From positions 1-64,000 of the forward strand of contig NZ_CALXSK010000002.1 in assembly GCF_944391105.1 (NCBI RefSeq): a stretch of 64,000 nt of DNA. Reading direction: 5' to 3'. Shown here piece after piece: positions 1 to 64,000 of the stretch. Position numbers and translations under genes: made by a program. The first letter of the stretch is position 1. The number at the start of each line of letters is the position of its first letter. Origin of the DNA: an uncultured Victivallis sp. (GTDB taxonomy: Bacteria > Verrucomicrobiota > Lentisphaeria > Victivallales > Victivallaceae). The notes under the pieces were generated by a model. The model was not told the origin of the DNA. It saw nothing but the letters and a program-made list of their open reading frames with translations, and searched no databases.

Positions 1-1
1 C

Positions 2-181
2 CGCGACTTGCGCCAATGGCTGGATCAACCATTTACCAAACCACCGGAGCCGGAATCATTTCAACCAGAGTTCGCTTCTGCAATTTTCTGCAATTTTTGT
101 GACGTATCAATGAATAAGGGAGGCAAACTGAGCTCAAATCATGAAAAAAGATCAGTCTGGCAAGATTGCAACTCGGCATAA
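2..181 (+). other. Possible 3' end of a CDS entering from the left
   Basis: An open frame with no start in the window runs from base 2 to a TAA at 179-181. It encodes 59 residues beginning RDLRQWLDQPF and containing the pair CNFC. I recognise no domain. It could be the tail of a gene that starts before the window, or chance. The remaining sequence up to about 210 is AT-rich and shows nothing else I can name. Confidence 0.2.
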
Positions 182-211
182 ATATAAACAGAGGATATGT
201 GTTGATGATAA

Positions 212-883
212 AGAAAATATGATATAAAATTTGTTTATTGCATCATCATTACTATAGCGATCATCGCGATACTGGCGGGGATGCTGCTGCCGGCGCTGAA
301 TCGGGCGCGGGAGCGGGCGAGGAGTACGAGCTGCCTCAACAATCTCCGGCAGACGGGATTGGCGCTTTCGATGTATGCGGACGGGTTTGGTGGAGTTTAT
401 CCGGTGGTGCACCGTGGAACATACGATCATCACCATGAGCTTGAACCGGCGGTGGAATGGTTTCAGCCGCTGACGGAGGTGGATTATGATCTCGATTATC
501 TGCATTGTCCGTCGGACATGGGATTCGATGACGAAAACGCACGGCAGAGTTACATCATGAACAGCATGCTGACATTCGGTCGGAAGATCGCGACGCTGCG
601 TCGGGCGAGTTTCTACATTGTTCTGTCGGAACGGGGCGGGGAGACGAAGGAGAGTGCGGTGGAGCACCAGTGTTACGATGCGATGTGTGAACCGCACGCG
701 TGGGAACAGAATCTGGCGCAGACGCGTCACGGAGGTTCTTCGAACTACCTTTTTGCGGACGGTCATGCGGAACAACTGGCGTTTCGGGAGACGGTCGGAG
801 GCGAAGCGATCGAGGAGAACCATCATTATGTGTTCGAGTGGGGGAACGGCGGCTATTACGCCGCTGGCGAACACGAACATTGA
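212..883 (+). pseudogene. H-X9-DG pseudopilin-like protein with degraded 5' end
   Basis: The frame is open from 212 (after TAA 209-211) to the stop at 881-883. It encodes a hydrophobic N-terminus ending [15 protein letters not shown], then RARERAR and a pseudopilin body. The C-terminal signature is [15 protein letters not shown], which is His, nine residues, then Asp-Gly, as in the prepilin-type H-X9-DG family. The usual FTLIE prepilin-peptidase signal is absent: the equivalent positions read KFVYCIII, and no ATG, GTG or TTG lies between 212 and the internal ATG at 281. Starting at 281 would remove nearly the whole membrane helix. I therefore read it as a decayed paralogue of the two intact pseudopilins at 4.1-5.2 and 24.8-25.5 kb. 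A rare start codon cannot be excluded. Confidence 0.55.
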
Positions 884-892
884 AACTGACAC

Positions 893-924
893 CGGGCGGG
901 CGACATCATTCTGCCGTCCGCCCG
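893..924 (+). terminator. Hairpin after the damaged pseudopilin gene
   Basis: Two 12-base arms, CGGGCGGGCGAC (893-904) and GCCGTCCGCCCG (913-924), pair with two mismatches around an 8-base loop, ten bases after the stop codon. No T-run follows, so it is at best a weak or factor-assisted terminator. Confidence 0.35.
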
Positions 925-954
925 TGAGAAGAGAATATATGCCACACGCCTGTC

Positions 955-974
955 GGCCGGCCTACCTGCCGGCC
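955..974 (-). terminator. GC-rich hairpin at the 3' end of the beta-helix operon
   Basis: A perfect 7-bp stem, GGCCGGC (955-961) and GCCGGCC (968-974), spans the stop codon of the minus-strand gene that ends at 962. No U-tract follows on the minus strand. A role in ending or stabilising that mRNA is inferred from position only. Confidence 0.3.
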
Positions 975-2605
975 TTTGTGAGGATGGAACAGTTTTCCGG
1001 AGCGTATGGGCCGCCCTGCATGAGGACGGGGGAGAGGTTCGGCGCGTTGAGCTTCTTCACGGAGATGTTGCCGCTGCGGAGTTTTTCCGTGCCGCCGCCG
1101 ATTTCGAAGACGGCGGTGAGCGGGTGAGCGGCGGAAACATTGACATTCTCCCAGTCCAGAGAACGGCTCTGAAGCAGCTGGATGGCGAAAGCGCGCGGTT
1201 TGTTCTGCCAGTTGACGTTGTTGAGTTTGATGTCCGCAAAGCTGCTGTTGAAGGTCATGTGAAGGAAGAACGCTTCGGCAGGGGAATTGTGGATCGTGAT
1301 GTCGTCGAATTCGACGTCACGGCATTTCTGGATTTCAATTTTCCCGTCGGAGAGGGTGATTTCTTCGAATTCGGAACGGTTGGCGGTGACACGGTCGGGA
1401 TCGGCTTCGAGCTTGGCGTCGTCACCGATCACGAGGAAGGAGGCGTTGTAGATCGAAGCGTTCTTCACGGAGCAGTTGCGGAAAGTGCGGAAACGCCAGC
1501 GGCAGCCGTCGGTGACGAATTTTTCAAGTTCGACGCCGGAGACTCCGCTCAGGTGGACGCTGTCGTTGGTGCATCCGGTGATGGAGAAGTTTTCGCATTC
1601 GACGTCAAACTCCGCGAATGCCGGAGTGTTCAGCGAGGAGTTGAACTGCCAGACATAAAATCCGGTGTCGCATTTGCGGAGGGAGGCATTTTTGATTTTG
1701 ATGTCGCGACTGGCCAGATACTGCCAGCCGTGGTTGGGTCCGACAAGTCCGGCGTCGACGATGATGCCGCAGCTTTTGCCTTCGACTTCGACGTTGGAAA
1801 TTTCGAGATCCCAGGCCCCGGCGATGCGGATGCCGTTGGCGCCGCCGCCGATGGCGCTGATGCCGCTTGCGATCGAATTGGAGTTGTTCCACTTTCCGAG
1901 ATCAGGCAACGAGAAGACGCCGCCGACTTTACCGGTGAATTCCGGCGAATAGTAGGTGACGAATGCAAGCGTGTCGTCGCCGGTCCGGATTCCTTTGACG
2001 CCTTCGACGGAGATGTTGCAGCAGGCGTTGAAGTGAAGTCCGTCGGCCCAGCTGTTCTCGATGGTGAAATTCTTGACCGTGATGTCGGAACAGCCCATGA
2101 GGACGGCCCCGGTCTGGGCGCTGGCTTCCACGCGGCAGCCGTCTATGAGGATGTTGCGGATGGTTTTGTCCTCCTGCGGAAATCCTTCGAATCGGATTCC
2201 GTCGCCCATGCTGCGCTGCCGGGGTTTGTTTTTCCAGACCACGTTGACGTTGTGGAGTTCAATGTTTTCGGCGGGGGCGCGGAAGGTGAATCCATGGCCG
2301 CCGCCGTTGCCGTTCGGCTCAAGGTTGTCCATGAGCAGAACCGCGCCGGAGGCGAAATTGATTTTGACGTTGCTGATTCCGTCGAACACGGGGCCGCCGT
2401 TCCGGGTGGCGATGCGGTAAGTTCCCGCGGGAAAGTCGAGGGTTCCGCCGCCGTCGGCCTTCAATTGAGAGACGGCTTTCTGAATGGCGGCGGAGTCATC
2501 GGCGACGCCGTCGCCGACGGCGCCGAAGGTTTTGACGTCCAGCCCGGAGAGCGGCAGAGAGACCGCCAGCAGAGCGGGGAAAAGAGCAAAACTGATGCGT
2601 TTCAT
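962..2605 (-). CDS. Secreted right-handed beta-helix protein, pectate-lyase-3/GH28-related
   Basis: This 547-residue protein has a signal peptide (about residues 1-21) followed by LDVKTFGAVGDGVADDSAA, the entry motif of the pectate lyase superfamily 3/GH28-related beta-helix fold. Short beta-helix coils rich in Asn, Gly and Asp (GCSDITVKNFTIENSWADG and similar) fill the rest. Such proteins are polysaccharide lyases, hydrolases or epimerases acting outside the cytoplasm; the exact activity cannot be read from the sequence. Its ATG overlaps the stop of the upstream paralogue (ATGA, 2602-2605), so the two are translationally coupled. It is the last gene of the LacI-pseudopilin cassette. The two proteins match strongly over their first 250 residues, which indicates tandem duplication. 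Confidence 0.85.
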   Translation of the reverse strand: MKRISFALFPALLAVSLPLSGLDVKTFGAVGDGVADDSAAIQKAVSQLKADGGGTLDFPAGTYRIATRNGGPVFDGISNVKINFASGAVLLMDNLEPNGNGGGHGFTFRAPAENIELHNVNVVWKNKPRQRSMGDGIRFEGFPQEDKTIRNILIDGCRVEASAQTGAVLMGCSDITVKNFTIENSWADGLHFNACCNISVEGVKGIRTGDDTLAFVTYYSPEFTGKVGGVFSLPDLGKWNNSNSIASGISAIGGGANGIRIAGAWDLEISNVEVEGKSCGIIVDAGLVGPNHGWQYLASRDIKIKNASLRKCDTGFYVWQFNSSLNTPAFAEFDVECENFSITGCTNDSVHLSGVSGVELEKFVTDGCRWRFRTFRNCSVKNASIYNASFLVIGDDAKLEADPDRVTANRSEFEEITLSDGKIEIQKCRDVEFDDITIHNSPAEAFFLHMTFNSSFADIKLNNVNWQNKPRAFAIQLLQSRSLDWENVNVSAAHPLTAVFEIGGGTEKLRSGNISVKKLNAPNLSPVLMQGGPYAPENCSILTKAGR

Positions 2606-4092
2606 TTGAGAAGGTTCCCGTTGAGTTGAATGGTTTCACTGTTGCTGACTGCCGGTGCGGAGGCGGCTTTTACATTGCGCAGCTCCAGATCGCGGCAGGT
2701 CCGGATGGTGACGGTCGAGTCGGTGCGGCTGTCGACGAGAGAAAGTCCGGAGAAGCGGTCGATCGAAAGCGGGGCGTTTCGCAGGTCGAGTCCGGTCAGG
2801 AAAAGGTTGCCTTCCGCCAGCTCGGCGGGGGAGGCCGCTTCGATCGGGCGGGGTTCCATGTTGCGTTCGAATCCGAAGAATTTCGCACCTTGGATTCCGA
2901 GGAGTTCGAGCGGGGCATTGCTCTGGGAGTAATTCGCGATGGAGACTCTGCCGCGCAGATTCTGCAGCTTGACCCGGCTGTCGGAGCGAACTCCGGTGAG
3001 CGTCACTCCGCCGACACTCTGTATGTCGATGCCCAGAACCTTGATTTTGCTGACATTCAGGTTGCTTACGTTGAGTCCGAACTCCCAGAACCCGGCGTCG
3101 GCGTCGGGAAGGATGTTCAAACTGCGCACGATGAGCCCCATGTCGCAGTCGCGGATCGTGGCATTGGAGATGTTGATGTTCCGGGATGCGAGATAGGACC
3201 AGCCGACGGCCCGGGTTTCCGTGGTGGCGATTGCGGAGTCGAGCTGGATGCCCGCCCACTTGCCGGAAACCGCGATGTTCGAAACATTGATGTTGAGTCC
3301 GCCCGAGATGCGCATCCCGTCCGCGCGGCCGTTGTGCGAAGTGATGTTGACCGCGTTGCTGTCGGAGTTGCACCACTCGTTCAGCTCCGGGAAGGAGAAT
3401 ACCGTGCCGATCTTTCCCGAGAATTTTTCGGTGAAATACGTGACGAATGCGAGCGTGTCGTCGCCGTTGCCGATGCCGCGCACGCCGTTGACGTTGACCC
3501 TGCGGCAGGCGTTGAAGTGCAGGCCGTCCGCGAGCGTGTTCACCGGGCTGAAGTTATTGACGAAAATGTCGGAACACCCCATGAAGACCGCTCCGGTCTG
3601 GGGACTGTTCTCGCCGATGCAGTTCAACAGATAGATGCGCGAGAGGGTCTTGGCATCGTCGGGAAATCCTTCGAACCGGAACGCATCGCCGTGGCTGCGG
3701 TTTTTGGCCCGGACCGGCCACTGGACATGGATGTTTTCCAACCGGATATTGCTTGCCGGTCCACGGACCACGATGCCGTGTCCTCCCCCGTTCCCGTCCT
3801 CCTGCAGGTTTTCCATGAGCAGAACCGCTCCCGGAGCAAAACGGATTCCGACATTGGAAATCCCATCCAGAAAAATCGCCGCATTGCGGCGGGTCGTGAT
3901 GCGATACTTCCCCGCCGGAAAGTAGAGTTCTCCGCCGTTCTGTGTTTTGAGTTCCCGGACGGCCGCGTCGAAAGCGGCGGCATTATCGCCGGTTCCGTCG
4001 TTTTTCGCGCCGAATTTCGTGACGTCGACCACCGCGGCATGCAACATGGTTCCTCCCAGAAGTAAGGCCGTGAGCCAGAAAGAGCATTTCAT
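2602..4092 (-). CDS. Secreted right-handed beta-helix protein, paralogue of the downstream gene
   Basis: This 496-residue protein starts at ATG 4092, five bases after the pseudopilin stop (4095-4097), which fits a signal peptide beginning MKCSFWLTALLLGG. The mature part opens with VVDVTKFGAKNDGTGDNAAA and shares blocks such as FDGISN/LDGISN, GNGGGHG, FEGFP, QTGAVFMGCSDI and ADGLHFNAC with its neighbour. The fold is a right-handed beta-helix of the pectate-lyase-3/GH28-related type, and it is predicted to act in the periplasm or outside the cell on a polysaccharide. A longer frame exists upstream to 4113, but it would overlap the pseudopilin and spoil the signal peptide. Catalytic residues are not assigned. 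Confidence 0.85.
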   Translation of the reverse strand: MKCSFWLTALLLGGTMLHAAVVDVTKFGAKNDGTGDNAAAFDAAVRELKTQNGGELYFPAGKYRITTRRNAAIFLDGISNVGIRFAPGAVLLMENLQEDGNGGGHGIVVRGPASNIRLENIHVQWPVRAKNRSHGDAFRFEGFPDDAKTLSRIYLLNCIGENSPQTGAVFMGCSDIFVNNFSPVNTLADGLHFNACRRVNVNGVRGIGNGDDTLAFVTYFTEKFSGKIGTVFSFPELNEWCNSDSNAVNITSHNGRADGMRISGGLNINVSNIAVSGKWAGIQLDSAIATTETRAVGWSYLASRNINISNATIRDCDMGLIVRSLNILPDADAGFWEFGLNVSNLNVSKIKVLGIDIQSVGGVTLTGVRSDSRVKLQNLRGRVSIANYSQSNAPLELLGIQGAKFFGFERNMEPRPIEAASPAELAEGNLFLTGLDLRNAPLSIDRFSGLSLVDSRTDSTVTIRTCRDLELRNVKAASAPAVSNSETIQLNGNLLK

Positions 4093-4094
4093 TC

Positions 4095-5162
4095 TTATTC
4101 GATTCCTTTGCAAAAGTTGTTGGTGAGCGGATTCTGGCTGGGTTGCGTCGCATGCCCGTCGAAGAATAGCACTCCGGCCTTCTTCTGGTGCGGATAATCG
4201 ACCCGGCTGATCCAGGCGTAGGTGAATTCAAAATTGTCCGCTCCGTCGACCAGCAGAGGCGCCGCGGAAGGACGAGTCAGCTTCGTGACCTTGAAGTTCC
4301 AGCCTTTTGTCTGGCTGGTTCCGGTTTGTGTGGGCGCGATCATGAGTTCGACGATAACGGTGTTGTAGATGTAGGTCACCGCCTGATAAAGACCGCCGTC
4401 TTTTGTGTAGGCGCGGTTCCCGGCCGGGCACTTGAGCACATTTCTGACTGCGGATGCCAGGGCCGCGCCGTTGCCGTTCGTTCCGTCATCGTTGAAATTG
4501 TAGTTGCCGCCGTTGGTGGTGGTGTTGATGGAGCCCAGATACCGGGTGAGTGCAGTGTGCCAGCGTCCGCTGCCCCAGCTCCCGGCCCGCGGACCGGTGG
4601 TGTAATCCTCGTTGTCCTGGACATAGCTGGCGTGCGCGAGACCGAGCTGCTTGAGGTTGCTTGTACAGTTGATGCCGCGTGCACGCTCCCGGGCCTGATT
4701 CAAGGCGGGCATGAGCATTGCCGCCAGAATCGCGATGATCGCAATTACGACGAGGAGCTCTATCAAGGTAAACGCCGCTTTGACCGTTGCATGGCTGTGG
4801 GAGGCAGGGGGCGTTTCCGCCGCCCCCCGCACCCCCTGCGTCCGGCAAGGTGCCGGTGCCGGGTACGGAGCGGTTCCGGACGTGGCCGCGGTCGGCCGAC
4901 GAGAGGGGAAAGAGCCGCTTGCCGAGCGGAGACTTTGTTGCGGGGCGATGACTGGCCGATGGGGAGTTTGATGGTTGTTCGGTACGGGGAGAGACGCGGC
5001 TGCCATAGCCGCTTTCTCTCCCCCGAACCCCTCTCTTGACTGCCGGGTGCAAACAAGGAAAGAATGGTATATTTGACAAGTTTTCACCACAAGAAGTTCG
5101 ATCAATGTAAATTTTCCCGACTTCCGGATATGCCTGTGCGTAAAGGGATGATTTACTGGCAT
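4095..5162 (-). CDS. H-X9-DG pseudopilin with duplicated FTLIELLVV and a 104-residue insertion
   Basis: The start at ATG 5162 overlaps the LacI stop and has AAAGGAG six bases upstream; the product is 355 residues. Residues 18-26 read FTLIELLVV but are followed by [12 protein letters not shown] rather than a hydrophobic helix. After 104 residues rich in Pro, Ser, Arg and Ala the signal recurs as [20 protein letters not shown], with a complete helix and then [14 protein letters not shown]. The C-terminal motif is [12 protein letters not shown], an exact H-X9-DG. The family is pseudopilin-like and is processed by prepilin peptidase. Either signal could be used, but only the second has the membrane helix. 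The residue before the cleavage Phe is Lys or Ala rather than the consensus Gly. It lies between the LacI regulator and two secreted beta-helix enzymes, so co-expression is likely. Confidence 0.8.
4746..5111 (-). repeat. 339-bp-period duplication of the FTLIELLVV coding segment bracketing an insertion
   Basis: Copy 1 of the FTLIELLVV codons lies at 5085-5111 and copy 2 at 4746-4772; the offset is 339 bp, exactly 113 codons. The two 27-base copies differ at eight positions, all third codon positions, so the protein is identical while the DNA has diverged. The 312 bases between them (4773-5084) are very GC-rich, encode an atypical Pro/Ser/Arg-rich peptide and hold a strong hairpin. This looks like an element that inserted in frame and brought its own version of the signal. 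Replacement of the 5' end by an unequal recombination event is the alternative. Confidence 0.65.
4986..5023 (-). other. Long hairpin inside the pseudopilin insertion
   Basis: GGGGAGAGA (4986-4994) pairs with TCTCTCCCC (5015-5023). After a small mismatch GCGGC (4996-5000) pairs with GCCGC (5008-5012), closing on a 7-base loop. The structure would form in the mRNA or in single-stranded DNA. It sits inside a coding region, which is unusual for so stable a stem. Confidence 0.6.
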
Positions 5163-6259
5163 GTCATGCTCCTTTCGGTTGATGTTCTTTCCCGTGGGTT
5201 CAAGGTTGAAATCTGTTTTCCCGAGATGGTTTTGTTCCACGATTTTCGGGAACAGGGATTCCGGTCGGCGACGGAGTTGCGGATTACCAGCGGCATTTCC
5301 AGGGAGATTTGCCCGGGCGGGAGAGTTTCGTTGCGCAGCTTGGCGATCAGCAGCTTCACCGTATGCGCGACGATTTCCTGCACCGGGAAACGAACCGTGG
5401 TCATCGGGGGGATGAGGGTCGCTGCCTGCGGGACGTCATCGAATCCGATTACGGAAAGATCGTCCGGGATTTGAACCCCGTTCAAATATGCCCATCGGTA
5501 GATTCCGAAGGCGGTCTGATCGTTTCCCGCGAAGATCGCGGTAACGTCTCCATGATTCATGATCTGTTCGGTCCCGGAAACGCCTCCTTCGATGGAGTCA
5601 TCCCCCTCCACGACCAGGCGCGGATCGAATTCTTCGCCGTATTTCTGCAGGAATTCGGCCATGATCTGGCGCGTCGCTTCGGAGTCGGGCCGCCGGGGAT
5701 CACGGGTCGGCGAGGAGATGTAACCGATTCTGCGGTGGCCAAGATCGCGGAGATAATGGAGGATTGTCCACGTCAGTTTATCGTAATCGAGACGAATCGG
5801 AATCGACCGGTCGCGGATGTTCGTTACGACCGGCGTCGAGCCGCAGAGAACTTGCGCTTCTTCCGGCGTGATCTGCGGCAGCAGATTGAAAACTCCGTCT
5901 ACGAGCCCGGCCGAGAAATGGCGGAGCAGTTCCGCTCCCTTCCGGTGGTTCAGCCCGGCCAGTCCGACCACGATTTTGTAGGAGTATTTTTCCAGTTCTG
6001 CCGCAAGGGAGTCGATGAACAGCGAAGTCCCCGGATTGCGGCACTCATTGACCACCACCCCGATCATGCCCGTGGAGTTGCTCTTCATCGCCTGCGCATA
6101 GAAGGAGGGGCGGTAATCGAGTTCCCGGATCTTTTCAAAGATCCGTTCCTTCACCGGTCTGCTGATTTCGCGTTTACCGCTCAGCGCATGGGAAACCGTG
6201 CTCGGAGAAACCCCGGCCGCTTTTGCCACATCCACGATTGTCACTGCCTGTTTGCCCAT
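5153..6259 (-). CDS. LacI-family transcriptional regulator
   Basis: This 368-residue protein has an N-terminal LacI helix-turn-helix (about residues 6-27: [20 protein letters not shown], then SGKREIS) and hinge ([15 protein letters not shown]). A periplasmic-binding-protein-like effector domain follows, with [26 protein letters not shown] near residues 255-280. It should bind an operator and respond to a sugar or oligosaccharide. It heads a minus-strand set whose pseudopilin overlaps its 3' end and whose last genes are secreted beta-helix enzymes. A consensus-like promoter and two CG-centred palindromes lie just upstream, so autoregulation is likely. The C-terminus carries about 35 extra basic/polar residues beyond the usual end. 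Confidence 0.93.
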
Positions 6260-6301
6260 TCTCCGGAATCTTCATCCTGTTATCGCAGGTTTTCTGCGCA
6301 A

Positions 6302-6315
6302 TCAAAACGTTTTGA
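6302..6315. promoter_or_regulatory. LacI-type operator candidate (proximal)
   Basis: TCAAAACGTTTTGA is a perfect 14-bp palindrome with the central CG typical of LacI-family operators. It lies between the predicted -10 (6328-6333) and the lacI start codon (6259), so a bound repressor would block transcription. Confidence 0.6.
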
Positions 6316-6327
6316 CGGTTGTTTATA

Positions 6328-6356
6328 ATTATGGTTGAATTTTGATTGTTTGTCAA
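6328..6356 (-). promoter_or_regulatory. Promoter of the first LacI cassette
   Basis: On the minus strand TTGACA (6351-6356) is separated by 17 bases from CATAAT (6328-6333), about 70 bases before the LacI start. This is a near-consensus housekeeping-sigma promoter. Confidence 0.65.
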
Positions 6357-6368
6357 GATACGGAAATG

Positions 6369-6384
6369 AAAAAAACGTTTTTTT
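6369..6384. promoter_or_regulatory. LacI-type operator candidate (distal)
   Basis: AAAAAAACGTTTTTTT is a 16-bp palindrome centred on CG that contains the same AAAACGTTTT core as the proximal site. The centres are 68 bp apart and flank the promoter. It also lies just past the histidine kinase stop, so part of it could serve as a weak terminator there. Confidence 0.45.
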
Positions 6385-6412
6385 TCGTGTTTTTCCGGTT
6401 TTTTGCGGGGAT

Positions 6413-8026
6413 TTACGGCGCGATTTCACCGGATTCCGGCGGGAAAATAACCGAGAAACAGCTTCCTTTCCCGGGGGTGCTGTCGAGTTCGATTCTGGCG
6501 CGGTGGGCGTTGGCGATCGCCTGCACCATCGCGAGGCCGAGACCGTTTCCGGGAAGTGTGCGGCTCGCGTCGCAGCGGTAGAAACGTTTGAAGATCTTCT
6601 CCGCGTCCTCCGGGGCGATTCCGCAGCCCGAGTCGCGGACCGCGATGACGGCGGCCGCGCCGTCCCGCTCCGAGAGCGACAGGGTGACCGTTCCGCCGGC
6701 GGGAGTGAATTTCAGCGCATTGTCGAGCAGATTCGCCACGAGACGCTGGATCTTGACCTTGTCCGCCCGGATCCTGATCTCGTGATCCGCCGGAAGCCGG
6801 GTTTCCAGCCGGATCTTCCGGTCTTCCGCGAGCTCGCTGAAGAGTGTGCCCGCCTGCCGGATCAGTTCCGTCAGAGAGAATTCACTCCGTTCGAGCCGGT
6901 TGATGGAAGATTCGGTCCGGGTGATTTCGAGCATCTCGTTGATGAGCTGCATCATCGAATCGCACTCCTCTGCGACCGCGCCGCACATTTCGCGGAAACT
7001 CTCGATGTCCGGCTTCCCGGCCGCCGTGACCTCCGCAAGTCCGCGCATGCGCGTGAGCGGCGTGCGCAGATCGTGCGCGATGTCGTCGGTGACGGTGCGC
7101 AATTCGGTGACCAGCGCCTCATTGTTTTCGCTCATCGCATTGAAGGCGTTCACCAGCTGGTCGACTTCGTCCGCCTCATGGCGGAGTTTGACCCGCAGGG
7201 AAAGATCGCCGCCGGCAATGCGCCGCGCGGCATCGCTGACGCGCTCGATTCCCGCTGTCAATTTCCAGGCGATCAGGTAGCCGGCCGCCGTTCCGAAAAG
7301 GAGAACCCCGGCGAGAAACAGCAGAAAAATCCGCGTATAAGCGGTCAGCCTCTCATCGATCTCCTGAAGCGAACGGCCCGCTTCGATCACCGACCCGTCG
7401 AAGAGCGGCTGCCGCATGACCCGGAATTTCCGGCCGTTCTCCGTGATGGTCGAGAGTCCTGCGGAAGCTCCGCCGCCGTTGCCCCGGCGCAACTCGTTGC
7501 TCTCGAAGCCGGTTCCATCCGCCGCCCGGAAACGGAAATAGATGTTGTCGGAGCCAAACGATTGGAGCTTGTCGGAGAACTCCTTGCGCAGAAACGGCAG
7601 ATTCTGTTCCGGATGCAGCAGCCGGCTGTACGCCCGCCCGTCCGAGCCGAGCCGGAATTCATACAGCTCCTTCCCCCGGCTGCCGAACAGCGTGTAGAAT
7701 TCCTGATCCCCCAGGGTGCTGCGGTAGGCCGCGAGCAGCTGCCCCCCCGTCAGATGGGATTGGAACGCGGCGACATCCAGCTGTGGAACTTCCGAAAAGG
7801 GAACCTGCTGCCCGTAACGGGCGGTATTTTTTCCGGTCAGGTAGGAGGCCGTGAAATCGCGTACGGTTGACTCCAGCAGCCAGTCTGTGATCCGGAACAT
7901 ATCGTTGGCCACGTAGTGTGAGACAAGGAAAAACAGCAGCACCGAAGAGGCCGCAAACAGCACCAGAAACCAGAATGCCGCCTTGAAGCGGAGCTTGAAA
8001 AAGATCCGTCCCTTATTCCAGAACAT
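6413..8026 (-). CDS. Two-component sensor histidine kinase
   Basis: This 537-residue inner-membrane kinase has TM1 at about residues 16-36, an extracytoplasmic sensor of roughly 195 residues and TM2 at about 232-254. A HAMP segment follows, then the HisKA H-box DDIAHDLRTPLTRM with the phosphoacceptor at His318. The HATPase_c domain shows the N-box NLLDNALKFTP and the glycine boxes DSGCGIAP and GNGLGLAM. Its start (ATG 8026) overlaps the end of the response regulator by 14 bases, so the pair is co-translated. The overall plan resembles envelope or metal sensors of the CusS/EnvZ class, but the sensor region is not recognisable and the signal is unknown. Confidence 0.95.
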   Translation of the reverse strand: MFWNKGRIFFKLRFKAAFWFLVLFAASSVLLFFLVSHYVANDMFRITDWLLESTVRDFTASYLTGKNTARYGQQVPFSEVPQLDVAAFQSHLTGGQLLAAYRSTLGDQEFYTLFGSRGKELYEFRLGSDGRAYSRLLHPEQNLPFLRKEFSDKLQSFGSDNIYFRFRAADGTGFESNELRRGNGGGASAGLSTITENGRKFRVMRQPLFDGSVIEAGRSLQEIDERLTAYTRIFLLFLAGVLLFGTAAGYLIAWKLTAGIERVSDAARRIAGGDLSLRVKLRHEADEVDQLVNAFNAMSENNEALVTELRTVTDDIAHDLRTPLTRMRGLAEVTAAGKPDIESFREMCGAVAEECDSMMQLINEMLEITRTESSINRLERSEFSLTELIRQAGTLFSELAEDRKIRLETRLPADHEIRIRADKVKIQRLVANLLDNALKFTPAGGTVTLSLSERDGAAAVIAVRDSGCGIAPEDAEKIFKRFYRCDASRTLPGNGLGLAMVQAIANAHRARIELDSTPGKGSCFSVIFPPESGEIAP

Positions 8027-8681
8027 ATCCGAACCCCCGGACGGTCCGGATCAGTTTTCTGGGGAAAGGTTTGTCCACCTTGTCGCGCAGACGGCAGATC
8101 CGGGTCTCCACGATATTGGTCTGAGGGTCGAAATTGTACTCCCAGACATGTTCCATGATCATCGTTTTGGAAACCACCCGCCCCGCGTTGCGCATCAGAA
8201 ACTCCAGAAGTGAAAACTCCTGCGGCTGGAGATCGAGACGCACTCCGCCCCTGTTTGCCTTGCGGCTCAAAAGATCGAGCGTCAGATCCTCATAAGTCAG
8301 CACGGTCGGCTCGGCAGCGGCGGAGGCCCGGCGCAACAGCGCATGAATCCGGGCCAGCAGTTCGACGAAGGCGAACGGTTTGGTGACATAATCGTCGCTG
8401 CCGCACTGCAATCCCTTGACCCGGTCTTCGACCGCGTCGCGTGCGCTCAGAATGATGACCGGAACCGTGGGTTTGGTCTCCCGGAGTTTCCTGACCACGC
8501 TGAATCCGTCAAGGCGCGGAAGCATCACATCGAAAATCCCGAGATCGAACTCCTCCTCCTGCGCCATCACGAGCCCGGATTTCCCGTCACTTGAATGCGC
8601 TACGGTAAACCCCGCCTGCTCAAGTCCCTTTCGGATGAACGCAGCTGTCTGCAAATCATCTTCCAACAGCAGTATCTTCAT
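8013..8681 (-). CDS. OmpR/PhoB-family response regulator
   Basis: This 222-residue regulator starts at ATG 8681 with an AAAAGG ribosome site about 10 bases upstream. The receiver domain has acidic residues LEDD (7-9), phosphoacceptor Asp51 in FDVMLPRLDG and Lys101 in TKPF. A winged-helix DNA-binding domain follows (LDLQPQEFSLLEFLMRNAG, then RTVRGFGYVLE at the C-terminus). It is the partner of the histidine kinase downstream. A longer frame reaches 8840, but that part has no homology-like content and overlaps the promoter of the divergent HTH gene. Confidence 0.95.
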   Translation of the reverse strand: MKILLLEDDLQTAAFIRKGLEQAGFTVAHSSDGKSGLVMAQEEEFDLGIFDVMLPRLDGFSVVRKLRETKPTVPVIILSARDAVEDRVKGLQCGSDDYVTKPFAFVELLARIHALLRRASAAAEPTVLTYEDLTLDLLSRKANRGGVRLDLQPQEFSLLEFLMRNAGRVVSKTMIMEHVWEYNFDPQTNIVETRICRLRDKVDKPFPRKLIRTVRGFGYVLE

Positions 8682-8803
8682 AATGCGGCAGCCTTTTGAT
8701 TTGTGTTTCTTCAATGTATCCCGAAAAAGCCTTCTTTTCAAGCGGCAGGAACAATAAAATTGTAATTTGTCAATCAATGGATATAACATTTCCGCCGCAG
8801 CAC

Positions 8804-8831
8804 TTGACTTCGTCAATAAACATATTATATT
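8804..8831 (+). promoter_or_regulatory. Promoter of the small HTH gene
   Basis: TTGACT (8804-8809), 16-base spacer, TATATT (8826-8831), about 40 bases before the start codon at 8872. Confidence 0.5.
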
Positions 8832-8871
8832 GCCTTTCAAAAGGACGGCATTTTACAGAGGAACAAAAAAC

Positions 8872-9261
8872 ATGTCACCATATCTGGACAAACGGCGGGA
8901 ACTGGGTGTCTGGCTGAAGGTGCTGCTGGCGAAGTACGGCATCCGTCAGACGCAGATCGCTTCACGGCTCGGGATCACGCGGCAGTATGTCTGCCAGATC
9001 TGCGGCGGGAAGAGTCCGCTTGCTCCGGAACATTTCAAGACGATCTATGAGATGCTTCTGGAGATGCACGCGGCCGAGGCGGATCTCCGTCGTTTTGTGC
9101 AGCTTCACGTCGATTCGAAGATCATGATCCCGTACATCGTCGGCGCCGACCTTGCCGACATCGAGATCACGCTGCTGCGGAAATTCCGCAAGCTCCCGCC
9201 CGCCCGGAAAGATCAGGTCATCATCTACATCGAAAACTGCCTTGAATCCGATGAACCCTGA
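8872..9261 (+). CDS. Small XRE-type helix-turn-helix protein
   Basis: This 129-residue protein starts at ATG 8872, preceded by AGAGGA with good spacing. A Cro/C1-type helix-turn-helix lies near residues 18-45: LAKYGIRQTQIASRLGITRQ, then YVCQICGGKS. The rest is helical and ends in an acidic tail. It probably binds DNA or acts as a small regulator; its targets are unknown. It is divergent from the two-component pair with a short shared region. A longer frame begins at 8767 but would span the predicted promoter. Confidence 0.8.
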   Translation: MSPYLDKRRELGVWLKVLLAKYGIRQTQIASRLGITRQYVCQICGGKSPLAPEHFKTIYEMLLEMHAAEADLRRFVQLHVDSKIMIPYIVGADLADIEITLLRKFRKLPPARKDQVIIYIENCLESDEP

Positions 9262-9464
9262 TTTCACGGTTTTCCGCTGTCTGGAATCAGGTCGCTGCAA
9301 TGATCCCGCTCTTTCCTCCGGTTTGAAGAGATTCTTGTTCTCGCTCCGGAAAAGGTGACGTTTTCGGGCGACGGGATAAGGGGTCGGGCTGGGTGCCGCC
9401 ACTTTTCCGCGGAACTTCGGAACGGGGGCGTGCTTCATCGAGATGATTCATCGTGGCCGGCAAC

Positions 9465-12400
9465 TCAATCAGCATGAATGTGGCCGCACTCTTTATGATC
9501 GAACTCCCTGTCGGAAATGATGGATGAGGGGATGGAAATATCGGGAAGCTGTTTTCTGTCGGACCGGATCCGAACCGTTGCGGCATCGGTACAGCCGATT
9601 CCGATTTCGATTCCGTTGAAGAGAGTGACGCCGTTGTTGCCGGGAACCCGTACAACCATCCCGATACGGAACTCTTTTCCAGTCAGAAGTTCCGGCATTC
9701 CCTCCTCCTCCGTATCAAGCTCAAGCCGATAGAGCTGAAGTGCTTCCGTTGGAGAGTGGAAGATCGAAAGCCGGTGCCCCCGGGTACGCAACCCCGCCGG
9801 GAATTCTCCCGAGCCGCGCCGCAGAAAGATCTGCGGCCCATCCACCGTCTGTGCGAGCGAGTAATCCCGGAATACCGAGTTGTCCGAATAGCCGAGCAGA
9901 AGCTCCACGCAGCTGTCCTGAAATACCGCCTCTCCGGAAAAACGCTGCCGGAACGGCACCCCCGTGACAAACAGATCCAGGTAAAACCGCCGTTCGCGGT
10001 AGAAGAGGAAGAGCAGAAGCTCTCCGTTTGATTCCCCGCCCCGGAACAGCCACGGCGCCTCCGGAGATCCCATCCGGAAAGAGATTCCCGATCCCTCCAA
10101 AACCGGTTCCGGAATGCTGCCGGAGAAGGGGAACGCTTCAAGCTCCCTGCCGCCGGAAGCGAAGTGCAGTTTTTTCCGGAACTCCGAAAACGGCATGGCA
10201 TCCTCCCAGAATGAAAACAGCCGCTCCCGTCCCCGGCGGAGTTCGCTCCGGTAGGGAATCAGGTCGGGAGGAACGGAAAAATCCATGACCGGGGAGGGGG
10301 CTGCATTCGCGTCTTCCGGCCGGACTTTCCGCTCAAACTCCATTCCGTTGCAATGAACGCCATGATAGGTGACGGCGTCCGGATTGGAAAACGAAACGCC
10401 GGAATGGTACGCCCCCCTTGTCATCACGCCGGGGAAAAGGCCGGAACACCCTTCCCGGATCACCTCTCCGCCGATCCGCAGATCGACAGGTGACCGGAAC
10501 GGATAATCGTGGAGCGGTTCCGGCGACACGGCCAGCTCAAACGTCGCGACCGATTCCGGAGGCAGTTCGAGCGCGGAGGGCTTCGAAACCCGACAGAGCG
10601 CCGATTCCGCTTCCGGCACGACCGTCCGGGCGTCGGGTGCGGGATTGTACAGTGTGACAAACCAGCGCTCCTCCTCCGTACCGGAACAACACTTCTCTTT
10701 TCGAAATCCGCAGACGTAAGGCTCCCGCCCCGGCGGATTTTTCCACTCCGCCGTCGGAGCAGTGACGGGGCCGGTAAAGCGGACCCGCTTCGGAATGCCC
10801 GGATAGAGGTCGAATCCGTTGTCGTCCGGATAACACCCCGCCTCCCATGGTGAAAGCACAACTCCCGCGGCAAAACGGGAGCTCTCCAGAATGAATGTCC
10901 CCGGATTCTCCGGCTCCGGCCGCAGCGAGAGCCGCGCCTCGGGCAGCCGCAGTTCACGCGGGGAGACGAGAAAGCGATGATTCCGAACCGTCTCCTCCCC
11001 GAAAATGGCAAGCTCTGCCAGGATAAAGCATTCCGCGGGATCCACTCCCGCGCATTCGCCGCGATCGACGCAGAGGAGCTGTGCGGTCGCTCCCGCCGGA
11101 ATTTCCACTTCGATTTCCCGGCGGAACACCGTCTCCCCGGTGAATCGGATGCAGCCGGCGCGCAGTTTTCCCCGCCTCATCCGGGCCGTGTCGTTCGAGA
11201 CGTGAAAAACGATCTTCTCATCGTAAACGGCGATGATCGGCAGCACTGCCCGGCAGGAGCGTTTCAGCGCGTACCAGGCGGCTTTGGGAGTGCCGTAATA
11301 GTCGACCACGCCCCATCCCATCATCGGATAGGCGTTGTTGTACATCCAGAAAGCCGCGCCGCCGCAGAGTTCCCGTTTCCGGCGCAGAAACTCGAGATAG
11401 CGCCGGATCAGTTCGCAGTGCGCTTCCGCGAAAAACGCAAGACTCTGCCGGACAGGATATTCGAAGCCGCGCTCCCGGAGCCCGAATGTCAGGTGGCGGA
11501 AGAACAATCCCCATTCGTCGTTGCGTTGAAGATCGAGAACGTGGTGATCGCGCAGCACCGGATTCTCCCAGCTGTCCAGATCGCCGTCGGCCAGATATCG
11601 GTGCAGACTCGACGCCGGATCCCCGGAAACGCCGTACAGTTCGTTGTCGAACGCGGGGACTGCCGCTTCCGCGTCGAACTCGGCGTCGGAAGCGTATTGA
11701 TGTGCGGCCGGATTGCCATGGAAGGTTCCGACTCCCGGCGCATTCGGCCTCCCTCCGCACTTCCCCGGTGACGGGCAGGAGGGCAAATAGAGCGCGTCCG
11801 GCGCAAATTTGCGGACAATCTCCGGAAAATCACGGTGGAAGAGCCGCCAGCCGGCATAATGGTTCGGCCGCCGGCGCGGACAGACGTCTGCGTAGAATCC
11901 GTCCGTTTCATTCGATCCGCACCACAGAATGATGCAGGGGTGGTTCCGCAGACGTTTCAGAACGGTTTCACACTCGAGCCGGCACTCCGCCCGGAACGCC
12001 GGGTCGAAATCCGGCACTTCCGGTCCGCCGAACATGAAATCCTGCCACACCATGATGCCGAACTCATCGCACAATTCGTAGAAAAGCTCCTGCTCGTAAC
12101 AGCCTCCGCCCCAGATCCGCAGATAGTTCATCTCTGCGGCGGCGGCGAGTTCCAGCAGGGTGCGCAGGTGATCGCGCGTGACCCGTCCCGGGATGATGTC
12201 CGCGGGAATCCAGTTTGCCCCTTTTGCAAACACCCTCACCCCGTTGACGAGGAAACGGAACACGTCCTGTTCCGGCGCGATGTTCCGCCAGTCGAGCTCC
12301 ACCTTCCGGAACGCGAACCGCACATTCCGGCTGGTCTCTTCCCCGCCGTGTGAAATCGAGATTTCGAGTTCATACATCGGCTGTTCCCCGTATCCGCGCG

Positions 12401-13199
12401 GATACCAGAGCGCCGGGTTGTCGATCCGGAGAGTCTGTTCATACTCCCAGCAGCCCGGTCCGAGCACGGCCGGAACTTCTTTTTGCGCGGCGATCTGCCC
12501 CCCGTGCCGCACGGTCAGACGCAACATTCCGTCGACCAGCTTCGTCAGAACCGATTCCAGCGTAAACATGCAGCGCACCGTTCCGTCGATGCCGGCCTGA
12601 ATGTGCGGGTCGCGAATCCGGGCGAACCGGAGAATCTCCAGCCCGCAGTCGCGCCAGATTCCGCAGACCGGCAGCCCCTGCGCCCAGTCCCAGCCGTAGG
12701 TGTAGTCGGCTTTCCGCCCGGCGCCGCGTTTCCGGCAGAGTGTCCGGTCGTAAATCGCGTCCGACCAGCCGGTCAGATGAAAGTCGACCAGCGGAACTGC
12801 CTTGATCCCGGAATCGAACGGATTCAGCCGCACTTCCAGATGATTTTCTCCGTCCCGCAGCAGAGCGGTGATGTCGAGGCGGCAGGGGCGGTGCATGCTT
12901 TTGTGATGCCCGGCCGGAGTGCCGTTGACCAGGATTTCCGCGACATAAGCCAGCCCGTCAAACCACAGAATATATCGCGTTCCGGGATGGAGCCGGAGAG
13001 AAAAATCCTTCTCGTAACTCCAGATATGTTCCCCGAGTTCTCGGCATTCGCGGAAGTTGTCGCGGATGTTCGGATCCGAAACCGCGCCGGCGCGCATCAG
13101 ATCGAGAATGACATCACCGGGAACGGTCGCAGGAAACGTGCGGCCGTCGTCGCACGTCAGTCGCCATTGCCCATTCAAAGAGAGATCGTTGCTGTTCAT
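9465..13199 (-). CDS. GH2 beta-mannosidase-like glycosidase with long C-terminal extension
   Basis: ATG 13199 follows AGGA with six-base spacing and gives 1244 residues, against about 820-900 for typical beta-mannosidases. The N-terminal galactose-binding-like domain begins LSLNGQWRLTCDDGRTFPA and contains VPGDVILDLM. The TIM barrel shows IWGGGCYEQELFYELCDEFG and LWCGSNET, putting the acid/base at Glu431. The likely nucleophile is Glu520 in FDNELYG. Residues beyond about 850 are not part of the usual enzyme; the segment about 1000-1235 has the look of a family-9-like carbohydrate-binding beta-sandwich. No signal peptide is visible, so it probably acts in the cytoplasm on imported mannosides. 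An AraC regulator lies just upstream on the same strand. Confidence 0.85.
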   Translation of the reverse strand: MNSNDLSLNGQWRLTCDDGRTFPATVPGDVILDLMRAGAVSDPNIRDNFRECRELGEHIWSYEKDFSLRLHPGTRYILWFDGLAYVAEILVNGTPAGHHKSMHRPCRLDITALLRDGENHLEVRLNPFDSGIKAVPLVDFHLTGWSDAIYDRTLCRKRGAGRKADYTYGWDWAQGLPVCGIWRDCGLEILRFARIRDPHIQAGIDGTVRCMFTLESVLTKLVDGMLRLTVRHGGQIAAQKEVPAVLGPGCWEYEQTLRIDNPALWYPRGYGEQPMYELEISISHGGEETSRNVRFAFRKVELDWRNIAPEQDVFRFLVNGVRVFAKGANWIPADIIPGRVTRDHLRTLLELAAAAEMNYLRIWGGGCYEQELFYELCDEFGIMVWQDFMFGGPEVPDFDPAFRAECRLECETVLKRLRNHPCIILWCGSNETDGFYADVCPRRRPNHYAGWRLFHRDFPEIVRKFAPDALYLPSCPSPGKCGGRPNAPGVGTFHGNPAAHQYASDAEFDAEAAVPAFDNELYGVSGDPASSLHRYLADGDLDSWENPVLRDHHVLDLQRNDEWGLFFRHLTFGLRERGFEYPVRQSLAFFAEAHCELIRRYLEFLRRKRELCGGAAFWMYNNAYPMMGWGVVDYYGTPKAAWYALKRSCRAVLPIIAVYDEKIVFHVSNDTARMRRGKLRAGCIRFTGETVFRREIEVEIPAGATAQLLCVDRGECAGVDPAECFILAELAIFGEETVRNHRFLVSPRELRLPEARLSLRPEPENPGTFILESSRFAAGVVLSPWEAGCYPDDNGFDLYPGIPKRVRFTGPVTAPTAEWKNPPGREPYVCGFRKEKCCSGTEEERWFVTLYNPAPDARTVVPEAESALCRVSKPSALELPPESVATFELAVSPEPLHDYPFRSPVDLRIGGEVIREGCSGLFPGVMTRGAYHSGVSFSNPDAVTYHGVHCNGMEFERKVRPEDANAAPSPVMDFSVPPDLIPYRSELRRGRERLFSFWEDAMPFSEFRKKLHFASGGRELEAFPFSGSIPEPVLEGSGISFRMGSPEAPWLFRGGESNGELLLFLFYRERRFYLDLFVTGVPFRQRFSGEAVFQDSCVELLLGYSDNSVFRDYSLAQTVDGPQIFLRRGSGEFPAGLRTRGHRLSIFHSPTEALQLYRLELDTEEEGMPELLTGKEFRIGMVVRVPGNNGVTLFNGIEIGIGCTDAATVRIRSDRKQLPDISIPSSIISDREFDHKECGHIHAD

Positions 13200-13234
13200 T
13201 GCTTTTCCTGTTCCGGATGGTTGCATTTGCTATA

Positions 13235-13263
13235 ATTATACCGGAACGGAATGGAAATCGCAA
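13235..13263 (-). promoter_or_regulatory. Promoter of the GH2 gene
   Basis: On the minus strand TTGCGA (13258-13263), 17-base spacer, TATAAT (13235-13240), 35 bases before the GH2 ATG. The -10 is embedded in the self-complementary TATAATTATA (13231-13240). The GH2 gene therefore probably has its own start site rather than relying on araC read-through. Confidence 0.6.
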
Positions 13264-13317
13264 TGGGTAAAAGTGACTTTTTTAGATTGTGAAAATACAA
13301 AAAAGCCAATATGGAAT

Positions 13318-14079
13318 TCAGCGGGATTCACTCTTCTGCCGATTTCCCGTGCGGTACTCCCCCGGGGTCATGCCGGTGTGTTTGCGGAACATGCGGTAAA
13401 AATTTTTCAGGTCGTGAAACTTTGTTTTCTCCGCGATTTCCGCAATCGGCGCGCCGGTTTCCCGCAGGAGTCGGCAGGCTGTGTCAAGCCGGAACAAAAG
13501 CCGGTAACGGCCCGGAGAAACGCCGAATTCCCGTCGGAAAAAATGGCGCAGATAGGAGGGGCTGTAACCGGCGTAGGCGGAAAAATCCTGCCAGTTCTGC
13601 GGCCGGTCAAACCGTTCGAGCTCCTTGCGTGCGATGTAGACCTCCTTCGCGATCAGCGGATCCTGCTGTTCCGGCAGCTCGGAGAGATTCAGCCGCAGAG
13701 CGGAGAAAAGATATTCCGAGAGCAGTTTCCGGTCGGCGGCCAGATGGAAATCCTCCAGTGCGTCGTGCACGAACTGGTCGAGCATCTCCAGATGCCGCCA
13801 GATGCCGATATGCGGGAGCTGCCAGCGCGATTTGCGGTAGTTGTTGAAAAGCAGCATCAGAACCCGATAGGGATTCTCCTCCGGAAAATCATGGAGGGTC
13901 GTGTCCCCGCACGTGTGGCAGAAAACCGTTCCCCGCTGATACTTCCCCCCTTCGTAAAAGACGGTCCCTCCTGTCATGATCTCGACGTAAAGGAGATTTT
14001 TTCCGACCAGGGTCGGGCGAAACGGACGTTTCGCCGAAGCGCGGAAATAGTAGATTTCAACGATTTCTGGATTCGCCAT
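13318..14079 (-). CDS. AraC-family transcriptional regulator
   Basis: This 253-residue protein has an N-terminal cupin-like sensing part (to about residue 110) containing GGKYQRGTVFCHTCGDTTLH. The C-terminal AraC domain has two helix-turn-helix units (FSAYAGYSPSYLRHFFRREF and IAEIAEKTKFHDLKNFYRMF, then HTGMTPGEYR). It most likely controls the GH2 beta-mannosidase-like gene 119 bases downstream in response to a sugar. The target is inferred from adjacency only. Confidence 0.92.
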   Translation of the reverse strand: MANPEIVEIYYFRASAKRPFRPTLVGKNLLYVEIMTGGTVFYEGGKYQRGTVFCHTCGDTTLHDFPEENPYRVLMLLFNNYRKSRWQLPHIGIWRHLEMLDQFVHDALEDFHLAADRKLLSEYLFSALRLNLSELPEQQDPLIAKEVYIARKELERFDRPQNWQDFSAYAGYSPSYLRHFFRREFGVSPGRYRLLFRLDTACRLLRETGAPIAEIAEKTKFHDLKNFYRMFRKHTGMTPGEYRTGNRQKSESR

Positions 14080-14127
14080 GCCGTTGGCCCTTTTCTCTTT
14101 TCATTCTGTTCCGGAAGATCAGTTGAT

Positions 14128-15423
14128 TTACGGACAGGGCGTACGAAGGGCTTCCGGCTGTGGTGTTGAGTCCGGCGCGTCGTCCCGCGCGGAGAAGAGT
14201 TTCAGCGCGGCCTCCAGCTGGGTGTCGCGCACGGCATCTTTTCCCGTTGGAAGAACAACACCGGGAGTGCGCTGAAGTTGCGCGTTGAGTTTCCACTGGG
14301 TCGGCAGGTCGAGTTCGACCGGTTCGTCCGGGTTGAGTCCGCTGCCCTCGATCGCGCGCCCGGATGGCGTCAGATAGCGTCCCGCCGCGAAACGCAGCGC
14401 TCCGCCGTTGTCGAGCGGCAGAATTTGCAGCAGCGTACCCTTGCCGAACGTTTTCGCCCCGACGAGTTTCGCCCGGTTGTGGTCGCGGAGCGCCCCCGCG
14501 AAGAGTTCGGCGGCGCTTGCGGTGTAAGCGTTCGTCAGAATCACGACCGGGAGCGTCTCCTCCCGCAGTTCGCCCGCGACTGAGCGGACGACTTCCGCTT
14601 CCGGAGAATTGCGATGTTTCGCCGAGAAGAGAACGCTCCCCTCCGGCAGGAACAGAGAAGCGGTTTTCGCGGCGCCGTCGACGAGACCGCCGGGGTTGTT
14701 GCGCAGGTCGATCACGAGCCCGCGGCTCATTCCGGCCGCGCGGAGTTTCCGCAAAACCTTTTCGACTTCATCCGGCGTATGGGCGTTGAAACTGCTGATC
14801 CGGAGATAGCCGATGTCGCCGTCGATCAGATGAGCCGCCTCCGGCGGAACGGAGCTGCGCACGACTTTTTCGCGCCGGAGTTTCACGCTGCGGCTGCTTT
14901 TCCCGTCCGATGCGAGCAGTTCGAGTTCGAGTTCGCCGCCTGCCGGGCCGTGAAGAAGTTTCATGCACTCTTCGAGCGGCAGCGTCTCGATCTGCCGTCC
15001 GTCGATGCGGTGGATCTGTTCGCCGGGCAGGATGCCCGCTTTGTCCGCAGGACCGCCGGGAAGCACCGCCGTGATCAGCACCGGAGCGTTTTCCACTTTG
15101 ACCGCGTCGATGCCGATGCCGGACTGTTCGCCGGTGCGGGCCTCCTCGTTGACGGTGAATTCCGCGGGCGGCTCGTACCCGGAATAGGGGTCGAGCTCAC
15201 GCATCATGCCGCGCAGCGCGGCTTCGAGCAGCCGGTCGTAGCCGGCTTTGCTCTCATCGACATAGTTCCGGTTCAGGAACTCCATGACCTGCCCGAGCCG
15301 TCCGGCCTTTTCGTAGGTCGAAGCAGTGTGAAGCGGTTCCGGTTTTGACCGCTGCCCGCCGGCTGCGCATCCGGCCAGCGCCGCAGCAAGACAGGAAATG
15401 AAAAAAAACTCCGATCTCATCAT
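14128..15423 (-). CDS. S41 C-terminal processing protease lipoprotein (CtpA-like)
   Basis: This 431-residue protein has a lipoprotein signal (LAAALAGC, Cys19). A PDZ domain lies at about residues 95-175 (GIGIDAVKV, GGPADKAGILPGEQI). The S41 catalytic core follows, with Ser303 in TASAAELFAGAL and Lys328 in GAKTFGKGT. The 25-residue Ser-Lys spacing is the one seen in CtpA/Prc enzymes. It should cleave C-termini of envelope proteins from a lipid-anchored position. It ends 49 bases upstream of the araC start on the same strand and diverges from pfp. Confidence 0.93.
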   Translation of the reverse strand: MMRSEFFFISCLAAALAGCAAGGQRSKPEPLHTASTYEKAGRLGQVMEFLNRNYVDESKAGYDRLLEAALRGMMRELDPYSGYEPPAEFTVNEEARTGEQSGIGIDAVKVENAPVLITAVLPGGPADKAGILPGEQIHRIDGRQIETLPLEECMKLLHGPAGGELELELLASDGKSSRSVKLRREKVVRSSVPPEAAHLIDGDIGYLRISSFNAHTPDEVEKVLRKLRAAGMSRGLVIDLRNNPGGLVDGAAKTASLFLPEGSVLFSAKHRNSPEAEVVRSVAGELREETLPVVILTNAYTASAAELFAGALRDHNRAKLVGAKTFGKGTLLQILPLDNGGALRFAAGRYLTPSGRAIEGSGLNPDEPVELDLPTQWKLNAQLQRTPGVVLPTGKDAVRDTQLEAALKLFSARDDAPDSTPQPEALRTPCP

Positions 15424-15478
15424 ATGGTGTTTCTTCCTCCTTTTGTGGAATATAGTGCTTCTCCAGATAAAATCCAGC

Positions 15479-15507
15479 TTGATAAATCAGCTTTTAAGGA
15501 TTATTTT
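15479..15507 (+). promoter_or_regulatory. Promoter of pfp
   Basis: TTGATA (15479-15484), 17-base spacer, TATTTT (15502-15507), about 50 bases before the start codon. Confidence 0.4.
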
Positions 15508-15557
15508 ATAGAGAGTGTCGCAACCGGACAATATATGAACTTAACAGGATGGATATT

Positions 15558-17207
15558 ATGAGCATCTCTCCGCTGCAGAAGGCGCGTGCCGCCTACGCCC
15601 CGAAACTCCCCCCCGCTCTTGCGAAAGGCGCGAAAGTCAAAGTCCATGAAGGCGCGCCGACCACGGCCGTCGCCGATGTCGACAAGATCAAGGCGATCTT
15701 CAAAACCACGTTCGGCAGCCCCGTGCTGACCTTCGAAGCTGCCGACGGGGGCGAACTTCCCGCAGTCAACGTCGGAGTGATCCTCTCCGGCGGCCAGGCC
15801 CCCGGCGGGCACAATGTCATCGCCGGGCTCTACGACGGACTCAAGTCGCTGAACAAGGGGTGCCGCCTCTACGGCTTCCTCAAGGGACCCGACGGGCTTG
15901 TCAAGGATGAGTACGTGGAACTCACCGATGCGATCATCGACGCTCACCGCAACACCGGCGGTTTCGACATGATCGGCTCCGGCCGCACGAAACTCGAGAC
16001 CGACGAACAGTTCGAGGCTGCCCGCAAACATTGCGAAGCGCTGAAGATCTCCGCGCTGGTCATCATCGGCGGTGACGACTCCAACACGAATGCCTGCATG
16101 CTCGCGGAATACTTCAAGTCGCACAATATTCCGATCCAGGTCATCGGCTGCCCGAAGACCATCGACGGCGACCTCAAGAACGAGTGGATCGAAGCGAGCT
16201 TCGGCTTCGACACGGCCTGCCGCGTCTACAGCGAACTCATCGGCAACATCGGCCGCGACGCGAACTCCGCCAAGAAATACTGGCACTTCATCAAACTGAT
16301 GGGCCGTTCCGCTTCGCACATCGCGCTGGAGTGCGCGCTGCAGACTCAGCCGAACATCGCGATCATCTCCGAAGAGGTCGCCGCGAAGAAGATGACCCTC
16401 GGTCAGATCGTCGACGAGATCGCGTCGGTCGTCGCGGCCCGTTCCGCCGCCGGGATGAACTTCGGCGTGGCGCTGATTCCGGAAGGGCTCATCGAGTTCA
16501 TTCCGGAGATCAAGGTTCTGATTGCCGAGCTGAACGAACTCCTGGCCGCCAATGCGGAGAAGGTCGACGCGATGGAGAAGGCCGACAAGGTCAAGTTTGC
16601 GCTTGAGAACCTCTCGAAGGAGTCCGCCGCCGTCTTCGCGACGCTTCCGGCCGGAATCCAGATGCAGCTCTGCAACGACCGCGATCCGCACGGCAACGTC
16701 CAGGTCTCTCTCATCGAGACCGAGAAGATGCTCGCCGAAATGGTCGCCACGAAGCTCAAGGCGATGAAGGCCGAGGGGAAATACAACGGCAAGTTCAGCA
16801 CGCAGGTTCACTTCTTCGGCTACGAAGGACGCTGCGCAGCTCCATCGAATTACGACGCCGACTACTGCTACAGCCTCGGCTACAACGCCGCGGCGCTGAT
16901 CGGCGCGGGTCGCACCGGCTACATGTCGAGCGTTCGCAATACGACGAAGCCCGCCTCCGAGTGGATCGCCGGCGGCATTCCGATCACGATGATGATGAAC
17001 ATCGAGCGGCGTCATGGCCACGACAAGCCGGTCATCCGCAAGGCGCTCGTCGAGCTCGACGGCAAGCCGTTCCTCTACTTCGCCTCGAAGCGCGGCGAGT
17101 GGGCGAAAGAGACCGCCTACGTCTATCCCGGTCCGATTCAGTATTTCGGGCCGTCGGAGGTGTGTGATCTCGTCACCAAGACGCTGATGCTTGAGCAGGG
17201 CAAATAA
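15558..17207 (+). CDS. pfp: Diphosphate--fructose-6-phosphate 1-phosphotransferase (long form)
   Basis: This 549-residue enzyme phosphorylates fructose 6-phosphate reversibly with pyrophosphate instead of ATP in glycolysis/gluconeogenesis. The motif GGDDSNTN, with the extra Asp that replaces the ATP-PFK glycine, marks PPi specificity. Substrate motifs PKTIDGDL and MGRSASH and the long length match the plant/spirochaete-type PFP group. I chose ATG 15558 because the ATG nine bases upstream overlaps the AGGATG ribosome site. gatC follows after 13 bases on the same strand, possibly in the same transcript. Confidence 0.95.
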
Positions 17208-17220
17208 TCCGGGCTGAACG

Positions 17221-17526
17221 ATGGAAGAGGCCCGAATCGACATCGGATATGTGGCGGCTCTCGCCCGGCTGGAGATTTCGGAGGAACAACTCCCGAAGCT
17301 CCAGAAGGATCTCGACAACATCGTCGGTTACATCGCTTCGCTGAGCGAGCTTGATCTGACCGGCGTGGAGCCGACCGCGCACGCGGCCGCGTTGACGAAC
17401 GTCTGGCGCGAGGATGAAGCGAAGCCGTCTTATGACCGCGACCGGATGCTCGCAAATGCTCCGGCGCTGATCGACGGGGATTTGATCCGGGTGCCGCAGG
17501 TGCTGCCCGGCGAAGGGAGCAACTGA
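17221..17526 (+). CDS. gatC: Asp-tRNA(Asn)/Glu-tRNA(Gln) amidotransferase subunit C
   Basis: This 101-residue protein has the GatC pattern: YVAALARLEISEEQ near the start, LQKDLDNIVGYIASLSELD and GVEPTAH in the middle, then RDRMLANAP. GatC stabilises the GatA-GatB complex that amidates misacylated tRNAs. gatA follows after two bases; gatB is not in the window. Confidence 0.95.
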   Translation: MEEARIDIGYVAALARLEISEEQLPKLQKDLDNIVGYIASLSELDLTGVEPTAHAAALTNVWREDEAKPSYDRDRMLANAPALIDGDLIRVPQVLPGEGSN

Positions 17527-17528
17527 CC

Positions 17529-18974
17529 ATGGCGATTCCGGAAACGAAGGAGCGGCCGATCCATGTGCTTGCGCAGGAGCTCGCCTCGGGCGGCTGCACG
17601 GCGGTCGAACTTGTGTCGTCCTATCTTTCGCGCATCGACGCGGAGGACGGCGTAATCAAAGCGTTTTTGAAACTCGACCGGGAGCGCGTTCTGCGCGCCG
17701 CGGAAGAGTCCGACCGCCGTCGCGCGGCGGGGAAAACTCTGAGCGCTTACGACGGCATTCCGATCGGAATCAAGGACTGCATCGTTGCGGAGGGGGAGAC
17801 CTGCTCCTGCGCGTCGAAGATTCTTGAACCGGTCGTTTCGCCGTATGACTCGACGGCGGTGGCGCGACTGCGTGCGCAGGGATTCATCCCGTTCGGCCGT
17901 TTGAACATGGATGAGTTCGCAATGGGCTCCTCCTGCGAGAACAGCGCGTTTCAGAAGACTGCGAATCCGCGCGATCCGCAGCGGGTTCCGGGCGGTTCTT
18001 CGGGCGGCTCGGCGGCCTGCGTGGCCGCGAGTTTCGCGGCGGGAGCGCTCGGAAGTGACACCGGCGGGTCGATCCGCCAGCCGGCCGCGTTCTGCGGCAT
18101 TGTCGGATTGAAGCCGACCTACGGGCGTGTGTCGCGCAGCGGACTCGTGGCGTTTGCATCGAGTCTCGACCAGATCGGGCCGATGACGCACGACGTGGAA
18201 GACGCGGGAATTCTGCTCGATGCGATCGCCGGGCACGATCCGATGGATGCAACTTCGCTGCCGGATCCGGCGGGCGGTTTTGCCAAGGCGGCGCGGAATG
18301 CTCCGGAGTCGTTCCGCGGCGTGAAAATCGGGCTGCCGAAGGAGTATTTCGCCGAAGGCGGTCTCGCTTCCGGCGTAGAGAAAGTTGTGCGCGAGAGCAT
18401 CGAGAAGGCGAAGTCGCTCGGAGCGGAACTCGTCGAAGTTTCGCTGCCGCACACAAAGTACGCGGTTGCGGTCTACTACATCATCGCAACCGCCGAGGCG
18501 AGTGCGAATCTTGCGCGCTTCGACGGCATGCGCTACGGGAAACGCGTCGATGGAAAAGATCTCGTCGACACCTATTTCAAGTCCCGCGGCGAGGGATTCG
18601 GCGACGAGGTCAAGCGGCGGATTCTGCTCGGCACCTACGTGCTTTCGAGCGGATATTACGATGCGTATTACCTGCGGGCGCAGAAGGTGCGCACGCTGAT
18701 CCGGCGCGACTTCGAGGAGGCGTTCAGGCAGTGCGATGTATTGCTGACTCCGGTCACGCCGACGGTGGCGTTCAAATTCGGGGAAAAAAGCGATCCGTTG
18801 CAGATGTATCTTTCGGACATCTTCACCATTGCGCTGAATCTCTCCGGAAACTGCGGAATCAGTGTGCCCGCCGGGATCGATGCGGAAAGCGGCATGCCGG
18901 TCGGCGTGCAGCTGCTCGCACCGGCCTTGGGCGAGGCGAAACTGCTCAGCGCCGCGCAGACGCTCATGCGCTGA
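17529..18974 (+). CDS. gatA: Asp-tRNA(Asn)/Glu-tRNA(Gln) amidotransferase subunit A
   Basis: This 481-residue amidase-signature protein releases ammonia from glutamine for tRNA-dependent synthesis of Gln-tRNA and/or Asn-tRNA. The catalytic Lys lies in GIPIGIKDCI. The cis-Ser/Ser pair lies in PGGSSGGSAA and GSDTGGSIRQPAAFCG. The product follows gatC closely and ends before a strong bidirectional terminator. Its presence implies that at least one of GlnRS or AsnRS is missing from the organism. Confidence 0.97.
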   Translation: MAIPETKERPIHVLAQELASGGCTAVELVSSYLSRIDAEDGVIKAFLKLDRERVLRAAEESDRRRAAGKTLSAYDGIPIGIKDCIVAEGETCSCASKILEPVVSPYDSTAVARLRAQGFIPFGRLNMDEFAMGSSCENSAFQKTANPRDPQRVPGGSSGGSAACVAASFAAGALGSDTGGSIRQPAAFCGIVGLKPTYGRVSRSGLVAFASSLDQIGPMTHDVEDAGILLDAIAGHDPMDATSLPDPAGGFAKAARNAPESFRGVKIGLPKEYFAEGGLASGVEKVVRESIEKAKSLGAELVEVSLPHTKYAVAVYYIIATAEASANLARFDGMRYGKRVDGKDLVDTYFKSRGEGFGDEVKRRILLGTYVLSSGYYDAYYLRAQKVRTLIRRDFEEAFRQCDVLLTPVTPTVAFKFGEKSDPLQMYLSDIFTIALNLSGNCGISVPAGIDAESGMPVGVQLLAPALGEAKLLSAAQTLMR

Positions 18975-19000
18975 GTTTGGGTTCCGAAGGAAAAACAAAA

Positions 19001-19040
19001 CAGGGGGAGGACGACGGCTTCGTCCTCCCCCCTGTTTCTG
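19001..19040. terminator. Bidirectional intrinsic terminator
   Basis: A near-perfect GC-rich stem, CAGGGGGAGGACGA (19001-19014) with TCGTCCTCCCCCCTG (19020-19034), closes on a 5-base loop. It is followed by TTTCTG on the plus strand and by TTTTGTTTTT on the minus strand. It separates the convergent gatA and hydrolase transcripts. Confidence 0.85.
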
Positions 19041-19058
19041 TGCCCGGCGGCTGCCTTT

Positions 19059-20111
19059 TCAGAGTTTTTGAAAAAACGCGTCGATTTTATCGAAGGGAAT
19101 CTTTTCGAAATTATCGTAGAGATCCACATGACTGGCGCCGGGAACGATGAGCAGTTCCTTGTTGTTTCCGGTCAGTTTTTGAAACGCATCTTCGCTGAAA
19201 TAGCGGGAGTGTGCCTTTTCTCCGTGAATCAGCAGACACGCGGAACGGATTTCACTGCTGTATGTCATCAGCGGCGTGTTGAGAAACGACAGGGTTGAAG
19301 TTTTGTTCCAGCCCTGATTTGAGTTCAGCGAACGGGCGTGGTAGCCGCGGGGAGTCTTGTAATAAGCGAAATAATCTCTGACGAACTGCGGTGCATCTTC
19401 CGGCAGTACGTCCGGAACTCCGCCGGCGGTTTCATACTTTCCGTTTTTCGCGTCGACCAGGCGTTGGGCGTTGAGCTGTTTGCGCAGTTCATAACGGCCG
19501 TCGGCATCCATGGAGTCGAAATAGCCGTTGGCGCTGACCCGGCTCATGTCGTACATGGTGACCGCCACGGTTCCCTTGATGCGCGGGTCGTTGGCTGCGG
19601 CATTGAGGGCCAGCCCGCCCCAGCCGCAGATGCCGAGGATGCCGATCCGGTCGGCATTCACGAAGGGCAGGAGGGAGAGGCAGTCGACTGCGGCGGAGAA
19701 ATCCTCCGTATTGATGTCGGGCGAGGCGACATACCGTGGTTCTCCGGAACTCTCCCCCGTGTAGGAGGGGTCGAATGCGAGTGCAACATAGCCGCGTGCC
19801 GCGAGTTCCTGGGCATAAAGTCCCGAGGATTGCTCCTTGACCGCGCCGAACGGCCCGCATACGGCCACGGCGGCATATCGTTTCGCCGGATCGAATCCTT
19901 TCGGCAGATAGAGATGGCCTGCCAGTTCGATCCCGAACCGGTTTTTGAAGCGGATGTCCCCGGCCCGGATCTCCGGATTGATCCGGAATATGCGGGTGTC
20001 ATTTGCGATGGTGTTCATACGGGAGTCTCCTTCTTTTGTATTGTCCGCTCCGGCCGTTCCGGCAGCGGAGAGCAAAGCGCATACTGCAGCTGTGAAAATC
20101 CACTTTTTCAT
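19059..20111 (-). CDS. Secreted alpha/beta hydrolase with Cys nucleophile elbow
   Basis: This 350-residue protein has a signal peptide (MKKWIFTAAVCALLSAAGTA). The alpha/beta-hydrolase fold has the elbow GICGWGG, placing Cys162 where serine is usual, as in dienelactone-hydrolase-like and E. coli YcjY-like proteins. The family His is probably in GASHVDLYD. The substrate is unknown. It is the third gene of a minus-strand set with an SDR and an iron-sulfur-type flavoprotein, opposite a LysR gene. Confidence 0.8.
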   Translation of the reverse strand: MKKWIFTAAVCALLSAAGTAGADNTKEGDSRMNTIANDTRIFRINPEIRAGDIRFKNRFGIELAGHLYLPKGFDPAKRYAAVAVCGPFGAVKEQSSGLYAQELAARGYVALAFDPSYTGESSGEPRYVASPDINTEDFSAAVDCLSLLPFVNADRIGILGICGWGGLALNAAANDPRIKGTVAVTMYDMSRVSANGYFDSMDADGRYELRKQLNAQRLVDAKNGKYETAGGVPDVLPEDAPQFVRDYFAYYKTPRGYHARSLNSNQGWNKTSTLSFLNTPLMTYSSEIRSACLLIHGEKAHSRYFSEDAFQKLTGNNKELLIVPGASHVDLYDNFEKIPFDKIDAFFQKL

Positions 20112-20170
20112 ACGAATCCTCCAGAATTGGATTGTTTTCTTTCCCCGCGGCCGGTGGCCGGAAGGGGGCG

Positions 20171-20710
20171 TCAGATGTGTTGTCCCATCTCGCAGGCTTC
20201 CTGGTAGACCGGCGTACCCATCACCTCTCCCTTGTCCATGACTCCGAGGCCGAGGAGGACTCCTTTTTCCCGAGAGCCTTCAAGACAATCCTCGGTGAAG
20301 CCGCGAAGGCTTTCCAGGGTCCGGGTCATCGCGGCACGGTTGGAATCCGCCGCAGTCAGGATAAAGTAGAACTCCTTGTTTGAGATTGCCGTGTAACGCG
20401 GACAGCTGCGGTCGATCAGGGTTTTGAGCTGGGCGCACATCGTGTAAAAATAAACCGGCGTTGCCAGCACAATGACATCGGCCTCCACCATTTTTTCGAG
20501 GATTTCCGCAACGTCGTCATTCTGGACACAGGGGCGTGTCCCATTCGCGCAGGCGCCGCATCCGGTGCAGTAATGAACTTTCTTTGCCGCCAGAAAAATC
20601 TTTTCCGCCTGATGTCCGGCATTGATTGCGCCCTTCATGAACTGATCGCAGAGAAGATCTGAATTCCCCGCTCTCCGGGGGCTGGATGAGATCAACAGAA
20701 GTTTTTTCAT
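20171..20710 (-). CDS. Flavodoxin-fold NAD(P)H:FMN reductase/iron-sulfur flavoprotein-like
   Basis: This 179-residue protein starts at ATG 20710, 18 bases after the SDR stop. It begins KKLLLISSSPRRAGNSD, the phosphate-binding loop of NADPH-dependent FMN reductases. It carries a compact cysteine cluster HYCTGCGACANGTRPC (CX2CX2CX6C) like the 4Fe-4S motif of archaeal-type iron-sulfur flavoproteins. ATPVYFYTMCAQLKTLIDR is the flavin-site segment. It probably transfers electrons or reduces a quinone, nitro compound or similar acceptor. The gene is co-oriented with an SDR and a hydrolase. Confidence 0.85.
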   Translation of the reverse strand: MKKLLLISSSPRRAGNSDLLCDQFMKGAINAGHQAEKIFLAAKKVHYCTGCGACANGTRPCVQNDDVAEILEKMVEADVIVLATPVYFYTMCAQLKTLIDRSCPRYTAISNKEFYFILTAADSNRAAMTRTLESLRGFTEDCLEGSREKGVLLGLGVMDKGEVMGTPVYQEACEMGQHI

Positions 20711-20727
20711 TCGATGCCTCACGAATT

Positions 20728-21501
20728 TTATCGAATTGTATAACCGCCGTCCACGGCGATTCCCTGGCCGACGATGAAACTTGCCGCTGGACTGCAGAGC
20801 CACAGTACGGTCGACGCGACCTCCTCCGGCTGACCGAAACGGCCGATCGGTTCAGCAACTCCCTGAATCGCGCCGCAGGCAAGCATTTTTTCGACCATCG
20901 GAGTCTCTATTGTCGCGGGGCAGACCGCATTGATCCGGATGCCCCGTGCGGCATATTCCAGCGCCGCACATTTGGTCATGCCGAGAACCGCGTGTTTGGA
21001 GGCATGATAGGCCACCCGTCCCGGCAGGCCGATCAGACCTCCGATCGAGGAACAGTTGACAATCGCATAGCCGTTTCCGCCCTGTTTCAGCATCTGGCGC
21101 AGCTCATATTTCATGCAGAGGAACATACTCCTCAGGTTGACATTGATGACTCGGTCGAACTCGGAGCTTTCGAGTTCGGCGGTTTCCACATCATCGCTCA
21201 TGATGCCGGCATTGTTGTAGGCGCAATCCAGTCTGCCGAAGGTCTCTGCGGTGAACTGGATCATGTTTTCAACCTGTTTTTCATCCGTCACGTCACAGAC
21301 GACATATGCCGCAGTGCAACCGTCCTTTTTCAGAGATTCGGTAATTTCTCCGAGCAGATTTTCCCGGCGTCCCGCCAGTACGACGGAGGCCCCGGATCGG
21401 GCAAACATCTCCGCTGTCGCCTTGCCGATTCCGCTTGTGGCTCCCGCAACCAGAGCAACTTTGCCCGTCATCCCCATTCCCATTTCGGCCATGCAATCCA
21501 T
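20728..21501 (-). CDS. Short-chain dehydrogenase/reductase
   Basis: This 257-residue SDR has the cofactor motif GATSGIGKA (residues 20-28), NNAG, the catalytic Ser in VNCSSIGG and YHASK. The C-terminus [13 protein letters not shown] is typical of classical NAD(P)-dependent SDRs that oxidise or reduce a hydroxyl/keto group. The start at ATG 21501 has GGAG eight bases upstream. It is the first gene of the three-gene operon divergent from the LysR regulator, which probably controls it. Confidence 0.93.
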
Positions 21502-21749
21502 TTCGATGACTCCTTTGAAGTTTACCGTGTCAATCTGGCATTCGGGTGACTTCAGAGAGCATCACACCTCTCCGGCACCCGCGATTCCGGCTGTTCAGAA
21601 ATGTGAGCCCTGATCCGGTTCACACCTCGTTGCCTGATTTCAATATAATGGATCCCGCTAAAATAGCAAATACTTATTTATTATGGAGTGATATGCTTGA
21701 AAGTTATATCATGAGCTGTTATTGTAATGAATCAACGTGGAGGGAATTC
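21502..21749. promoter_or_regulatory. Divergent control region between the SDR operon and lysR
   Basis: This 248-bp AT-rich stretch between oppositely oriented starts should hold both promoters and the LysR binding site. I see a plausible lysR promoter (listed separately). No convincing -35/-10 pair was found for the SDR side: the only TTGACA would place its -10 on the ribosome site. Confidence 0.5.
21697..21725 (+). promoter_or_regulatory. Promoter of lysR
   Basis: TTGAAA (21697-21702), 17-base spacer, TATTGT (21720-21725), 24 bases before the start codon. Confidence 0.4.
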
Positions 21750-22676
21750 ATGGAACTCAGAGTATTGCGCTATTTTCTGGGGGTTGCCCGGGCGGGGAGC
21801 ATGACGGGAGCCGCCCGGATTCTGCACATCACCCAGCCGACATTGTCGCGCCAGCTGCAGGAGCTGGAGGAGGAGCTGGGGCAGAAGCTCTTTATCCGAA
21901 ACAGTCACTCGCTGTCCTTGACGCCGGAGGGGATGCTGTTTCGCAAACGAGCCGAAGAGATTCTCGAGATGGTTCACAAGACGGAATCCGAATTCAGTTC
22001 AATGGGAAAGACGGTGGCCGGAGAGATCTGCATCGGCGGCGGGGAGACCGAGGCGATGCGGCCGATTGCACGCATGATCCGGGAAATCCGGACCGATTAT
22101 CCGAAGATCCGATTCCACATCTTCAGCGGCAATGCGGAAGATGTCATGGAACGTCTGGACAAGGGAATTCTTGATTTCGGCATTCTGATTCAGCCGGTCG
22201 ATATCAGGAAATACAACAGTCTCACCTTGCCGGGTCGAGCCGTCTGGGGAGTTGTTTTACAAAAGGACAGCCCGCTTGCCGAGAAGCAATTCGTCACCCG
22301 TAAGGATTTGCGGGAAATTCCGCTGATCTGTTCCCGGCAGGTTGTGAAGCGTTTGTCCGAGAAGAACGAATATTCCGAGTGGTTTGGAGAAGAGCCCGAT
22401 GCCGCCTGGAACATCGTCGCAACCTACAATCTGGTTTACAACGCCGCGCTGATGGTCGAGGAGGGCGTCGGCTGCGCGATCGCCCTCGACGGGCTGGTCA
22501 ATGTGACGCGCCACCGCGGCCTCTGTTTCCGTCCGCTCGAACCTCGCGTGGAGTCCGGAATGGATCTTGTCTGGAAAAGGGATCAGGTTTTTTCCGCGGC
22601 GGCGCAACTGTTTCTGGAATGGACTTTGCGGAACCTTTCGGCTGCCGGAGTGGGAAATCATTCCGACCGCGCATAA
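21750..22676 (+). CDS. LysR-family transcriptional regulator
   Basis: This 308-residue protein starts at ATG 21750, six bases after GGAGG. The N-terminal winged helix reads FLGVARAGSMTGAARILHIT, then QPTLSRQLQELEEELGQKLF. The effector domain has a periplasmic-binding fold. It is divergent from the SDR-flavoprotein-hydrolase operon, its probable target. Its 3' end overlaps the end of the minus-strand glycosidase by 19 bases. A frame extends upstream to 21546 but has no family match and spans the promoter region. Confidence 0.93.
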   Translation: MELRVLRYFLGVARAGSMTGAARILHITQPTLSRQLQELEEELGQKLFIRNSHSLSLTPEGMLFRKRAEEILEMVHKTESEFSSMGKTVAGEICIGGGETEAMRPIARMIREIRTDYPKIRFHIFSGNAEDVMERLDKGILDFGILIQPVDIRKYNSLTLPGRAVWGVVLQKDSPLAEKQFVTRKDLREIPLICSRQVVKRLSEKNEYSEWFGEEPDAAWNIVATYNLVYNAALMVEEGVGCAIALDGLVNVTRHRGLCFRPLEPRVESGMDLVWKRDQVFSAAAQLFLEWTLRNLSAAGVGNHSDRA

Positions 22677-24751
22677 CGAATCCGCACGAGCGATTTCTCC
22701 GGGATAAGGAGTTGAGCCCCGGCGTCCGGCGCCCGGCGGATTCTCTGGAAGGGATTGTTGTCGACCGTGCAGTGCGATTCCAGGGCGGGAGCGGTGAGGA
22801 TTTCCATCTCCACCGGCGTCCAGTTCGAATCGGCAAACTGCACTGCGACTTCCCGTTTCGAGCGCGGCAGGCGGTTGTTCAAATAGAGGTCGAGTTTCTT
22901 CCCGTCTTCGGAGAGAATCGCGCAGCTGGTGAAGTGAAACGCCTTGCCGCGCGGATCACATCCTTCTCCGCTCAACGTGGTCGCCACGACGTTGCCGTGA
23001 TGGGCGGGTTCGAAAAAGCGGAACAGTTCGGCGAGGCCGGTCCGATAGTAATTGCCGCTCTCCTTGTCGCGGTAGACGACCCCCCACGGTCCGGCGGAAA
23101 ACGCGTGATAGGTCTGGGCGCCCACTTCGGGACGGTTGAGCATCAAAAGCATCCATTCCGCCGTGTCGAGCACGCCGACCAGCGCATGGGTCTGGTACCA
23201 GTAATCCGACCAGTTTTCGGAACCGTATCCCGGAGGCCATTTCGCGTGTTCGGAATTGAGCACCTGCAAGGCCGGGTTCGGCCCGGAAGCGATGTCGTCG
23301 CGCAACTCATCGAGGTAGTTGAGCATCTGTCGCGGAGCCAGGCCGCGGTAGTAGGGGTGAAACGCCAGATAGCGCAGGTCGCTTCCGAGTTCCCGGATCA
23401 CGGTCTGGTTCCAGTTCCGCCACTGTCCGGCCCGGGAGGGATCCCACGGGGCGGTGATCACGTGCGCCGCGAACTGCGCGTCCGGCAGCACTGACCGGAT
23501 CGCTTCCAGGTGGGCGCGGCAGGCGTCGATGTAATCCGGCAGATCCAGATGCTTGGCGCCGCCGAGATCCATCTCGTTGCCGAGTTCCCAGACCGCAGGG
23601 AAGACACCTTCCGATTTGAGGAATTCAGCCAGCGCCGCGCTCTCCTGCGGGGTTGAGTCGTAAAGTTTCACCACATAGATGAATTCCGCCTCGGGATATT
23701 GTTGCCGATACCAGTTGAAGTGTTCGCGCAGTCCGTAGTAGCGGGGGGTGCCGCCCGTCTGTCCGAACCAGAGGGAAAACGGTTTCCGGTCGCGGTTCGG
23801 ACCGATTGCGTCGCGCCAGCGGAACAGCTGCGAATCGGTGCCTGCCGTGCGGTTGAGCGGGAGCGGAACTCCTTCCAACGCGGCGCCGAGCCGCGGATCG
23901 ACCGGATTGACTTCGGCATCCGGATCGATCGAGGCCGGATCGACCGGGCGGAGCCCCTCATATCCATGCCAGTCATTGTTGAATCCGAAGAGCCGGGGGG
24001 TGGAGCTGCGCAGAATGCGGGCGGGATCGATCCGGAGTTGCGCTGCGAGCAGCGGAGCGGCGTTTTTCTCCTCCTCGGAGAGTTTCACATGACGGTATTC
24101 GTCTCCGCTGCCCTGGATTGCGGCGGTCTTCTGCGGAGTCTCCGGACGGCGTTCGGTGATGGTCAACCGGGCGGTGAATTTCGCTCCCCTGGCCGGATCA
24201 TATCCGGAGAAGTAATTCAGCCTCAGATGGCCGAACCAGTCGACATTGCGCATCTCCTCAAATTTCCAGTTGCCGTCCGAGCCGGTAAAATCGAAATAAA
24301 GCGTTCCGGTGTCCGGTTTCACCTCGATCCATGTCCGGCTCGAAACGATCGTGCGCTTCCCCGAAACCGGGGTCGATTTCCAGGCATTGGCCGGTGCGGT
24401 CAAGGTGAGCTCGATGTAACGCCCGTCGGTGATGCCGGGAGAGAACTCCGCTTCGTAGAGGATCGATTCGGTCCCGTCGGCACGCAATTCGATGGTGCGG
24501 ACCAGACGGGCATTGTCCGTCTTCCAGCGGTAGATGATTTTCTGTTCGGTCCGCTCGATTTCCGGAACCGCCTTCAGCGGATCGGTAACGATCTTCCAGG
24601 AGGCATTCTGCAGAGTGAGAGAGTCGTTGAGCAGAATGGTTTTCCCGTCGCGCCGAATCTCCAGCCGCCCGTTCTTCTGAATGGTGATCTGGCCGAAAGC
24701 GGTCGCTGCGGCGGCAACCAGCAGCGTTGTCAGGCAGAAAAGTCGTTTCAT
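22658..24751 (-). CDS. Secreted clan GH-A-like glycoside hydrolase
   Basis: This 697-residue protein has a signal peptide (MKRLFCLTTLLVAAAATAFG). A beta-rich N-terminal domain extends to about residue 240. A TIM-barrel region carries VWELGNEMDL, with Asn392-Glu393 as acid/base pair, and LNSEHAKWPPGY with Glu501 as likely nucleophile, in the manner of GH39/GH51/GH79-type enzymes. The C-terminal part is a beta-sandwich. The substrate is unknown. It is the terminal gene of the second LacI-pseudopilin cassette: AGGAG lies five bases before the ATG and the pseudopilin stop is only eight bases upstream. Confidence 0.75.
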   Translation of the reverse strand: MKRLFCLTTLLVAAAATAFGQITIQKNGRLEIRRDGKTILLNDSLTLQNASWKIVTDPLKAVPEIERTEQKIIYRWKTDNARLVRTIELRADGTESILYEAEFSPGITDGRYIELTLTAPANAWKSTPVSGKRTIVSSRTWIEVKPDTGTLYFDFTGSDGNWKFEEMRNVDWFGHLRLNYFSGYDPARGAKFTARLTITERRPETPQKTAAIQGSGDEYRHVKLSEEEKNAAPLLAAQLRIDPARILRSSTPRLFGFNNDWHGYEGLRPVDPASIDPDAEVNPVDPRLGAALEGVPLPLNRTAGTDSQLFRWRDAIGPNRDRKPFSLWFGQTGGTPRYYGLREHFNWYRQQYPEAEFIYVVKLYDSTPQESAALAEFLKSEGVFPAVWELGNEMDLGGAKHLDLPDYIDACRAHLEAIRSVLPDAQFAAHVITAPWDPSRAGQWRNWNQTVIRELGSDLRYLAFHPYYRGLAPRQMLNYLDELRDDIASGPNPALQVLNSEHAKWPPGYGSENWSDYWYQTHALVGVLDTAEWMLLMLNRPEVGAQTYHAFSAGPWGVVYRDKESGNYYRTGLAELFRFFEPAHHGNVVATTLSGEGCDPRGKAFHFTSCAILSEDGKKLDLYLNNRLPRSKREVAVQFADSNWTPVEMEILTAPALESHCTVDNNPFQRIRRAPDAGAQLLIPEKSLVRIRYARSE

Positions 24752-24759
24752 CAGTGCTC

Positions 24760-25476
24760 CTATTGCAACATTGGTTCAATGGTTTCCCGGTCGTAATATC
24801 CCTGTTTCTTCTCGCTGCGCTTGAAATTCGTCACGTGGCCGTCAATCATGCCGGCGTTGACGCCGTCGCTGTGCCGCGGAGAAACCTTGTAAGTCGCCTC
24901 GGTCTGATCGAGGTTCAGATCCCAGTCCCAGGTGCCGCCGGAAAACACATTGTAGTAGAGCGTCGCATCGGCGATCAGCAGTTTCGCCGACGGGTTGACC
25001 GCCTGCTTGAGCGAGATGAACCGCGCTCCGCTGGTGTAGGTGTCCGTCGGAGCACGCCGTTCATTCATGCCGTAGCCGCGCGGTACCGCGCGTGTGGAGG
25101 GGCAGAGCGCTGCGCCGACCGTGGTGAAGGCACCGGTTCCGGTCGGTGCCGGCGGCAGCGTTCCGGTATCCTGCAGCAGCCGGAACCATGCGACTTTCGT
25201 CCCGTCCAGCGGGCTCGGAAGGTTGTTTCGGGGAATCCGGTCGAAGGTCTGGTCATACATGATGATTGCGGTCATCATCTGTTTGACATTGCTCTTGCAC
25301 TTGATGTCCCGCGCCCGCTCCCGCGACTGGTTGAGCGCGGGCAGCAGCATCGAGGCGAGAATCCCGATGATCGCAATAACGACCAGAAGCTCGATCAATG
25401 TAAAATTTGGAAAGCCTTTTGGGGAGTCGGGAACGGACGATCTCAGACCGCTGCAGGGGAACATTGGAACTTTCAT
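24760..25476 (-). CDS. H-X9-DG pseudopilin (intact)
   Basis: ATG 25476 forms an ATGA overlap with the LacI stop and follows AAAGGAG, giving 238 residues. The signal [20 protein letters not shown] begins near residue 24, followed by [17 protein letters not shown]. The C-terminal [12 protein letters not shown] is an exact H-X9-DG. It has no internal duplication, unlike the pseudopilin at 4.1-5.2 kb. The family is processed by prepilin peptidase and forms pseudopilus-like or surface structures of unknown purpose in Planctomycetes and Lentisphaerota. Its place between a LacI regulator and a secreted glycosidase repeats the plan of the first cassette. Confidence 0.88.
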
Positions 25477-26480
25477 ACGTGTAACTCCTTTGTTTGGATG
25501 GAATTGCCTGTTTTGAACCGGGTCGGAATCCGGATTTCGCCTTCGCGCTGCTGCAACAGTTGAAACGCCGCCTGCATGAGTTCGCGCGGATCCTGGACGA
25601 TCTGCGCGAGGCCGGGGCACGTGAAATGGCCGAGGCGGTCACAGCCGAGCCCGATCCACTCATACTCTTCCGGGACCCGGAATCCCCGGCGGAGAGATTC
25701 ATTGAGGACAAAAACGGCGCATTCCCCGCCGCAGACGATCCACGCCTTCGGCATTTCCGGGGCAAACAGCTGCTTCAGATCGACCCCCGCGGGATAGTCC
25801 TCAAAATCGAATCCGGTATGTTTGAGCAGTACGCCTTCGACCTGGTATTTGCGGCAGGCCGCAAGAAATGGTTCGGCCTTGTCTGCCTGATCGGAACGGT
25901 GCACCAGACAGCCGATGCGCGTATGCCGGGGAACCAGAGCCGCGACCGCCTGTTCCATCCCCGGCTTGTAGTCACTGAAAAAACCAGAAGTCCCATCAAG
26001 ACGGTAATCGAACGTCACCACCGGTATCGCTTCCTGACGAATCACCTTGAGCAGATCTTCGTGCATCGCGAGACTTCCCGGCAGGAAAATGATCCCGTCC
26101 ACCCCTGTGTCGAGCAGATTTTTCAACGCATTGTGCTCCTGTTCCGGAGCCCATCTGGTCGCGGCGACCAGCAACTGCAAATGGAGGCTTTCCGCAACCT
26201 GCAGTGCCGTGGCGGTCATTTCCGAGTAGAAAATCGAGGAAATATCTCCGACGACGATTCCAACCATGCCGCTTTTGCCGCTGCGCAACGTGCGGGCAGC
26301 CCGGGAGGGACGGTAATTCAGCTCTCTGGCGCAGAGCTCGATCCGTTTCCGGGTTTCCTCCTTGAGTTTTGCCGCCAGCGGCTTACGGTTCAAAACCAGT
26401 GAGACCGTCGACGCATCCACCCCCACTTTAAGCGCGATATCCTGCAGGGAGGTTCTTTTTCTGCGGATGACTTCACTCAT
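25473..26480 (-). CDS. LacI-family transcriptional regulator
   Basis: This 335-residue protein starts at ATG 26480 with AGAAGAG just upstream; a TTG eight codons earlier is less likely. The HTH is [20 protein letters not shown], then LNRKPLAAK, with hinge [16 protein letters not shown]. The effector domain contains [15 protein letters not shown] and [11 protein letters not shown]. It overlaps the pseudopilin start by four bases and should repress the pseudopilin-glycosidase unit. A perfect consensus promoter with a near-perfect 18-bp palindrome over the -10 lies 37-73 bases upstream, consistent with autorepression. Confidence 0.94.
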
Positions 26481-26516
26481 AAACTCTTCTTGCTGATTAT
26501 TCAAAGGTTTGAATTA

Positions 26517-26534
26517 CGACTATAATTATAATCG
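26517..26534. promoter_or_regulatory. Operator candidate over the -10 of the second LacI cassette
   Basis: CGACTATAATTATAATCG matches its reverse complement at 16 of 18 positions and covers the -10 box. A second palindrome, TTTCCAGGAAA (26537-26547), lies in the spacer. Either could be the LacI site. Confidence 0.45.
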
Positions 26535-26553
26535 ATTTTCCAGGAAATGTCAA
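26525..26553 (-). promoter_or_regulatory. Full-consensus promoter of the second LacI cassette
   Basis: On the minus strand TTGACA (26548-26553) and TATAAT (26525-26530) are separated by exactly 17 bases. A perfect-consensus promoter is expected to be strong and so to need repression. Confidence 0.8.
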
Positions 26554-26696
26554 GAGCGAATGAGAAAAAATTTGATTTTTGATTTTTCTGGGCCTTTTTC
26601 ATGATCGTTTGTCCGAATTCGAACGCGCGCAGCGGAGAATGCCGGGCGGTCGACCGGGGGAAGTGGGAAAATCAGGGATTTTTTCCCTGCTGCCGA

Positions 26697-26725
26697 TTGT
26701 GAAAAAGGGGAAACGGGATTATATT
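26697..26725 (+). promoter_or_regulatory. Promoter of the pyr operon
   Basis: TTGTGA (26697-26702), 17-base spacer, TATATT (26720-26725). The transcript leader before pyrR would be only about 28 bases, too short for a PyrR-controlled attenuator. Confidence 0.55.
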
Positions 26726-26759
26726 TTATCAACATACGTTATTTTACCCGGAGTGATTC

Positions 26760-27320
26760 ATGACGCTCAGAAAACGACTCTACTCGCCGGAGGAGATCTC
26801 CGGGGCGGTCGAACGGATGGCGGGCGCCATCCGGGAGGACTGCCGCAACGCCGGCTGCGACGATTATGCGCTTGTCGGCCTCTACCAGCAGGGCGTGCCG
26901 CTGGCCGAACGGCTCTGCGACGCGCTTGAACGCCTGACCGGGCGTCGCCCCAGGATGGCGAAACTCGACATCTCCCTTTACCGTGACGACTTCGGCAAGC
27001 GCAGCGCGCTGCCTCTGATCCGTGAAACCGTCATCCCGTTCGATGTGAACGATACGCGCATCATCCTCGTCGATGATGTGCTTTCGACCGGACGGACGAT
27101 TCGCGCCGCTCTCGACGCGCTGACCGACTACGGGCGACCCGGTGTGATCCGTCTCGCCGTGCTTGTTGATCGCGGGAATCCCGAGTTCCCGATCCGCGCC
27201 GATTTCGTCGGATTTGACTGCAACCCTCCCGCGGACCACAAGGTCGCGGTCCAGTTCGATGCCGACGAGCCCGCAGAGAACGGCATTTTCGAAGTGGAGT
27301 GGAAAAAATTTAACGAATGA
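26760..27320 (+). CDS. pyrR: PyrR-type bifunctional regulator/uracil phosphoribosyltransferase
   Basis: This 186-residue PRTase-fold protein has the PRPP motif [16 protein letters not shown] and the PyrR features [18 protein letters not shown] and RDDF. PyrR senses UMP/PRPP and in many bacteria controls pyr mRNA attenuation, with weak UPRTase activity. It heads pyrR-pyrB-pyrC, overlapping pyrB by ATGA (27317-27320). CGGAG precedes the ATG. No leader attenuator is visible, so any RNA target would lie elsewhere or the protein acts mainly as UPRTase. Confidence 0.92.
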
Positions 27321-28255
27321 GTCGCCTTATGGAATGGACCAGAAAAGATCTGCTCAGTCTCTATGACCTGAGCGCCGAGGAGATCACCTTCCTCCTCGAT
27401 ACCGCCGAAGAGTTCAAGAAGGTGTCGGAACGGAAGGTGAAAAAAGTTCCGGCTCTGCGCGGCAAGACCGTGGTGAACTTCTTCGTCGAACCAAGCACCC
27501 GCACACGGGTCTCGTTCGAACTCGCCGAACAGCGGCTCTCCGCCGACATCGTGAACATGCAGGCGCAGGTCAGCAGTCTCCGCAAAGGCGAGACGCTGCT
27601 CGACACCGTGCGCAACATCGAGGCGCTCCAGGTCGACCTCGTGGTCATGCGCCACAGCACGCCCGGCGCACAGGATTTCATCGCGCGCCATCTCAAATGC
27701 GGCGTGGTGAATGCGGGCGACGGCGCCCACAGTCATCCGACCCAGGCGCTGCTCGACATCTTCACGATCCGCGAAAAGCGGGGGCGTATTGCCGGGCTGA
27801 ACGTCACGATCCTCGGCGACATCCTGCACAGCCGCGTCGCGCGCAGCAACATGTGGGGACTCCTGAAACTCGGTGCGAACGTCACGCTCGCGGGGCCGTC
27901 GACGCTCGTGCCGCGCGAATTCGAGTCGGTCGGCGTGAAGGTGTGTCACAATCTCAAGGAGGCGGTCCGCGATGCGGACGTTGTGAATCTGCTGCGGATC
28001 CAGCATGAGCGGCAGGCGTCGGGATTCTTCCCGAGCACCTCCGAATATGCGCGCTTCTTCGGCATCAACCGCGAGACGCTGAAGCTTATGAAACCGGATG
28101 CGCTCATCATGCATCCCGGTCCGATCAACCGTGATGTGGAGCTCACCAGCGAAGTCGCGGACGGGCCGAATTCGGTGATTCTCGAACAGGTAACGAACGG
28201 ATTGGCGGTCCGCATGGCGGTGCTTTTCCTGGTAGCGGGGTGTGTGAAGAAATGA
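27317..28255 (+). CDS. pyrB: Aspartate carbamoyltransferase catalytic subunit
   Basis: This 312-residue enzyme condenses carbamoyl phosphate and aspartate in pyrimidine synthesis. The carbamoyl-phosphate loop [42 protein letters not shown] and the C-terminal [10 protein letters not shown] are diagnostic. It overlaps pyrR and pyrC by four bases on each side. No pyrI is present, so the class is the pyrR/pyrC-linked, non-PyrI type. Confidence 0.98.
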
Positions 28256-29529
28256 GTGACACGAGTTACATTTTCAAAGGGGCGCGGGTCATCGACCCGG
28301 CGCACGGAGTCGATGCGGTCATGGATGTCGGCGTTGCGGATGGGCGCATCGTCGATCCGGGTGAAATCGCGAATCCGGAGGTGGTCGACCTGAGCGGAAA
28401 AATTCTTTCGCCGGGATTCATCGATCTGCATGTCCATCTGCGGCAGCCCGGCAACAACATGGCAGAGACGATCGCCTCCGGGACGGCCGCGGCCGCCGCC
28501 GGCGGATTCACGAGCATCGTCGCGATGCCGAATACGAATCCTCCGGCCGACAACGCCGGCGCGATCGAGTTTCTGCGCCAGACCGCCGCCCAGAAAGGGG
28601 TCGTCCGCGTTCTGCCGTGCGGCTGCATGACGAAGAATTACGAGGGAAAGGAGATGGCCGGAATCGGCTCGCTCAAGGCCGCCGGCGTGGTCGCGCTGAG
28701 CGATGACGGGCGCTGCATTCAGGATCACTCGCTCATGCGGCATGTGGTCGAATACGCGAAGTCGTTCAATCTGCCGATCCTCGACCACTGCGAGGAGCAG
28801 ACGCTCGCGGCGGGCGGCGTCATGCACGAGGGCAAATGGTCGGTTCTGCTCGGAATGAACGGCATCTCCGGCGCGGCCGAGGAGCTGATGGTCGCGCGGA
28901 ACATCATCCTCGCGCGGCAGATCGGCTGGAAGATCCACATGCAGCATGTGAGCGTCAAGGAGAGCGTCGAACTTCTGCGCAATGCGCGGGCGAAAGGGAT
29001 TCCGGTCACGGGCGAGGCGACTCCGCACCACATCACGCTGACCGACGAGTGCATCAAGAGTTACGACACGAACTACAAGATGAATCCGCCGCTGCGTTCG
29101 GAGGAGGATCGGCTCGCGCTCATCGAGGGAATCGCGGACGGCACGATCACGGTGATCGCGACCGACCACGCCCCGCACACGCGCACGGCGAAACTTGTGG
29201 AATTCGACTATGCGCCGTTCGGGATCATCGGGCTCGAAACCGCGCTGAGCCTCTGCTACACGGAACTTGTGGCGAAGGGCGTCATCAATCTCGCGGCGTT
29301 CGTGAAGCTCCTGACGACCGGACCGGCGGAGGTGCTCGGCATCGAGAATTACAGCCTTGCCGAGGGGCGTCCCGCCGACATCGTGATCTTCGATCCCGCC
29401 CGGAAGTATGTGATCGACGCGGACAAATTCAAATCGAATTCCCGTAACACGCCGTTCAACGGGCGCGAGGTCGTCTGCAAGGTCTGCAAGACGCTGGTCG
29501 GCGGCAAAGTGGTCTACAGCGAAGAATGA
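28252..29529 (+). CDS. pyrC: Dihydroorotase (multifunctional-complex type)
   Basis: This 425-residue amidohydrolase cyclises carbamoyl aspartate to dihydroorotate. Metal ligands are in [17 protein letters not shown], and [13 protein letters not shown]; the catalytic Asp is in IATDHAPH. This matches type I dihydroorotases. I placed the start at ATG 28252 (ATGA overlap with pyrB); a GTG four codons earlier is possible. It overlaps the next gene by ATGA as well. Confidence 0.97.
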
Positions 29530-30674
29530 AAACCGTCGAAGAGGTTCTGCCGGGAATCATCGGATTCCGCCATGCGCTGCACCGGATTCCGGAGCTCGCC
29601 GGAAAGGAGTTCGAAACTTCCGCGCTGATCCGGGAGCGGCTTTCCGGGCTCGGCGTGGAGCTGCTTGATCCGTTTCTCGGAACCGACGCGGTCGCGCTTC
29701 TGCGCGGCGGACGCGGCGACGGGAAGAACGTCACACTTCGCGCCGACATCGACGCCCTCGCGCTTTCCGAGGCGACCGGAGTTGCCTATGCGTCGGAACA
29801 CGCGGGACGGATGCACGCCTGCGGCCATGACGGCCACACCGCGATGGTGATGGGCGCGGCGGAAATTCTCGCCTCACGGCGCGATGAATTCGCCGGGAGC
29901 GTGCGGTTCGTCTTTCAGCCCGGCGAGGAGAACGCCGCGATGGGGCGCGACCTTGTCGCGGCCGGGGCGCTCGAAAAACCGGCTGCCGACTTCGTGACCG
30001 CGATGCATGGGATGCCGGGGCTTCCGCTCGGCGTGCTCGCATTGCGGGACGGGGCGATGATGGGCTCCTGCGCGCACTTCAAAGTGACGCTCACGGGGAA
30101 GGGCGGCCACAGCAGCCGTCCGCATCTCGCGCAGAATCCGGTGACGGCGGCGGCCGCGATCGTCTCGGAACTTGAGGGGATGAGTTCCCGGCTGGTGAGC
30201 TCCCAGCGTCCGGCGGTGCTGACGATCTGCCGCATTGCGGGCGGGGAGCTCGCAAACGTGATTCCGGATACGGCCGTCATCGAGGGAACCGCCCGTTCGC
30301 TCTCCCCCGAGAGTGACGAGATTCTCGAACGCGGCTTCCGTCAAACGGTGGAAACGATCGCGAAACTTCGCGGAGTCAAAGCTGAAATCGAATACCGTCT
30401 CGCCTACCCGGTGACGCTGAATGCCCCCGGTCCGGCCGAACTTGCGCGCCGCGTGATCCGCGAGGCGGGGCTGCCGTACTTCGAATTGCCGGAGTCTTCG
30501 CTCGGAGCGGAGGATTTCGCCTGGTATTGCAAACGCTATCCCTGCGTCTATGTGAAGGTCGGGACCGGTGAAAATTGTGCCGCTCTGCACAATTCGAAGT
30601 TCGACTTTCCGGATGCGGCACTTTCGGCCGGCATCCGTTATCTGGTCAACTTTGCGCTGGCGGCTCTGGCTTGA
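29526..30674 (+). CDS. M20-family amidohydrolase (hippurate/IAA-amino-acid hydrolase-like)
   Basis: This 382-residue zinc amidohydrolase has the metal motifs RADIDALAL and MHACGHDGHTAM, the Glu pair in FQPGEENAAMG, and AMHGMPGLPLG. The C-terminal SLGAEDFAWY resembles N-acyl-amino-acid amidohydrolases of the AmhX/hippuricase group. It removes acyl groups from N-acyl amino acids or related amides. It is translationally coupled to pyrC, an unexpected partner; a carbamoyl amino acid-type substrate is only a guess. The last 29 bases overlap the convergent antiporter gene. Confidence 0.9.
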   Translation: MKTVEEVLPGIIGFRHALHRIPELAGKEFETSALIRERLSGLGVELLDPFLGTDAVALLRGGRGDGKNVTLRADIDALALSEATGVAYASEHAGRMHACGHDGHTAMVMGAAEILASRRDEFAGSVRFVFQPGEENAAMGRDLVAAGALEKPAADFVTAMHGMPGLPLGVLALRDGAMMGSCAHFKVTLTGKGGHSSRPHLAQNPVTAAAAIVSELEGMSSRLVSSQRPAVLTICRIAGGELANVIPDTAVIEGTARSLSPESDEILERGFRQTVETIAKLRGVKAEIEYRLAYPVTLNAPGPAELARRVIREAGLPYFELPESSLGAEDFAWYCKRYPCVYVKVGTGENCAALHNSKFDFPDAALSAGIRYLVNFALAALA

Positions 30675-31995
30675 CGGCGGGTCGGCGGTCGAGCACGATT
30701 GAGATCAACAGACAGATCCCGAGCAGATAGGGGTATCCGAGAAACCGGATGACTTCGAGCGGGGAAACGGTCAGCCCCACTGCCGACGCCGCGCCGATCG
30801 CGGTCAGGATCTGCGCCCCGTAGGGGAGCATCCCCTGAATGATGCAGCTTGCGCTGTCGAGGATGCTGGCCGTCCGGGCGGGGGGGATTCCGTAGCGCTT
30901 CGAAATGTCGCGCGCGATCGGTCCAGTGATGACGATCGCGACCGTATTGTTGGCGGTGAAGCAGTTCACGACGCTCACGAGGAGGAACGTTCCGAGTTCG
31001 CCGCCGCGCCGTCCGCGGATGTGCCGCTCGATGGTCTGGAGGAGATAGGCGATTCCGCCGTTGTAGCGGATGACCTTGAGCAATCCTCCGGCCAGCAGCG
31101 CGACGATCAGGGTTTCGGACATCGAGAGCGTTCCGGAGCCGATTGCACTGAGAAATCCCCAGAAATCGAAGTGCCCGGTCGCCATGCCGATGACTCCGGC
31201 AAAAGCGGTTCCGAAGATCAGCACGGCCATGACGTTCATGCCGCAGAGTGCGAGAACGAGCACACTGATGTAGGGCAGCATCGCGGCGAACCGTTCCCAG
31301 GAGGCGCCGCCGGGGAGTGCCTCCGGCCGCACCGCCGGACTGATGCACAAGTAGAGCAGTACGGAGAACACCGCGGCGGGGATGGCGATTTTGAGATTCG
31401 CCTGGAATTTCCGGTGCATTTCGACCCCCTGGGTCCGGGTGGCCGCGATGGTCGTGTCGGAGATCATCGACAAATTGTCTCCGAACATCGCGCCGCCGAC
31501 CACCGCCCCGAGACAGAAGCCCGCCGGAACACTCAGTGACTGCGAGAGTCCGACCGCGATCGATCCGAGCGCGGCGATGGTTCCGACCGAGGTCCCGATC
31601 GCGAGCGAGATGAAACAGGCGACCACGAAAAGCCCGGTCAGCAGCAGATTCGGAGGGATCACCGCGAGCGCAAGCTCGATCGTCGCATCGACCGCCCCCA
31701 TCGCCTTCGCGGTCGATGCGAACGCTCCCGCGAGGATGAAGATCAGGCACATCGTCATGATGTCGACGTCGCCCATGCCGTGCGCGAAGAGTTCGATCTT
31801 GCTCTTGAGCGTGGCCTTCCGGTTCAGCAGGAGCGCCGTCGCGGAAGCGACGAGGAATGCGACCGGCATCGGCACCTTGTAGAAGTCGTTCGACCAGATC
31901 GAGAGTCCGAGGTAGAAGACGAGAAAAACCCCGAACGGAATCAGTGCCCGGGCGTGCGGAGAACGTGTGTGGGAGAAATCCGTGATGTCCGTCAT
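30646..31995 (-). CDS. NhaC-type Na+/H+ antiporter family membrane protein
   Basis: This 449-residue protein has about 11-12 hydrophobic segments. NhaC-family signatures include GTSVGTIAALGSIAVGLS, GAVVGGAMFGDNLSMISDTT and NCFTANNTVAIVITGPIA. It should exchange Na+ for H+, or malate/lactate as some relatives do. ATG 31995 is preceded by GGGG at eight bases and lies just after the ligA stop, so it is probably co-transcribed with ligA; a GTG at 32001 is the alternative. Confidence 0.92.
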   Translation of the reverse strand: MTDITDFSHTRSPHARALIPFGVFLVFYLGLSIWSNDFYKVPMPVAFLVASATALLLNRKATLKSKIELFAHGMGDVDIMTMCLIFILAGAFASTAKAMGAVDATIELALAVIPPNLLLTGLFVVACFISLAIGTSVGTIAALGSIAVGLSQSLSVPAGFCLGAVVGGAMFGDNLSMISDTTIAATRTQGVEMHRKFQANLKIAIPAAVFSVLLYLCISPAVRPEALPGGASWERFAAMLPYISVLVLALCGMNVMAVLIFGTAFAGVIGMATGHFDFWGFLSAIGSGTLSMSETLIVALLAGGLLKVIRYNGGIAYLLQTIERHIRGRRGGELGTFLLVSVVNCFTANNTVAIVITGPIARDISKRYGIPPARTASILDSASCIIQGMLPYGAQILTAIGAASAVGLTVSPLEVIRFLGYPYLLGICLLISIVLDRRPAVKPEPPAQS

Positions 31996-31997
31996 GT

Positions 31998-33896
31998 TCA
32001 CAACCCCAGTTCCAGTTGGCCGTCGGGCAGTTCGTCCGGCGCGGGTGAAGTCGCACGAACGCCCGCTTTATCGAGTTCGTTCAGGAACTCGTCGAGCGGG
32101 ACGACCCGGATCCCGAGTTTCGCGGCCTTCTTGAGTTTGCTGCTCGTATCGTTCACATCCGCGGCGACGAGCAGCGAGAGGTGGCTGGTCACGTCGTCGG
32201 CGGGGGCGTAGCCGTGCGCTTCGGCGAGTTTTTCATAGTAGCTTCGTTTTTCCGGCATCTTGCCGGTGAAGCAGACCGTCGGGCGCTCCCCGGAGGTGGC
32301 GGAGCCGTGAACGAGTTTCACGGCAGCGAGCAGCTCGTCGAGGTAGTCGGACTGCTCGGCGAGTTCCCGTACGAGGGCGCTCGCGCGTTCCGGGCCGATT
32401 CCGGGGATGGCCGCGAGTTCGTCCGCCGTCATTTTGCGCAGTCCGGCGAAATCGGTGTGGTTGAAGATCACTTTTGCCACGTTGACTCCGATGTTCGGGA
32501 TGTTCAGCGAGGCGAGCAGCTGATAGTCGTTGACCACGCGTGCCTTCTGGATCTCCTCAATGAGGTTCGAGGCGGACTTTGCCGCGAATCCGTTGAGTTT
32601 CAGAATGTCCATCGGTTTGAGTTCGAAGAGGTCGGCGGGGTGTTTCACGCCGGAGTTCTCCATAAGTTTGCGCAATGTCGGTTCTCCGAGCCGTTCGATG
32701 CCGAGACTGCGTACGGCTGCCGCAAGTCGTTGCAGTGCGGTTTCGGAACACTCCGGATTCGGACAGCAGAGCTCCGGGCCGCGCCGGACAAGTTTCGTGT
32801 GGCAGCAGGGGCAGTGGTCGATGAGGGCGCTCCGGCGGGTTTCGCCGGGTTCGCTTGCGACGATGTACGGAATCACGTCACCCGCGCGTTCGACCGTGAC
32901 CGTGTCGCCGATTTCGATGCCGAGTTCGAGGATGTTCTGGACGTTGTGGAGCGTGGCGCGTTTGATCGTCGTCCCGGAGATCTCGACCGGTTCAAGCAAC
33001 GCCACGGGTGTCAGGCAGTTCTTGCCGAAACTCCACTCCACGCCGAGCAGTTTCGTTGTGCGGCGGATGTTCGTAAACTTGAAGGCGATCTGGCCGCGCG
33101 GATGGTGGGCGGTGTTGCCGAGCGACGCTTCGTAGTCGTGATCGGCGAGTTTCAGCACGACGCCGTCCTGCGGGTAGGGGAGCGCCTCAAGTTCCGCGAG
33201 CAGCTCCGGCCACTTCGCCTCGAGTTCGGAGAGCTTGACCCGATAGGAGATCATATTGTAGTCGACGAGCGTGATCTTCGCCCCCTGCGCGACCATTTCG
33301 GCGATCTCCTTGAGCCCCATGATGCCGGCGACGGCGTTGCGGGAGTTCTTGTAGGTTCCGCCGCCCTTTTTGCGGATATGGCTGTAAAGCGTCCGGAAGT
33401 CGTCGTCGCGGATGACGAGTTCGCCGCGCACGGGGCGGTCGAGCGGACCTTTGTAGCCGGTCGTTTCGAGCTCGACAAGCGGGAGTTTCGCGGTGATGTT
33501 CTCCCCGTATTCGCCGTCGCCGCGGGTCGAGAGGACGCGGCCGTCGTATCCGGCGGAGATGCCGTCGTACTTCGGTTCGACCAGCAGCAGTTCATCGGGG
33601 GTGCGTGCGTATTTGTTCGCCCACTTCATGACCTCCTCGAGCGAATAGGCTTTGTCGAGCGAGAGCATCGGGACGGCGTGGTGAACCTTGCCGCTGCCGG
33701 CGACGGCGGGAGCGTAGACGCGGGTCAGAAGTTCATTGTCTGGGTCGAGTTTCGCGAGCGCCCGCATCAGTTCGTCGTAGCGGGTGTCCGGGATTTCCGG
33801 TTCTCCGAGCTCCCAGTAGCGCCGGTTGTGATACTCGATGAGTTCGACCAGTTCCGGCAGCGTCAGACGCTCGGCGATAAAGTTCTTTGTATCCAT
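31998..33896 (-). CDS. ligA: NAD-dependent DNA ligase
   Basis: This 632-residue enzyme has the Ia domain (EYHNRRYWELGEPEIPDTRYD) and the adenylation lysine Lys109 in EPKYDG. It also has GELVIRDDDF, the OB-fold VALLEPVEISGTTIKRATLHN, a four-cysteine zinc site (CPCCHTKL and CCPNPEC), helix-hairpin-helix repeats and a C-terminal BRCT domain (VCFTGKMPEKR). It is slightly shorter than the usual 660-680 residues. It joins nicks during replication. It is divergent from asd and followed by the antiporter gene. Confidence 0.96.
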   Translation of the reverse strand: MDTKNFIAERLTLPELVELIEYHNRRYWELGEPEIPDTRYDELMRALAKLDPDNELLTRVYAPAVAGSGKVHHAVPMLSLDKAYSLEEVMKWANKYARTPDELLLVEPKYDGISAGYDGRVLSTRGDGEYGENITAKLPLVELETTGYKGPLDRPVRGELVIRDDDFRTLYSHIRKKGGGTYKNSRNAVAGIMGLKEIAEMVAQGAKITLVDYNMISYRVKLSELEAKWPELLAELEALPYPQDGVVLKLADHDYEASLGNTAHHPRGQIAFKFTNIRRTTKLLGVEWSFGKNCLTPVALLEPVEISGTTIKRATLHNVQNILELGIEIGDTVTVERAGDVIPYIVASEPGETRRSALIDHCPCCHTKLVRRGPELCCPNPECSETALQRLAAAVRSLGIERLGEPTLRKLMENSGVKHPADLFELKPMDILKLNGFAAKSASNLIEEIQKARVVNDYQLLASLNIPNIGVNVAKVIFNHTDFAGLRKMTADELAAIPGIGPERASALVRELAEQSDYLDELLAAVKLVHGSATSGERPTVCFTGKMPEKRSYYEKLAEAHGYAPADDVTSHLSLLVAADVNDTSSKLKKAAKLGIRVVPLDEFLNELDKAGVRATSPAPDELPDGQLELGL

Positions 33897-33946
33897 GGAA
33901 TCGCCTTTTTTTCGTGAAATAATGCTTATCCAATATACTCACGGGA

Positions 33947-33974
33947 TTGCAAATTTTCAAGAGTGTTGTATAGT
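33947..33974 (+). promoter_or_regulatory. Promoter of asd
   Basis: TTGCAA (33947-33952), 16-base spacer, TATAGT (33969-33974), about 80 bases upstream of the asd start. Confidence 0.45.
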
Positions 33975-34055
33975 AATAAGATATATGTGTCAATCGGCCG
34001 GGCAGGGTGTCTGCGGGCGAAGAGGGCAACTTTTACTGGGGATGAAGGTTTGAAA

Positions 34056-35060
34056 ATGGCGAATGGTTATAATGTTGCGGTCGCCGGTGCGACCGGCGCG
34101 GTCGGCGTCGAAATGGTCAAGACGCTTGAGAAGCGGAATTTTCCGGTGAAGAGTCTCAAACTTCTGGCGTCGGCCCGTTCCGCCGGCAAGACGATGAAGT
34201 TCAAGGGCGAGGATGTGGTCATCGAGGAGATGAAGCACGACTCGTTCAAGGGCGTTGACATCGCGCTCTTCAGCGCGGGCGGCGACATCTCCCGCGAATA
34301 CCGGCCGTTCGTGGTCGATGCCGGTGCGGTCATGATCGACAACTCCAGCGCATTCCGCATGGATGACGATGTTCCGCTGGTTGTTCCGGAGGTCAACGCC
34401 GAGGACATCAAGCTGCACAAGGGCGTGATTGCGAATCCGAACTGCACGACGGCGATCATGCTGGTCGCGGTCGCTCCGCTGCACCGGGCCAAAGGGCTGC
34501 GCCGCATCGTCGCGGCGACCTACCAGGCCGCGAGCGGCGCGGGTGCGAAGGGCATGCACGAACTCGTCGAGCAGACCCGCGAGGTGCTCGACGGCAAGGC
34601 GGCCCAGCCGAAGGCGTTCGCGCACCAGATCGCGTTCAACCTGATTCCGCACATCGACGTGTTCAAGGAGAACGGCTACACGAAGGAAGAGCTCAAGATG
34701 CTGAACGAATCGCGCAAGATGCTGCATCTGCCGAATCTGCTGGTCTCCTGCACCTGCGTCCGGATCCCGGTGCTGCGCGCGCACTCCGAGGCGCTGAATC
34801 TTGAGTTCGAGAACGAGATCACGCCGGAAGAGGCGCGTGCGATCATCGCGGCCGCGCCGGGCGTGCAGCTCGTGGACGATCCCGCGAACAAGCGTTACCC
34901 GATGCCGCTGGATGCGACTGAAAAGTACGACGTCCTCTGCGGCCGCATCCGTCAGGATATTTCGCGCAACGACAAGCGCGGACTGGACATCTTCGTCTCG
35001 GGCGACCAGGTGCTCAAGGGCGCGGCGCTGAACGCGGTTCAGATCGCCGAGCTGCTCTGA
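34056..35060 (+). CDS. asd: Aspartate-semialdehyde dehydrogenase
   Basis: This 334-residue NADP enzyme reduces aspartyl phosphate to the semialdehyde for lysine, threonine, methionine and diaminopimelate synthesis. The N-terminus VAVAGATGAVGVEMVKTLE binds the nucleotide, DNSSAFRMDDDVPLVVPEVN follows, and Cys130 in ANPNCTTAIM is the catalytic thiol. ATG 34056 has AAGG seven bases upstream. It stands alone and is closed by a strong terminator. Confidence 0.97.
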   Translation: MANGYNVAVAGATGAVGVEMVKTLEKRNFPVKSLKLLASARSAGKTMKFKGEDVVIEEMKHDSFKGVDIALFSAGGDISREYRPFVVDAGAVMIDNSSAFRMDDDVPLVVPEVNAEDIKLHKGVIANPNCTTAIMLVAVAPLHRAKGLRRIVAATYQAASGAGAKGMHELVEQTREVLDGKAAQPKAFAHQIAFNLIPHIDVFKENGYTKEELKMLNESRKMLHLPNLLVSCTCVRIPVLRAHSEALNLEFENEITPEEARAIIAAAPGVQLVDDPANKRYPMPLDATEKYDVLCGRIRQDISRNDKRGLDIFVSGDQVLKGAALNAVQIAELL

Positions 35061-35094
35061 GGCTGTTTCGCGGAATAACGCGGCGAAAGAAAAT

Positions 35095-35132
35095 GCGGCC
35101 GGGCGGGTTTTTCACCTGTCCGGCCGCGTTTT
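35095..35132. terminator. Bidirectional intrinsic terminator after asd
   Basis: GCGGCCGG (35095-35102) pairs with CCGGCCGC (35120-35127), with further partial pairing inside the loop. GTTTT follows on the plus strand and ATTTTCTTT on the minus strand. It separates asd from the convergent glnN group. Confidence 0.8.
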
Positions 35133-35143
35133 GTGTACGTGTT

Positions 35144-35488
35144 TCAGAATTCGCCGTAGTAGATCTGGTAGAGGCGCGGGCCGAGAAGGGTTCCCGCGAC
35201 GACGATCAGCATCAGAACCGAGACCGTGCGGATCACCATCGAGAGCCAGAGCATCCGGTGCTTCTCGTCCGCGAACCAGAGCCGCAGCGCATCGCAGATG
35301 AGCACGGCGATCATGACGAACGGCGTTCCGTAGAAGATTGCCGCCCGCACGCCGGAAAAATCCGGATCGATCTCATGAATCTTCAGCAGTCCGCTCGCAC
35401 AGAGTGCGATCCAGAGCAGCCAGACGGCGACATGCAGCCCGTCCGATAGAATCGCCGCGGCTTTGAAGAATTTGATGAAAATGCTCAT
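35144..35488 (-). CDS. Small membrane protein, unknown
   Basis: This 114-residue hydrophobic protein has about three to four membrane segments (for example LHVAVWLLWIALCASGLL and TPFVMIAVLICDALRLWFA). I recognise no family. It lies 30 bases after glnN and probably shares its transcript. The ribosome site before ATG 35488 is weak. Confidence 0.6.
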   Translation of the reverse strand: MSIFIKFFKAAAILSDGLHVAVWLLWIALCASGLLKIHEIDPDFSGVRAAIFYGTPFVMIAVLICDALRLWFADEKHRMLWLSMVIRTVSVLMLIVVAGTLLGPRLYQIYYGEF

Positions 35489-35518
35489 TGCTAACCAGTT
35501 GTGACAGGCTTCCCCACG

Positions 35519-37669
35519 TCAGTAGATGAACAGCATCTCCCGGTATTTCGGCAGCGGCCAGAGTTCGTCGTCGATGAGTTTTTCGAGTCGGTCGACGATG
35601 CGGCGCAGTTCGAGCTGCGCTTCGCGGATCTCTTCCGGCTCTCCGGCGGGGAGCGTCTTTTCGAGTTTTGCTTCGCTGTGGACGAGTGCGGCCATGAGTT
35701 TTCCGATCTGCTCGGCTTCGGCGAACTGTTCGGGGAGTCCCGCTTCGACGCCGGTCTGCTGCAGCACCTGGATGTTCCGGCCGATTCGCCGCAGATACTC
35801 ACCCGCGGCGGGATGGATCAGCGTCCGGGCCATCGTGAGCGAGAGTTCCCCCTCGATGCGGGTCCTCGCGCAATACTCCTCGAAGTAGACCTCGTGGCGC
35901 GAGAGCAGTTCTGCGCGGGTGAAGACGCCGTAGCGCTCGAACATCGCGACGTTCTTCTCTTCGACCAGCACCGCGAGCGCCTCCGGGACGGTGCGCAGAA
36001 TCGGCAGTCCGCGTTTTTCCGCCTCCGCGACCCACTCCCGGCTGTAATTGTCGCCGTTGAAAATGATGCGACGGTGTTTGCGGACGATGCGGCGCAGCAG
36101 GTTCTGGAGCGCCGCCTTGAAATCGGCTTTCGGGGCTTTTTCGAGTTCGGTCAGGATGTCGTCGAGAGACTCGGCCACGATCGTGTTGAGGATCACGTTC
36201 GGACCCGCGCACGACTGGCTCGACCCCGGCGCGCGGAACTCGAACTTGTTGCCTGTGTAGGCGAAGGGGCTCGTTCGGTTGCGGTCGGTCGCGTCCTGCG
36301 GCAGCGGCGGGAGCGTGTCGACGAAAAGCTGCATGGCCGGTTCGCCGCGGCGGACTTTGCCGGGAGTTCCGGACTCGAGCTCCTCGATGAGCCGTGTCAG
36401 TTCATCGCCGAGATAGATCGAGATGATCGACGGCGGCGCCTCGTTCGCGCCGAGCCGGTAGCTGTTGCCGCTCGAAGCGGTGGACATGCGCAGCAGTTCG
36501 CCATGGCGGTCGACCGCCTGGATGACCGCGCAGATCGCGGTCAGGAAGATCGCGCCGCCCTCGGGACTTCTGCCGGGCGAGAGGAAGTTCATCTTCGTCG
36601 TGCCGAACGACCAGTTGTTGTGTTTGCCGGAGCCGTTCACGCCGTCGAACGGTTTCTCGTGCATGAGGCAGACGAATCCGTGGCGGTCGGCGGTCTGGCG
36701 CAGAACGTCCATGGTCAGCATGTTGTGGTCGTTTGCGAGGTTCAGCTCCTCGAAGACCGAGGCGATCTCGAACTGGGCCGGAGCGACCTCGTTGTGGCGG
36801 GTCTTGGCGGGGATTCCGAGCCGCCAGAGCGTCTGGTCGACTTCGGTCATGAAGGCGAGAATCCGCGCCTTGATCGTGCCGTAGTAGTGGTCGTCGAGCT
36901 GCTGGTGTTTCGGCGGCGGCGCACCGAAGAGCGTGCGTCCGGTCTGGATGAGATCGGGACGCGCGAGGTAGAAGTTCCGGTCGATGAGAAAATACTCCTG
37001 TTCTACGCCGAGCGTGACCTCGGGAGAACCCGCATCCTTCACGCCGAAGAGATCGAGCATGCGGCGGATCTGGTCGGAGAGCGCGCGGATCGAGCGCAGG
37101 AGCGGAGTCTTCTTGTCCAGCGCCTCGCCGGTGTAGCTGCAGAAGGCGGTCGGGATGCAGAGCGTCGCGCCCGCGGGGGAACGGCGGAGAAAGGCCGGGC
37201 TGGTCGGATCCCACGCCGTGTAGCCGCGCGCCTCGAAGGTCGAGCGCAGTCCGCCGGAGGGGAAGCTCGATGCATCGGATTCGCCGACGACGAGGTTTTT
37301 CGCGGAGAACTTCATGATGACGCCGCCGGAACCGTCCGGTTCGAGGAATGCGTCGTGTTTTTCGGCGGTGCCGCCGGTCAGCGGCTGAAACCAGTGGGTG
37401 TAGTGGCTTGCGCCCTTGCCGAGCGCCCAGGTTTTCATGGCGCTTGCGACGTCACCGGCGATATCGGGGTCGAGCGGTGCGCGGTTGCGGACGGTATCGA
37501 CCAGTTTCTCGTAAGCCTGCGGAGGCAGGAACTCCTTCATGGATGCGAGGTTGAAGACATCCTCCCCGAACAGCTCCGTTGCGCTCTGAGACGCGATCTT
37601 GTCGGTGACGCACATGGCCGCGGAGGCCGTGACATTCTGAATCGCCTGCCGTCTGGCTTTATCGCTCAT
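35519..37669 (-). CDS. glnN: Glutamine synthetase type III
   Basis: This 716-residue enzyme is of the large GSIII class, compared with about 450 residues for GSI. It makes glutamine from glutamate, ammonia and ATP. Type III features include the N-terminal extension with TELFGEDVFNLASMKEFLP, GVEQEYFLID, RHNEVAPAQFE, NGSGKHNNWSFGT and GNSYRLGANEAPP. ATG 37669 has GGAG nine bases upstream and overlaps the stop of the DUF2752 gene by 11 bases. GSIII is characteristic of Bacteroidetes, cyanobacteria and the PVC group. Confidence 0.96.
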   Translation of the reverse strand: MSDKARRQAIQNVTASAAMCVTDKIASQSATELFGEDVFNLASMKEFLPPQAYEKLVDTVRNRAPLDPDIAGDVASAMKTWALGKGASHYTHWFQPLTGGTAEKHDAFLEPDGSGGVIMKFSAKNLVVGESDASSFPSGGLRSTFEARGYTAWDPTSPAFLRRSPAGATLCIPTAFCSYTGEALDKKTPLLRSIRALSDQIRRMLDLFGVKDAGSPEVTLGVEQEYFLIDRNFYLARPDLIQTGRTLFGAPPPKHQQLDDHYYGTIKARILAFMTEVDQTLWRLGIPAKTRHNEVAPAQFEIASVFEELNLANDHNMLTMDVLRQTADRHGFVCLMHEKPFDGVNGSGKHNNWSFGTTKMNFLSPGRSPEGGAIFLTAICAVIQAVDRHGELLRMSTASSGNSYRLGANEAPPSIISIYLGDELTRLIEELESGTPGKVRRGEPAMQLFVDTLPPLPQDATDRNRTSPFAYTGNKFEFRAPGSSQSCAGPNVILNTIVAESLDDILTELEKAPKADFKAALQNLLRRIVRKHRRIIFNGDNYSREWVAEAEKRGLPILRTVPEALAVLVEEKNVAMFERYGVFTRAELLSRHEVYFEEYCARTRIEGELSLTMARTLIHPAAGEYLRRIGRNIQVLQQTGVEAGLPEQFAEAEQIGKLMAALVHSEAKLEKTLPAGEPEEIREAQLELRRIVDRLEKLIDDELWPLPKYREMLFIY

Positions 37670-38102
37670 AAGAGATAACTCCCGTTTTTACATGATGTTC
37701 AGGGGGAAATATATCACCGTTTCCGGGAAAATCAATCCCGCAGACCAGATAGCTTCCCAGAAGCAGCGAGAGGAGTGCAATGTGGATCGCAAGATCCCAC
37801 CACGGGAGATGCTGCGACGATTTCCGGCACAGAAGCAGCACAATCCGCCATGCGAATTCCGCGAGGAGGAACGCCGCCAGATACGGCGTGACCGGATTGA
37901 GAAAATCGAACTCCCCGCGCCAGAGTTTCGCGAGGTCACGGGTCGTACCGCAGAAGGGACATGGATTCCCGGTCATGCTCCGGTAACTGCACTTCCAGAC
38001 GGCCGGGAACAGAAACCGCATTCCCCGGGCGATGACTGGCAATGCGGCGATGTAACAGAGCAGTCCGAAAACCGTCCAGTTCAGAATGCGGTATCGTTTC
38101 AT
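37659..38102 (-). CDS. DUF2752 membrane protein
   Basis: This 147-residue protein has three predicted membrane helices and the DUF2752 hallmark NPCPFCGTTRDLAKLWRGEF. The function is unknown. Its 3' end overlaps glnN and it follows a small membrane protein by 18 bases, so a four-gene minus-strand transcript (38474 to 35144) is likely. Confidence 0.8.
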   Translation of the reverse strand: MKRYRILNWTVFGLLCYIAALPVIARGMRFLFPAVWKCSYRSMTGNPCPFCGTTRDLAKLWRGEFDFLNPVTPYLAAFLLAEFAWRIVLLLCRKSSQHLPWWDLAIHIALLSLLLGSYLVCGIDFPGNGDIFPPEHHVKTGVISYER

Positions 38103-38120
38103 ACCGGGGGCGGCGCGGGA

Positions 38121-38474
38121 TCAGTCCCAGTCGAATTTTCTGTTGTCGGGATCCTTCGTCTCAATGATTTCTTCCTCCTGCGCTTTTTGGATTTCGATCT
38201 GAATCGCTTCCTGTAAGCTCGGATCGTTGGCAACGGCAGCCGCCTGTGCCGCGACCAGCAAAGTCCAGATCAGGATGAAGACGAGGGCCAGGGCGTTCAG
38301 CACCGTTCCTGCAATGCCCATTCCTTTCGACTGACCGTGCTTATGCTTCACAATGATGTCCCCGATGCCGAGCCCGAGGCCGATCAGGCACGGGAGGAGG
38401 GCGACGATTCCGCAAAAAGGAATCACGGCGACAATGAGACTTAAAATTCCCAGAATCAACGCTGCTACACCCAT
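38121..38474 (-). CDS. Small membrane protein, DUF4190-like
   Basis: This 117-residue protein has two hydrophobic halves: GVAALILGILSLIVAVIPFC, then a Gly-rich helix and LNALALVFILIWTLLVAAQA. An acidic tail (QKAQEEEIIETKDPD) follows. The pattern resembles DUF4190-type domains, which often accompany DUF2752 proteins. GGGAGG lies seven bases before the ATG. It is the first gene of the glnN group. Confidence 0.6.
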   Translation of the reverse strand: MGVAALILGILSLIVAVIPFCGIVALLPCLIGLGLGIGDIIVKHKHGQSKGMGIAGTVLNALALVFILIWTLLVAAQAAAVANDPSLQEAIQIEIQKAQEEEIIETKDPDNRKFDWD

Positions 38475-38613
38475 CTGATGACCTCCCTGATTGGTTTTGC
38501 GGGGTTCGTTGTTTGCCGGAATTACGGCGCTCGATCAGAAATATACCATCATATTCGCTCCCTGCAAGTGCCGGGAAAGAAGATTTTGCTTAAATCCGGA
38601 CTTTGCCGGTGAT
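38475..38613. other. Intergenic region, nothing recognised
   Basis: This 139-base gap between two minus-strand genes should contain the promoter of the DUF4190/DUF2752/glnN group. I found no convincing -35/-10 pair. Confidence 0.3.
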
Positions 38614-39261
38614 TCAGCGGGGGACGAGCGTTGCGGGCAAACTGGTCGTGTTGGCCGGTTTCAGGGTCGCAGGCAGAGTTGTCGCGTTGGCCGGAGTCTG
38701 AGTGGCGGGCAGGCTGGTCGAGTTGGCCGGTTTCAACGAGGGAGGCAGACTGGTCGCATTGGCCGGTTTCTCTTCCCGGTGCGGGACAGAACCGGCGGTT
38801 GCAGGGGGCGCCGGTGTTTCCGACTTCACCGGAGGAGCGGACGGTTCCGGGAAGGCCGGCTTTTCCGGTGTTTTCGGGACTTCCGGTGTTTCCGGTTTCA
38901 CCGGAGGAGCGGGCAGTTCCGGTTGTGGCCGGGAGGGTTCCTGTTTGATTTCCGATCCCGGTTCCGGCTGAGAGGGCGGCGGACCGGATTCCGGTTTCTG
39001 CGGCGGGAGTGGTGGTGTTTCTGGCCGGACGGGCGGCTTCTCCGGGCGTTGCTCTCCCGGCGGAACAGATTCCGTAACCGGAAGTGGCGCGGAGGATGTC
39101 GGGCGGAACAGCGAAAGGAGGATCAGCAGCGCTCCGAGCAGGATTCCGAGGAGCCCGGGCCACGCGGGCTTCCGGTTCCGCCGGGCGTGAAGCAGCACCG
39201 CCGCTCCGAGGAGTGCGACGATGATTCCCGCCGCGGGCATGAGCAGGGGAAATCCCGTCAT
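38614..39261 (-). CDS. Proline-rich membrane protein with 13-residue C-terminal repeats
   Basis: This 215-residue protein has two N-terminal membrane helices (about residues 4-24 and 34-53), then a long proline/glutamate linker. Its last 50 residues contain four copies of a unit like KPANATSLPPSL or TPANATTLPATL. I recognise no family. The start forms an ATGA overlap with the end of the tryptophan-rich lipoprotein gene, so the two are made together. The linker could span the periplasm or cell wall and the repeats could bind a partner or be glycosylated; this is inference. Confidence 0.65.
   Translation of the reverse strand: MTGFPLLMPAAGIIVALLGAAVLLHARRNRKPAWPGLLGILLGALLILLSLFRPTSSAPLPVTESVPPGEQRPEKPPVRPETPPLPPQKPESGPPPSQPEPGSEIKQEPSRPQPELPAPPVKPETPEVPKTPEKPAFPEPSAPPVKSETPAPPATAGSVPHREEKPANATSLPPSLKPANSTSLPATQTPANATTLPATLKPANTTSLPATLVPR
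38620..38775 (-). repeat. Four tandem 39-bp repeats coding PAN-x-T-x-LP units
   Basis: The DNA repeats a unit containing TTGGCCGG and GGCAG/CGGGCA blocks about every 39 bases, giving four Pro-Ala-Asn-x-Thr-x-Leu-Pro units at the protein C-terminus. Such repeats can change copy number by slippage. Confidence 0.6.
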
Positions 39262-41099
39262 TTCCGCTCCTCCTGTTCCGGCGTCTCTTTGCCGCCCCAC
39301 GGGATGAAGAAGATGTGGCCGGATTTCCTGCCGTTGTCGTTCTCATAGCTGAAGACGCGGTAGAGGAAGCTCCAGCGGTAACGGCCCGGCGCCTCTTTCA
39401 CATCGATGAAGAGCGGGTAGAGCGTTTCGCTCGAATCGCCATCATGCTTTTCGCGGTAGAGGTAGCCGAGGATGCGGAAATCGCTTTTGTCCCGGTATTT
39501 GCGCATGAACAAGGTTCCGAATCCGAACAGCCCCCAGTAGTCGTCGCCGAACCGCTCGTACCACGAGGTGATGCCGCCGAGCGTCCGGTGTTCAAAGTAA
39601 TCGACTTCGCTGCAGTAGCGTTCGACGATCGTGCGGGTTAAAGTTTCGAGTTCCTCCGGATTTTCAGGAACCGGCAGCGCGGAATCGAGCCGGGCGAGCT
39701 GTTCGGCGACTTTTTGTTTTCTTTCGACGATATTCGCTTCCGCTTTTTTCCACTCCTCCGATTGAGTATCCTTTTTGATCCAGCTCCGGCGCTGGAATGC
39801 CCAGTCGAGGTGACTCAGAGCGTTTGCCAGTTTCTCAAGTTCCAGCCGGGAATCGGCCGACTTCCAGACGCGCGCAGTGCCGGACTCGTGGAATGCGAGG
39901 ATCGTGCCGAACCAGCTTTTGGTGGATTCCAGTTCGTTGCATGGCACCTTCTCTCCAAAGGAGAACCCTTTCCCAAACGGCGTGTAGGATCGGTTCGGCA
40001 GCAAATCCGCGTTTTTTTCCTTGTCGGTTCGGGAAATCTGTAGCACGGGTGAATACCAGTCGAAATCGTTGTAAGTCACCAGCGGCCAGATTCGCCAGGT
40101 TCGGATCGCACCGTCACTCCGGATATACCATCTGACAACTGGCCAGAGCACATGCCCCTCGCTTTCATCGTCCGACTGTTCGATCTGAAACAGCGGATAA
40201 CCGATGGTGAAATCAAATCCGTTTTTTCGTTTTTTCCAACCGTAAAGCGGAAAGACGCCGTGGTTTCCGTTCTGCCACCACACCGGCCCGATGTGGCAGA
40301 AGTTGTTTCCGTAGCGTCCTATCAGCGGGAAGACTCCCATTTCAGCCCCGTTCCTGCGCCACCACACCGGTCCGATCATCCGGAAATCATTCGTCATCCA
40401 TACGATCGAGAAAATACCCCAGCTCAGATGGTCGGAAGAGTTCCACCATACTGGCCCGATGATGTAGAAATCGTCCATCCTCCATACGATCGGGAAAACA
40501 CCCCAGTACGGCCGGTCGGAAGAGCGCCACCATACCGGCCCGATGACCCGATAATCGTCCATGACCCATACGACCGGAAATACGCCCCAGTCATCGCGTA
40601 TTTTCCAGGCCGGGCAGAAAGACCAGCTCCGGAAAGAGTCTTCCCAGTAGGCGATAGGAAAGATCACCGTTTCGTCGGTGGGGGTTCTCCATACCGGTCC
40701 GAACTGGCGGATCTTACCGCTCCAGATGAAAAGAGGAATCGCGGCGAAAAAACCGTCCCCCCAGACGCAGTTCAGCGCCCAGCCGCCGTCGTGATCCCAC
40801 CCCGAGAGCGGCCAGAGGAGTGAGGCTTCATTCCCCTCCTGGCAGTAGAACGGGCGAACTGCGAAGCCGCGGCTGTCCACGTCGAACAGCGGCCAGAGCA
40901 CCGAAGTGAAGTCGTCGTTGTGATAGTAGAGCGGCCAGACGTTGACGGTCTGATTGTCGAACCGCACCCGGATCTCTCCGCTCCCCGCGGGGGAGTTCCG
41001 CCATGCCCGCTCACTGCTGATGCAACCGGATAACAATACCAGCGCTCCCGCCGCCATCGCAGCGAACGCCGCCGCCGTCAAACCTCTAGAGTTTCGCAT
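39258..41099 (-). CDS. Tryptophan-rich repeat lipoprotein, unknown family
   Basis: This 613-residue protein has a lipobox (VLLSGC, Cys26). The region to about residue 340 is packed with aromatic beta-strand-like repeats. GPVWW occurs at residues 187, 215, 243 and 271, an exact 28-residue period, in units of the form WGVFPIVW-x-MDDF-x-IIGPVWW. An earlier related unit has GPVW at 134. The rest is charged and partly helical and ends in an EQEERK tail. A repeated aromatic beta-structure anchored to the outer membrane may form a propeller- or solenoid-like surface protein. I recognise no named family. It is coupled to the proline-rich membrane protein. Confidence 0.75.
   Translation of the reverse strand: MRNSRGLTAAAFAAMAAGALVLLSGCISSERAWRNSPAGSGEIRVRFDNQTVNVWPLYYHNDDFTSVLWPLFDVDSRGFAVRPFYCQEGNEASLLWPLSGWDHDGGWALNCVWGDGFFAAIPLFIWSGKIRQFGPVWRTPTDETVIFPIAYWEDSFRSWSFCPAWKIRDDWGVFPVVWVMDDYRVIGPVWWRSSDRPYWGVFPIVWRMDDFYIIGPVWWNSSDHLSWGIFSIVWMTNDFRMIGPVWWRRNGAEMGVFPLIGRYGNNFCHIGPVWWQNGNHGVFPLYGWKKRKNGFDFTIGYPLFQIEQSDDESEGHVLWPVVRWYIRSDGAIRTWRIWPLVTYNDFDWYSPVLQISRTDKEKNADLLPNRSYTPFGKGFSFGEKVPCNELESTKSWFGTILAFHESGTARVWKSADSRLELEKLANALSHLDWAFQRRSWIKKDTQSEEWKKAEANIVERKQKVAEQLARLDSALPVPENPEELETLTRTIVERYCSEVDYFEHRTLGGITSWYERFGDDYWGLFGFGTLFMRKYRDKSDFRILGYLYREKHDGDSSETLYPLFIDVKEAPGRYRWSFLYRVFSYENDNGRKSGHIFFIPWGGKETPEQEERK
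40255..40640 (-). repeat. Tandem 84-bp repeats of the tryptophan-rich lipoprotein
   Basis: Blocks such as CCACCATACCGGCCCGATGA recur at about 84-base spacing on the plus strand, coding the 28-residue GPVWW units. Confidence 0.6.
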
Positions 41100-41168
41100 C
41101 GCTCCGCCTCCTGTTCCGGATTTACCATAGCACGTCCCCGCGTTGGTTGCAAGGGCGTATTCACCGGA

Positions 41169-42443
41169 TCAGAGAAACTGGAGCAGAACTTTCAGCAAAC
41201 CGAGTTCGTAGACCGCGTCGAGGACCGTGTAGCGCGTGCGGATCAGCTGCGCCGCCGCGACGCCGTGGAGGAACTGTCCCGCCGGGAGGCCGATCTGCGC
41301 CGGGAGAACCGGGCAGTGCGCCGCTTCGAGTTTCTTCCGGAGTTCCGCGAGCGGAAAGAGCTGCCGCCGCGTCGCTTCGCGCAGGAACTCCCACGAGTCG
41401 TAAAGCTGTTCGCGCCGTTCGCGCAGCGCGTCGCCCTCGAGGAACTTGCTCATGGCGATCTCCTTCGCCTCGGAGCCGTAGCAGCCGCGCATCAGCAGCG
41501 CGTCGATCTCCGCCTCGCGCGCCGCGCGGTTGAGGCCGGGTTCGGCGAAACGGCGCGCCTCGTCGACGCTCAGAGAGAAGAGTTTTTCAAAGAGCGCCGT
41601 CGAGACGACCGTCCCGAGCGAAACCTTGAAACCGTGCGACACCGATTCCCCGTTGAAACAGAGATCCTCCATCTCCCAGACGTGGCTCATCAGGTGTTCC
41701 GCGCCGGAGGCCGGTCGTGAATCGCGGCAGAGCTGCATCGCGTACCCGGTCGCCGCAAGCCCCATGAAGACGCGCGTCACATCGGTTGGGTCCGAAAGGT
41801 TGTCGCGCAGCGGCACCTGAACGAGCTCCCACACGTCCTGCCGGATCGGGTGCAGCCCGAGCCGGTCCGCGAGAATCCAGTCCGCTCCCGCCGGAATCTT
41901 CGCCATCAAATCGGCGTAACCGGCCGCAAACATGTCGCCCGGCGCATTTGCGAGCGTCTCCGTATCCGCAACGATCGCGAGCGGCGCGGGGCACGGCAGC
42001 GTCTTCTTGAGGCCGTCCACATTCAGCGCCGCGCCGTAGGAGGTGTAGCCGTCGACCGAGGGCGCCGTCGGCACGCAGCAGTAGCGGACTCCCTTGACGC
42101 CCGACGCCCGTTTCACAAGATCGTTGACCGTTCCGCCGCCGACTGCGACCGGAACGCACTCTTCCGGAAACACCGCGAGCAGTTCGTCGACGTGCCCGGT
42201 CGTCGCATGCAGCGTCGGGCTCCCCGGGAAGAGGTACGGTTCGCAGCAGGCGATTCCCGCGGCTTTCAGAATTCCGTTGAGCTTCTCCCCGGCGGCGCGC
42301 CAGGTGTTGTCGTCCGCGACGATCCACGCCTTCGGGGCGGAGCCCCAGTGTTTGCGCAGAATCTCCGGTGCGTGACGCATCGCCCCGGCTTCCAGTACAA
42401 AGCTCTCCGTCTCAAGTCCCGGCGGAATCGGAATCAGATTCAT
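41169..42443 (-). CDS. egsA: sn-glycerol-1-phosphate dehydrogenase (AraM/EgsA family)
   Basis: This 424-residue iron-alcohol-dehydrogenase-fold protein binds NAD(P) through PVAVGGGTVNDLVKRAS and has PTAPSVDGYTSYGAAL. The metal ligands are an Asp in the AGYADLMAK region and His in ASGAEHLMSHVWEM and SVSHGFKVSLG. The family reduces dihydroxyacetone phosphate to glycerol 1-phosphate: archaeal lipids, and in Bacillus AraM with heptaprenylglyceryl phosphate. GGAGG lies nine bases before the ATG. It stands alone, divergent from aconitase, so its bacterial role is open. Confidence 0.85.
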   Translation of the reverse strand: MNLIPIPPGLETESFVLEAGAMRHAPEILRKHWGSAPKAWIVADDNTWRAAGEKLNGILKAAGIACCEPYLFPGSPTLHATTGHVDELLAVFPEECVPVAVGGGTVNDLVKRASGVKGVRYCCVPTAPSVDGYTSYGAALNVDGLKKTLPCPAPLAIVADTETLANAPGDMFAAGYADLMAKIPAGADWILADRLGLHPIRQDVWELVQVPLRDNLSDPTDVTRVFMGLAATGYAMQLCRDSRPASGAEHLMSHVWEMEDLCFNGESVSHGFKVSLGTVVSTALFEKLFSLSVDEARRFAEPGLNRAAREAEIDALLMRGCYGSEAKEIAMSKFLEGDALRERREQLYDSWEFLREATRRQLFPLAELRKKLEAAHCPVLPAQIGLPAGQFLHGVAAAQLIRTRYTVLDAVYELGLLKVLLQFL

Positions 42444-42484
42444 CTTTCACAACCTCCATGCGGCTTGTTTGTTTCGTTTCTGAT

Positions 42485-42513
42485 ATTATATCATGAAACT
42501 TGGAAGAAAACAA
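42485..42513 (-). promoter_or_regulatory. Promoter of the glycerol-1-phosphate dehydrogenase gene
   Basis: On the minus strand TTGTTT (42508-42513), 17-base spacer, TATAAT (42485-42490), about 40 bases before the start codon. Confidence 0.55.
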
Positions 42514-42568
42514 GCGATTCGGCTTTTTTTGCATGAAAAAACTTCCGGAAGAATTGTGACGCGGAAAG

Positions 42569-42597
42569 TTGCGAAAGAGTGGAGGCTGTGTTATATT
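42569..42597 (+). promoter_or_regulatory. Promoter of the aconitase gene
   Basis: TTGCGA (42569-42574), 17-base spacer, TATATT (42592-42597), 55 bases before the start codon. Confidence 0.5.
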
Positions 42598-42652
42598 ACT
42601 GATTTAAGATTTGTTTTGTTCACCATCTATTTCGCGACAGGAGTTGGATATT

Positions 42653-44590
42653 ATGGCCAGAGGCACCGTTGTTCAGAAGATCATTGAAGCGCATTTCGTG
42701 GAGGGGAGCCGCGAACCCGGCAAGCCCGTCGCGATCCGGATCGACCAGACGCTGACGCAGGACGCGACCGGCACGATGGCCTACCTTGAACTTGAGGCGA
42801 TGGGCGTGCCGAAGGTCAAGACCGAACTCTCGGTCTCCTACGTCGACCACAACATGATGCAGAACGGGCCGGAAAACCGCAACGACCACCTCTACTTGCA
42901 GAGCGTCGCGGCGGCGAAAGGCGTCCGCTTCTCGCCTCCGGGCAACGGCATCTGCCACCAGGTTCATCTCGAGCGGTTCGGGGTGCCGGGCCGGACGCTG
43001 ATCGGTTCGGACTCGCACACGCCGACGGGCGGCGGCATCGGCATGCTCGCGATCGGCGCGGGCGGTCTCGACGTGGCGCTCGCGATGGCGGGCAAGCCGT
43101 TCCGGATTCCGTACCCGAAGGTGATCGGCGTGAAGCTGACCGGGAAACTCGCTCCGTGGTGCGCGGCGAAGGATGTGATTTTGAAACTGCTCTCGATCCT
43201 GACCACGAAAGGGAACGTCGGCTCGATCGTCGAATACTTCGGCCCCGGCGTTGCGACTCTCACGGTTCCGCAGCGCGCGACGATCACGAACATGGGCGCG
43301 GAACTCGGCGTGACCACGAGCGTTTTCCCGTCGGATGAATCGACCCGCGTCTTCCTGAAGGCGCAGAAGCGCGAACAGGATTTCGTCCCGCTCGCGGCAG
43401 ACGCGGATGCCGAATACGATCAGGTCATCGAGATCGCGCTCGACGAGATCGAGCCGCTCGCAGCCTGCCCGTCGAGCCCCGACAACATCAAAACCATCCG
43501 CGAACTCGCCGGAAAAAAGGTCGGCCAGGTGCTGATCGGCTCCTGCACGAACTCGAGCTACCGCGACCTCGCGATGGTCGCGATGACGCTCAAGGGACGC
43601 AAGGTGAGCGACTCGGTTACGCTGTCGATCGCCCCGGGCAGCCGCCAGGTGCTCGAGATGCTCGCGCGCAACGGCATGCTTGCGGACATCATCGCCGCCG
43701 GTGCGCGCATTCTCGAAACCGGCTGCGGCCCGTGCATCGGGCAGGGGCAGAGCCCGGCGGACGACACCGTGACGGTTCGTACCTTCAACCGCAACTTCGC
43801 TGGACGCACCGGCACGAAGGGCGACCAGGCCTATCTGGTCAGTCCCGAGACCGCCGTCGCGATCGCGCTCGCCGGTGAATTCATCGATCCGCGCACGACC
43901 GGGATCGAATATCCGCATGTGGTCGAACCGGAGGTGTTCGAAATCAATGACAACATGATTCAGCTTCCCGGCGGATCCGGTGAGATCGTGCGCAAGCGCA
44001 CCATCGGCGCGCCGCCGGTCAACCAGCCGCTGCCGGACGAACTCGACGGTGTTGTGGTCATCAAGGTCGGCGACAAGATCACGACCGATCACATCATGCC
44101 CGCCGGAATCCACCTCAAACACCGCAGCAACATCCCGGTCTATGCGAAAGTTGTCTTTGAGTGCTTCAACGAGCCCGGCAAACCGACCTTCGCCGAGCGC
44201 GCCGCCGCCGTGCGCGATTCCGGCAGGGCGGGCGTCATCGTCGGGCGCGACAGCTACGGACAGGGGTCGAGCCGCGAACACGCGGCGATCTGCCCGATGT
44301 TCCTCGGCGTGAAGGTTGTGGCGGCGCTCGCGATCGAACGCATTCACAGTGCGAACCTCGTGAACTTCGGCATCGTGCCGCTCTTCTTCGCAAATCCGGC
44401 CGACTACGACGCGATCGAGGAGAGCGATTCGCTCGTCTTCCACAAACTGCGCGAACAGCTCAAGCCGGGCGAAACGGTTCGCGGCGAACTCACGAAGGCG
44501 GACGGCACGAAGAAGGAGATCCTCTTCCGTCACCGGCTGTCGGACGAGGATATCCAGATCATCCTCGCGGGCGGCATGTTGAATCTCTGA
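42653..44590 (+). CDS. acnA: Aconitate hydratase
   Basis: This 645-residue enzyme isomerises citrate and isocitrate. The 4Fe-4S cysteines lie in GSCTNSSYRD and ETGCGPCIGQG. Substrate motifs are SDSHTPTGGGIGMLAIGAGG and, in the swivel domain, GRDSYGQGSSREHAA. The length is close to the compact aconitase subgroup rather than the roughly 890-residue AcnA. Homoaconitase/IPM isomerase is less likely because both domains are fused. AGGAG precedes ATG 42653. ung follows 15 bases later in the same direction. Confidence 0.93.
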   Translation: MARGTVVQKIIEAHFVEGSREPGKPVAIRIDQTLTQDATGTMAYLELEAMGVPKVKTELSVSYVDHNMMQNGPENRNDHLYLQSVAAAKGVRFSPPGNGICHQVHLERFGVPGRTLIGSDSHTPTGGGIGMLAIGAGGLDVALAMAGKPFRIPYPKVIGVKLTGKLAPWCAAKDVILKLLSILTTKGNVGSIVEYFGPGVATLTVPQRATITNMGAELGVTTSVFPSDESTRVFLKAQKREQDFVPLAADADAEYDQVIEIALDEIEPLAACPSSPDNIKTIRELAGKKVGQVLIGSCTNSSYRDLAMVAMTLKGRKVSDSVTLSIAPGSRQVLEMLARNGMLADIIAAGARILETGCGPCIGQGQSPADDTVTVRTFNRNFAGRTGTKGDQAYLVSPETAVAIALAGEFIDPRTTGIEYPHVVEPEVFEINDNMIQLPGGSGEIVRKRTIGAPPVNQPLPDELDGVVVIKVGDKITTDHIMPAGIHLKHRSNIPVYAKVVFECFNEPGKPTFAERAAAVRDSGRAGVIVGRDSYGQGSSREHAAICPMFLGVKVVAALAIERIHSANLVNFGIVPLFFANPADYDAIEESDSLVFHKLREQLKPGETVRGELTKADGTKKEILFRHRLSDEDIQIILAGGMLNL

Positions 44591-44605
44591 GAGAAGAGGA
44601 AGCGC

Positions 44606-45265
44606 ATGCTGGACGAGCTGCCGCGCTGCTGGCGCGACTTCATGGGGGAGGAACTTGACTCCGCCGGACTGAATGCGACGCTCGAACGGGTCGCAGAAGA
44701 GCGTACGGCCGGTGTTCAGGTCTTTCCGCCGGAGGGGGCGCTCTTCACGGCGCTTGAACTCACGCCGCCGGAAGAGGTGCGGGTCGTGCTGCTCGGGCAG
44801 GATCCGTATCATGACGAGGGGCAGGCGGAGGGGCTGGCGTTTTCCGTCGCGCCCGGCGTGAAGTTTCCGCCGAGTCTGCGGAACATCTTCCGCGAATACG
44901 CTTCCGACCTCGGGCGCGCAATTCCGGAATCGGGTTCGCTGCGCAACTGGGCGGCGAACGGCGTGCTGCTGCTGAACAGTGTTCTCTCCGTGCGGGCACA
45001 CGCGGCCGGGAGTCACCGGAAATTCGGGTGGGAACGTTTCACCGACGCGGTCATCCGGTCGCTGAACCGGAAAGGGGAGAAGGTCGTGTTTCTGCTGTGG
45101 GGGAACTTCGCCATTGCGAAGCGGCCGCTCATCGACGAATCGAAGCACGTGGTTTTTGAGAGTGTCCACCCGTCGCCGCTCTCGGCGCACCGCGGTTTTT
45201 TCGGGAGCCGTCCTTTCTCGCGGGCGGAACAGGCGCTGGGAAACTGGAGATGGCCGGAACTGTGA
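44606..45265 (+). CDS. ung: Uracil-DNA glycosylase family 1
   Basis: This 219-residue protein removes uracil from DNA. The water-activating loop GQDPYHDEGQAEGLAFS (Asp66), LLLNSVLSVR, LLWGNFA and the DNA-intercalating HPSPLSAHRGFFG are all present. AGAGGAAG precedes the ATG. Confidence 0.97.
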   Translation: MLDELPRCWRDFMGEELDSAGLNATLERVAEERTAGVQVFPPEGALFTALELTPPEEVRVVLLGQDPYHDEGQAEGLAFSVAPGVKFPPSLRNIFREYASDLGRAIPESGSLRNWAANGVLLLNSVLSVRAHAAGSHRKFGWERFTDAVIRSLNRKGEKVVFLLWGNFAIAKRPLIDESKHVVFESVHPSPLSAHRGFFGSRPFSRAEQALGNWRWPEL

Positions 45266-45354
45266 GACGGGGAATGGTGCGGCTTTCCGGCAAATTGAAC
45301 ATGAGCAATTCCGGCGCCCGGAGAGGTGCCGTATCAACTTCTGGAGCCGTTTGA

Positions 45355-46125
45355 ATGAGTTTGTTTCGTCCGTGTATCGATCTTCATGATGGAAAAGTCA
45401 AACAGATTGTCGGCAGTACGTTGTCCGACTCCGGCGACGCGCCGGAGACGAATTTCGTTGCGGGGCGCGATGCGGCGTGGTACGCCGAACTCTACCGCTG
45501 CGACAATCTGACCGGCGGGCATGTCATCAAGCTCGGTCCCGGCAACGACGAGGCGGCGAAGCGGGCATTGGCGGCCTGGCCGGGCGGACTCCAGATCGGC
45601 GGCGGAATCAACTGCGACAATGCGCGCGAATGGCTCGACGCGGGAGCCGCGCAGCTCATTGTGACAAGTTACATCTTTTCCGACGGGGAGCTGCGGCTGG
45701 ACAACCTTGCGCGGCTCTTCGACCTCACGGGGCGCGACCGGCTTGTTCTCGATCTCTCCTGCCGCCGCCGCGAGGACGGGAACTACTACATCGTGACCGA
45801 CCGCTGGCAGAAGTTCACCACGACCACGATCAAGGCCGAGACGCTCGCGTTTCTCAGCGACTTCGCGTGTGAATTTCTGATTCACGCGGTCGATGTGGAG
45901 GGCAGGCAGTCCGGAATCGACGAGGAGCTGCTCTCGCTTCTTGCGGAGGCCAGCCCGATTCCGTGCGTCTACGCAGGGGGCATCGCAAGTTTCGGCGACA
46001 TCGGAAAAATCGAGCGCGCCGGACAGGGGAAAATCGCCTACACGGTCGGTTCGGCACTCGATATTTTCGGGGGAAATCTCTCCTACTGCGAGCTGGTTGC
46101 GCACGCGCAGCGCCCTCGGAAATAA
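45355..46125 (+). CDS. hisA: Eukaryote-type HisA (ProFAR isomerase)
   Basis: This 256-residue TIM-barrel protein begins FRPCIDLHDGKVKQIVGSTL and has GGHVIKLGPGNDEAAK, LQIGGGINCDNA, HAVDVEGRQSGIDEELL and PCVYAGGIASFGDI. This pattern is the eukaryotic/fungal HIS6 subgroup of histidine biosynthesis isomerases rather than the standard bacterial HisA. It converts ProFAR to PRFAR in the fourth histidine step. It is not next to other his genes. Confidence 0.88.
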   Translation: MSLFRPCIDLHDGKVKQIVGSTLSDSGDAPETNFVAGRDAAWYAELYRCDNLTGGHVIKLGPGNDEAAKRALAAWPGGLQIGGGINCDNAREWLDAGAAQLIVTSYIFSDGELRLDNLARLFDLTGRDRLVLDLSCRRREDGNYYIVTDRWQKFTTTTIKAETLAFLSDFACEFLIHAVDVEGRQSGIDEELLSLLAEASPIPCVYAGGIASFGDIGKIERAGQGKIAYTVGSALDIFGGNLSYCELVAHAQRPRK

Positions 46126-46196
46126 GGGGCGCAAACCGGCGGGGCCGGAAGAACGCAAAAAATTCCGATATTCCCCGGCAAAAAGCGGCTTGCGGC

Positions 46197-46225
46197 TTGT
46201 CAAAACGCGCGAATTGCTGTATATT
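46197..46225 (+). promoter_or_regulatory. Promoter of gyrA
   Basis: TTGTCA (46197-46202), 17-base spacer, TATATT (46220-46225). A leader of about 120 bases follows; I see no riboswitch or strong hairpin in it. GGGAAGAGG precedes the start. Confidence 0.55.
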
Positions 46226-46353
46226 ACCAGTGCCGATTGCAAATATTGTTTTGCCTGCCGTCGACGCCGGACGGACAGGAGGCTCCGCAACCGGCCCGGC
46301 GCGGTTGAATGGAATGGTTTATCGATAACGAATGATCTATACGGGAAGAGGTT

Positions 46354-49050
46354 ATGAGCGACTTGGAGAACAGGGATATTCCGGTAAATATTGAAGACAT
46401 CATGCATACCGCGTATCTGCAGTATTCATTGAGTGTCAACGTCGGGCGCGCGATTCCGGATGTGCGCGACGGCCTCAAGCCGGTGAACCGCCGCATTCTC
46501 TACGCGATGAAAATGCTCAATCTCGGCAAATCGCACGCCACCGTCAAGTGCGCGCGCGTGGTCGGCGAAGTCATGGGTAAATATCACCCGCACGGGGACG
46601 CGGCAATCTACGACGCGCTCGTGCGTCTCGCGCAGGATTTTTCAATGCGCGCGCCGCTCGTGGAGGGGCAGGGGAACTTCGGCAACATCGACGGCGACCC
46701 CGCCGCTGCGAGCCGGTACACCGAGTGCCGTATGGAGCGTCTCGCGGAAGAGCTGCTCAGCGACATCGAGAAAGATACCGTCAACATGGTCCCGAACTTC
46801 GACGAATCGGAAAAGGAGCCCGAGGTTCTTCCCGCCCGCTTCCCGCAGCTGCTCGTGAACGGTACGACCGGCATCGGCGTCGGCATGGCGACCTCGATCC
46901 CGCCCCACAACCTCGGCGAAGTGATCGATGCGACGGTCTGTCTGCTCGACAACCCGAAGGCGACGGTCGATGAACTCATGGAACATCTTCCCGGTCCGGA
47001 CTTTCCGACCGGAGCGATCATCCGCGGCCGCTACTCGCTGCGTCAGTTCTACCAGACCGGCCGCGGCAGCGTGAAAGTGCGCGCGAAGGCCGACATCATC
47101 GAAAAGGACGGCGTGGAGCAGATCGTCATCACCGAGATTCCCTATGCGGTCAACAAGGGTCAGCTCGTCGAGAAGATCGCCGAACTGGTCAAGGAGAAGC
47201 GGATCACCGGCATCACCTCGATCACCGACGTGTCGAGCAAACGCGTCGGGCTCCGGATCGAAATCGGCATCAAGCGCGGCGTCATGGGCAGCGTGATTCT
47301 GAATCAGCTCTACAGCCAGACCCAGCTCGAAACCGTCATGGGGTGCACGATGCTCGTGGTCGACCACAACCGTCCGCGCACGATGAACCTCGTGCAGGTG
47401 TTGCAGGCGTACATCGATCACCGGCTCGAAGTGGTGCTGCGGCGCGCGATCTTCGACCTCAACAAAGCCGAGGCCCGTTCCCACATCCTCGAAGGGCTGC
47501 TCAAGGCGCTGGCGAACATCGACGAAGTGGTTCAGATCATCCGGGAGTCGAAGAACCGGCAGGAGGCGCAGGAGAATTTGATCGCGCGCTTCGCATTTAC
47601 GCCGATTCAGGCGGACGCGATCCTCGACATGCGGCTGCACCAGTTGACCGGACTGGCGGTCGAAGTGGTTCAGGCCGAATACGATGAACTGCAGATCCGG
47701 ATTGAGTATCTGCGCCGCCTCGTCGCGAGCCGCGAGATGCGTCTCGGTGTGATCCGCGAGGAGCTGCTTGAGATCAAGGAGAAGTACAACGATCCGCGCC
47801 GTTCGGAGATTACGGCGGATGACTCGGATTTGAACATCGCGGATCTGATTCCGCGCCACAGCTGCGTGATCACGGTCTCGAACACCGGTTACATCAAGCG
47901 CGTTCCGGCCGACACCTACCGCACGCAGCATCGCGGCGGCAAGGGAATCATCGGCATGGAGACGAAGGAGGAGGATTACGTCGAACATTTGTTCAATGCG
48001 GACAGCCACGATCTGATTTTCTTCTTCACGGACCGCGGTTTCATGTACTGGCTGAATGTCTACGAGATTCCGGAGGGGTCGCGCACCGGCAAGGGCAAGG
48101 CGATCGTGAACATGATCAAGGTCGAGCCGGGCGAGAAGATCTGTGCGATGCTGACCGTTTCTCCGGACGAGTTCGACGATCCGAACAAATATATCGTCAT
48201 GGCGTCGCGCCGCGGCTACATCAAGAAGAGCGAGCTTGCGCTCTTCAAGAATCTGCGCCGCACGGGATTGCGTGCCCTGGTGATCGAGGAGGACGACGAT
48301 CTTATCGGAGCGGGAATCAGTGAGAACGGTAACGAGATTCTGCTTTCGACCCGGCTCGGTATGGCATGTCTCTTCGACCAGGATGATGAACAGATCCGGC
48401 CGATGGGACGGACGGCACGCGGCGTGACCGGCATGCGGTTCAAGCTCGAAGGCGACTCCGTTGTCAGCATGGAGGTGATCCGCGAACACGTCTACACCGA
48501 AGCGGAAGTCAGCGGCGAGGAGGGGGAAGTCGAGCATGAAACTGAAGTGGAGACCGATGAGGAAGCCCCGGTCTACGGCAGCGGCCCCGAAGTTCTGGTT
48601 GTGACCGACGGCGGTATGGGAAAACGCTCCTATGTGAGCACCTACCGCAAGACGAACCGTGGCGCCAAGGGTGTTGTGAATATCAAGCTGCGCGAGGGCG
48701 AGAATGTGCTTTCCGTCGTTCAGGTGACTGATGACGATGAGATTCTGCTGACGACCGAACGCGGTCAGCTCGTGCGGATTCCGGCGGGCGAGATCCGGGT
48801 GGTCGGCCGTGCGTCGAAGGGGGTTCGGATCATGAATCTCAACAGCGGCGACCGGATCACGGGTGTGGCGCGTCTTGTCAAGGTCGAGACGGAAAAGCAT
48901 GTCGACGTGATTCACGGCGATGTGGAAAATAAGGCGGATACGGCGCTCGCACAGGCTGCGGAGTTGTCGGGGGCCGGCGTGAACGCGGAAGAGCCCGCTG
49001 CGGAAAATGAGAAAAAGCCGGCGGAGAACTCCGGGGAAGGTGAGGAGTGA
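46354..49050 (+). CDS. gyrA: DNA gyrase subunit A
   Basis: This 898-residue breakage-reunion subunit has catalytic Tyr122 in ASRYTECRM. The quinolone-determining region reads YHPHGDAAIYDALV, placing Ala at position 83 (Ser in E. coli) and keeping Asp87, with numbering identical to E. coli. The C-terminal beta-pinwheel begins after about residue 500. A GyrA-box-like QHRGGKG is present with His for the second consensus Arg, supporting gyrase over ParC. An acidic insert (about residues 720-745) and an acidic tail are unusual. gyrB is not in the window. folP follows with a TGATG overlap. Confidence 0.95.
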   Translation: MSDLENRDIPVNIEDIMHTAYLQYSLSVNVGRAIPDVRDGLKPVNRRILYAMKMLNLGKSHATVKCARVVGEVMGKYHPHGDAAIYDALVRLAQDFSMRAPLVEGQGNFGNIDGDPAAASRYTECRMERLAEELLSDIEKDTVNMVPNFDESEKEPEVLPARFPQLLVNGTTGIGVGMATSIPPHNLGEVIDATVCLLDNPKATVDELMEHLPGPDFPTGAIIRGRYSLRQFYQTGRGSVKVRAKADIIEKDGVEQIVITEIPYAVNKGQLVEKIAELVKEKRITGITSITDVSSKRVGLRIEIGIKRGVMGSVILNQLYSQTQLETVMGCTMLVVDHNRPRTMNLVQVLQAYIDHRLEVVLRRAIFDLNKAEARSHILEGLLKALANIDEVVQIIRESKNRQEAQENLIARFAFTPIQADAILDMRLHQLTGLAVEVVQAEYDELQIRIEYLRRLVASREMRLGVIREELLEIKEKYNDPRRSEITADDSDLNIADLIPRHSCVITVSNTGYIKRVPADTYRTQHRGGKGIIGMETKEEDYVEHLFNADSHDLIFFFTDRGFMYWLNVYEIPEGSRTGKGKAIVNMIKVEPGEKICAMLTVSPDEFDDPNKYIVMASRRGYIKKSELALFKNLRRTGLRALVIEEDDDLIGAGISENGNEILLSTRLGMACLFDQDDEQIRPMGRTARGVTGMRFKLEGDSVVSMEVIREHVYTEAEVSGEEGEVEHETEVETDEEAPVYGSGPEVLVVTDGGMGKRSYVSTYRKTNRGAKGVVNIKLREGENVLSVVQVTDDDEILLTTERGQLVRIPAGEIRVVGRASKGVRIMNLNSGDRITGVARLVKVETEKHVDVIHGDVENKADTALAQAAELSGAGVNAEEPAAENEKKPAENSGEGEE

Positions 49051-49880
49051 TGTCCCGGCTCAATGAAATGTTGCGCGACCGCACCCGTCCGCTGCTGATG
49101 GGGATCGTCAATGTGACCGGCGATTCCTTCAGCGAAGGGAGAAGCTCGTCGCCCTCGACGGCGGTCGACCGGGCGCTGGCGCTGCTGGATGACGGTGCGG
49201 ATATTCTGGACATCGGAGGGGAATCGACCCGGCCGGGCGCCGCGGTGATTCCGGCGGACGAGGAAGCGCAGCGGGTGGTGCCGGTGGTGCGTGAACTGCG
49301 CAAGCTGCGGCCGTCGGCGATTCTTTCGGCGGATACGCGCAAGGCGGAGGTGGCCCGTGCCGTGCTCGATTACGGGGTGGAGATGATCAACGATGTTTCG
49401 ATGTTGCGTTTTTCTCCGGAGATGGCGGATGTGGTGGCCGCCTCGAGGGCGGCGTTGATCGTTGCGCATTCGCGCGGAACTCCGCAGACGATGAAGAATC
49501 CGGAGTTTCACGATTACGGCGACGATCCGGTTGCCACCGTGGTTGCGGAACTGGCGGTGGCGAAGGAGAAGGCGTTGCGCGCAGGTGTAATTGAGGAGAA
49601 TATTTTTGTGGATCCTGATTTCGGATTCGCCAAGACTCCGGAGCAGGATTGGGAGATTCTGAAGCGGATTGATGAGTTGCATCAGCTCGGGCCGGTGGTT
49701 GCCGGGATGTCCCGGAAGTCATTTCTCGGGAGCTTTCTTGAGCAGCCCGATCCGCTGCAGCGTCTTGGGGGGACGATTTCGGCCGCGCTCTATCTTGCGA
49801 ACCGTGAGGTGGAGATTCTGCGTGTACACGATGTCCGGCAAGTGAGAGATGCCTTGAGTGTGTGGGATAAACTCCGCTGA
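49050..49880 (+). CDS. folP: Dihydropteroate synthase
   Basis: This 276-residue TIM-barrel protein condenses p-aminobenzoate with dihydropterin diphosphate in folate synthesis, and is the sulfonamide target. Motifs: MGIVNVTGDSFSEG, DIGGESTRPGAAVI, INDVSMLR, DPDFGFAKT and GMSRKSFLG. ATG 49050 overlaps the gyrA stop; a GTG three bases earlier is possible. It begins a run of folP, cdaA and ybbR. Confidence 0.96.
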   Translation: MSRLNEMLRDRTRPLLMGIVNVTGDSFSEGRSSSPSTAVDRALALLDDGADILDIGGESTRPGAAVIPADEEAQRVVPVVRELRKLRPSAILSADTRKAEVARAVLDYGVEMINDVSMLRFSPEMADVVAASRAALIVAHSRGTPQTMKNPEFHDYGDDPVATVVAELAVAKEKALRAGVIEENIFVDPDFGFAKTPEQDWEILKRIDELHQLGPVVAGMSRKSFLGSFLEQPDPLQRLGGTISAALYLANREVEILRVHDVRQVRDALSVWDKLR

Positions 49881-49913
49881 AGCGGGGAATTTTGAGGGAA
49901 GAAACCGGGAATC

Positions 49914-50777
49914 ATGCTGGATTCGCTCTTTTCGGTTCCGAGTGCGGTGATCGTGGATTACCTGAAAATGATCTTGGAGATCCTCATCCTGACGGTGGTG
50001 ATCTACAAGACGCTGCATTATCTGCGCGGTGCGCGCGGAGCGTCGGTGCTGGCGGGGATCACGATTCTGCTGCTGGTGCTGACCTGGCTGTCGAAACAGC
50101 TCCGACTCGATGTGCTGAACTGGCTGCTGACCGGTATCTGGGGGACGGTGGGGGCCGCTGTGGTCATCATCTTTCAGCCTGAACTGCGTCGGGCATTCGC
50201 GCAGCTCGGGAGTTTCAGCTTTTTCAAGGGGAAGCGGCAGCGGGAGGTGCTGACCGAAATTGTGAATGCCGCCGCGAACATGGCGCGCCGGAAATGCGGC
50301 GCATTGATGGTCATTGAGCGGCGTATCGGGCTGCAGAATTTGGTGGATGACTCTGTGAAACTCGATATCAAGGTCAATGCGATGATTCTCGAATCGATCT
50401 TTTATCCGAACTCTCCGCTGCACGACGGTGCGGTCATCATCCGGGACGACCGGATTGTGGCGGCGCGGGCGATTCTGCCGCTGACGCGGGCGGAGAATAT
50501 CTCGATCCGGCTCGGAACGCGCCATCGGGCGTCTCTGGGGATTTCGGAGGAGACCGACGCGGTGACGGTGGTGGTCTCCGAGGAGACCGGTGCGATCAGT
50601 GTCGCGTGCCGCGGAGTGCTGTACCGTGATCTTTCGCCGGAGGAGCTTGCGAACTATCTGGAAAAACTCGTCATTCTTGAACAGGATGATGCCGATCTGG
50701 CCGAAACGGTACAGATGCTTGAGGAGCAGGCCGATCGGCGTGAAGCGCCGGAGAATCGGGGAGGGCGGTCATCATGA
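49914..50777 (+). CDS. cdaA: Diadenylate cyclase CdaA
   Basis: This 287-residue protein has three N-terminal membrane helices and a DisA_N catalytic domain with LHDGAVII (DGA motif) and GTRHRAS (RHR motif). It makes c-di-AMP from ATP at the membrane. It overlaps the YbbR-domain gene by ATGA, the same cdaA-cdaR pairing found in Firmicutes, where c-di-AMP controls potassium and cell-wall balance. The C-terminal tail is charged and probably disordered. Confidence 0.95.
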   Translation: MLDSLFSVPSAVIVDYLKMILEILILTVVIYKTLHYLRGARGASVLAGITILLLVLTWLSKQLRLDVLNWLLTGIWGTVGAAVVIIFQPELRRAFAQLGSFSFFKGKRQREVLTEIVNAAANMARRKCGALMVIERRIGLQNLVDDSVKLDIKVNAMILESIFYPNSPLHDGAVIIRDDRIVAARAILPLTRAENISIRLGTRHRASLGISEETDAVTVVVSEETGAISVACRGVLYRDLSPEELANYLEKLVILEQDDADLAETVQMLEEQADRREAPENRGGRSS

Positions 50778-51742
50778 ATCTGAGCCGTGGCCGTTCGCCG
50801 TTCAACATGCTTGTGCAGCTCGTGAAGCGTGATTTCTGGCGGAAACTCATTGCGCTGTTTTTCGCATTGCTGCTTTATTTCTATGTTTACAACGAGATCC
50901 GTTCAACTCCGCAGAAGATTGACAGCGTACCGGTGGATATCACGCTGCCGCAGGGGTTGATGGATGTCGATCCGAAACCGCATTTTGTGACGTTGCACAT
51001 CAAGAGCAACCGGGACGCGACGGTGGCGTCGTCGATGCTGCGGGGACGGGTTGCCGTGGATTACAGCCGTTATATTCCGGGCAAGCCTTACGTGCTGACG
51101 CTGAAGCCGGAACATTTCATGTCGCCGTTCGGCGTGCGGATCGAAGGGGCGGATCCCGGGGAGATTGTCTTGAATCTGCAGCCGCGGATGTCGCGGGATG
51201 TGCCGGTGAGCATGACGTTTTCGAACCGTTTGTCGCGGGATTACAAAATTTCGCTGGCGAGCTGCATTCCGTCGACGGTCCGGGTGACCGGACCCGAGCA
51301 GCTGGTGCGGGATCTGAAGCAGGTTTCGACTCAGCCGATTCCGCTGTCGGAGAATGTGACGGAACGCTTCGAGTATGTCGCGACGCTTGAGGCGCCGAAC
51401 GGGACGACGATATCGCCCGGGACCGTGACCTGTCAGATCGATGTGGTGAGAAATTTTGAGGAGCGCAGTTTCCCGTCGTTGCCGGTTCAGTTTCTGACGC
51501 AGGCCGGAAGCAGCCGGTTCAAAACGGAGTTTCTGGGTTCGCCTCAGGTGGAGGTTGTTGTCCGCGGTCTGGCCGGTTCGGTATCGGCGCTTTCCGCCGC
51601 CGAGGTGCGGCCGTATCTGGACATTTCGCACATCGACAAGCCGGGGATCTACGAGATCTCGGTCGGCTGTTACGTAAAGGGAGAGGGGCTTGATGTGAAG
51701 GAGATTCGTCCCGCCCTGTTGAAAGTCAAAATAACGGAATAA
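50774..51742 (+). CDS. YbbR-domain protein, CdaR-like regulator of CdaA
   Basis: This 322-residue protein has one N-terminal membrane anchor (FWRKLIALFFALLLYFYVY) and about three YbbR repeats outside the membrane (for example PVDITLPQGLMDVDPKP and VTGPEQLVRDLKQVSTQPI). CdaR proteins bind and tune CdaA. Overlap with cdaA supports that role. Confidence 0.9.
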   Translation: MNLSRGRSPFNMLVQLVKRDFWRKLIALFFALLLYFYVYNEIRSTPQKIDSVPVDITLPQGLMDVDPKPHFVTLHIKSNRDATVASSMLRGRVAVDYSRYIPGKPYVLTLKPEHFMSPFGVRIEGADPGEIVLNLQPRMSRDVPVSMTFSNRLSRDYKISLASCIPSTVRVTGPEQLVRDLKQVSTQPIPLSENVTERFEYVATLEAPNGTTISPGTVTCQIDVVRNFEERSFPSLPVQFLTQAGSSRFKTEFLGSPQVEVVVRGLAGSVSALSAAEVRPYLDISHIDKPGIYEISVGCYVKGEGLDVKEIRPALLKVKITE

Positions 51743-51787
51743 GCAAGCGATCACATTCATTATCAACCCGGAAGGATACCCCGAAAG

Positions 51788-53422
51788 ATGATTATCAAAA
51801 AACTCAACTCCATGTTTCACAAGCACAGCCGCTGGTTGTTCGGTGGATTCACCATTGTGATCATTGTTTCATTCATGGGGTTTCTGACCCCGGGGCAGTT
51901 CGGTTGTGACGGGCTTGGTTCGGGGCTCGGCCGCAGCGTCGGTTCCGTGTACGGAGAGAATGTCACTCTGCGTGATCTGCAGGACCGGATGCGGGACGGT
52001 GAACTTCTCGCGTACATCGGAATCGGCATGGGCGGCAACTTGACGCCGGTGCAGGCGTTCCAGCAGCAGGCGCTGATGATAGCGGCCCGGCGGCAGGGGC
52101 TTGCGGTCAGCAATGACGAGGTCGTCAAATTCCTTCAGCAGCTGCCTGTGCTGCAGGAGAACGGGAAATACAGCCCGGAGCTTTACAAGAAATTCAAAGA
52201 TGCGCTGGTTCGGCAGGGAATTGGCGATGAACAGCTTGTGGACGCGGTCCGCGGCGTGTTGCTGATCGGCAAGCTCGAAGCGTTTCTGGGCGGAGAGGCG
52301 ATTGTGACCGACAACGAGCTTGAGACCTACTTCCGCCAGTTCAACGTGAAATACGATGTCAAGGCCGCCGCTTTCAATGCGGATGCCTATCTGAAAGATG
52401 TCAAGAACGACGGCGCGGCGATGAAGGCATATTTTGAGGAGAACATTGCGAACTATCAGATTCCCGGCAAGATTTCCGGGCTGGTTGTGACGATCCCGAA
52501 CGCCGGATTTACGAAGGCCGCGACGGATGCCGCGACGGACGCGGAACTCCGGAAGTTTTTCGAGACGCGTCCGTGGCTCTTTGAGAAGAACGGAAAGGAC
52601 GGCAAGGCGCCCGAGTTTGAAGAGTGCAAATCCGAGGTGAAGGCCGAATATATCAAGAATGCGGTTCGTGATCTGGCGCTGCGTCGCGCTTATGAATTTG
52701 CCTCGGTTGCTTACGATGCGGTCAACAACACCGAGGAAGCCCGTGATGTGGCGTTCCGGAAGGCAGCTGCGGATGCGAAGTTCAATCTGGTTGAAACCGG
52801 GCTGGTTGATTTCAATGCGACCACGGTCGGCAAGATCAACTCCCCCGAGCTGCTGAAGAATCTGATTGCCGCGTTTGAGACCCACTGGGTGACGAATCCG
52901 GTGGCGGATGACGAGGCGGTGTATGTGGGGTTTGCGCGGGAGCGGATTCTGCCGCGTCCGGCCGAATTCAACGAGGTATCCGAGCAGGTTGCGAAGGATT
53001 ACCGCCGCTCCGAGGCGATGAAACTGGCGGTTGAGGCTGCCATGAAGGCGGAGGAATCCCTCGCCGTCATTGAGGACGGAAAGGCGCGACTGAAGGCGTT
53101 CGGCGAACTCAAAGGTTGTGAGTTCAAGGATTTCAGTTTCGTTTTCGGCAGCGAGATGCCGCCGATGGAATTCATCGACTCGGCCCTGGCGGCCGCGCGT
53201 CTGCGGGTGGACGAGGTGTCGAAGGTTTTGAACACGGCCGACGGCGCTCAGCTTGCGATTCTCGTGAAGCGCACTCCTGCGGACATGAAGGGATTCGCGG
53301 AGAAGAAGGAGGCGCTCCGTGCCGGGGTCGCTGCGATGAAGCGGCAGGCCGTGCAGGGGGTGTTCTGGGAGGAACTGATGGCTCAGAGCCAGCTTGAGCC
53401 CGAGCTGGCGCAGCAGCAGTAA
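51788..53422 (+). CDS. Membrane-anchored SurA/PpiD-like periplasmic chaperone without a clear PPIase domain
   Basis: This 544-residue protein has an N-terminal membrane anchor (FGGFTIVIIVSFMGFL), a SurA_N-like region (VTLRDLQDRMRDGELLAYI, QQALMIAARRQGLAVSNDEV) and long helical segments. I do not see a parvulin signature, so the PPIase domain is absent or much diverged. It should act in folding of exported proteins. It follows the YbbR gene by 46 bases, with AAGGA ahead of the start. Confidence 0.75.
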   Translation: MIIKKLNSMFHKHSRWLFGGFTIVIIVSFMGFLTPGQFGCDGLGSGLGRSVGSVYGENVTLRDLQDRMRDGELLAYIGIGMGGNLTPVQAFQQQALMIAARRQGLAVSNDEVVKFLQQLPVLQENGKYSPELYKKFKDALVRQGIGDEQLVDAVRGVLLIGKLEAFLGGEAIVTDNELETYFRQFNVKYDVKAAAFNADAYLKDVKNDGAAMKAYFEENIANYQIPGKISGLVVTIPNAGFTKAATDAATDAELRKFFETRPWLFEKNGKDGKAPEFEECKSEVKAEYIKNAVRDLALRRAYEFASVAYDAVNNTEEARDVAFRKAAADAKFNLVETGLVDFNATTVGKINSPELLKNLIAAFETHWVTNPVADDEAVYVGFARERILPRPAEFNEVSEQVAKDYRRSEAMKLAVEAAMKAEESLAVIEDGKARLKAFGELKGCEFKDFSFVFGSEMPPMEFIDSALAAARLRVDEVSKVLNTADGAQLAILVKRTPADMKGFAEKKEALRAGVAAMKRQAVQGVFWEELMAQSQLEPELAQQQ

Positions 53423-53445
53423 GGATCTGCGGGAGCGGATGCGAA

Positions 53446-54279
53446 ATGGATTCAGAAGAAAAATCGTTTGAGGGACGGTGTCATGGAGCGTGCTGCGAAG
53501 GCGGCTTCGCTCTCGGCCGTCACATGACGGTTGAATTTTACGATTGCGATCCGAAGGCGCTGGCGGATGCCGCGCTGGTGAAAGAGGTATTTCTGCGCGC
53601 GGCCCGGGAGTCGGGGGCGACGGTGATCGACGCGAATTTCCACGAATTCAAGCCGCAGGGAGTGAGCGGCGTTGTGGTGATTTCGGAGTCGCACTTCGCC
53701 GTGCATGCCTGGCCGGAGCACGATTATGCGGCGGTGGATCTCTTCACCTGCGGAGACAAGGTCGACTTCGACGTGGCGATCGAGGTGATTGCGAAGGGGA
53801 TCGGGTCGACGCAGTGGATTGTTTCAAGCGTGATGAACCGCGGCATCGTGGGCAACAACGGGTTTGAACGTCTGGTTCCGGTGATTGAAGGACGCGACTG
53901 CCGTTTTTCGCTCTCGTGGGAGGAGCGTTTTCGTTCGAGCCGTGCGCATGCGCTCTCTGCGTCGATCGACATCTACGAGTGCAAAGTCCCATGGATCGGG
54001 GAGTCGTCGAACCTGCGTGAATTTGCGCGGGATTTTGCGCAGAAACTCGGGCTGGAACCCTGCGGCGAATGGCGGGAAAATCCTTCGGAAGCCGGATTTT
54101 TCGCATGGAGTTTTCCGCTCGCCGACGGGGCGCTCTCCGGACGCATTGATCTCGGGCGGAAAGTCGCCTATCTCGATCTTTTCGTCTCCGGGTACTTCGA
54201 TCCGCGGCAGGCGGCCGAATTTGCGATCAGCGCACTCGAAGGAAGCTACTATCGTCTGCAGCCGCATGTGCGGCAGTAA
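53446..54279 (+). CDS. speD: S-adenosylmethionine decarboxylase with a second, degenerate SpeD-like domain
   Basis: This 277-residue protein, about twice the size of bacterial class 1b SpeD, makes decarboxylated AdoMet for spermidine. Domain 1 (about residues 20-135) has the self-cleavage site VISESHFAVHAWPE. Cleavage between Glu81 and Ser82 would form the pyruvoyl group, His87 is the processing residue and Cys102 in DLFTCG is the proton donor. Domain 2 (about 165-277) keeps the fold pattern (SIDIYECKV, VAYLDLFVSGYFDPRQAAEF) but lacks the Ser-His site. It thus resembles a fused tandem copy. No speE is adjacent. Confidence 0.88.
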   Translation: MDSEEKSFEGRCHGACCEGGFALGRHMTVEFYDCDPKALADAALVKEVFLRAARESGATVIDANFHEFKPQGVSGVVVISESHFAVHAWPEHDYAAVDLFTCGDKVDFDVAIEVIAKGIGSTQWIVSSVMNRGIVGNNGFERLVPVIEGRDCRFSLSWEERFRSSRAHALSASIDIYECKVPWIGESSNLREFARDFAQKLGLEPCGEWRENPSEAGFFAWSFPLADGALSGRIDLGRKVAYLDLFVSGYFDPRQAAEFAISALEGSYYRLQPHVRQ

Positions 54280-54335
54280 CACAACACAAGAGGGACGGGC
54301 CGGAATGTGTTTCGTCCCGGAAGGATAAGAGAATT

Positions 54336-55433
54336 ATGCCATTTGAACGTGGAAGCGTCACATTTGCTATGTTTGAACTCAACGGCGAACTGCCGGAGGA
54401 TCTGCTCGAATTGTTCGCCGCGAAGAAGGCGGGACCGCTCGATGCGGTTGACGCCGAGCCGCAGTTCGGCTGGGTGACCGGACACCATCTGCTTGATACA
54501 ACGATCGACGAGGCGTCGGCGCAGTTCGGCGGCTGCTATTATCTGACGCTGCGTCAGGCGGTCCGGAAAATGCCGGGATCGCTGCTGAATGCGATCTGCA
54601 AGCGCGAGGAGCAGGCGTACATGCGCGCGAACAACCTCGAATACGTTTCCGGGAAGATGCGGAAACAGATTCGCGAGGAGGCGTTCGAAAAGCATATCCA
54701 GAAGATGCCGCCGGCTCTGTCGGGGATTCCGATGGTGCTTGACCCGAATGAGAAGCTGCTGTTCGTCGGAGCGACGAGCCGGACGCAGCTTGATCTTTTC
54801 ATCGAACACTTTTTCCAGACCACGAAACTTGAACCGCTGCAGCTCACGCCCGGGCTGTTGATCGAGAAACTTCTCCGGAGCACGGAGGCGTCATTTCCGA
54901 TCCTGAACATCGCGAATCTGCCGGGAACAGGTGCGGAACCCGCGGTCGGACGCGATTTCCTGATGTGGCTCTGGTATTACAGCGAAACGACCGGCAAGAT
55001 TCGTCATCCGCAGTACGGGGAGTTCGACGTGCTGATTGAGGGGCCGCTGACCTTTGCGGATGAGGGCGAGGCGAAAGGCGCGGGCGAGATCACGGTCAAG
55101 AAAGGGGATTCTCCGCTGCGCAGCGCCGAGGCGAAAGCCGCGCTCGAGGTCGGCAAGAAACTCAAGAAGGCGAAGCTGAGCTTGACGCGCGAAAAGCAGA
55201 TCTGGAGCGGGACGTTCGATGCGGATCAGTTCGCATTCAGTTCGTTCAAGCTGCCCGAGGGCGAGGAGATGAATGCCGACGAGGTGTTTGCCGAACGCGT
55301 GCAGAATCTGATTGTGTTCCGCGAGGCGATCTCGCTTTACTTCCAGAAATTTGCCGAGACGATGACGGGGATGGAGTTCCCGAAGTTCGAGTCGGAAATC
55401 CGTGAATGGGCCAGGGATCGTGATGCCGTCTGA
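54336..55433 (+). CDS. RdgC-like recombination-associated protein
   Basis: This 365-residue protein resembles RdgC in order of motifs: the early GWVTGHHLLD block, YYLTLRQAVRKMPGSLLN, a Lys/Arg/Glu helix with KMRKQIREEAFEKHI, the MPPALSG-IPMVLDPNEKLLFVGATSR block, and TKLEPLQLTPGLLIE. RdgC forms a ring on duplex DNA and modulates RecA in Proteobacteria. The match is by eye and partial; a different DNA-binding protein is possible. It overlaps trmB by 11 bases. Confidence 0.55.
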   Translation: MPFERGSVTFAMFELNGELPEDLLELFAAKKAGPLDAVDAEPQFGWVTGHHLLDTTIDEASAQFGGCYYLTLRQAVRKMPGSLLNAICKREEQAYMRANNLEYVSGKMRKQIREEAFEKHIQKMPPALSGIPMVLDPNEKLLFVGATSRTQLDLFIEHFFQTTKLEPLQLTPGLLIEKLLRSTEASFPILNIANLPGTGAEPAVGRDFLMWLWYYSETTGKIRHPQYGEFDVLIEGPLTFADEGEAKGAGEITVKKGDSPLRSAEAKAALEVGKKLKKAKLSLTREKQIWSGTFDADQFAFSSFKLPEGEEMNADEVFAERVQNLIVFREAISLYFQKFAETMTGMEFPKFESEIREWARDRDAV

Positions 55434-56064
55434 TTGGATTGGAAATCACCCGGAGGATGCGCAGATTCGCTTCTTCACGGGTACGTGGGAGCTCTATCCG
55501 GCGGCGGAACTTGCCGCTTCGCCGGTGGTGGAGCTCGATCTCGGCTGCGGCGTGGGGTCTTACACGGCCGAGCTGGCATTGCGGTACCCGGAGCGGAAAG
55601 TTCTCGCCGCGGACGTGATGGTCGGCCGGCTGCGCAAACTCGTGAAACGGTGTCGCCGGCTCGGAATCGAAAACATGACGATTCTGCGGACGGAAGCGCG
55701 CCATCTGGTCGCATTCATGCTGCCGGACGAGTCGATCGACCGGCTGCATCTGCTCTGCCCGGATCCGTGGCCGAAGGGGCGGCACAGCGGTCACAGACTG
55801 CTCACAAGCGACTTTGTTTCGCAGCTGCACCGGGTGTTGAAGAAGGATGGGGTTTTTCATTTTTCGAGCGATGACGAACCCTACTACACGGCGGTCCGCG
55901 GAGTGCTCGCCACATCGAATCTCTTTGTGGAAGCACCGGAGGCGATCGCCGATCTCGCCGGGATTCGCAGCGATTTCGAGCAGCGCTGGAATGAGGAGGG
56001 GAAAGAGGTGCACCACATCGCATACCGTCGCATTCCGCGTCCCGCGCATACGGTGGGGCATTAG
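55423..56064 (+). CDS. trmB: tRNA (guanine-N7)-methyltransferase
   Basis: This 213-residue Rossmann methyltransferase modifies G46 of tRNA. AdoMet motif ELDLGCGVGSYTAELALRYP and the TrmB hallmark LCPDPWPKGRHSGHRLL are clear. ATG 55423 follows AGGG at six bases and lies inside the end of the RdgC-like gene; a GTG at 55402 is less likely. Confidence 0.93.
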   Translation: MPSDWIGNHPEDAQIRFFTGTWELYPAAELAASPVVELDLGCGVGSYTAELALRYPERKVLAADVMVGRLRKLVKRCRRLGIENMTILRTEARHLVAFMLPDESIDRLHLLCPDPWPKGRHSGHRLLTSDFVSQLHRVLKKDGVFHFSSDDEPYYTAVRGVLATSNLFVEAPEAIADLAGIRSDFEQRWNEEGKEVHHIAYRRIPRPAHTVGH

Positions 56065-56116
56065 ATTTGAGAGTGGAATGATCCCCGGAATCGGGGCAAT
56101 GTTAAAAAAAGAAGCA

Positions 56117-57409
56117 ATGGATACGATGAACATTTTTCAGGAACTCAAGGCACGCGGTTTCTGCTATCAGCAGACCGACGAGGAGGCGATCGAAAAACTT
56201 CTGAGCAGTGAGCGGGTCAAGTTCTATGTGGGGTTCGATCCGACCGGGAACAGTCTGCATGTCGGCCATCTGCTGCCGGTGATGGCGATGCGGCTGCTGC
56301 AGAAAGCGGGACACATTCCGATCGTGCTCGTGGGCGGAGCGACCGCCCGGATCGGCGACCCGTCGGGCAAAAAGACCGCCCGGCCGATGATGACGCTCGA
56401 AACGATCGCCGAGAACGTCGCGTGTCTGCAGAAACAGCTCGCGCGTTTCATTCGGACCGAGAACGGCGAAGCGCACTTCGTGAACAACGCCGACTGGCTC
56501 TGTTCGATCGGCTACATCGACATGCTGCGGGAGGTCGGGACGATCTTCAGCGTAAACCGGATGCTTGCGCAGGAGTCGGTCAAGTCACGGCTCGAGGACG
56601 GGCTGAGTTTTCTTGAGTTCAACTACTCGATTCTGCAGGCGTACGATTTCATGGTGCTGAACCGTGATTACGGCTGCAAACTTGAGATGGGCGGCCAGGA
56701 TCAGTGGGGGAACATGGTTGCGGGTACGGAATTGATCCGGCGCAAGCTCGGCAACGAAGTGCATTGCATGACGATTCCGCTGCTGATGAACAGCAACGGA
56801 GAAAAGTTCGGCAAGACGGCGGGCGGCAACAACGTCTGGCTCGACGTGAACCGCACGAGCGTGTTCGACTACTATCAGTTCTGGCGGAACAGCGACGACG
56901 CGCAGGTGGAGAAACTGATGCTCTACTTCAGCCCGCTGCCGATCGACGAGATCCACCGGCTCTGCGATCCCGCGGGAAACATCAACCGCGCCAAGGAGAT
57001 TCTCGCTTACGAGGCAACGAGTCTGGCCCATGGCGAAGAGGCGGCGCGCGAGGCATTTGTGACGGCCGGGACCCGGTTCGGATTCGCCGATCCTGAGCGC
57101 AAGGTCGAGACCACGAGCAGCATCCGGAATGTCGACGCCGGGACGGTGCATGCCGATTTGCCGACCGTGACCGTGACGGCGGCGGAACTCGATGATCCGG
57201 CGGGGCTCTCGGTGCCGAAACTGCTTGTGCTCGCGGGGCTCTGCAAGACCAACAGCGACGGACGACGGCTGATCCAGGGGAATGCGGTCAGCATCGACGA
57301 CGAAAAAGTGACCGATGTGAATGCGAAGATCACGCGGGAGAATTTCCACGACGGCGCTTTCACGCTCCGGGCCGGGAAGAAAAATTTCCGCCGGGTGGTT
57401 CTCGGATAA
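56117..57409 (+). CDS. tyrS: Tyrosyl-tRNA synthetase
   Basis: This 430-residue class I synthetase has YVGFDPTGNSLHVGHLLP (HIGH motif as HVGH), GGQDQWGN and KFGKTAGGN (KMSKS equivalent). A C-terminal S4 domain follows (LCKTNSDGRRLIQGNAVSI). ATG 56117 was chosen from the start of homology; upstream sequence in the same frame to 55847 is the shadow of trmB. The ribosome site is weak. Confidence 0.96.
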   Translation: MDTMNIFQELKARGFCYQQTDEEAIEKLLSSERVKFYVGFDPTGNSLHVGHLLPVMAMRLLQKAGHIPIVLVGGATARIGDPSGKKTARPMMTLETIAENVACLQKQLARFIRTENGEAHFVNNADWLCSIGYIDMLREVGTIFSVNRMLAQESVKSRLEDGLSFLEFNYSILQAYDFMVLNRDYGCKLEMGGQDQWGNMVAGTELIRRKLGNEVHCMTIPLLMNSNGEKFGKTAGGNNVWLDVNRTSVFDYYQFWRNSDDAQVEKLMLYFSPLPIDEIHRLCDPAGNINRAKEILAYEATSLAHGEEAAREAFVTAGTRFGFADPERKVETTSSIRNVDAGTVHADLPTVTVTAAELDDPAGLSVPKLLVLAGLCKTNSDGRRLIQGNAVSIDDEKVTDVNAKITRENFHDGAFTLRAGKKNFRRVVLG

Positions 57410-57496
57410 TGGGAAGATTCCGTGGCGCGGGTCGGAAACGCCGCGTTGCGCCGCGGTGGAAGATGGTTGGGAAAAAAGAGGAAGGAGCACTGCTGT

Positions 57497-58522
57497 ATGA
57501 CACCTCAATTCTATGTGGCCGCAATGTCGGATCGTCCGGACGGCGGGATCTACCGGTATGAAATGCGTGAGAAAGCCATGCCGCCGGTTCAGGTTGGTTT
57601 TACGCCGATGCCGAACGTGAACTACCTCGCGTTTTCGCCGGATCGGAAGTACCTTTATTCGACCTGCACGGTGGACGGCCATGCGGGTGTGGCGTCGTTT
57701 GCGGTGGGCGCGGACGGTTCGCTGACGTTTTTGAGCAGCATGACCTCCGGAGGAAAAGCCGCCTGTTACGTGATCACTGATCCGAGTGGAAAATTCCTTT
57801 ACTGCGCGAATTATCTGACCGGCGATTTTGCGGAGTTCCGGCTTGAGTCAGGGCGGATCGTCGAGCAGACGAAACTCGTGCGCCACGAGGGACACGGGCC
57901 CAACGCCGCACGGCAGGAGGGGCCGCACACTCACTTCACGAACATGACGCCGGACGGAAAATACCTTATTGTGATCGACCTCGGGGTGGATGCGGTGTTC
58001 ACTTACCGGATCGACCCGGAGAAAGGGCTCGATGCGGCGAATCCGAAGGTTCTGAAGGTCGCGCCCGGGGATGGTCCGCGCCATCTGGTGTTCGACCGTT
58101 CCGGGAAGATCGCCTATCTTGCGAATGAACTCGGGAACAGTGTGACGGCGCTCTCCTATTCGGACGGGGAGTTCGAGATCATCGGCAAGGTGTCGACGCT
58201 GCCGCGTTTCTGGAAGGGGGATACGAAGGTCGCTGCGATCCGGTTGTCGGCGGATGAGCGTTTCCTTTTTGCGTCGAACCGCGGATTTGATTCGATCGCG
58301 GTGTTCGAGCTGGATGGAAAGGGCGGCATGAAGCCGTCGGATATGGTGCTTTCGGGCGGATCGAGTCCGCGGGATATCAACTTCCTGCCGGGCGGAGAGT
58401 GGTTCGGGGCCGCGAATGAATTTTCGAATGTGGTGGTGTTCTTCGACTACGACGGCAGGGGGAAGCTCACTCCGAACGGTTTTCAGCTTCAGCTGCCGCG
58501 TCCTCTGCACATTTTCTGGTAA
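57497..58522 (+). CDS. Lactonase/6-phosphogluconolactonase, seven-bladed propeller family
   Basis: This 341-residue protein shows repeated blades such as NYLAFSPDRKYLYSTC, ITDPSGKFLYCANYLTG, MTPDGKYLIVIDLG, RHLVFDRSGKIAYLANELGN and LSADERFLFASNRG, and PHTHF near the active site. This is the YbhE/Pgl-type lactonase family, hydrolysing 6-phosphogluconolactone or another sugar lactone. GGAG precedes ATG 57497. Confidence 0.9.
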   Translation: MTPQFYVAAMSDRPDGGIYRYEMREKAMPPVQVGFTPMPNVNYLAFSPDRKYLYSTCTVDGHAGVASFAVGADGSLTFLSSMTSGGKAACYVITDPSGKFLYCANYLTGDFAEFRLESGRIVEQTKLVRHEGHGPNAARQEGPHTHFTNMTPDGKYLIVIDLGVDAVFTYRIDPEKGLDAANPKVLKVAPGDGPRHLVFDRSGKIAYLANELGNSVTALSYSDGEFEIIGKVSTLPRFWKGDTKVAAIRLSADERFLFASNRGFDSIAVFELDGKGGMKPSDMVLSGGSSPRDINFLPGGEWFGAANEFSNVVVFFDYDGRGKLTPNGFQLQLPRPLHIFW

Positions 58523-58534
58523 AGAGGGGTGGGA

Positions 58535-58768
58535 ATGGAACTGGATACGGCGACGCTCAATGGAATTCTGGTGGTATTGATTGTCGCCGGATTGATCGTC
58601 TCGAACACGGCCGGGCGGAAATCTCCCCCGGTTCGTTTTTTCTGTCGTGCCGGGGTCTGGGCGCTCTGCGGGGTGCTGGCGTACGGGAAGGCTCCGGTTC
58701 TCGCGGTTCTGCTCTGGCTCCTGACGGTGGTATTCATCTATCTGGGGATTCGGAAAAGACTGGACTGA
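58535..58768 (+). CDS. Small two-helix membrane protein, unknown
   Basis: This 77-residue protein has two or three hydrophobic segments (GILVVLIVAGLIV and LCGVLAYGKAPVLAVLLWLL). ATG 58535 follows GAGGGG closely, 12 bases after the lactonase stop. No family recognised. Confidence 0.55.
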   Translation: MELDTATLNGILVVLIVAGLIVSNTAGRKSPPVRFFCRAGVWALCGVLAYGKAPVLAVLLWLLTVVFIYLGIRKRLD

Positions 58769-58825
58769 TTTCAGACGTTCCGGGTTTCCTTTTTCGGCCG
58801 GTGCAGACGCTGCCGTCCGCGATTT

Positions 58826-60526
58826 TCAAAATTCCCTGCGGATGGCGGAGAGGATGAGTTTCCAAAGCTGCCCGCCGAGCCGTTCCGGATGGCGGATCTT
58901 CACGGTGACGACGCGGCCGCTTGCGAGTTCGGCCGGAGCGGTGAATTCAAGCTCAATCCGGTAGAGTGGCAGCACGGAACTGTAATGGCGCTCGCCCCCC
59001 TCCGCAAGATAGACCGGAATCGGCCCGCCGAAGTGCTGCAGCAGCGGGGAGTCCTTCAACTGCGCCGCGATGCGGTTCACCGTGACGATTCGGGCAGGAA
59101 ACGTGACCAGCGAATCCCGGAGATGGACGGTCGCCTCGTCGCCCGGCGTGAGCTTGCCGATGTCGCGATCCTGCGCGTAGGCGCAAACCATGAGCTTTTC
59201 GGAAACGACCTCTCCGGCGAGCAGCCCCTTCGGAAGAAACGCCCCTTTCGACAGGGACGGAAGTTTTGAGACGAAAACCCCGGACTCCGGAGCGGTTACG
59301 GTCAGAGCGTCCCGACGGCGCCGGAGCTCCTTCATGCCGGTTTCATCCGAGGCGAGTTTCTCGGCGGTCACGCGGCTTTCGGAAAACCGTTCCGCATCAA
59401 GCTGTTGAAGTTCGTGGAGCGTGCGGTCGTAATTCCGCACCGCATTCAACCGTTCGACCGCGGTTTCGAGCTGGGGCGAATCGAGCTGAAACAGCGTCTC
59501 CCCCGCCTTGACCCGGACGGCCCGGCGAGGAAGATCGTCTGTCAGATATCCGGACTCCGTGATCGTGATCTGCCGATGTTCCACCGGAACCGTCTCGCCC
59601 GGAAGGGAAATGTTCCATGAGAGCGGCAGAAACAGGATTCCCGCCAGAATCAGCAGTACGATTCCGCTCAGAATCCAGCGCGCCCGTCCGGCGGAACGCT
59701 TTGAGAGCGCCCGGATCGTCTGCAGTTCCCGCCAGAGCGGATAGAGGAGAATGCTGTAAAGTTCAAGGATCATCATCACGATCGCGACCGCTTTGACAAA
59801 TTTGTGATAGATCAGCAGGATGATCGAAGTGTAAAGAAAGACCCGGTAGCAGAATGAACCGATTCCGAAAGAGAGCAGCAGCCAGCCCCGCTCATTGCGG
59901 GGCTTCCGGCCGAGGCGAAGGCAGTGCCACCGCCAGAACTGTTTCACATATTCCGCCGAACGGCTCATGAGGTTTTCAATGTTCAGCAGGTCGCAGAGGA
60001 TGTAGTACCCGTCATAGCGGATGAACGGATTGCCGTTCACGAACAGCGTCGAGAGTGTGCTGACCGTGAATACGTAAAACATCGTCGATTTCCAGTTCCC
60101 GGGCGACAGATAGCACCAGAGGAGCGCCGCAACTCCGCCGAGCAGCAGTTCGATGATGATGCCGGCGGCGTCGATGAGCAGCCGACGCCGGCGCGGCAGC
60201 CGCCAGCTGTCGGTCGTGTCGGTGTAGAGCCGCGGATAGAACACCATGAAGCCGATGCCGATTCCGCGCACGCGGCAGCCGAAGTGGATCGCCGCGAGCG
60301 AGTGGGCCGCCTCATGGACGAATTTCAGGAACAGTACCGCCACGAAATATTTCGCCAGCCCCGCCCACGAGAGCGAATCGAGAACGTCGCTCGAACCGTG
60401 CCGAAATCCCGGAGCATCAACAAATAACCGAGAAGTGCCGGAATGGCCAGGAGCCATACGGTCCACTTCGAGGCAAGCCAGGATATATACGGTTCGATTT
60501 TCGCGAAGAACCGTTCCGGCCGCCAC
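58826..60526 (-). pseudogene. M50 metalloprotease/HlyD-fusion export protein, 3' part of a frameshifted gene
   Basis: The frame encodes HEAAH in FLKFVHEAAHSLAAIHFG, NGNPFIRYDGYYILCDLLN and several membrane helices, as in site-2-protease-like (M50) subunits. A membrane-fusion-protein part follows, with barrel-sandwich halves (KAGETLFQLDSP, TAPESGVFVSKLP) and a coiled coil. The first 46 or so residues of this frame are the shadow of the upstream frame. True homology begins near DVLDSLSWAGLAKYF, where the 5' part (60891-60325) leaves off. A single-base change near 60370-60400 would rejoin them. The intact protein of about 680 residues would be an exporter adaptor in the inner membrane. Confidence 0.7.
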
Positions 60527-60891
60527 GGCGGCAGTCTGAAAAAGAGATAGGCCGCGGAAAAACGCAGGAACGCGGTCTTCTCCTTCATCGCCGCTTGTCG
60601 TTCCCGCTTGATGCCGATGTGGCCGTATTCGGGGGCGAGCAGATTGTTCTGCTGCAGGAATGCGAGCAGTTTGAGCAGTGTCTCTTCGTCGATGGAGACT
60701 CCGTTGTGTTCGAGTTTTGTCCGGAATTGCGAGACCGGCATCGATTCGGTCAGATAGGAGATCGCGTCGAGCATCCCGGGGGCGACTTTGTAGTAGGCGT
60801 CCGCCTGACGGTCGAACAGAAGCGGTGGATTGCCGCGGATGAGTTCGACGTCGCTTCGAAGCACGCCGGTGACCGGTTCGGGCGCCGCCAT
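60325..60891 (-). pseudogene. 5' part of the frameshifted M50/HlyD protein
   Basis: This part starts at ATG 60891, immediately after the small adaptor (stop 60893-60895). It encodes an N-terminal winged-helix/PqqD-like domain (GNPPLLFDRQADAYYKVAPG) and the first membrane helix (SKWTVWLLAIPALLGYLLML). After RDFGTVRATFS the frame turns to Arg-rich shadow and stops, while the family sequence continues in the next frame. I saw no classical X XXY YYZ slippery heptamer, so mutation or assembly error is more likely than programmed shifting. Confidence 0.65.
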
Positions 60892-60892
60892 T

Positions 60893-61384
60893 TCACAACC
60901 CCCGGAAGTAAAGCACGACGCTTTTGAAGAGCCGGTAGCCGAGCGAGACGTTTTCGCCGCTGAGCCGCGCGATGCCGCGCATGCCGTATCGCAGCCCGGC
61001 GGAGTTGTCCGGCAGCCGGGCGCTCGCGAGGTCGTTTTCGGCGATGCGGCGGTCGAAGTCGGCTTTCTTCAATTCGTAGTCGCTCGTGAAGTTCTTCTCC
61101 CGCAGCTGTTTCTTGTCCTCGTAAGTCGCGCGTGCGAATTCAAACTGTCCGGCTGCGCGCTGCTCCTCGAGCGCACAGCGGGAGTCGTCGAGCGTAACGA
61201 GCACGGCCCCGGCTTCGAACGGTTCCCCGAGTTTGAACCGGTAGGGCTGCAGCGTCGAGTCGGCCCGTGCGGCGATGACCGCCTCGCGAAACGGAAACAG
61301 TACGGTTTTCACGGTCTCCCGTCCCGCCGCCCCGGCGGAGAGGGCGGTGCAGACAAGCAGAAACATCAGCGCAGATCGCTTCAT
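60893..61384 (-). CDS. Small periplasmic HlyD-like adaptor
   Basis: This 163-residue protein has a signal peptide (MKRSALMFLLVCTALSAGAA), half a barrel-sandwich domain (GEPFEAGAVLVTLDDSRC) and a coiled coil (ATYEDKKQLREKNFTSDYEL). Its stop is two bases from the start of the M50/HlyD gene, so both are probably parts of one export system. ATG 61384 is preferred for the signal peptide; ATG 61396 abuts the GGAGG. Confidence 0.75.
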   Translation of the reverse strand: MKRSALMFLLVCTALSAGAAGRETVKTVLFPFREAVIAARADSTLQPYRFKLGEPFEAGAVLVTLDDSRCALEEQRAAGQFEFARATYEDKKQLREKNFTSDYELKKADFDRRIAENDLASARLPDNSAGLRYGMRGIARLSGENVSLGYRLFKSVVLYFRGL

Positions 61385-61480
61385 GATCAATTCCATCCTC
61401 CGGCGTTTTTGCGACTGTCAGGGGGGAGAGGCGCCGGTCTCTCCGGACACGGGTAAACTTAGCATGAAGTTGCCGGTTTG

Positions 61481-61921
61481 TCAATGGGATGCGGAGCCGG
61501 TTCCGCTCTTTTTCCCGCTTCGGAATGAGAAGAAGCGATGGCCGAGATAGCTCCAGATCACACTCAGGGCCGTTATCAAGATATTGGCCCGGATCGGATT
61601 CATCCCGGCGAGTTCCACAAGCAGGATCATCCCCGCTGTGCCGATCAAGGCGGAACTGCCGTAGACGGTCCAGCATTTGAGGTATTCGCGCAGATAGTTG
61701 CCGTGTGTCCGGAAGACGATCCATTTGTAGCAGAGAAAGGCGTTGGTCACGGCGAGAATCTGGACCGCGATGCCGATGAGGAGATAGTTTTTTTGTGTTC
61801 CCCACAGCCAGTACAGAAACGTGAACAGTCCCACTCCGAAGAGCGTATTCCAGCCGCCGACGAAGAGATAGCGGACGATCCGCCACATTTCCGGATTTCT
61901 ATACAGTTGTGAAACATTCAT
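61481..61921 (-). CDS. GtrA-like membrane protein
   Basis: This 146-residue protein has four membrane helices and the GtrA-family pattern: RYLFVGGWNTLFGVGLFTFL, NAFLCYKWIVFR and SYLGHRFFSFR. GtrA-like proteins help move lipid-linked sugars across the membrane. It is divergent from the AraC gene. Confidence 0.88.
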   Translation of the reverse strand: MNVSQLYRNPEMWRIVRYLFVGGWNTLFGVGLFTFLYWLWGTQKNYLLIGIAVQILAVTNAFLCYKWIVFRTHGNYLREYLKCWTVYGSSALIGTAGMILLVELAGMNPIRANILITALSVIWSYLGHRFFSFRSGKKSGTGSASH

Positions 61922-62083
61922 CGGTGATTCCGGCCGAAAACAGTGAAAAACAAGTGCCCGATACATAAGATGGCCGTGCCATCACCGGTTTTCAAGCTGA
62001 TTTTCCGGAATCGGCTTGAAAAAACCGCGGAATACTGCCATTTTAAGTCGTCGGATTTGAATCGGAAAGAAGGTTACGGCTCC

Positions 62084-62896
62084 ATGGATTCCATCACGGG
62101 GAACAAATTTGAATTGCCGAGGTTGCAGCTTTCCTATGCCGGGCATTATCTCTTCGTCGACAACTTCACTCGAACCATGCATTGTCATCGGGGCGGAGAG
62201 CTGGTGTTGTTCCGCCGGGGAGCATGCCGGACCCGGTTCGAGTCGGGCGAGGATCTCTCCTGCACCGCTTCGCAGGTGCTTGTGACGCCACCGGGACTCC
62301 CCCATCTGCAGTATGACAATACGACGGATTGCGAAACCTATTATCTGGTGCTGGAAGGAGCGTTCGAACCGCAGGAGTTTTCACTCCGGATGATTTCTCC
62401 GGGAGATGATACGATAGTTCCCGAGTGGTTCCGCCAGATCTTCGAATTGTGCGAGCAGCATGAGTCCGAAAGTGCTTCCGTGCTTCTGTCGCTGCTGTGG
62501 CGGCGGTTGCTTGAGATTGAGAATCGATCCGAGGAGCGGCGCTCGTTTCATCCGGCACTGCTCAAGGCGGTTGACTGGATTCGGCATCACTATCGTGAAG
62601 ATCTCTCCGTGTGCGGCATTGCCGAGAGCTGCGCGGTCAGTGTCAGTCTGCTGAATCTGCTGTTTCGCCGTCAGTTCGGGGTGGGGCCGCGGCGCTATCT
62701 GCTTTCTCTGCGGATGCGTGAGGCGAGACGGCTGCTTCTTGACAACCGCTATCGGATCGGGGAAGTCGCCGAATTGACCGGTTTTCAGAGTGCAAATTAT
62801 TTCAGCCGCTCATTCAAATCCTACCACGGCGTCACCCCGGAAGAGTACCGGAACGGACCGCCGGAATTTGCCGACCAAGTTGTGTTTCTGGAATAG
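62084..62896 (+). CDS. AraC-family transcriptional regulator
   Basis: This 270-residue protein starts at ATG 62084 with AAGG ten bases upstream. It has a cupin-like sensing domain (TMHCHRGGELVLFRRG, VLVTPPGLPHLQYDN) and a C-terminal double HTH (LSVCGIAESCAVSVSLLNLL, then GEVAELTGFQSANYFSRSF, ending HGVTPEEYR). It probably controls the nucleoside hydrolase 119 bases downstream. A frame reaching back to 61943 overlaps the divergent gtrA start and lacks homology. Confidence 0.93.
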   Translation: MDSITGNKFELPRLQLSYAGHYLFVDNFTRTMHCHRGGELVLFRRGACRTRFESGEDLSCTASQVLVTPPGLPHLQYDNTTDCETYYLVLEGAFEPQEFSLRMISPGDDTIVPEWFRQIFELCEQHESESASVLLSLLWRRLLEIENRSEERRSFHPALLKAVDWIRHHYREDLSVCGIAESCAVSVSLLNLLFRRQFGVGPRRYLLSLRMREARRLLLDNRYRIGEVAELTGFQSANYFSRSFKSYHGVTPEEYRNGPPEFADQVVFLE

Positions 62897-62899
62897 CGT

Positions 62900-62961
62900 T
62901 TTGTCGATTTGTGCTATTGATTTGTCGTTTTATGAAGAAAGCCTCTCTTGTTTTTTTGTCG
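62900..62961 (+). promoter_or_regulatory. Direct repeats upstream of the nucleoside hydrolase, possible AraC sites
   Basis: TTTGTCG occurs at 62900-62906, 62921-62927 and 62955-62961. The first two are 21 bp apart, two helical turns, as for AraC-type half-sites. Inverted GACAA copies lie at 62984-62988 and 62995-62999. Confidence 0.35.
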
Positions 62962-62976
62962 TTGTTTTTCCATAAT
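62948..62976 (+). promoter_or_regulatory. Promoter of the nucleoside hydrolase
   Basis: TTGTTT (62948-62953), 17-base spacer, CATAAT (62971-62976), 39 bases before the start. The third TTTGTCG copy overlaps the region just after the -35. Confidence 0.45.
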
Positions 62977-63015
62977 TAAAACAGACAACACATTGACAAT
63001 GAGGTTTCCTGAACA

Positions 63016-63999
63016 ATGAACGACAATGCGGACCGGAAGATGGAAAAAATCGATATCATTCTCGATACCGACACTTACAATGAAATGGATGATCAGTTCG
63101 CGGTTCTCTGGGCGCTGGCTGCATCCGGGCAGTTGAGCGTGCGCGCCCTGACCGCCGCACCTTTTTTCAACGACCGTTCCGTATCGCCCGCTGACGGTAT
63201 GGAGAAAAGTTATCAGGAGCTTGTTCGGATCGCCGGTCTGGTGGATCGTGAATCCGCCGGACTGATTTACCGGGGAGCTCCGGGGTATCTGCCGGATTGC
63301 CGCACGCCGGTGATCTCTCCCGCCGCGGAACGCATTGTCGAGCTTGCACGCGAGGCCGGCAGATGCGGCCGCCGGTTGAAGATTCTCGGAATCGCGGCTC
63401 TCACGAATGTGGCTTCGGCGCTCCTGATCGCGCCGGAGATCGCCGAGGTCGTCGAGGTGATCTGGCTCGGCGGCCAGCCTTATGACTGGCCGACGCAGGA
63501 TGAGTTCAATTTCCGGCAGGACGTCGCCGCCGTCCGGGTGGTTTTTGAATCGGGTGCGCTGTTGGCGCACATCCCCTGCATTCACGGCGCCGAAACGCTG
63601 ATCATGACCCTTCCGGAACTGGAAGAACGCTGTTTCCTTCCCGGCAGGGTCGGAAATTACCTGCGGAACCTCGCCGTGCAGTTCATGCGTCGGGGAGGCA
63701 GTCGCATCATCTGGGATATTTCGACGGTGGCGTATCTGTGCGTTCCGGAAGCGTTTGTTCTGGATGTGGTCGCGTTGCCGTGTCTGGGGGCGGATGGCCG
63801 GTGGATTGCCGGTTCCGATTCGGGGCGGCGCGCGAGGTTCGTGCGGCACATTGAACGGGATCCTGTGTTCGACCGGCTTTTCGACCGGCTTCAGGAGTTG
63901 AGTGACTCTTCCTCGCCGGGGCTGCATCGGCTGGCCGCTCCACGCGGCGTGTTCGGTGACGGGGAGAGCGGTTACAGGCAGGTTCCGGCGATCGGATGA
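63016..63999 (+). CDS. Nucleoside hydrolase, IunH-like
   Basis: This 327-residue protein has an inosine/uridine-preferring hydrolase fold. The calcium-binding N-terminal motif is DTDTYNEMDDQFA instead of the usual DTDPGxDD. GIAALTNVASALLIAP and EVIWLGGQPYD match the family core. It would hydrolyse the N-glycosidic bond of a nucleoside or of a related ribosyl compound. It lies behind an AraC regulator, so a sugar-like inducer is likely. The stop ends one base before the window edge. Confidence 0.88.
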   Translation: MNDNADRKMEKIDIILDTDTYNEMDDQFAVLWALAASGQLSVRALTAAPFFNDRSVSPADGMEKSYQELVRIAGLVDRESAGLIYRGAPGYLPDCRTPVISPAAERIVELAREAGRCGRRLKILGIAALTNVASALLIAPEIAEVVEVIWLGGQPYDWPTQDEFNFRQDVAAVRVVFESGALLAHIPCIHGAETLIMTLPELEERCFLPGRVGNYLRNLAVQFMRRGGSRIIWDISTVAYLCVPEAFVLDVVALPCLGADGRWIAGSDSGRRARFVRHIERDPVFDRLFDRLQELSDSSSPGLHRLAAPRGVFGDGESGYRQVPAIG

Positions 64000-64000
64000 A

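Follow-up and report, generated by a model that had tools for sequence, protein, structure and literature searches.

The window analysed here, a 64,000-nucleotide stretch of DNA from an uncultured Victivallis sp. (contig NZ_CALXSK010000002.1), encodes a tryptophan-rich lipoprotein in which the pentapeptide GPVWW recurs at a fixed spacing. What kind of repeat is this, how widely is it shared, and what could such a protein do in the bacterial envelope? An initial annotation of the window had proposed that the protein binds glycans or stabilises the envelope. We combined repeat statistics, structure prediction, family searches and gene neighbourhood comparisons to address these questions.

Gene and lipoprotein signal

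The open reading frame is a genuine gene with a GGAGG ribosome-binding site a few base pairs 5' of its ATG and an ortholog in a sister species (L031/L032, contig CALXOE010000046.1, uncultured Victivallis sp.), from which it differs with a dN/dS of 0.34 overall and 87% identity over aligned positions. The gene and its signal are:

39258-41099, minus strand: coding sequence of the strand-repeat lipoprotein (613 amino acids, ATG start; ortholog in sister species)
41022-41099, minus strand: signal peptide and lipobox LSGC (residues 1-26; Cys26 is the lipidated residue, with Ile at +2)

The signal peptide ends in a lipobox (residues 23-26) with cysteine at +1, as is diagnostic for bacterial lipoproteins, and the initial assignment as a lipoprotein was correct. 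Cys26 is invariant in alignment A1, and the lipobox pattern is present in 67 of 76 family proteins; the other nine are possibly mis-started or cut reading frames, which were left uncorrected. By Escherichia coli rules, Ile at +2 is no pointer to inner-membrane retention, and we infer an outer-membrane location. A second reading frame (38614-39300, minus strand, 228 amino acids) overlaps the end of the lipoprotein gene; its product has a hydrophobic stretch and then a proline-rich region and KPANSTSLPAT-type near-repeats, and it is largely missing in the sister species, with 38100-39300 being a divergence hotspot.

An array of proline-centred strands

GPVWW occurs at residues 187, 215, 243 and 271, exactly as first noted, and a fifth, degenerate copy (GPVW) lies at residue 134. 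The four full copies begin successive units:

40458-40541, minus strand: 28-residue unit 1 (GPVWW...; residues 187-214)
40374-40457, minus strand: 28-residue unit 2 (residues 215-242)
40290-40373, minus strand: 28-residue unit 3 (residues 243-270)
40206-40289, minus strand: 28-residue unit 4 (residues 271-298)

When residues 41-375 are aligned to themselves, the strongest signal is at lag 28 (z = 9.3 versus shuffles), and lags 56, 13 and 41 also give signal. The description of an exact 28-residue repeat is accurate for the spacing and the pentapeptide but not for whole units, which share only 25-61% amino-acid identity. Tryptophan content, which had also been flagged as high, is 6.7% in the whole protein and 8.8% in residues 26-400.

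These units are part of a longer array, defined by motif positions and spacing statistics:

40035-40943, minus strand: array of ~21-22 proline-centred strand modules, ~14 residues apart (residues 53-355)

Each module of ~14 residues contains an aromatic or aliphatic residue, proline, an aliphatic residue and an aromatic residue, with polar turns. A scan for the motif hydrophobic-Pro-hydrophobic-(hydrophobic or small) marks residues 56, 70, 83, 97, 122, 135, 148, 163, 175, 188, 203, 216, 244, 258, 272, 284, 302, 320, 339 and 351, plus a few others, and in our reading residues 111 and 231 fit the module spacing, although they have no proline. The 76 family proteins analysed contain 1792 motifs; the distance from one motif to the next is 13 or 14 residues in 423 cases, compared to ~9 expected in shuffles, and a second spacing peak occurs at 16-18 residues. 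Aromatic and aliphatic residues predominate at positions -3 to +4 relative to the proline, with polar residues or glycine on either side. This profile and the motif spacing identify the repeat unit as a short strand with proline at its centre, together with a polar turn. In the GPVWW region, two ~14-residue strand modules make up each 28-residue repeat in a locally regular pattern, and the strands would pair as hairpins. The initial observation was, therefore, right, and the repeat is genuine, but its extent was understated because it far exceeds four copies.

The initial annotation had suggested that the array could be a solenoid or propeller. In AF2 models computed with the window sequence and its relatives at locus L031, the only recognisable elements are beta-hairpins, at a pLDDT of 33 (whole protein) and 53 (three units); this low confidence is due to very shallow alignments, which were 2 and 5 rows deep. 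The models carry little weight for the fold, whether solenoid, propeller or other, and are too poor to reveal a lipid-binding surface.

The window protein has no match in Pfam (E up to 10), NCBIfam, PHROGs or PDB sequences, and PDB profile searches with alignments A1, A2 and A4 returned nothing significant. No Pfam family recurs over 28 and 16 aligned members. The expectation that no characterised family would contain this protein has, thus, withstood profile searches, and the 14-residue proline-centred strand module is a repeat type new to the Pfam, NCBIfam and PDB sequences searched. No relative of the lipoprotein was found among viral contigs, plasmids and PHROGs, and literature searches returned no publication on the motif.

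Family distribution and architecture

The lipoprotein belongs to an undescribed, widespread Verrucomicrobiota family. Recognisable homologs are present in 33 of 61 related genomes, including that of the window. Profile A2, which was built on the N-terminal 80 residues, matches 85 of 137 order genomes, 92 of 198 class genomes and 92 of the 388 genomes in a phylum-wide sample, mostly with one copy each; ~38% of the order genomes are without the gene, although the search may miss some. Members range from about 400 to 1400 residues in length and share a common plan of lipobox, N-terminal domain, a strand array that differs greatly in length, and C-terminal segment. Beyond the array, the corresponding parts of the window protein are:

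40728-40967, minus strand: conserved N-terminal domain (residues 45-124; NxWPxxY..SxLWPxxDxDxxGFAxRPF..LxPLxxW in alignment A2)
39612-39863, minus strand: predicted helical segment (residues 413-496; secondary structure of a low-confidence AF2 model, pLDDT about 40-57 mostly)
39294-39587, minus strand: conserved C-terminal segment (residues 505-602; SFLYRVFSYE..GRKSGHIFFIPWG; conserved in A1)

Residues N53, W55, P56, P70, G78, R82, P83 and P122 of the N-terminal domain are invariant among the 23 proteins of A2. Family proteins end in ...SFLWRLF.YE......(GHI or DLL)FFIP, and distant members carry the C-terminal segment as SFLWRLFRYE..DLLFIPL. A second, shorter paralog of about 410-460 amino acids was found in several genomes of the order (L133 7088-8455, L134 195-1424, L135 5531-6916 and L105 6347-7648), and one such paralog lies near a DUF2339-DUF3999 pair with a single small gene between.

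The strand array is the variable part of these proteins, with 10-46 strand motifs per member. Among the proteins read, GPVWW is limited to the window genus plus one more protein (L103), with four copies in the window, two in the sister species, seven in L035, four in L036 and 0-3 elsewhere. The full architecture is also present in members without GPVWW, which marks the WW motif as a local elaboration. Alignment A3 and nucleotide comparison with the sister species directly reveal a difference of one whole unit:

40359-40442, minus strand: 84 bp absent from the sister-species ortholog (28 residues, about 220-247)

Strand units are, thus, gained or lost whole. A different kind of variation affects residues 301-400, for which dS relative to the sister species is 0.87, compared to 0.12-0.15 elsewhere along the coding sequence. 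Nucleotide identity falls to 61% at 39901-40050 (residues about 351-400), and this segment looks as if it was imported or recombined between the sister species.

Gene neighbourhoods

Neighbourhoods were compared for 73 family loci plus three more. Upstream of the window gene lies a glycerol-1-phosphate-dehydrogenase-like gene and downstream lie DUF4190-like, DUF2752 and type III glutamine synthetase genes; these neighbours were discarded as a functional clue because they are common to just one or two closest relatives. The product of the upstream gene (41169-42443, minus strand, 69 bp from the lipoprotein gene and on the same strand) has an iron-containing alcohol dehydrogenase fold and is closest to NAD(P)-dependent glycerol-1-phosphate dehydrogenase, with a score of 132 versus a cut-off of 413 bits.

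In other lineages the family gene adjoins genes for lysophospholipid protection. According to PMC8926400, DUF2339 and DUF3999 are Arc3A and Arc3B of Pseudomonas aeruginosa, which, together with Aas, shield this bacterium from phospholipase toxins. Arc3A blocks lysophospholipid build-up under phospholipase-toxin attack, Aas is an LplT-acyltransferase fusion that acts in parallel to Arc3A, and aas genes adjoin arc3 genes in many bacteria (PMC8926400). A second group found Arc3A and Aas to be protective against lipase effectors (PMC12663445). The Arc3 and LplT-PlsC(-Aas) pathways limit lysophospholipids in P. aeruginosa and E. coli.

DUF2339 lies near the family gene at seven loci (L043, L088, L095, L099, L104, L133 and L134), DUF3999 at four (L043, L104, L133 and L134), and LplT-PlsC or LplT-PlsC-Aas fusions at eight (L088, L089, L095, L099, L104, L114, L120 and L125), with patatin at L088, L089 and L125 and PlsY at L099. 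The arrangement is tightest at L104, where LplT-PlsC-Aas, the family gene, DUF2339 and DUF3999 follow each other in the same orientation, with two overlapping junctions and only 31 bp at the third. Two loci from the taxonomic family of the window have the order family gene-DUF2339-DUF3999 (L043) and, in another genus, the same order with one gene after the family gene (L133). The order is DUF2339-family gene-LplT/PlsC at L095, where the first two overlap, LplT/PlsC..DUF2339-patatin-family gene at L088, and Aas-family gene-PlsY..DUF2339 at L099. Linkage to DUF2339/DUF3999 and/or LplT-PlsC(-Aas) is, thus, observed directly in at least five lineages other than that of the window.

The family gene lies within 10 kb of DUF2339 in 7 of 49 phylum-sample genomes that have both, compared to 0.26 expected (Poisson P ~1.4e-8). 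The linked genomes (G026, G121, G073, G253, G382, G412 and G427) come from five taxonomic families. This P value is optimistic because it assumes genome independence, whereas G253 and G382 belong to the same genus, and because in G073 the genes between the family gene and DUF2339 are on the opposite strand; the excess is large despite this.

No adjacency to Arc3A, Arc3B or Aas genes was found in the window genome and its closest relatives. The DUF2339-DUF3999 pair of the window genome (G000:C2:106377-110293) is on the same contig, 66 kb away, and its PlsC-Aas gene is on another contig. Recurrent neighbours are missing from the majority of family loci, and some loci lie inside an unrelated DnaJ-SmpB-ABC-F block. 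ABC-transporter neighbours at 10 loci were rejected as a signal, being mixed, unrelated ABC ATPases that are largely ABC-F proteins of that block. Co-occurrence of the family gene with DUF2339 was likewise discarded as support: it is weak (odds ratio 1.7, P = 0.03, phylogeny uncorrected), and 43 of 92 family-bearing phylum-sample genomes are without DUF2339. At L112, L114, L123 and L126 the family gene adjoins DUF2157, a predicted membrane protein family, along with GDYXXLXY in three of these; DUF2157 is placed as DUF2339-DUF3999 is elsewhere, and DUF2157/GDYXXLXY and DUF2339-DUF3999 may be functional equivalents.

Possible function

Linkage to Arc3A/Arc3B and LplT-PlsC(-Aas) in relatives leads us to propose, tentatively and as the likeliest role, that the lipoprotein acts at the outer membrane as a partner in protection against lysophospholipids or phospholipases. 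Given the role of Arc3 and Aas in such protection, a family gene located between aas and arc3A is a candidate additional part. The lipid anchor would hold the protein in the outer membrane, where ~21-22 proline-centred strands may form a beta-meander, with its middle part paired as 28-residue hairpins, that the helical segment and the conserved C-terminal cap would close. The aromatic, proline-kinked strand surface could then bind or pass on (lyso)phospholipid, or shield the membrane from phospholipases, and the protein could thereby feed or spare Arc3A/Arc3B and LplT-PlsC-Aas, together with them or in parallel. A stronger version would see the family as a new phylum-wide part of outer-membrane lysophospholipid/phospholipase defence, whose extendable array would carry (lyso)phospholipids, or shield them, between the outer membrane and Arc3/LplT-Aas, and whose fold would be unseen in solved structures; taken in full, we consider this unlikely.

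Other functions must be weighed against this proposal. The protein could be purely structural, its stiff and length-variable beta array serving as an outer-membrane-anchored spacer or support with no specific ligand. This is a rather improbable reading, although conserved N- and C-terminal caps around an array of 10-46 strand motifs and the usual single copy per genome are consistent with it; it leaves the repeated linkage with lysophospholipid genes unexplained, and an essential structural part would not be expected to be absent from more than a third of order genomes, even if some copies were missed. An integral outer-membrane beta-barrel or pore with a lipoprotein anchor would account for strand length and turn composition, since a run of 8-9 hydrophobic residues and a polar turn add up to ~14 residues per strand, as in the hydrophobic positions -3 to +4 and the polar flanks beyond. 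Strands with two hydrophobic faces and a central proline in each would, however, be unusual for transmembrane strands, and the number of motifs varies freely, which makes a barrel very unlikely.

Glycan binding, as initially suggested, would make the protein a surface-exposed lipoprotein whose aromatic strands bind glycans, or else polymers of a host or prey. Surfaces that stack against sugars are typically built from Trp/Tyr-rich repeats, and the variation in unit number between relatives and the seemingly recombined residues ~351-400 would also suit a polymer binder. Neither a SusCD nor a glycoside hydrolase neighbourhood recurs at the family loci, however, and the carbohydrate-utilisation context amounts to sulfatases near four loci only, which are abundant in these bacteria. 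The WW motif is, moreover, only local, with the architecture kept in members that do not have it. We therefore regard glycan or polymer binding as distinctly unlikely. The lysophospholipid-gene context suggests that the other half of the initial interpretation, stabilisation of the envelope, is the better fit. Taken as a whole, the initial interpretation is partly supported.

Comparison with known systems

MORN and WG repeats are short aromatic beta-hairpin repeats. The window family resembles them in having tandem, aromatic-rich, two-strand units of about 20-28 residues, and differs in the central proline of every strand; the Pfam scan gave no MORN or WG match for the window protein (E up to 10) and 43 relatives. 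The nearest curated family is NCBIfam NF047486.1 (LA_1737_Cterm), named after what is presumably a locus tag of a Leptospira genome; literature searches returned no publication on the LA_1737 protein. Its profile has no match to the window protein at E up to 10, and its curated cut-off of 60 bits was reached in none of 388 genomes and by no scanned protein. It does match some distant family members within their strand repeats, best at L099 residues 231-361 (36.4 bits, E 4.6e-9), so the LA_1737_Cterm repeat is probably related to that of the family.

The proline-centred 14-residue module is present in about a quarter of sampled Verrucomicrobiota genomes, and if the proposed role is true, the Arc3/Aas pathway gains a possible outer-membrane arm. 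The lipoprotein family is not described in the available text of PMC8926400. The window protein resembles none of Arc3A, Arc3B and Aas and is unlinked to their genes in its own genome; the likeness to this system lies instead in gene order, because the family gene repeatedly adjoins these genes in several Verrucomicrobiota lineages.
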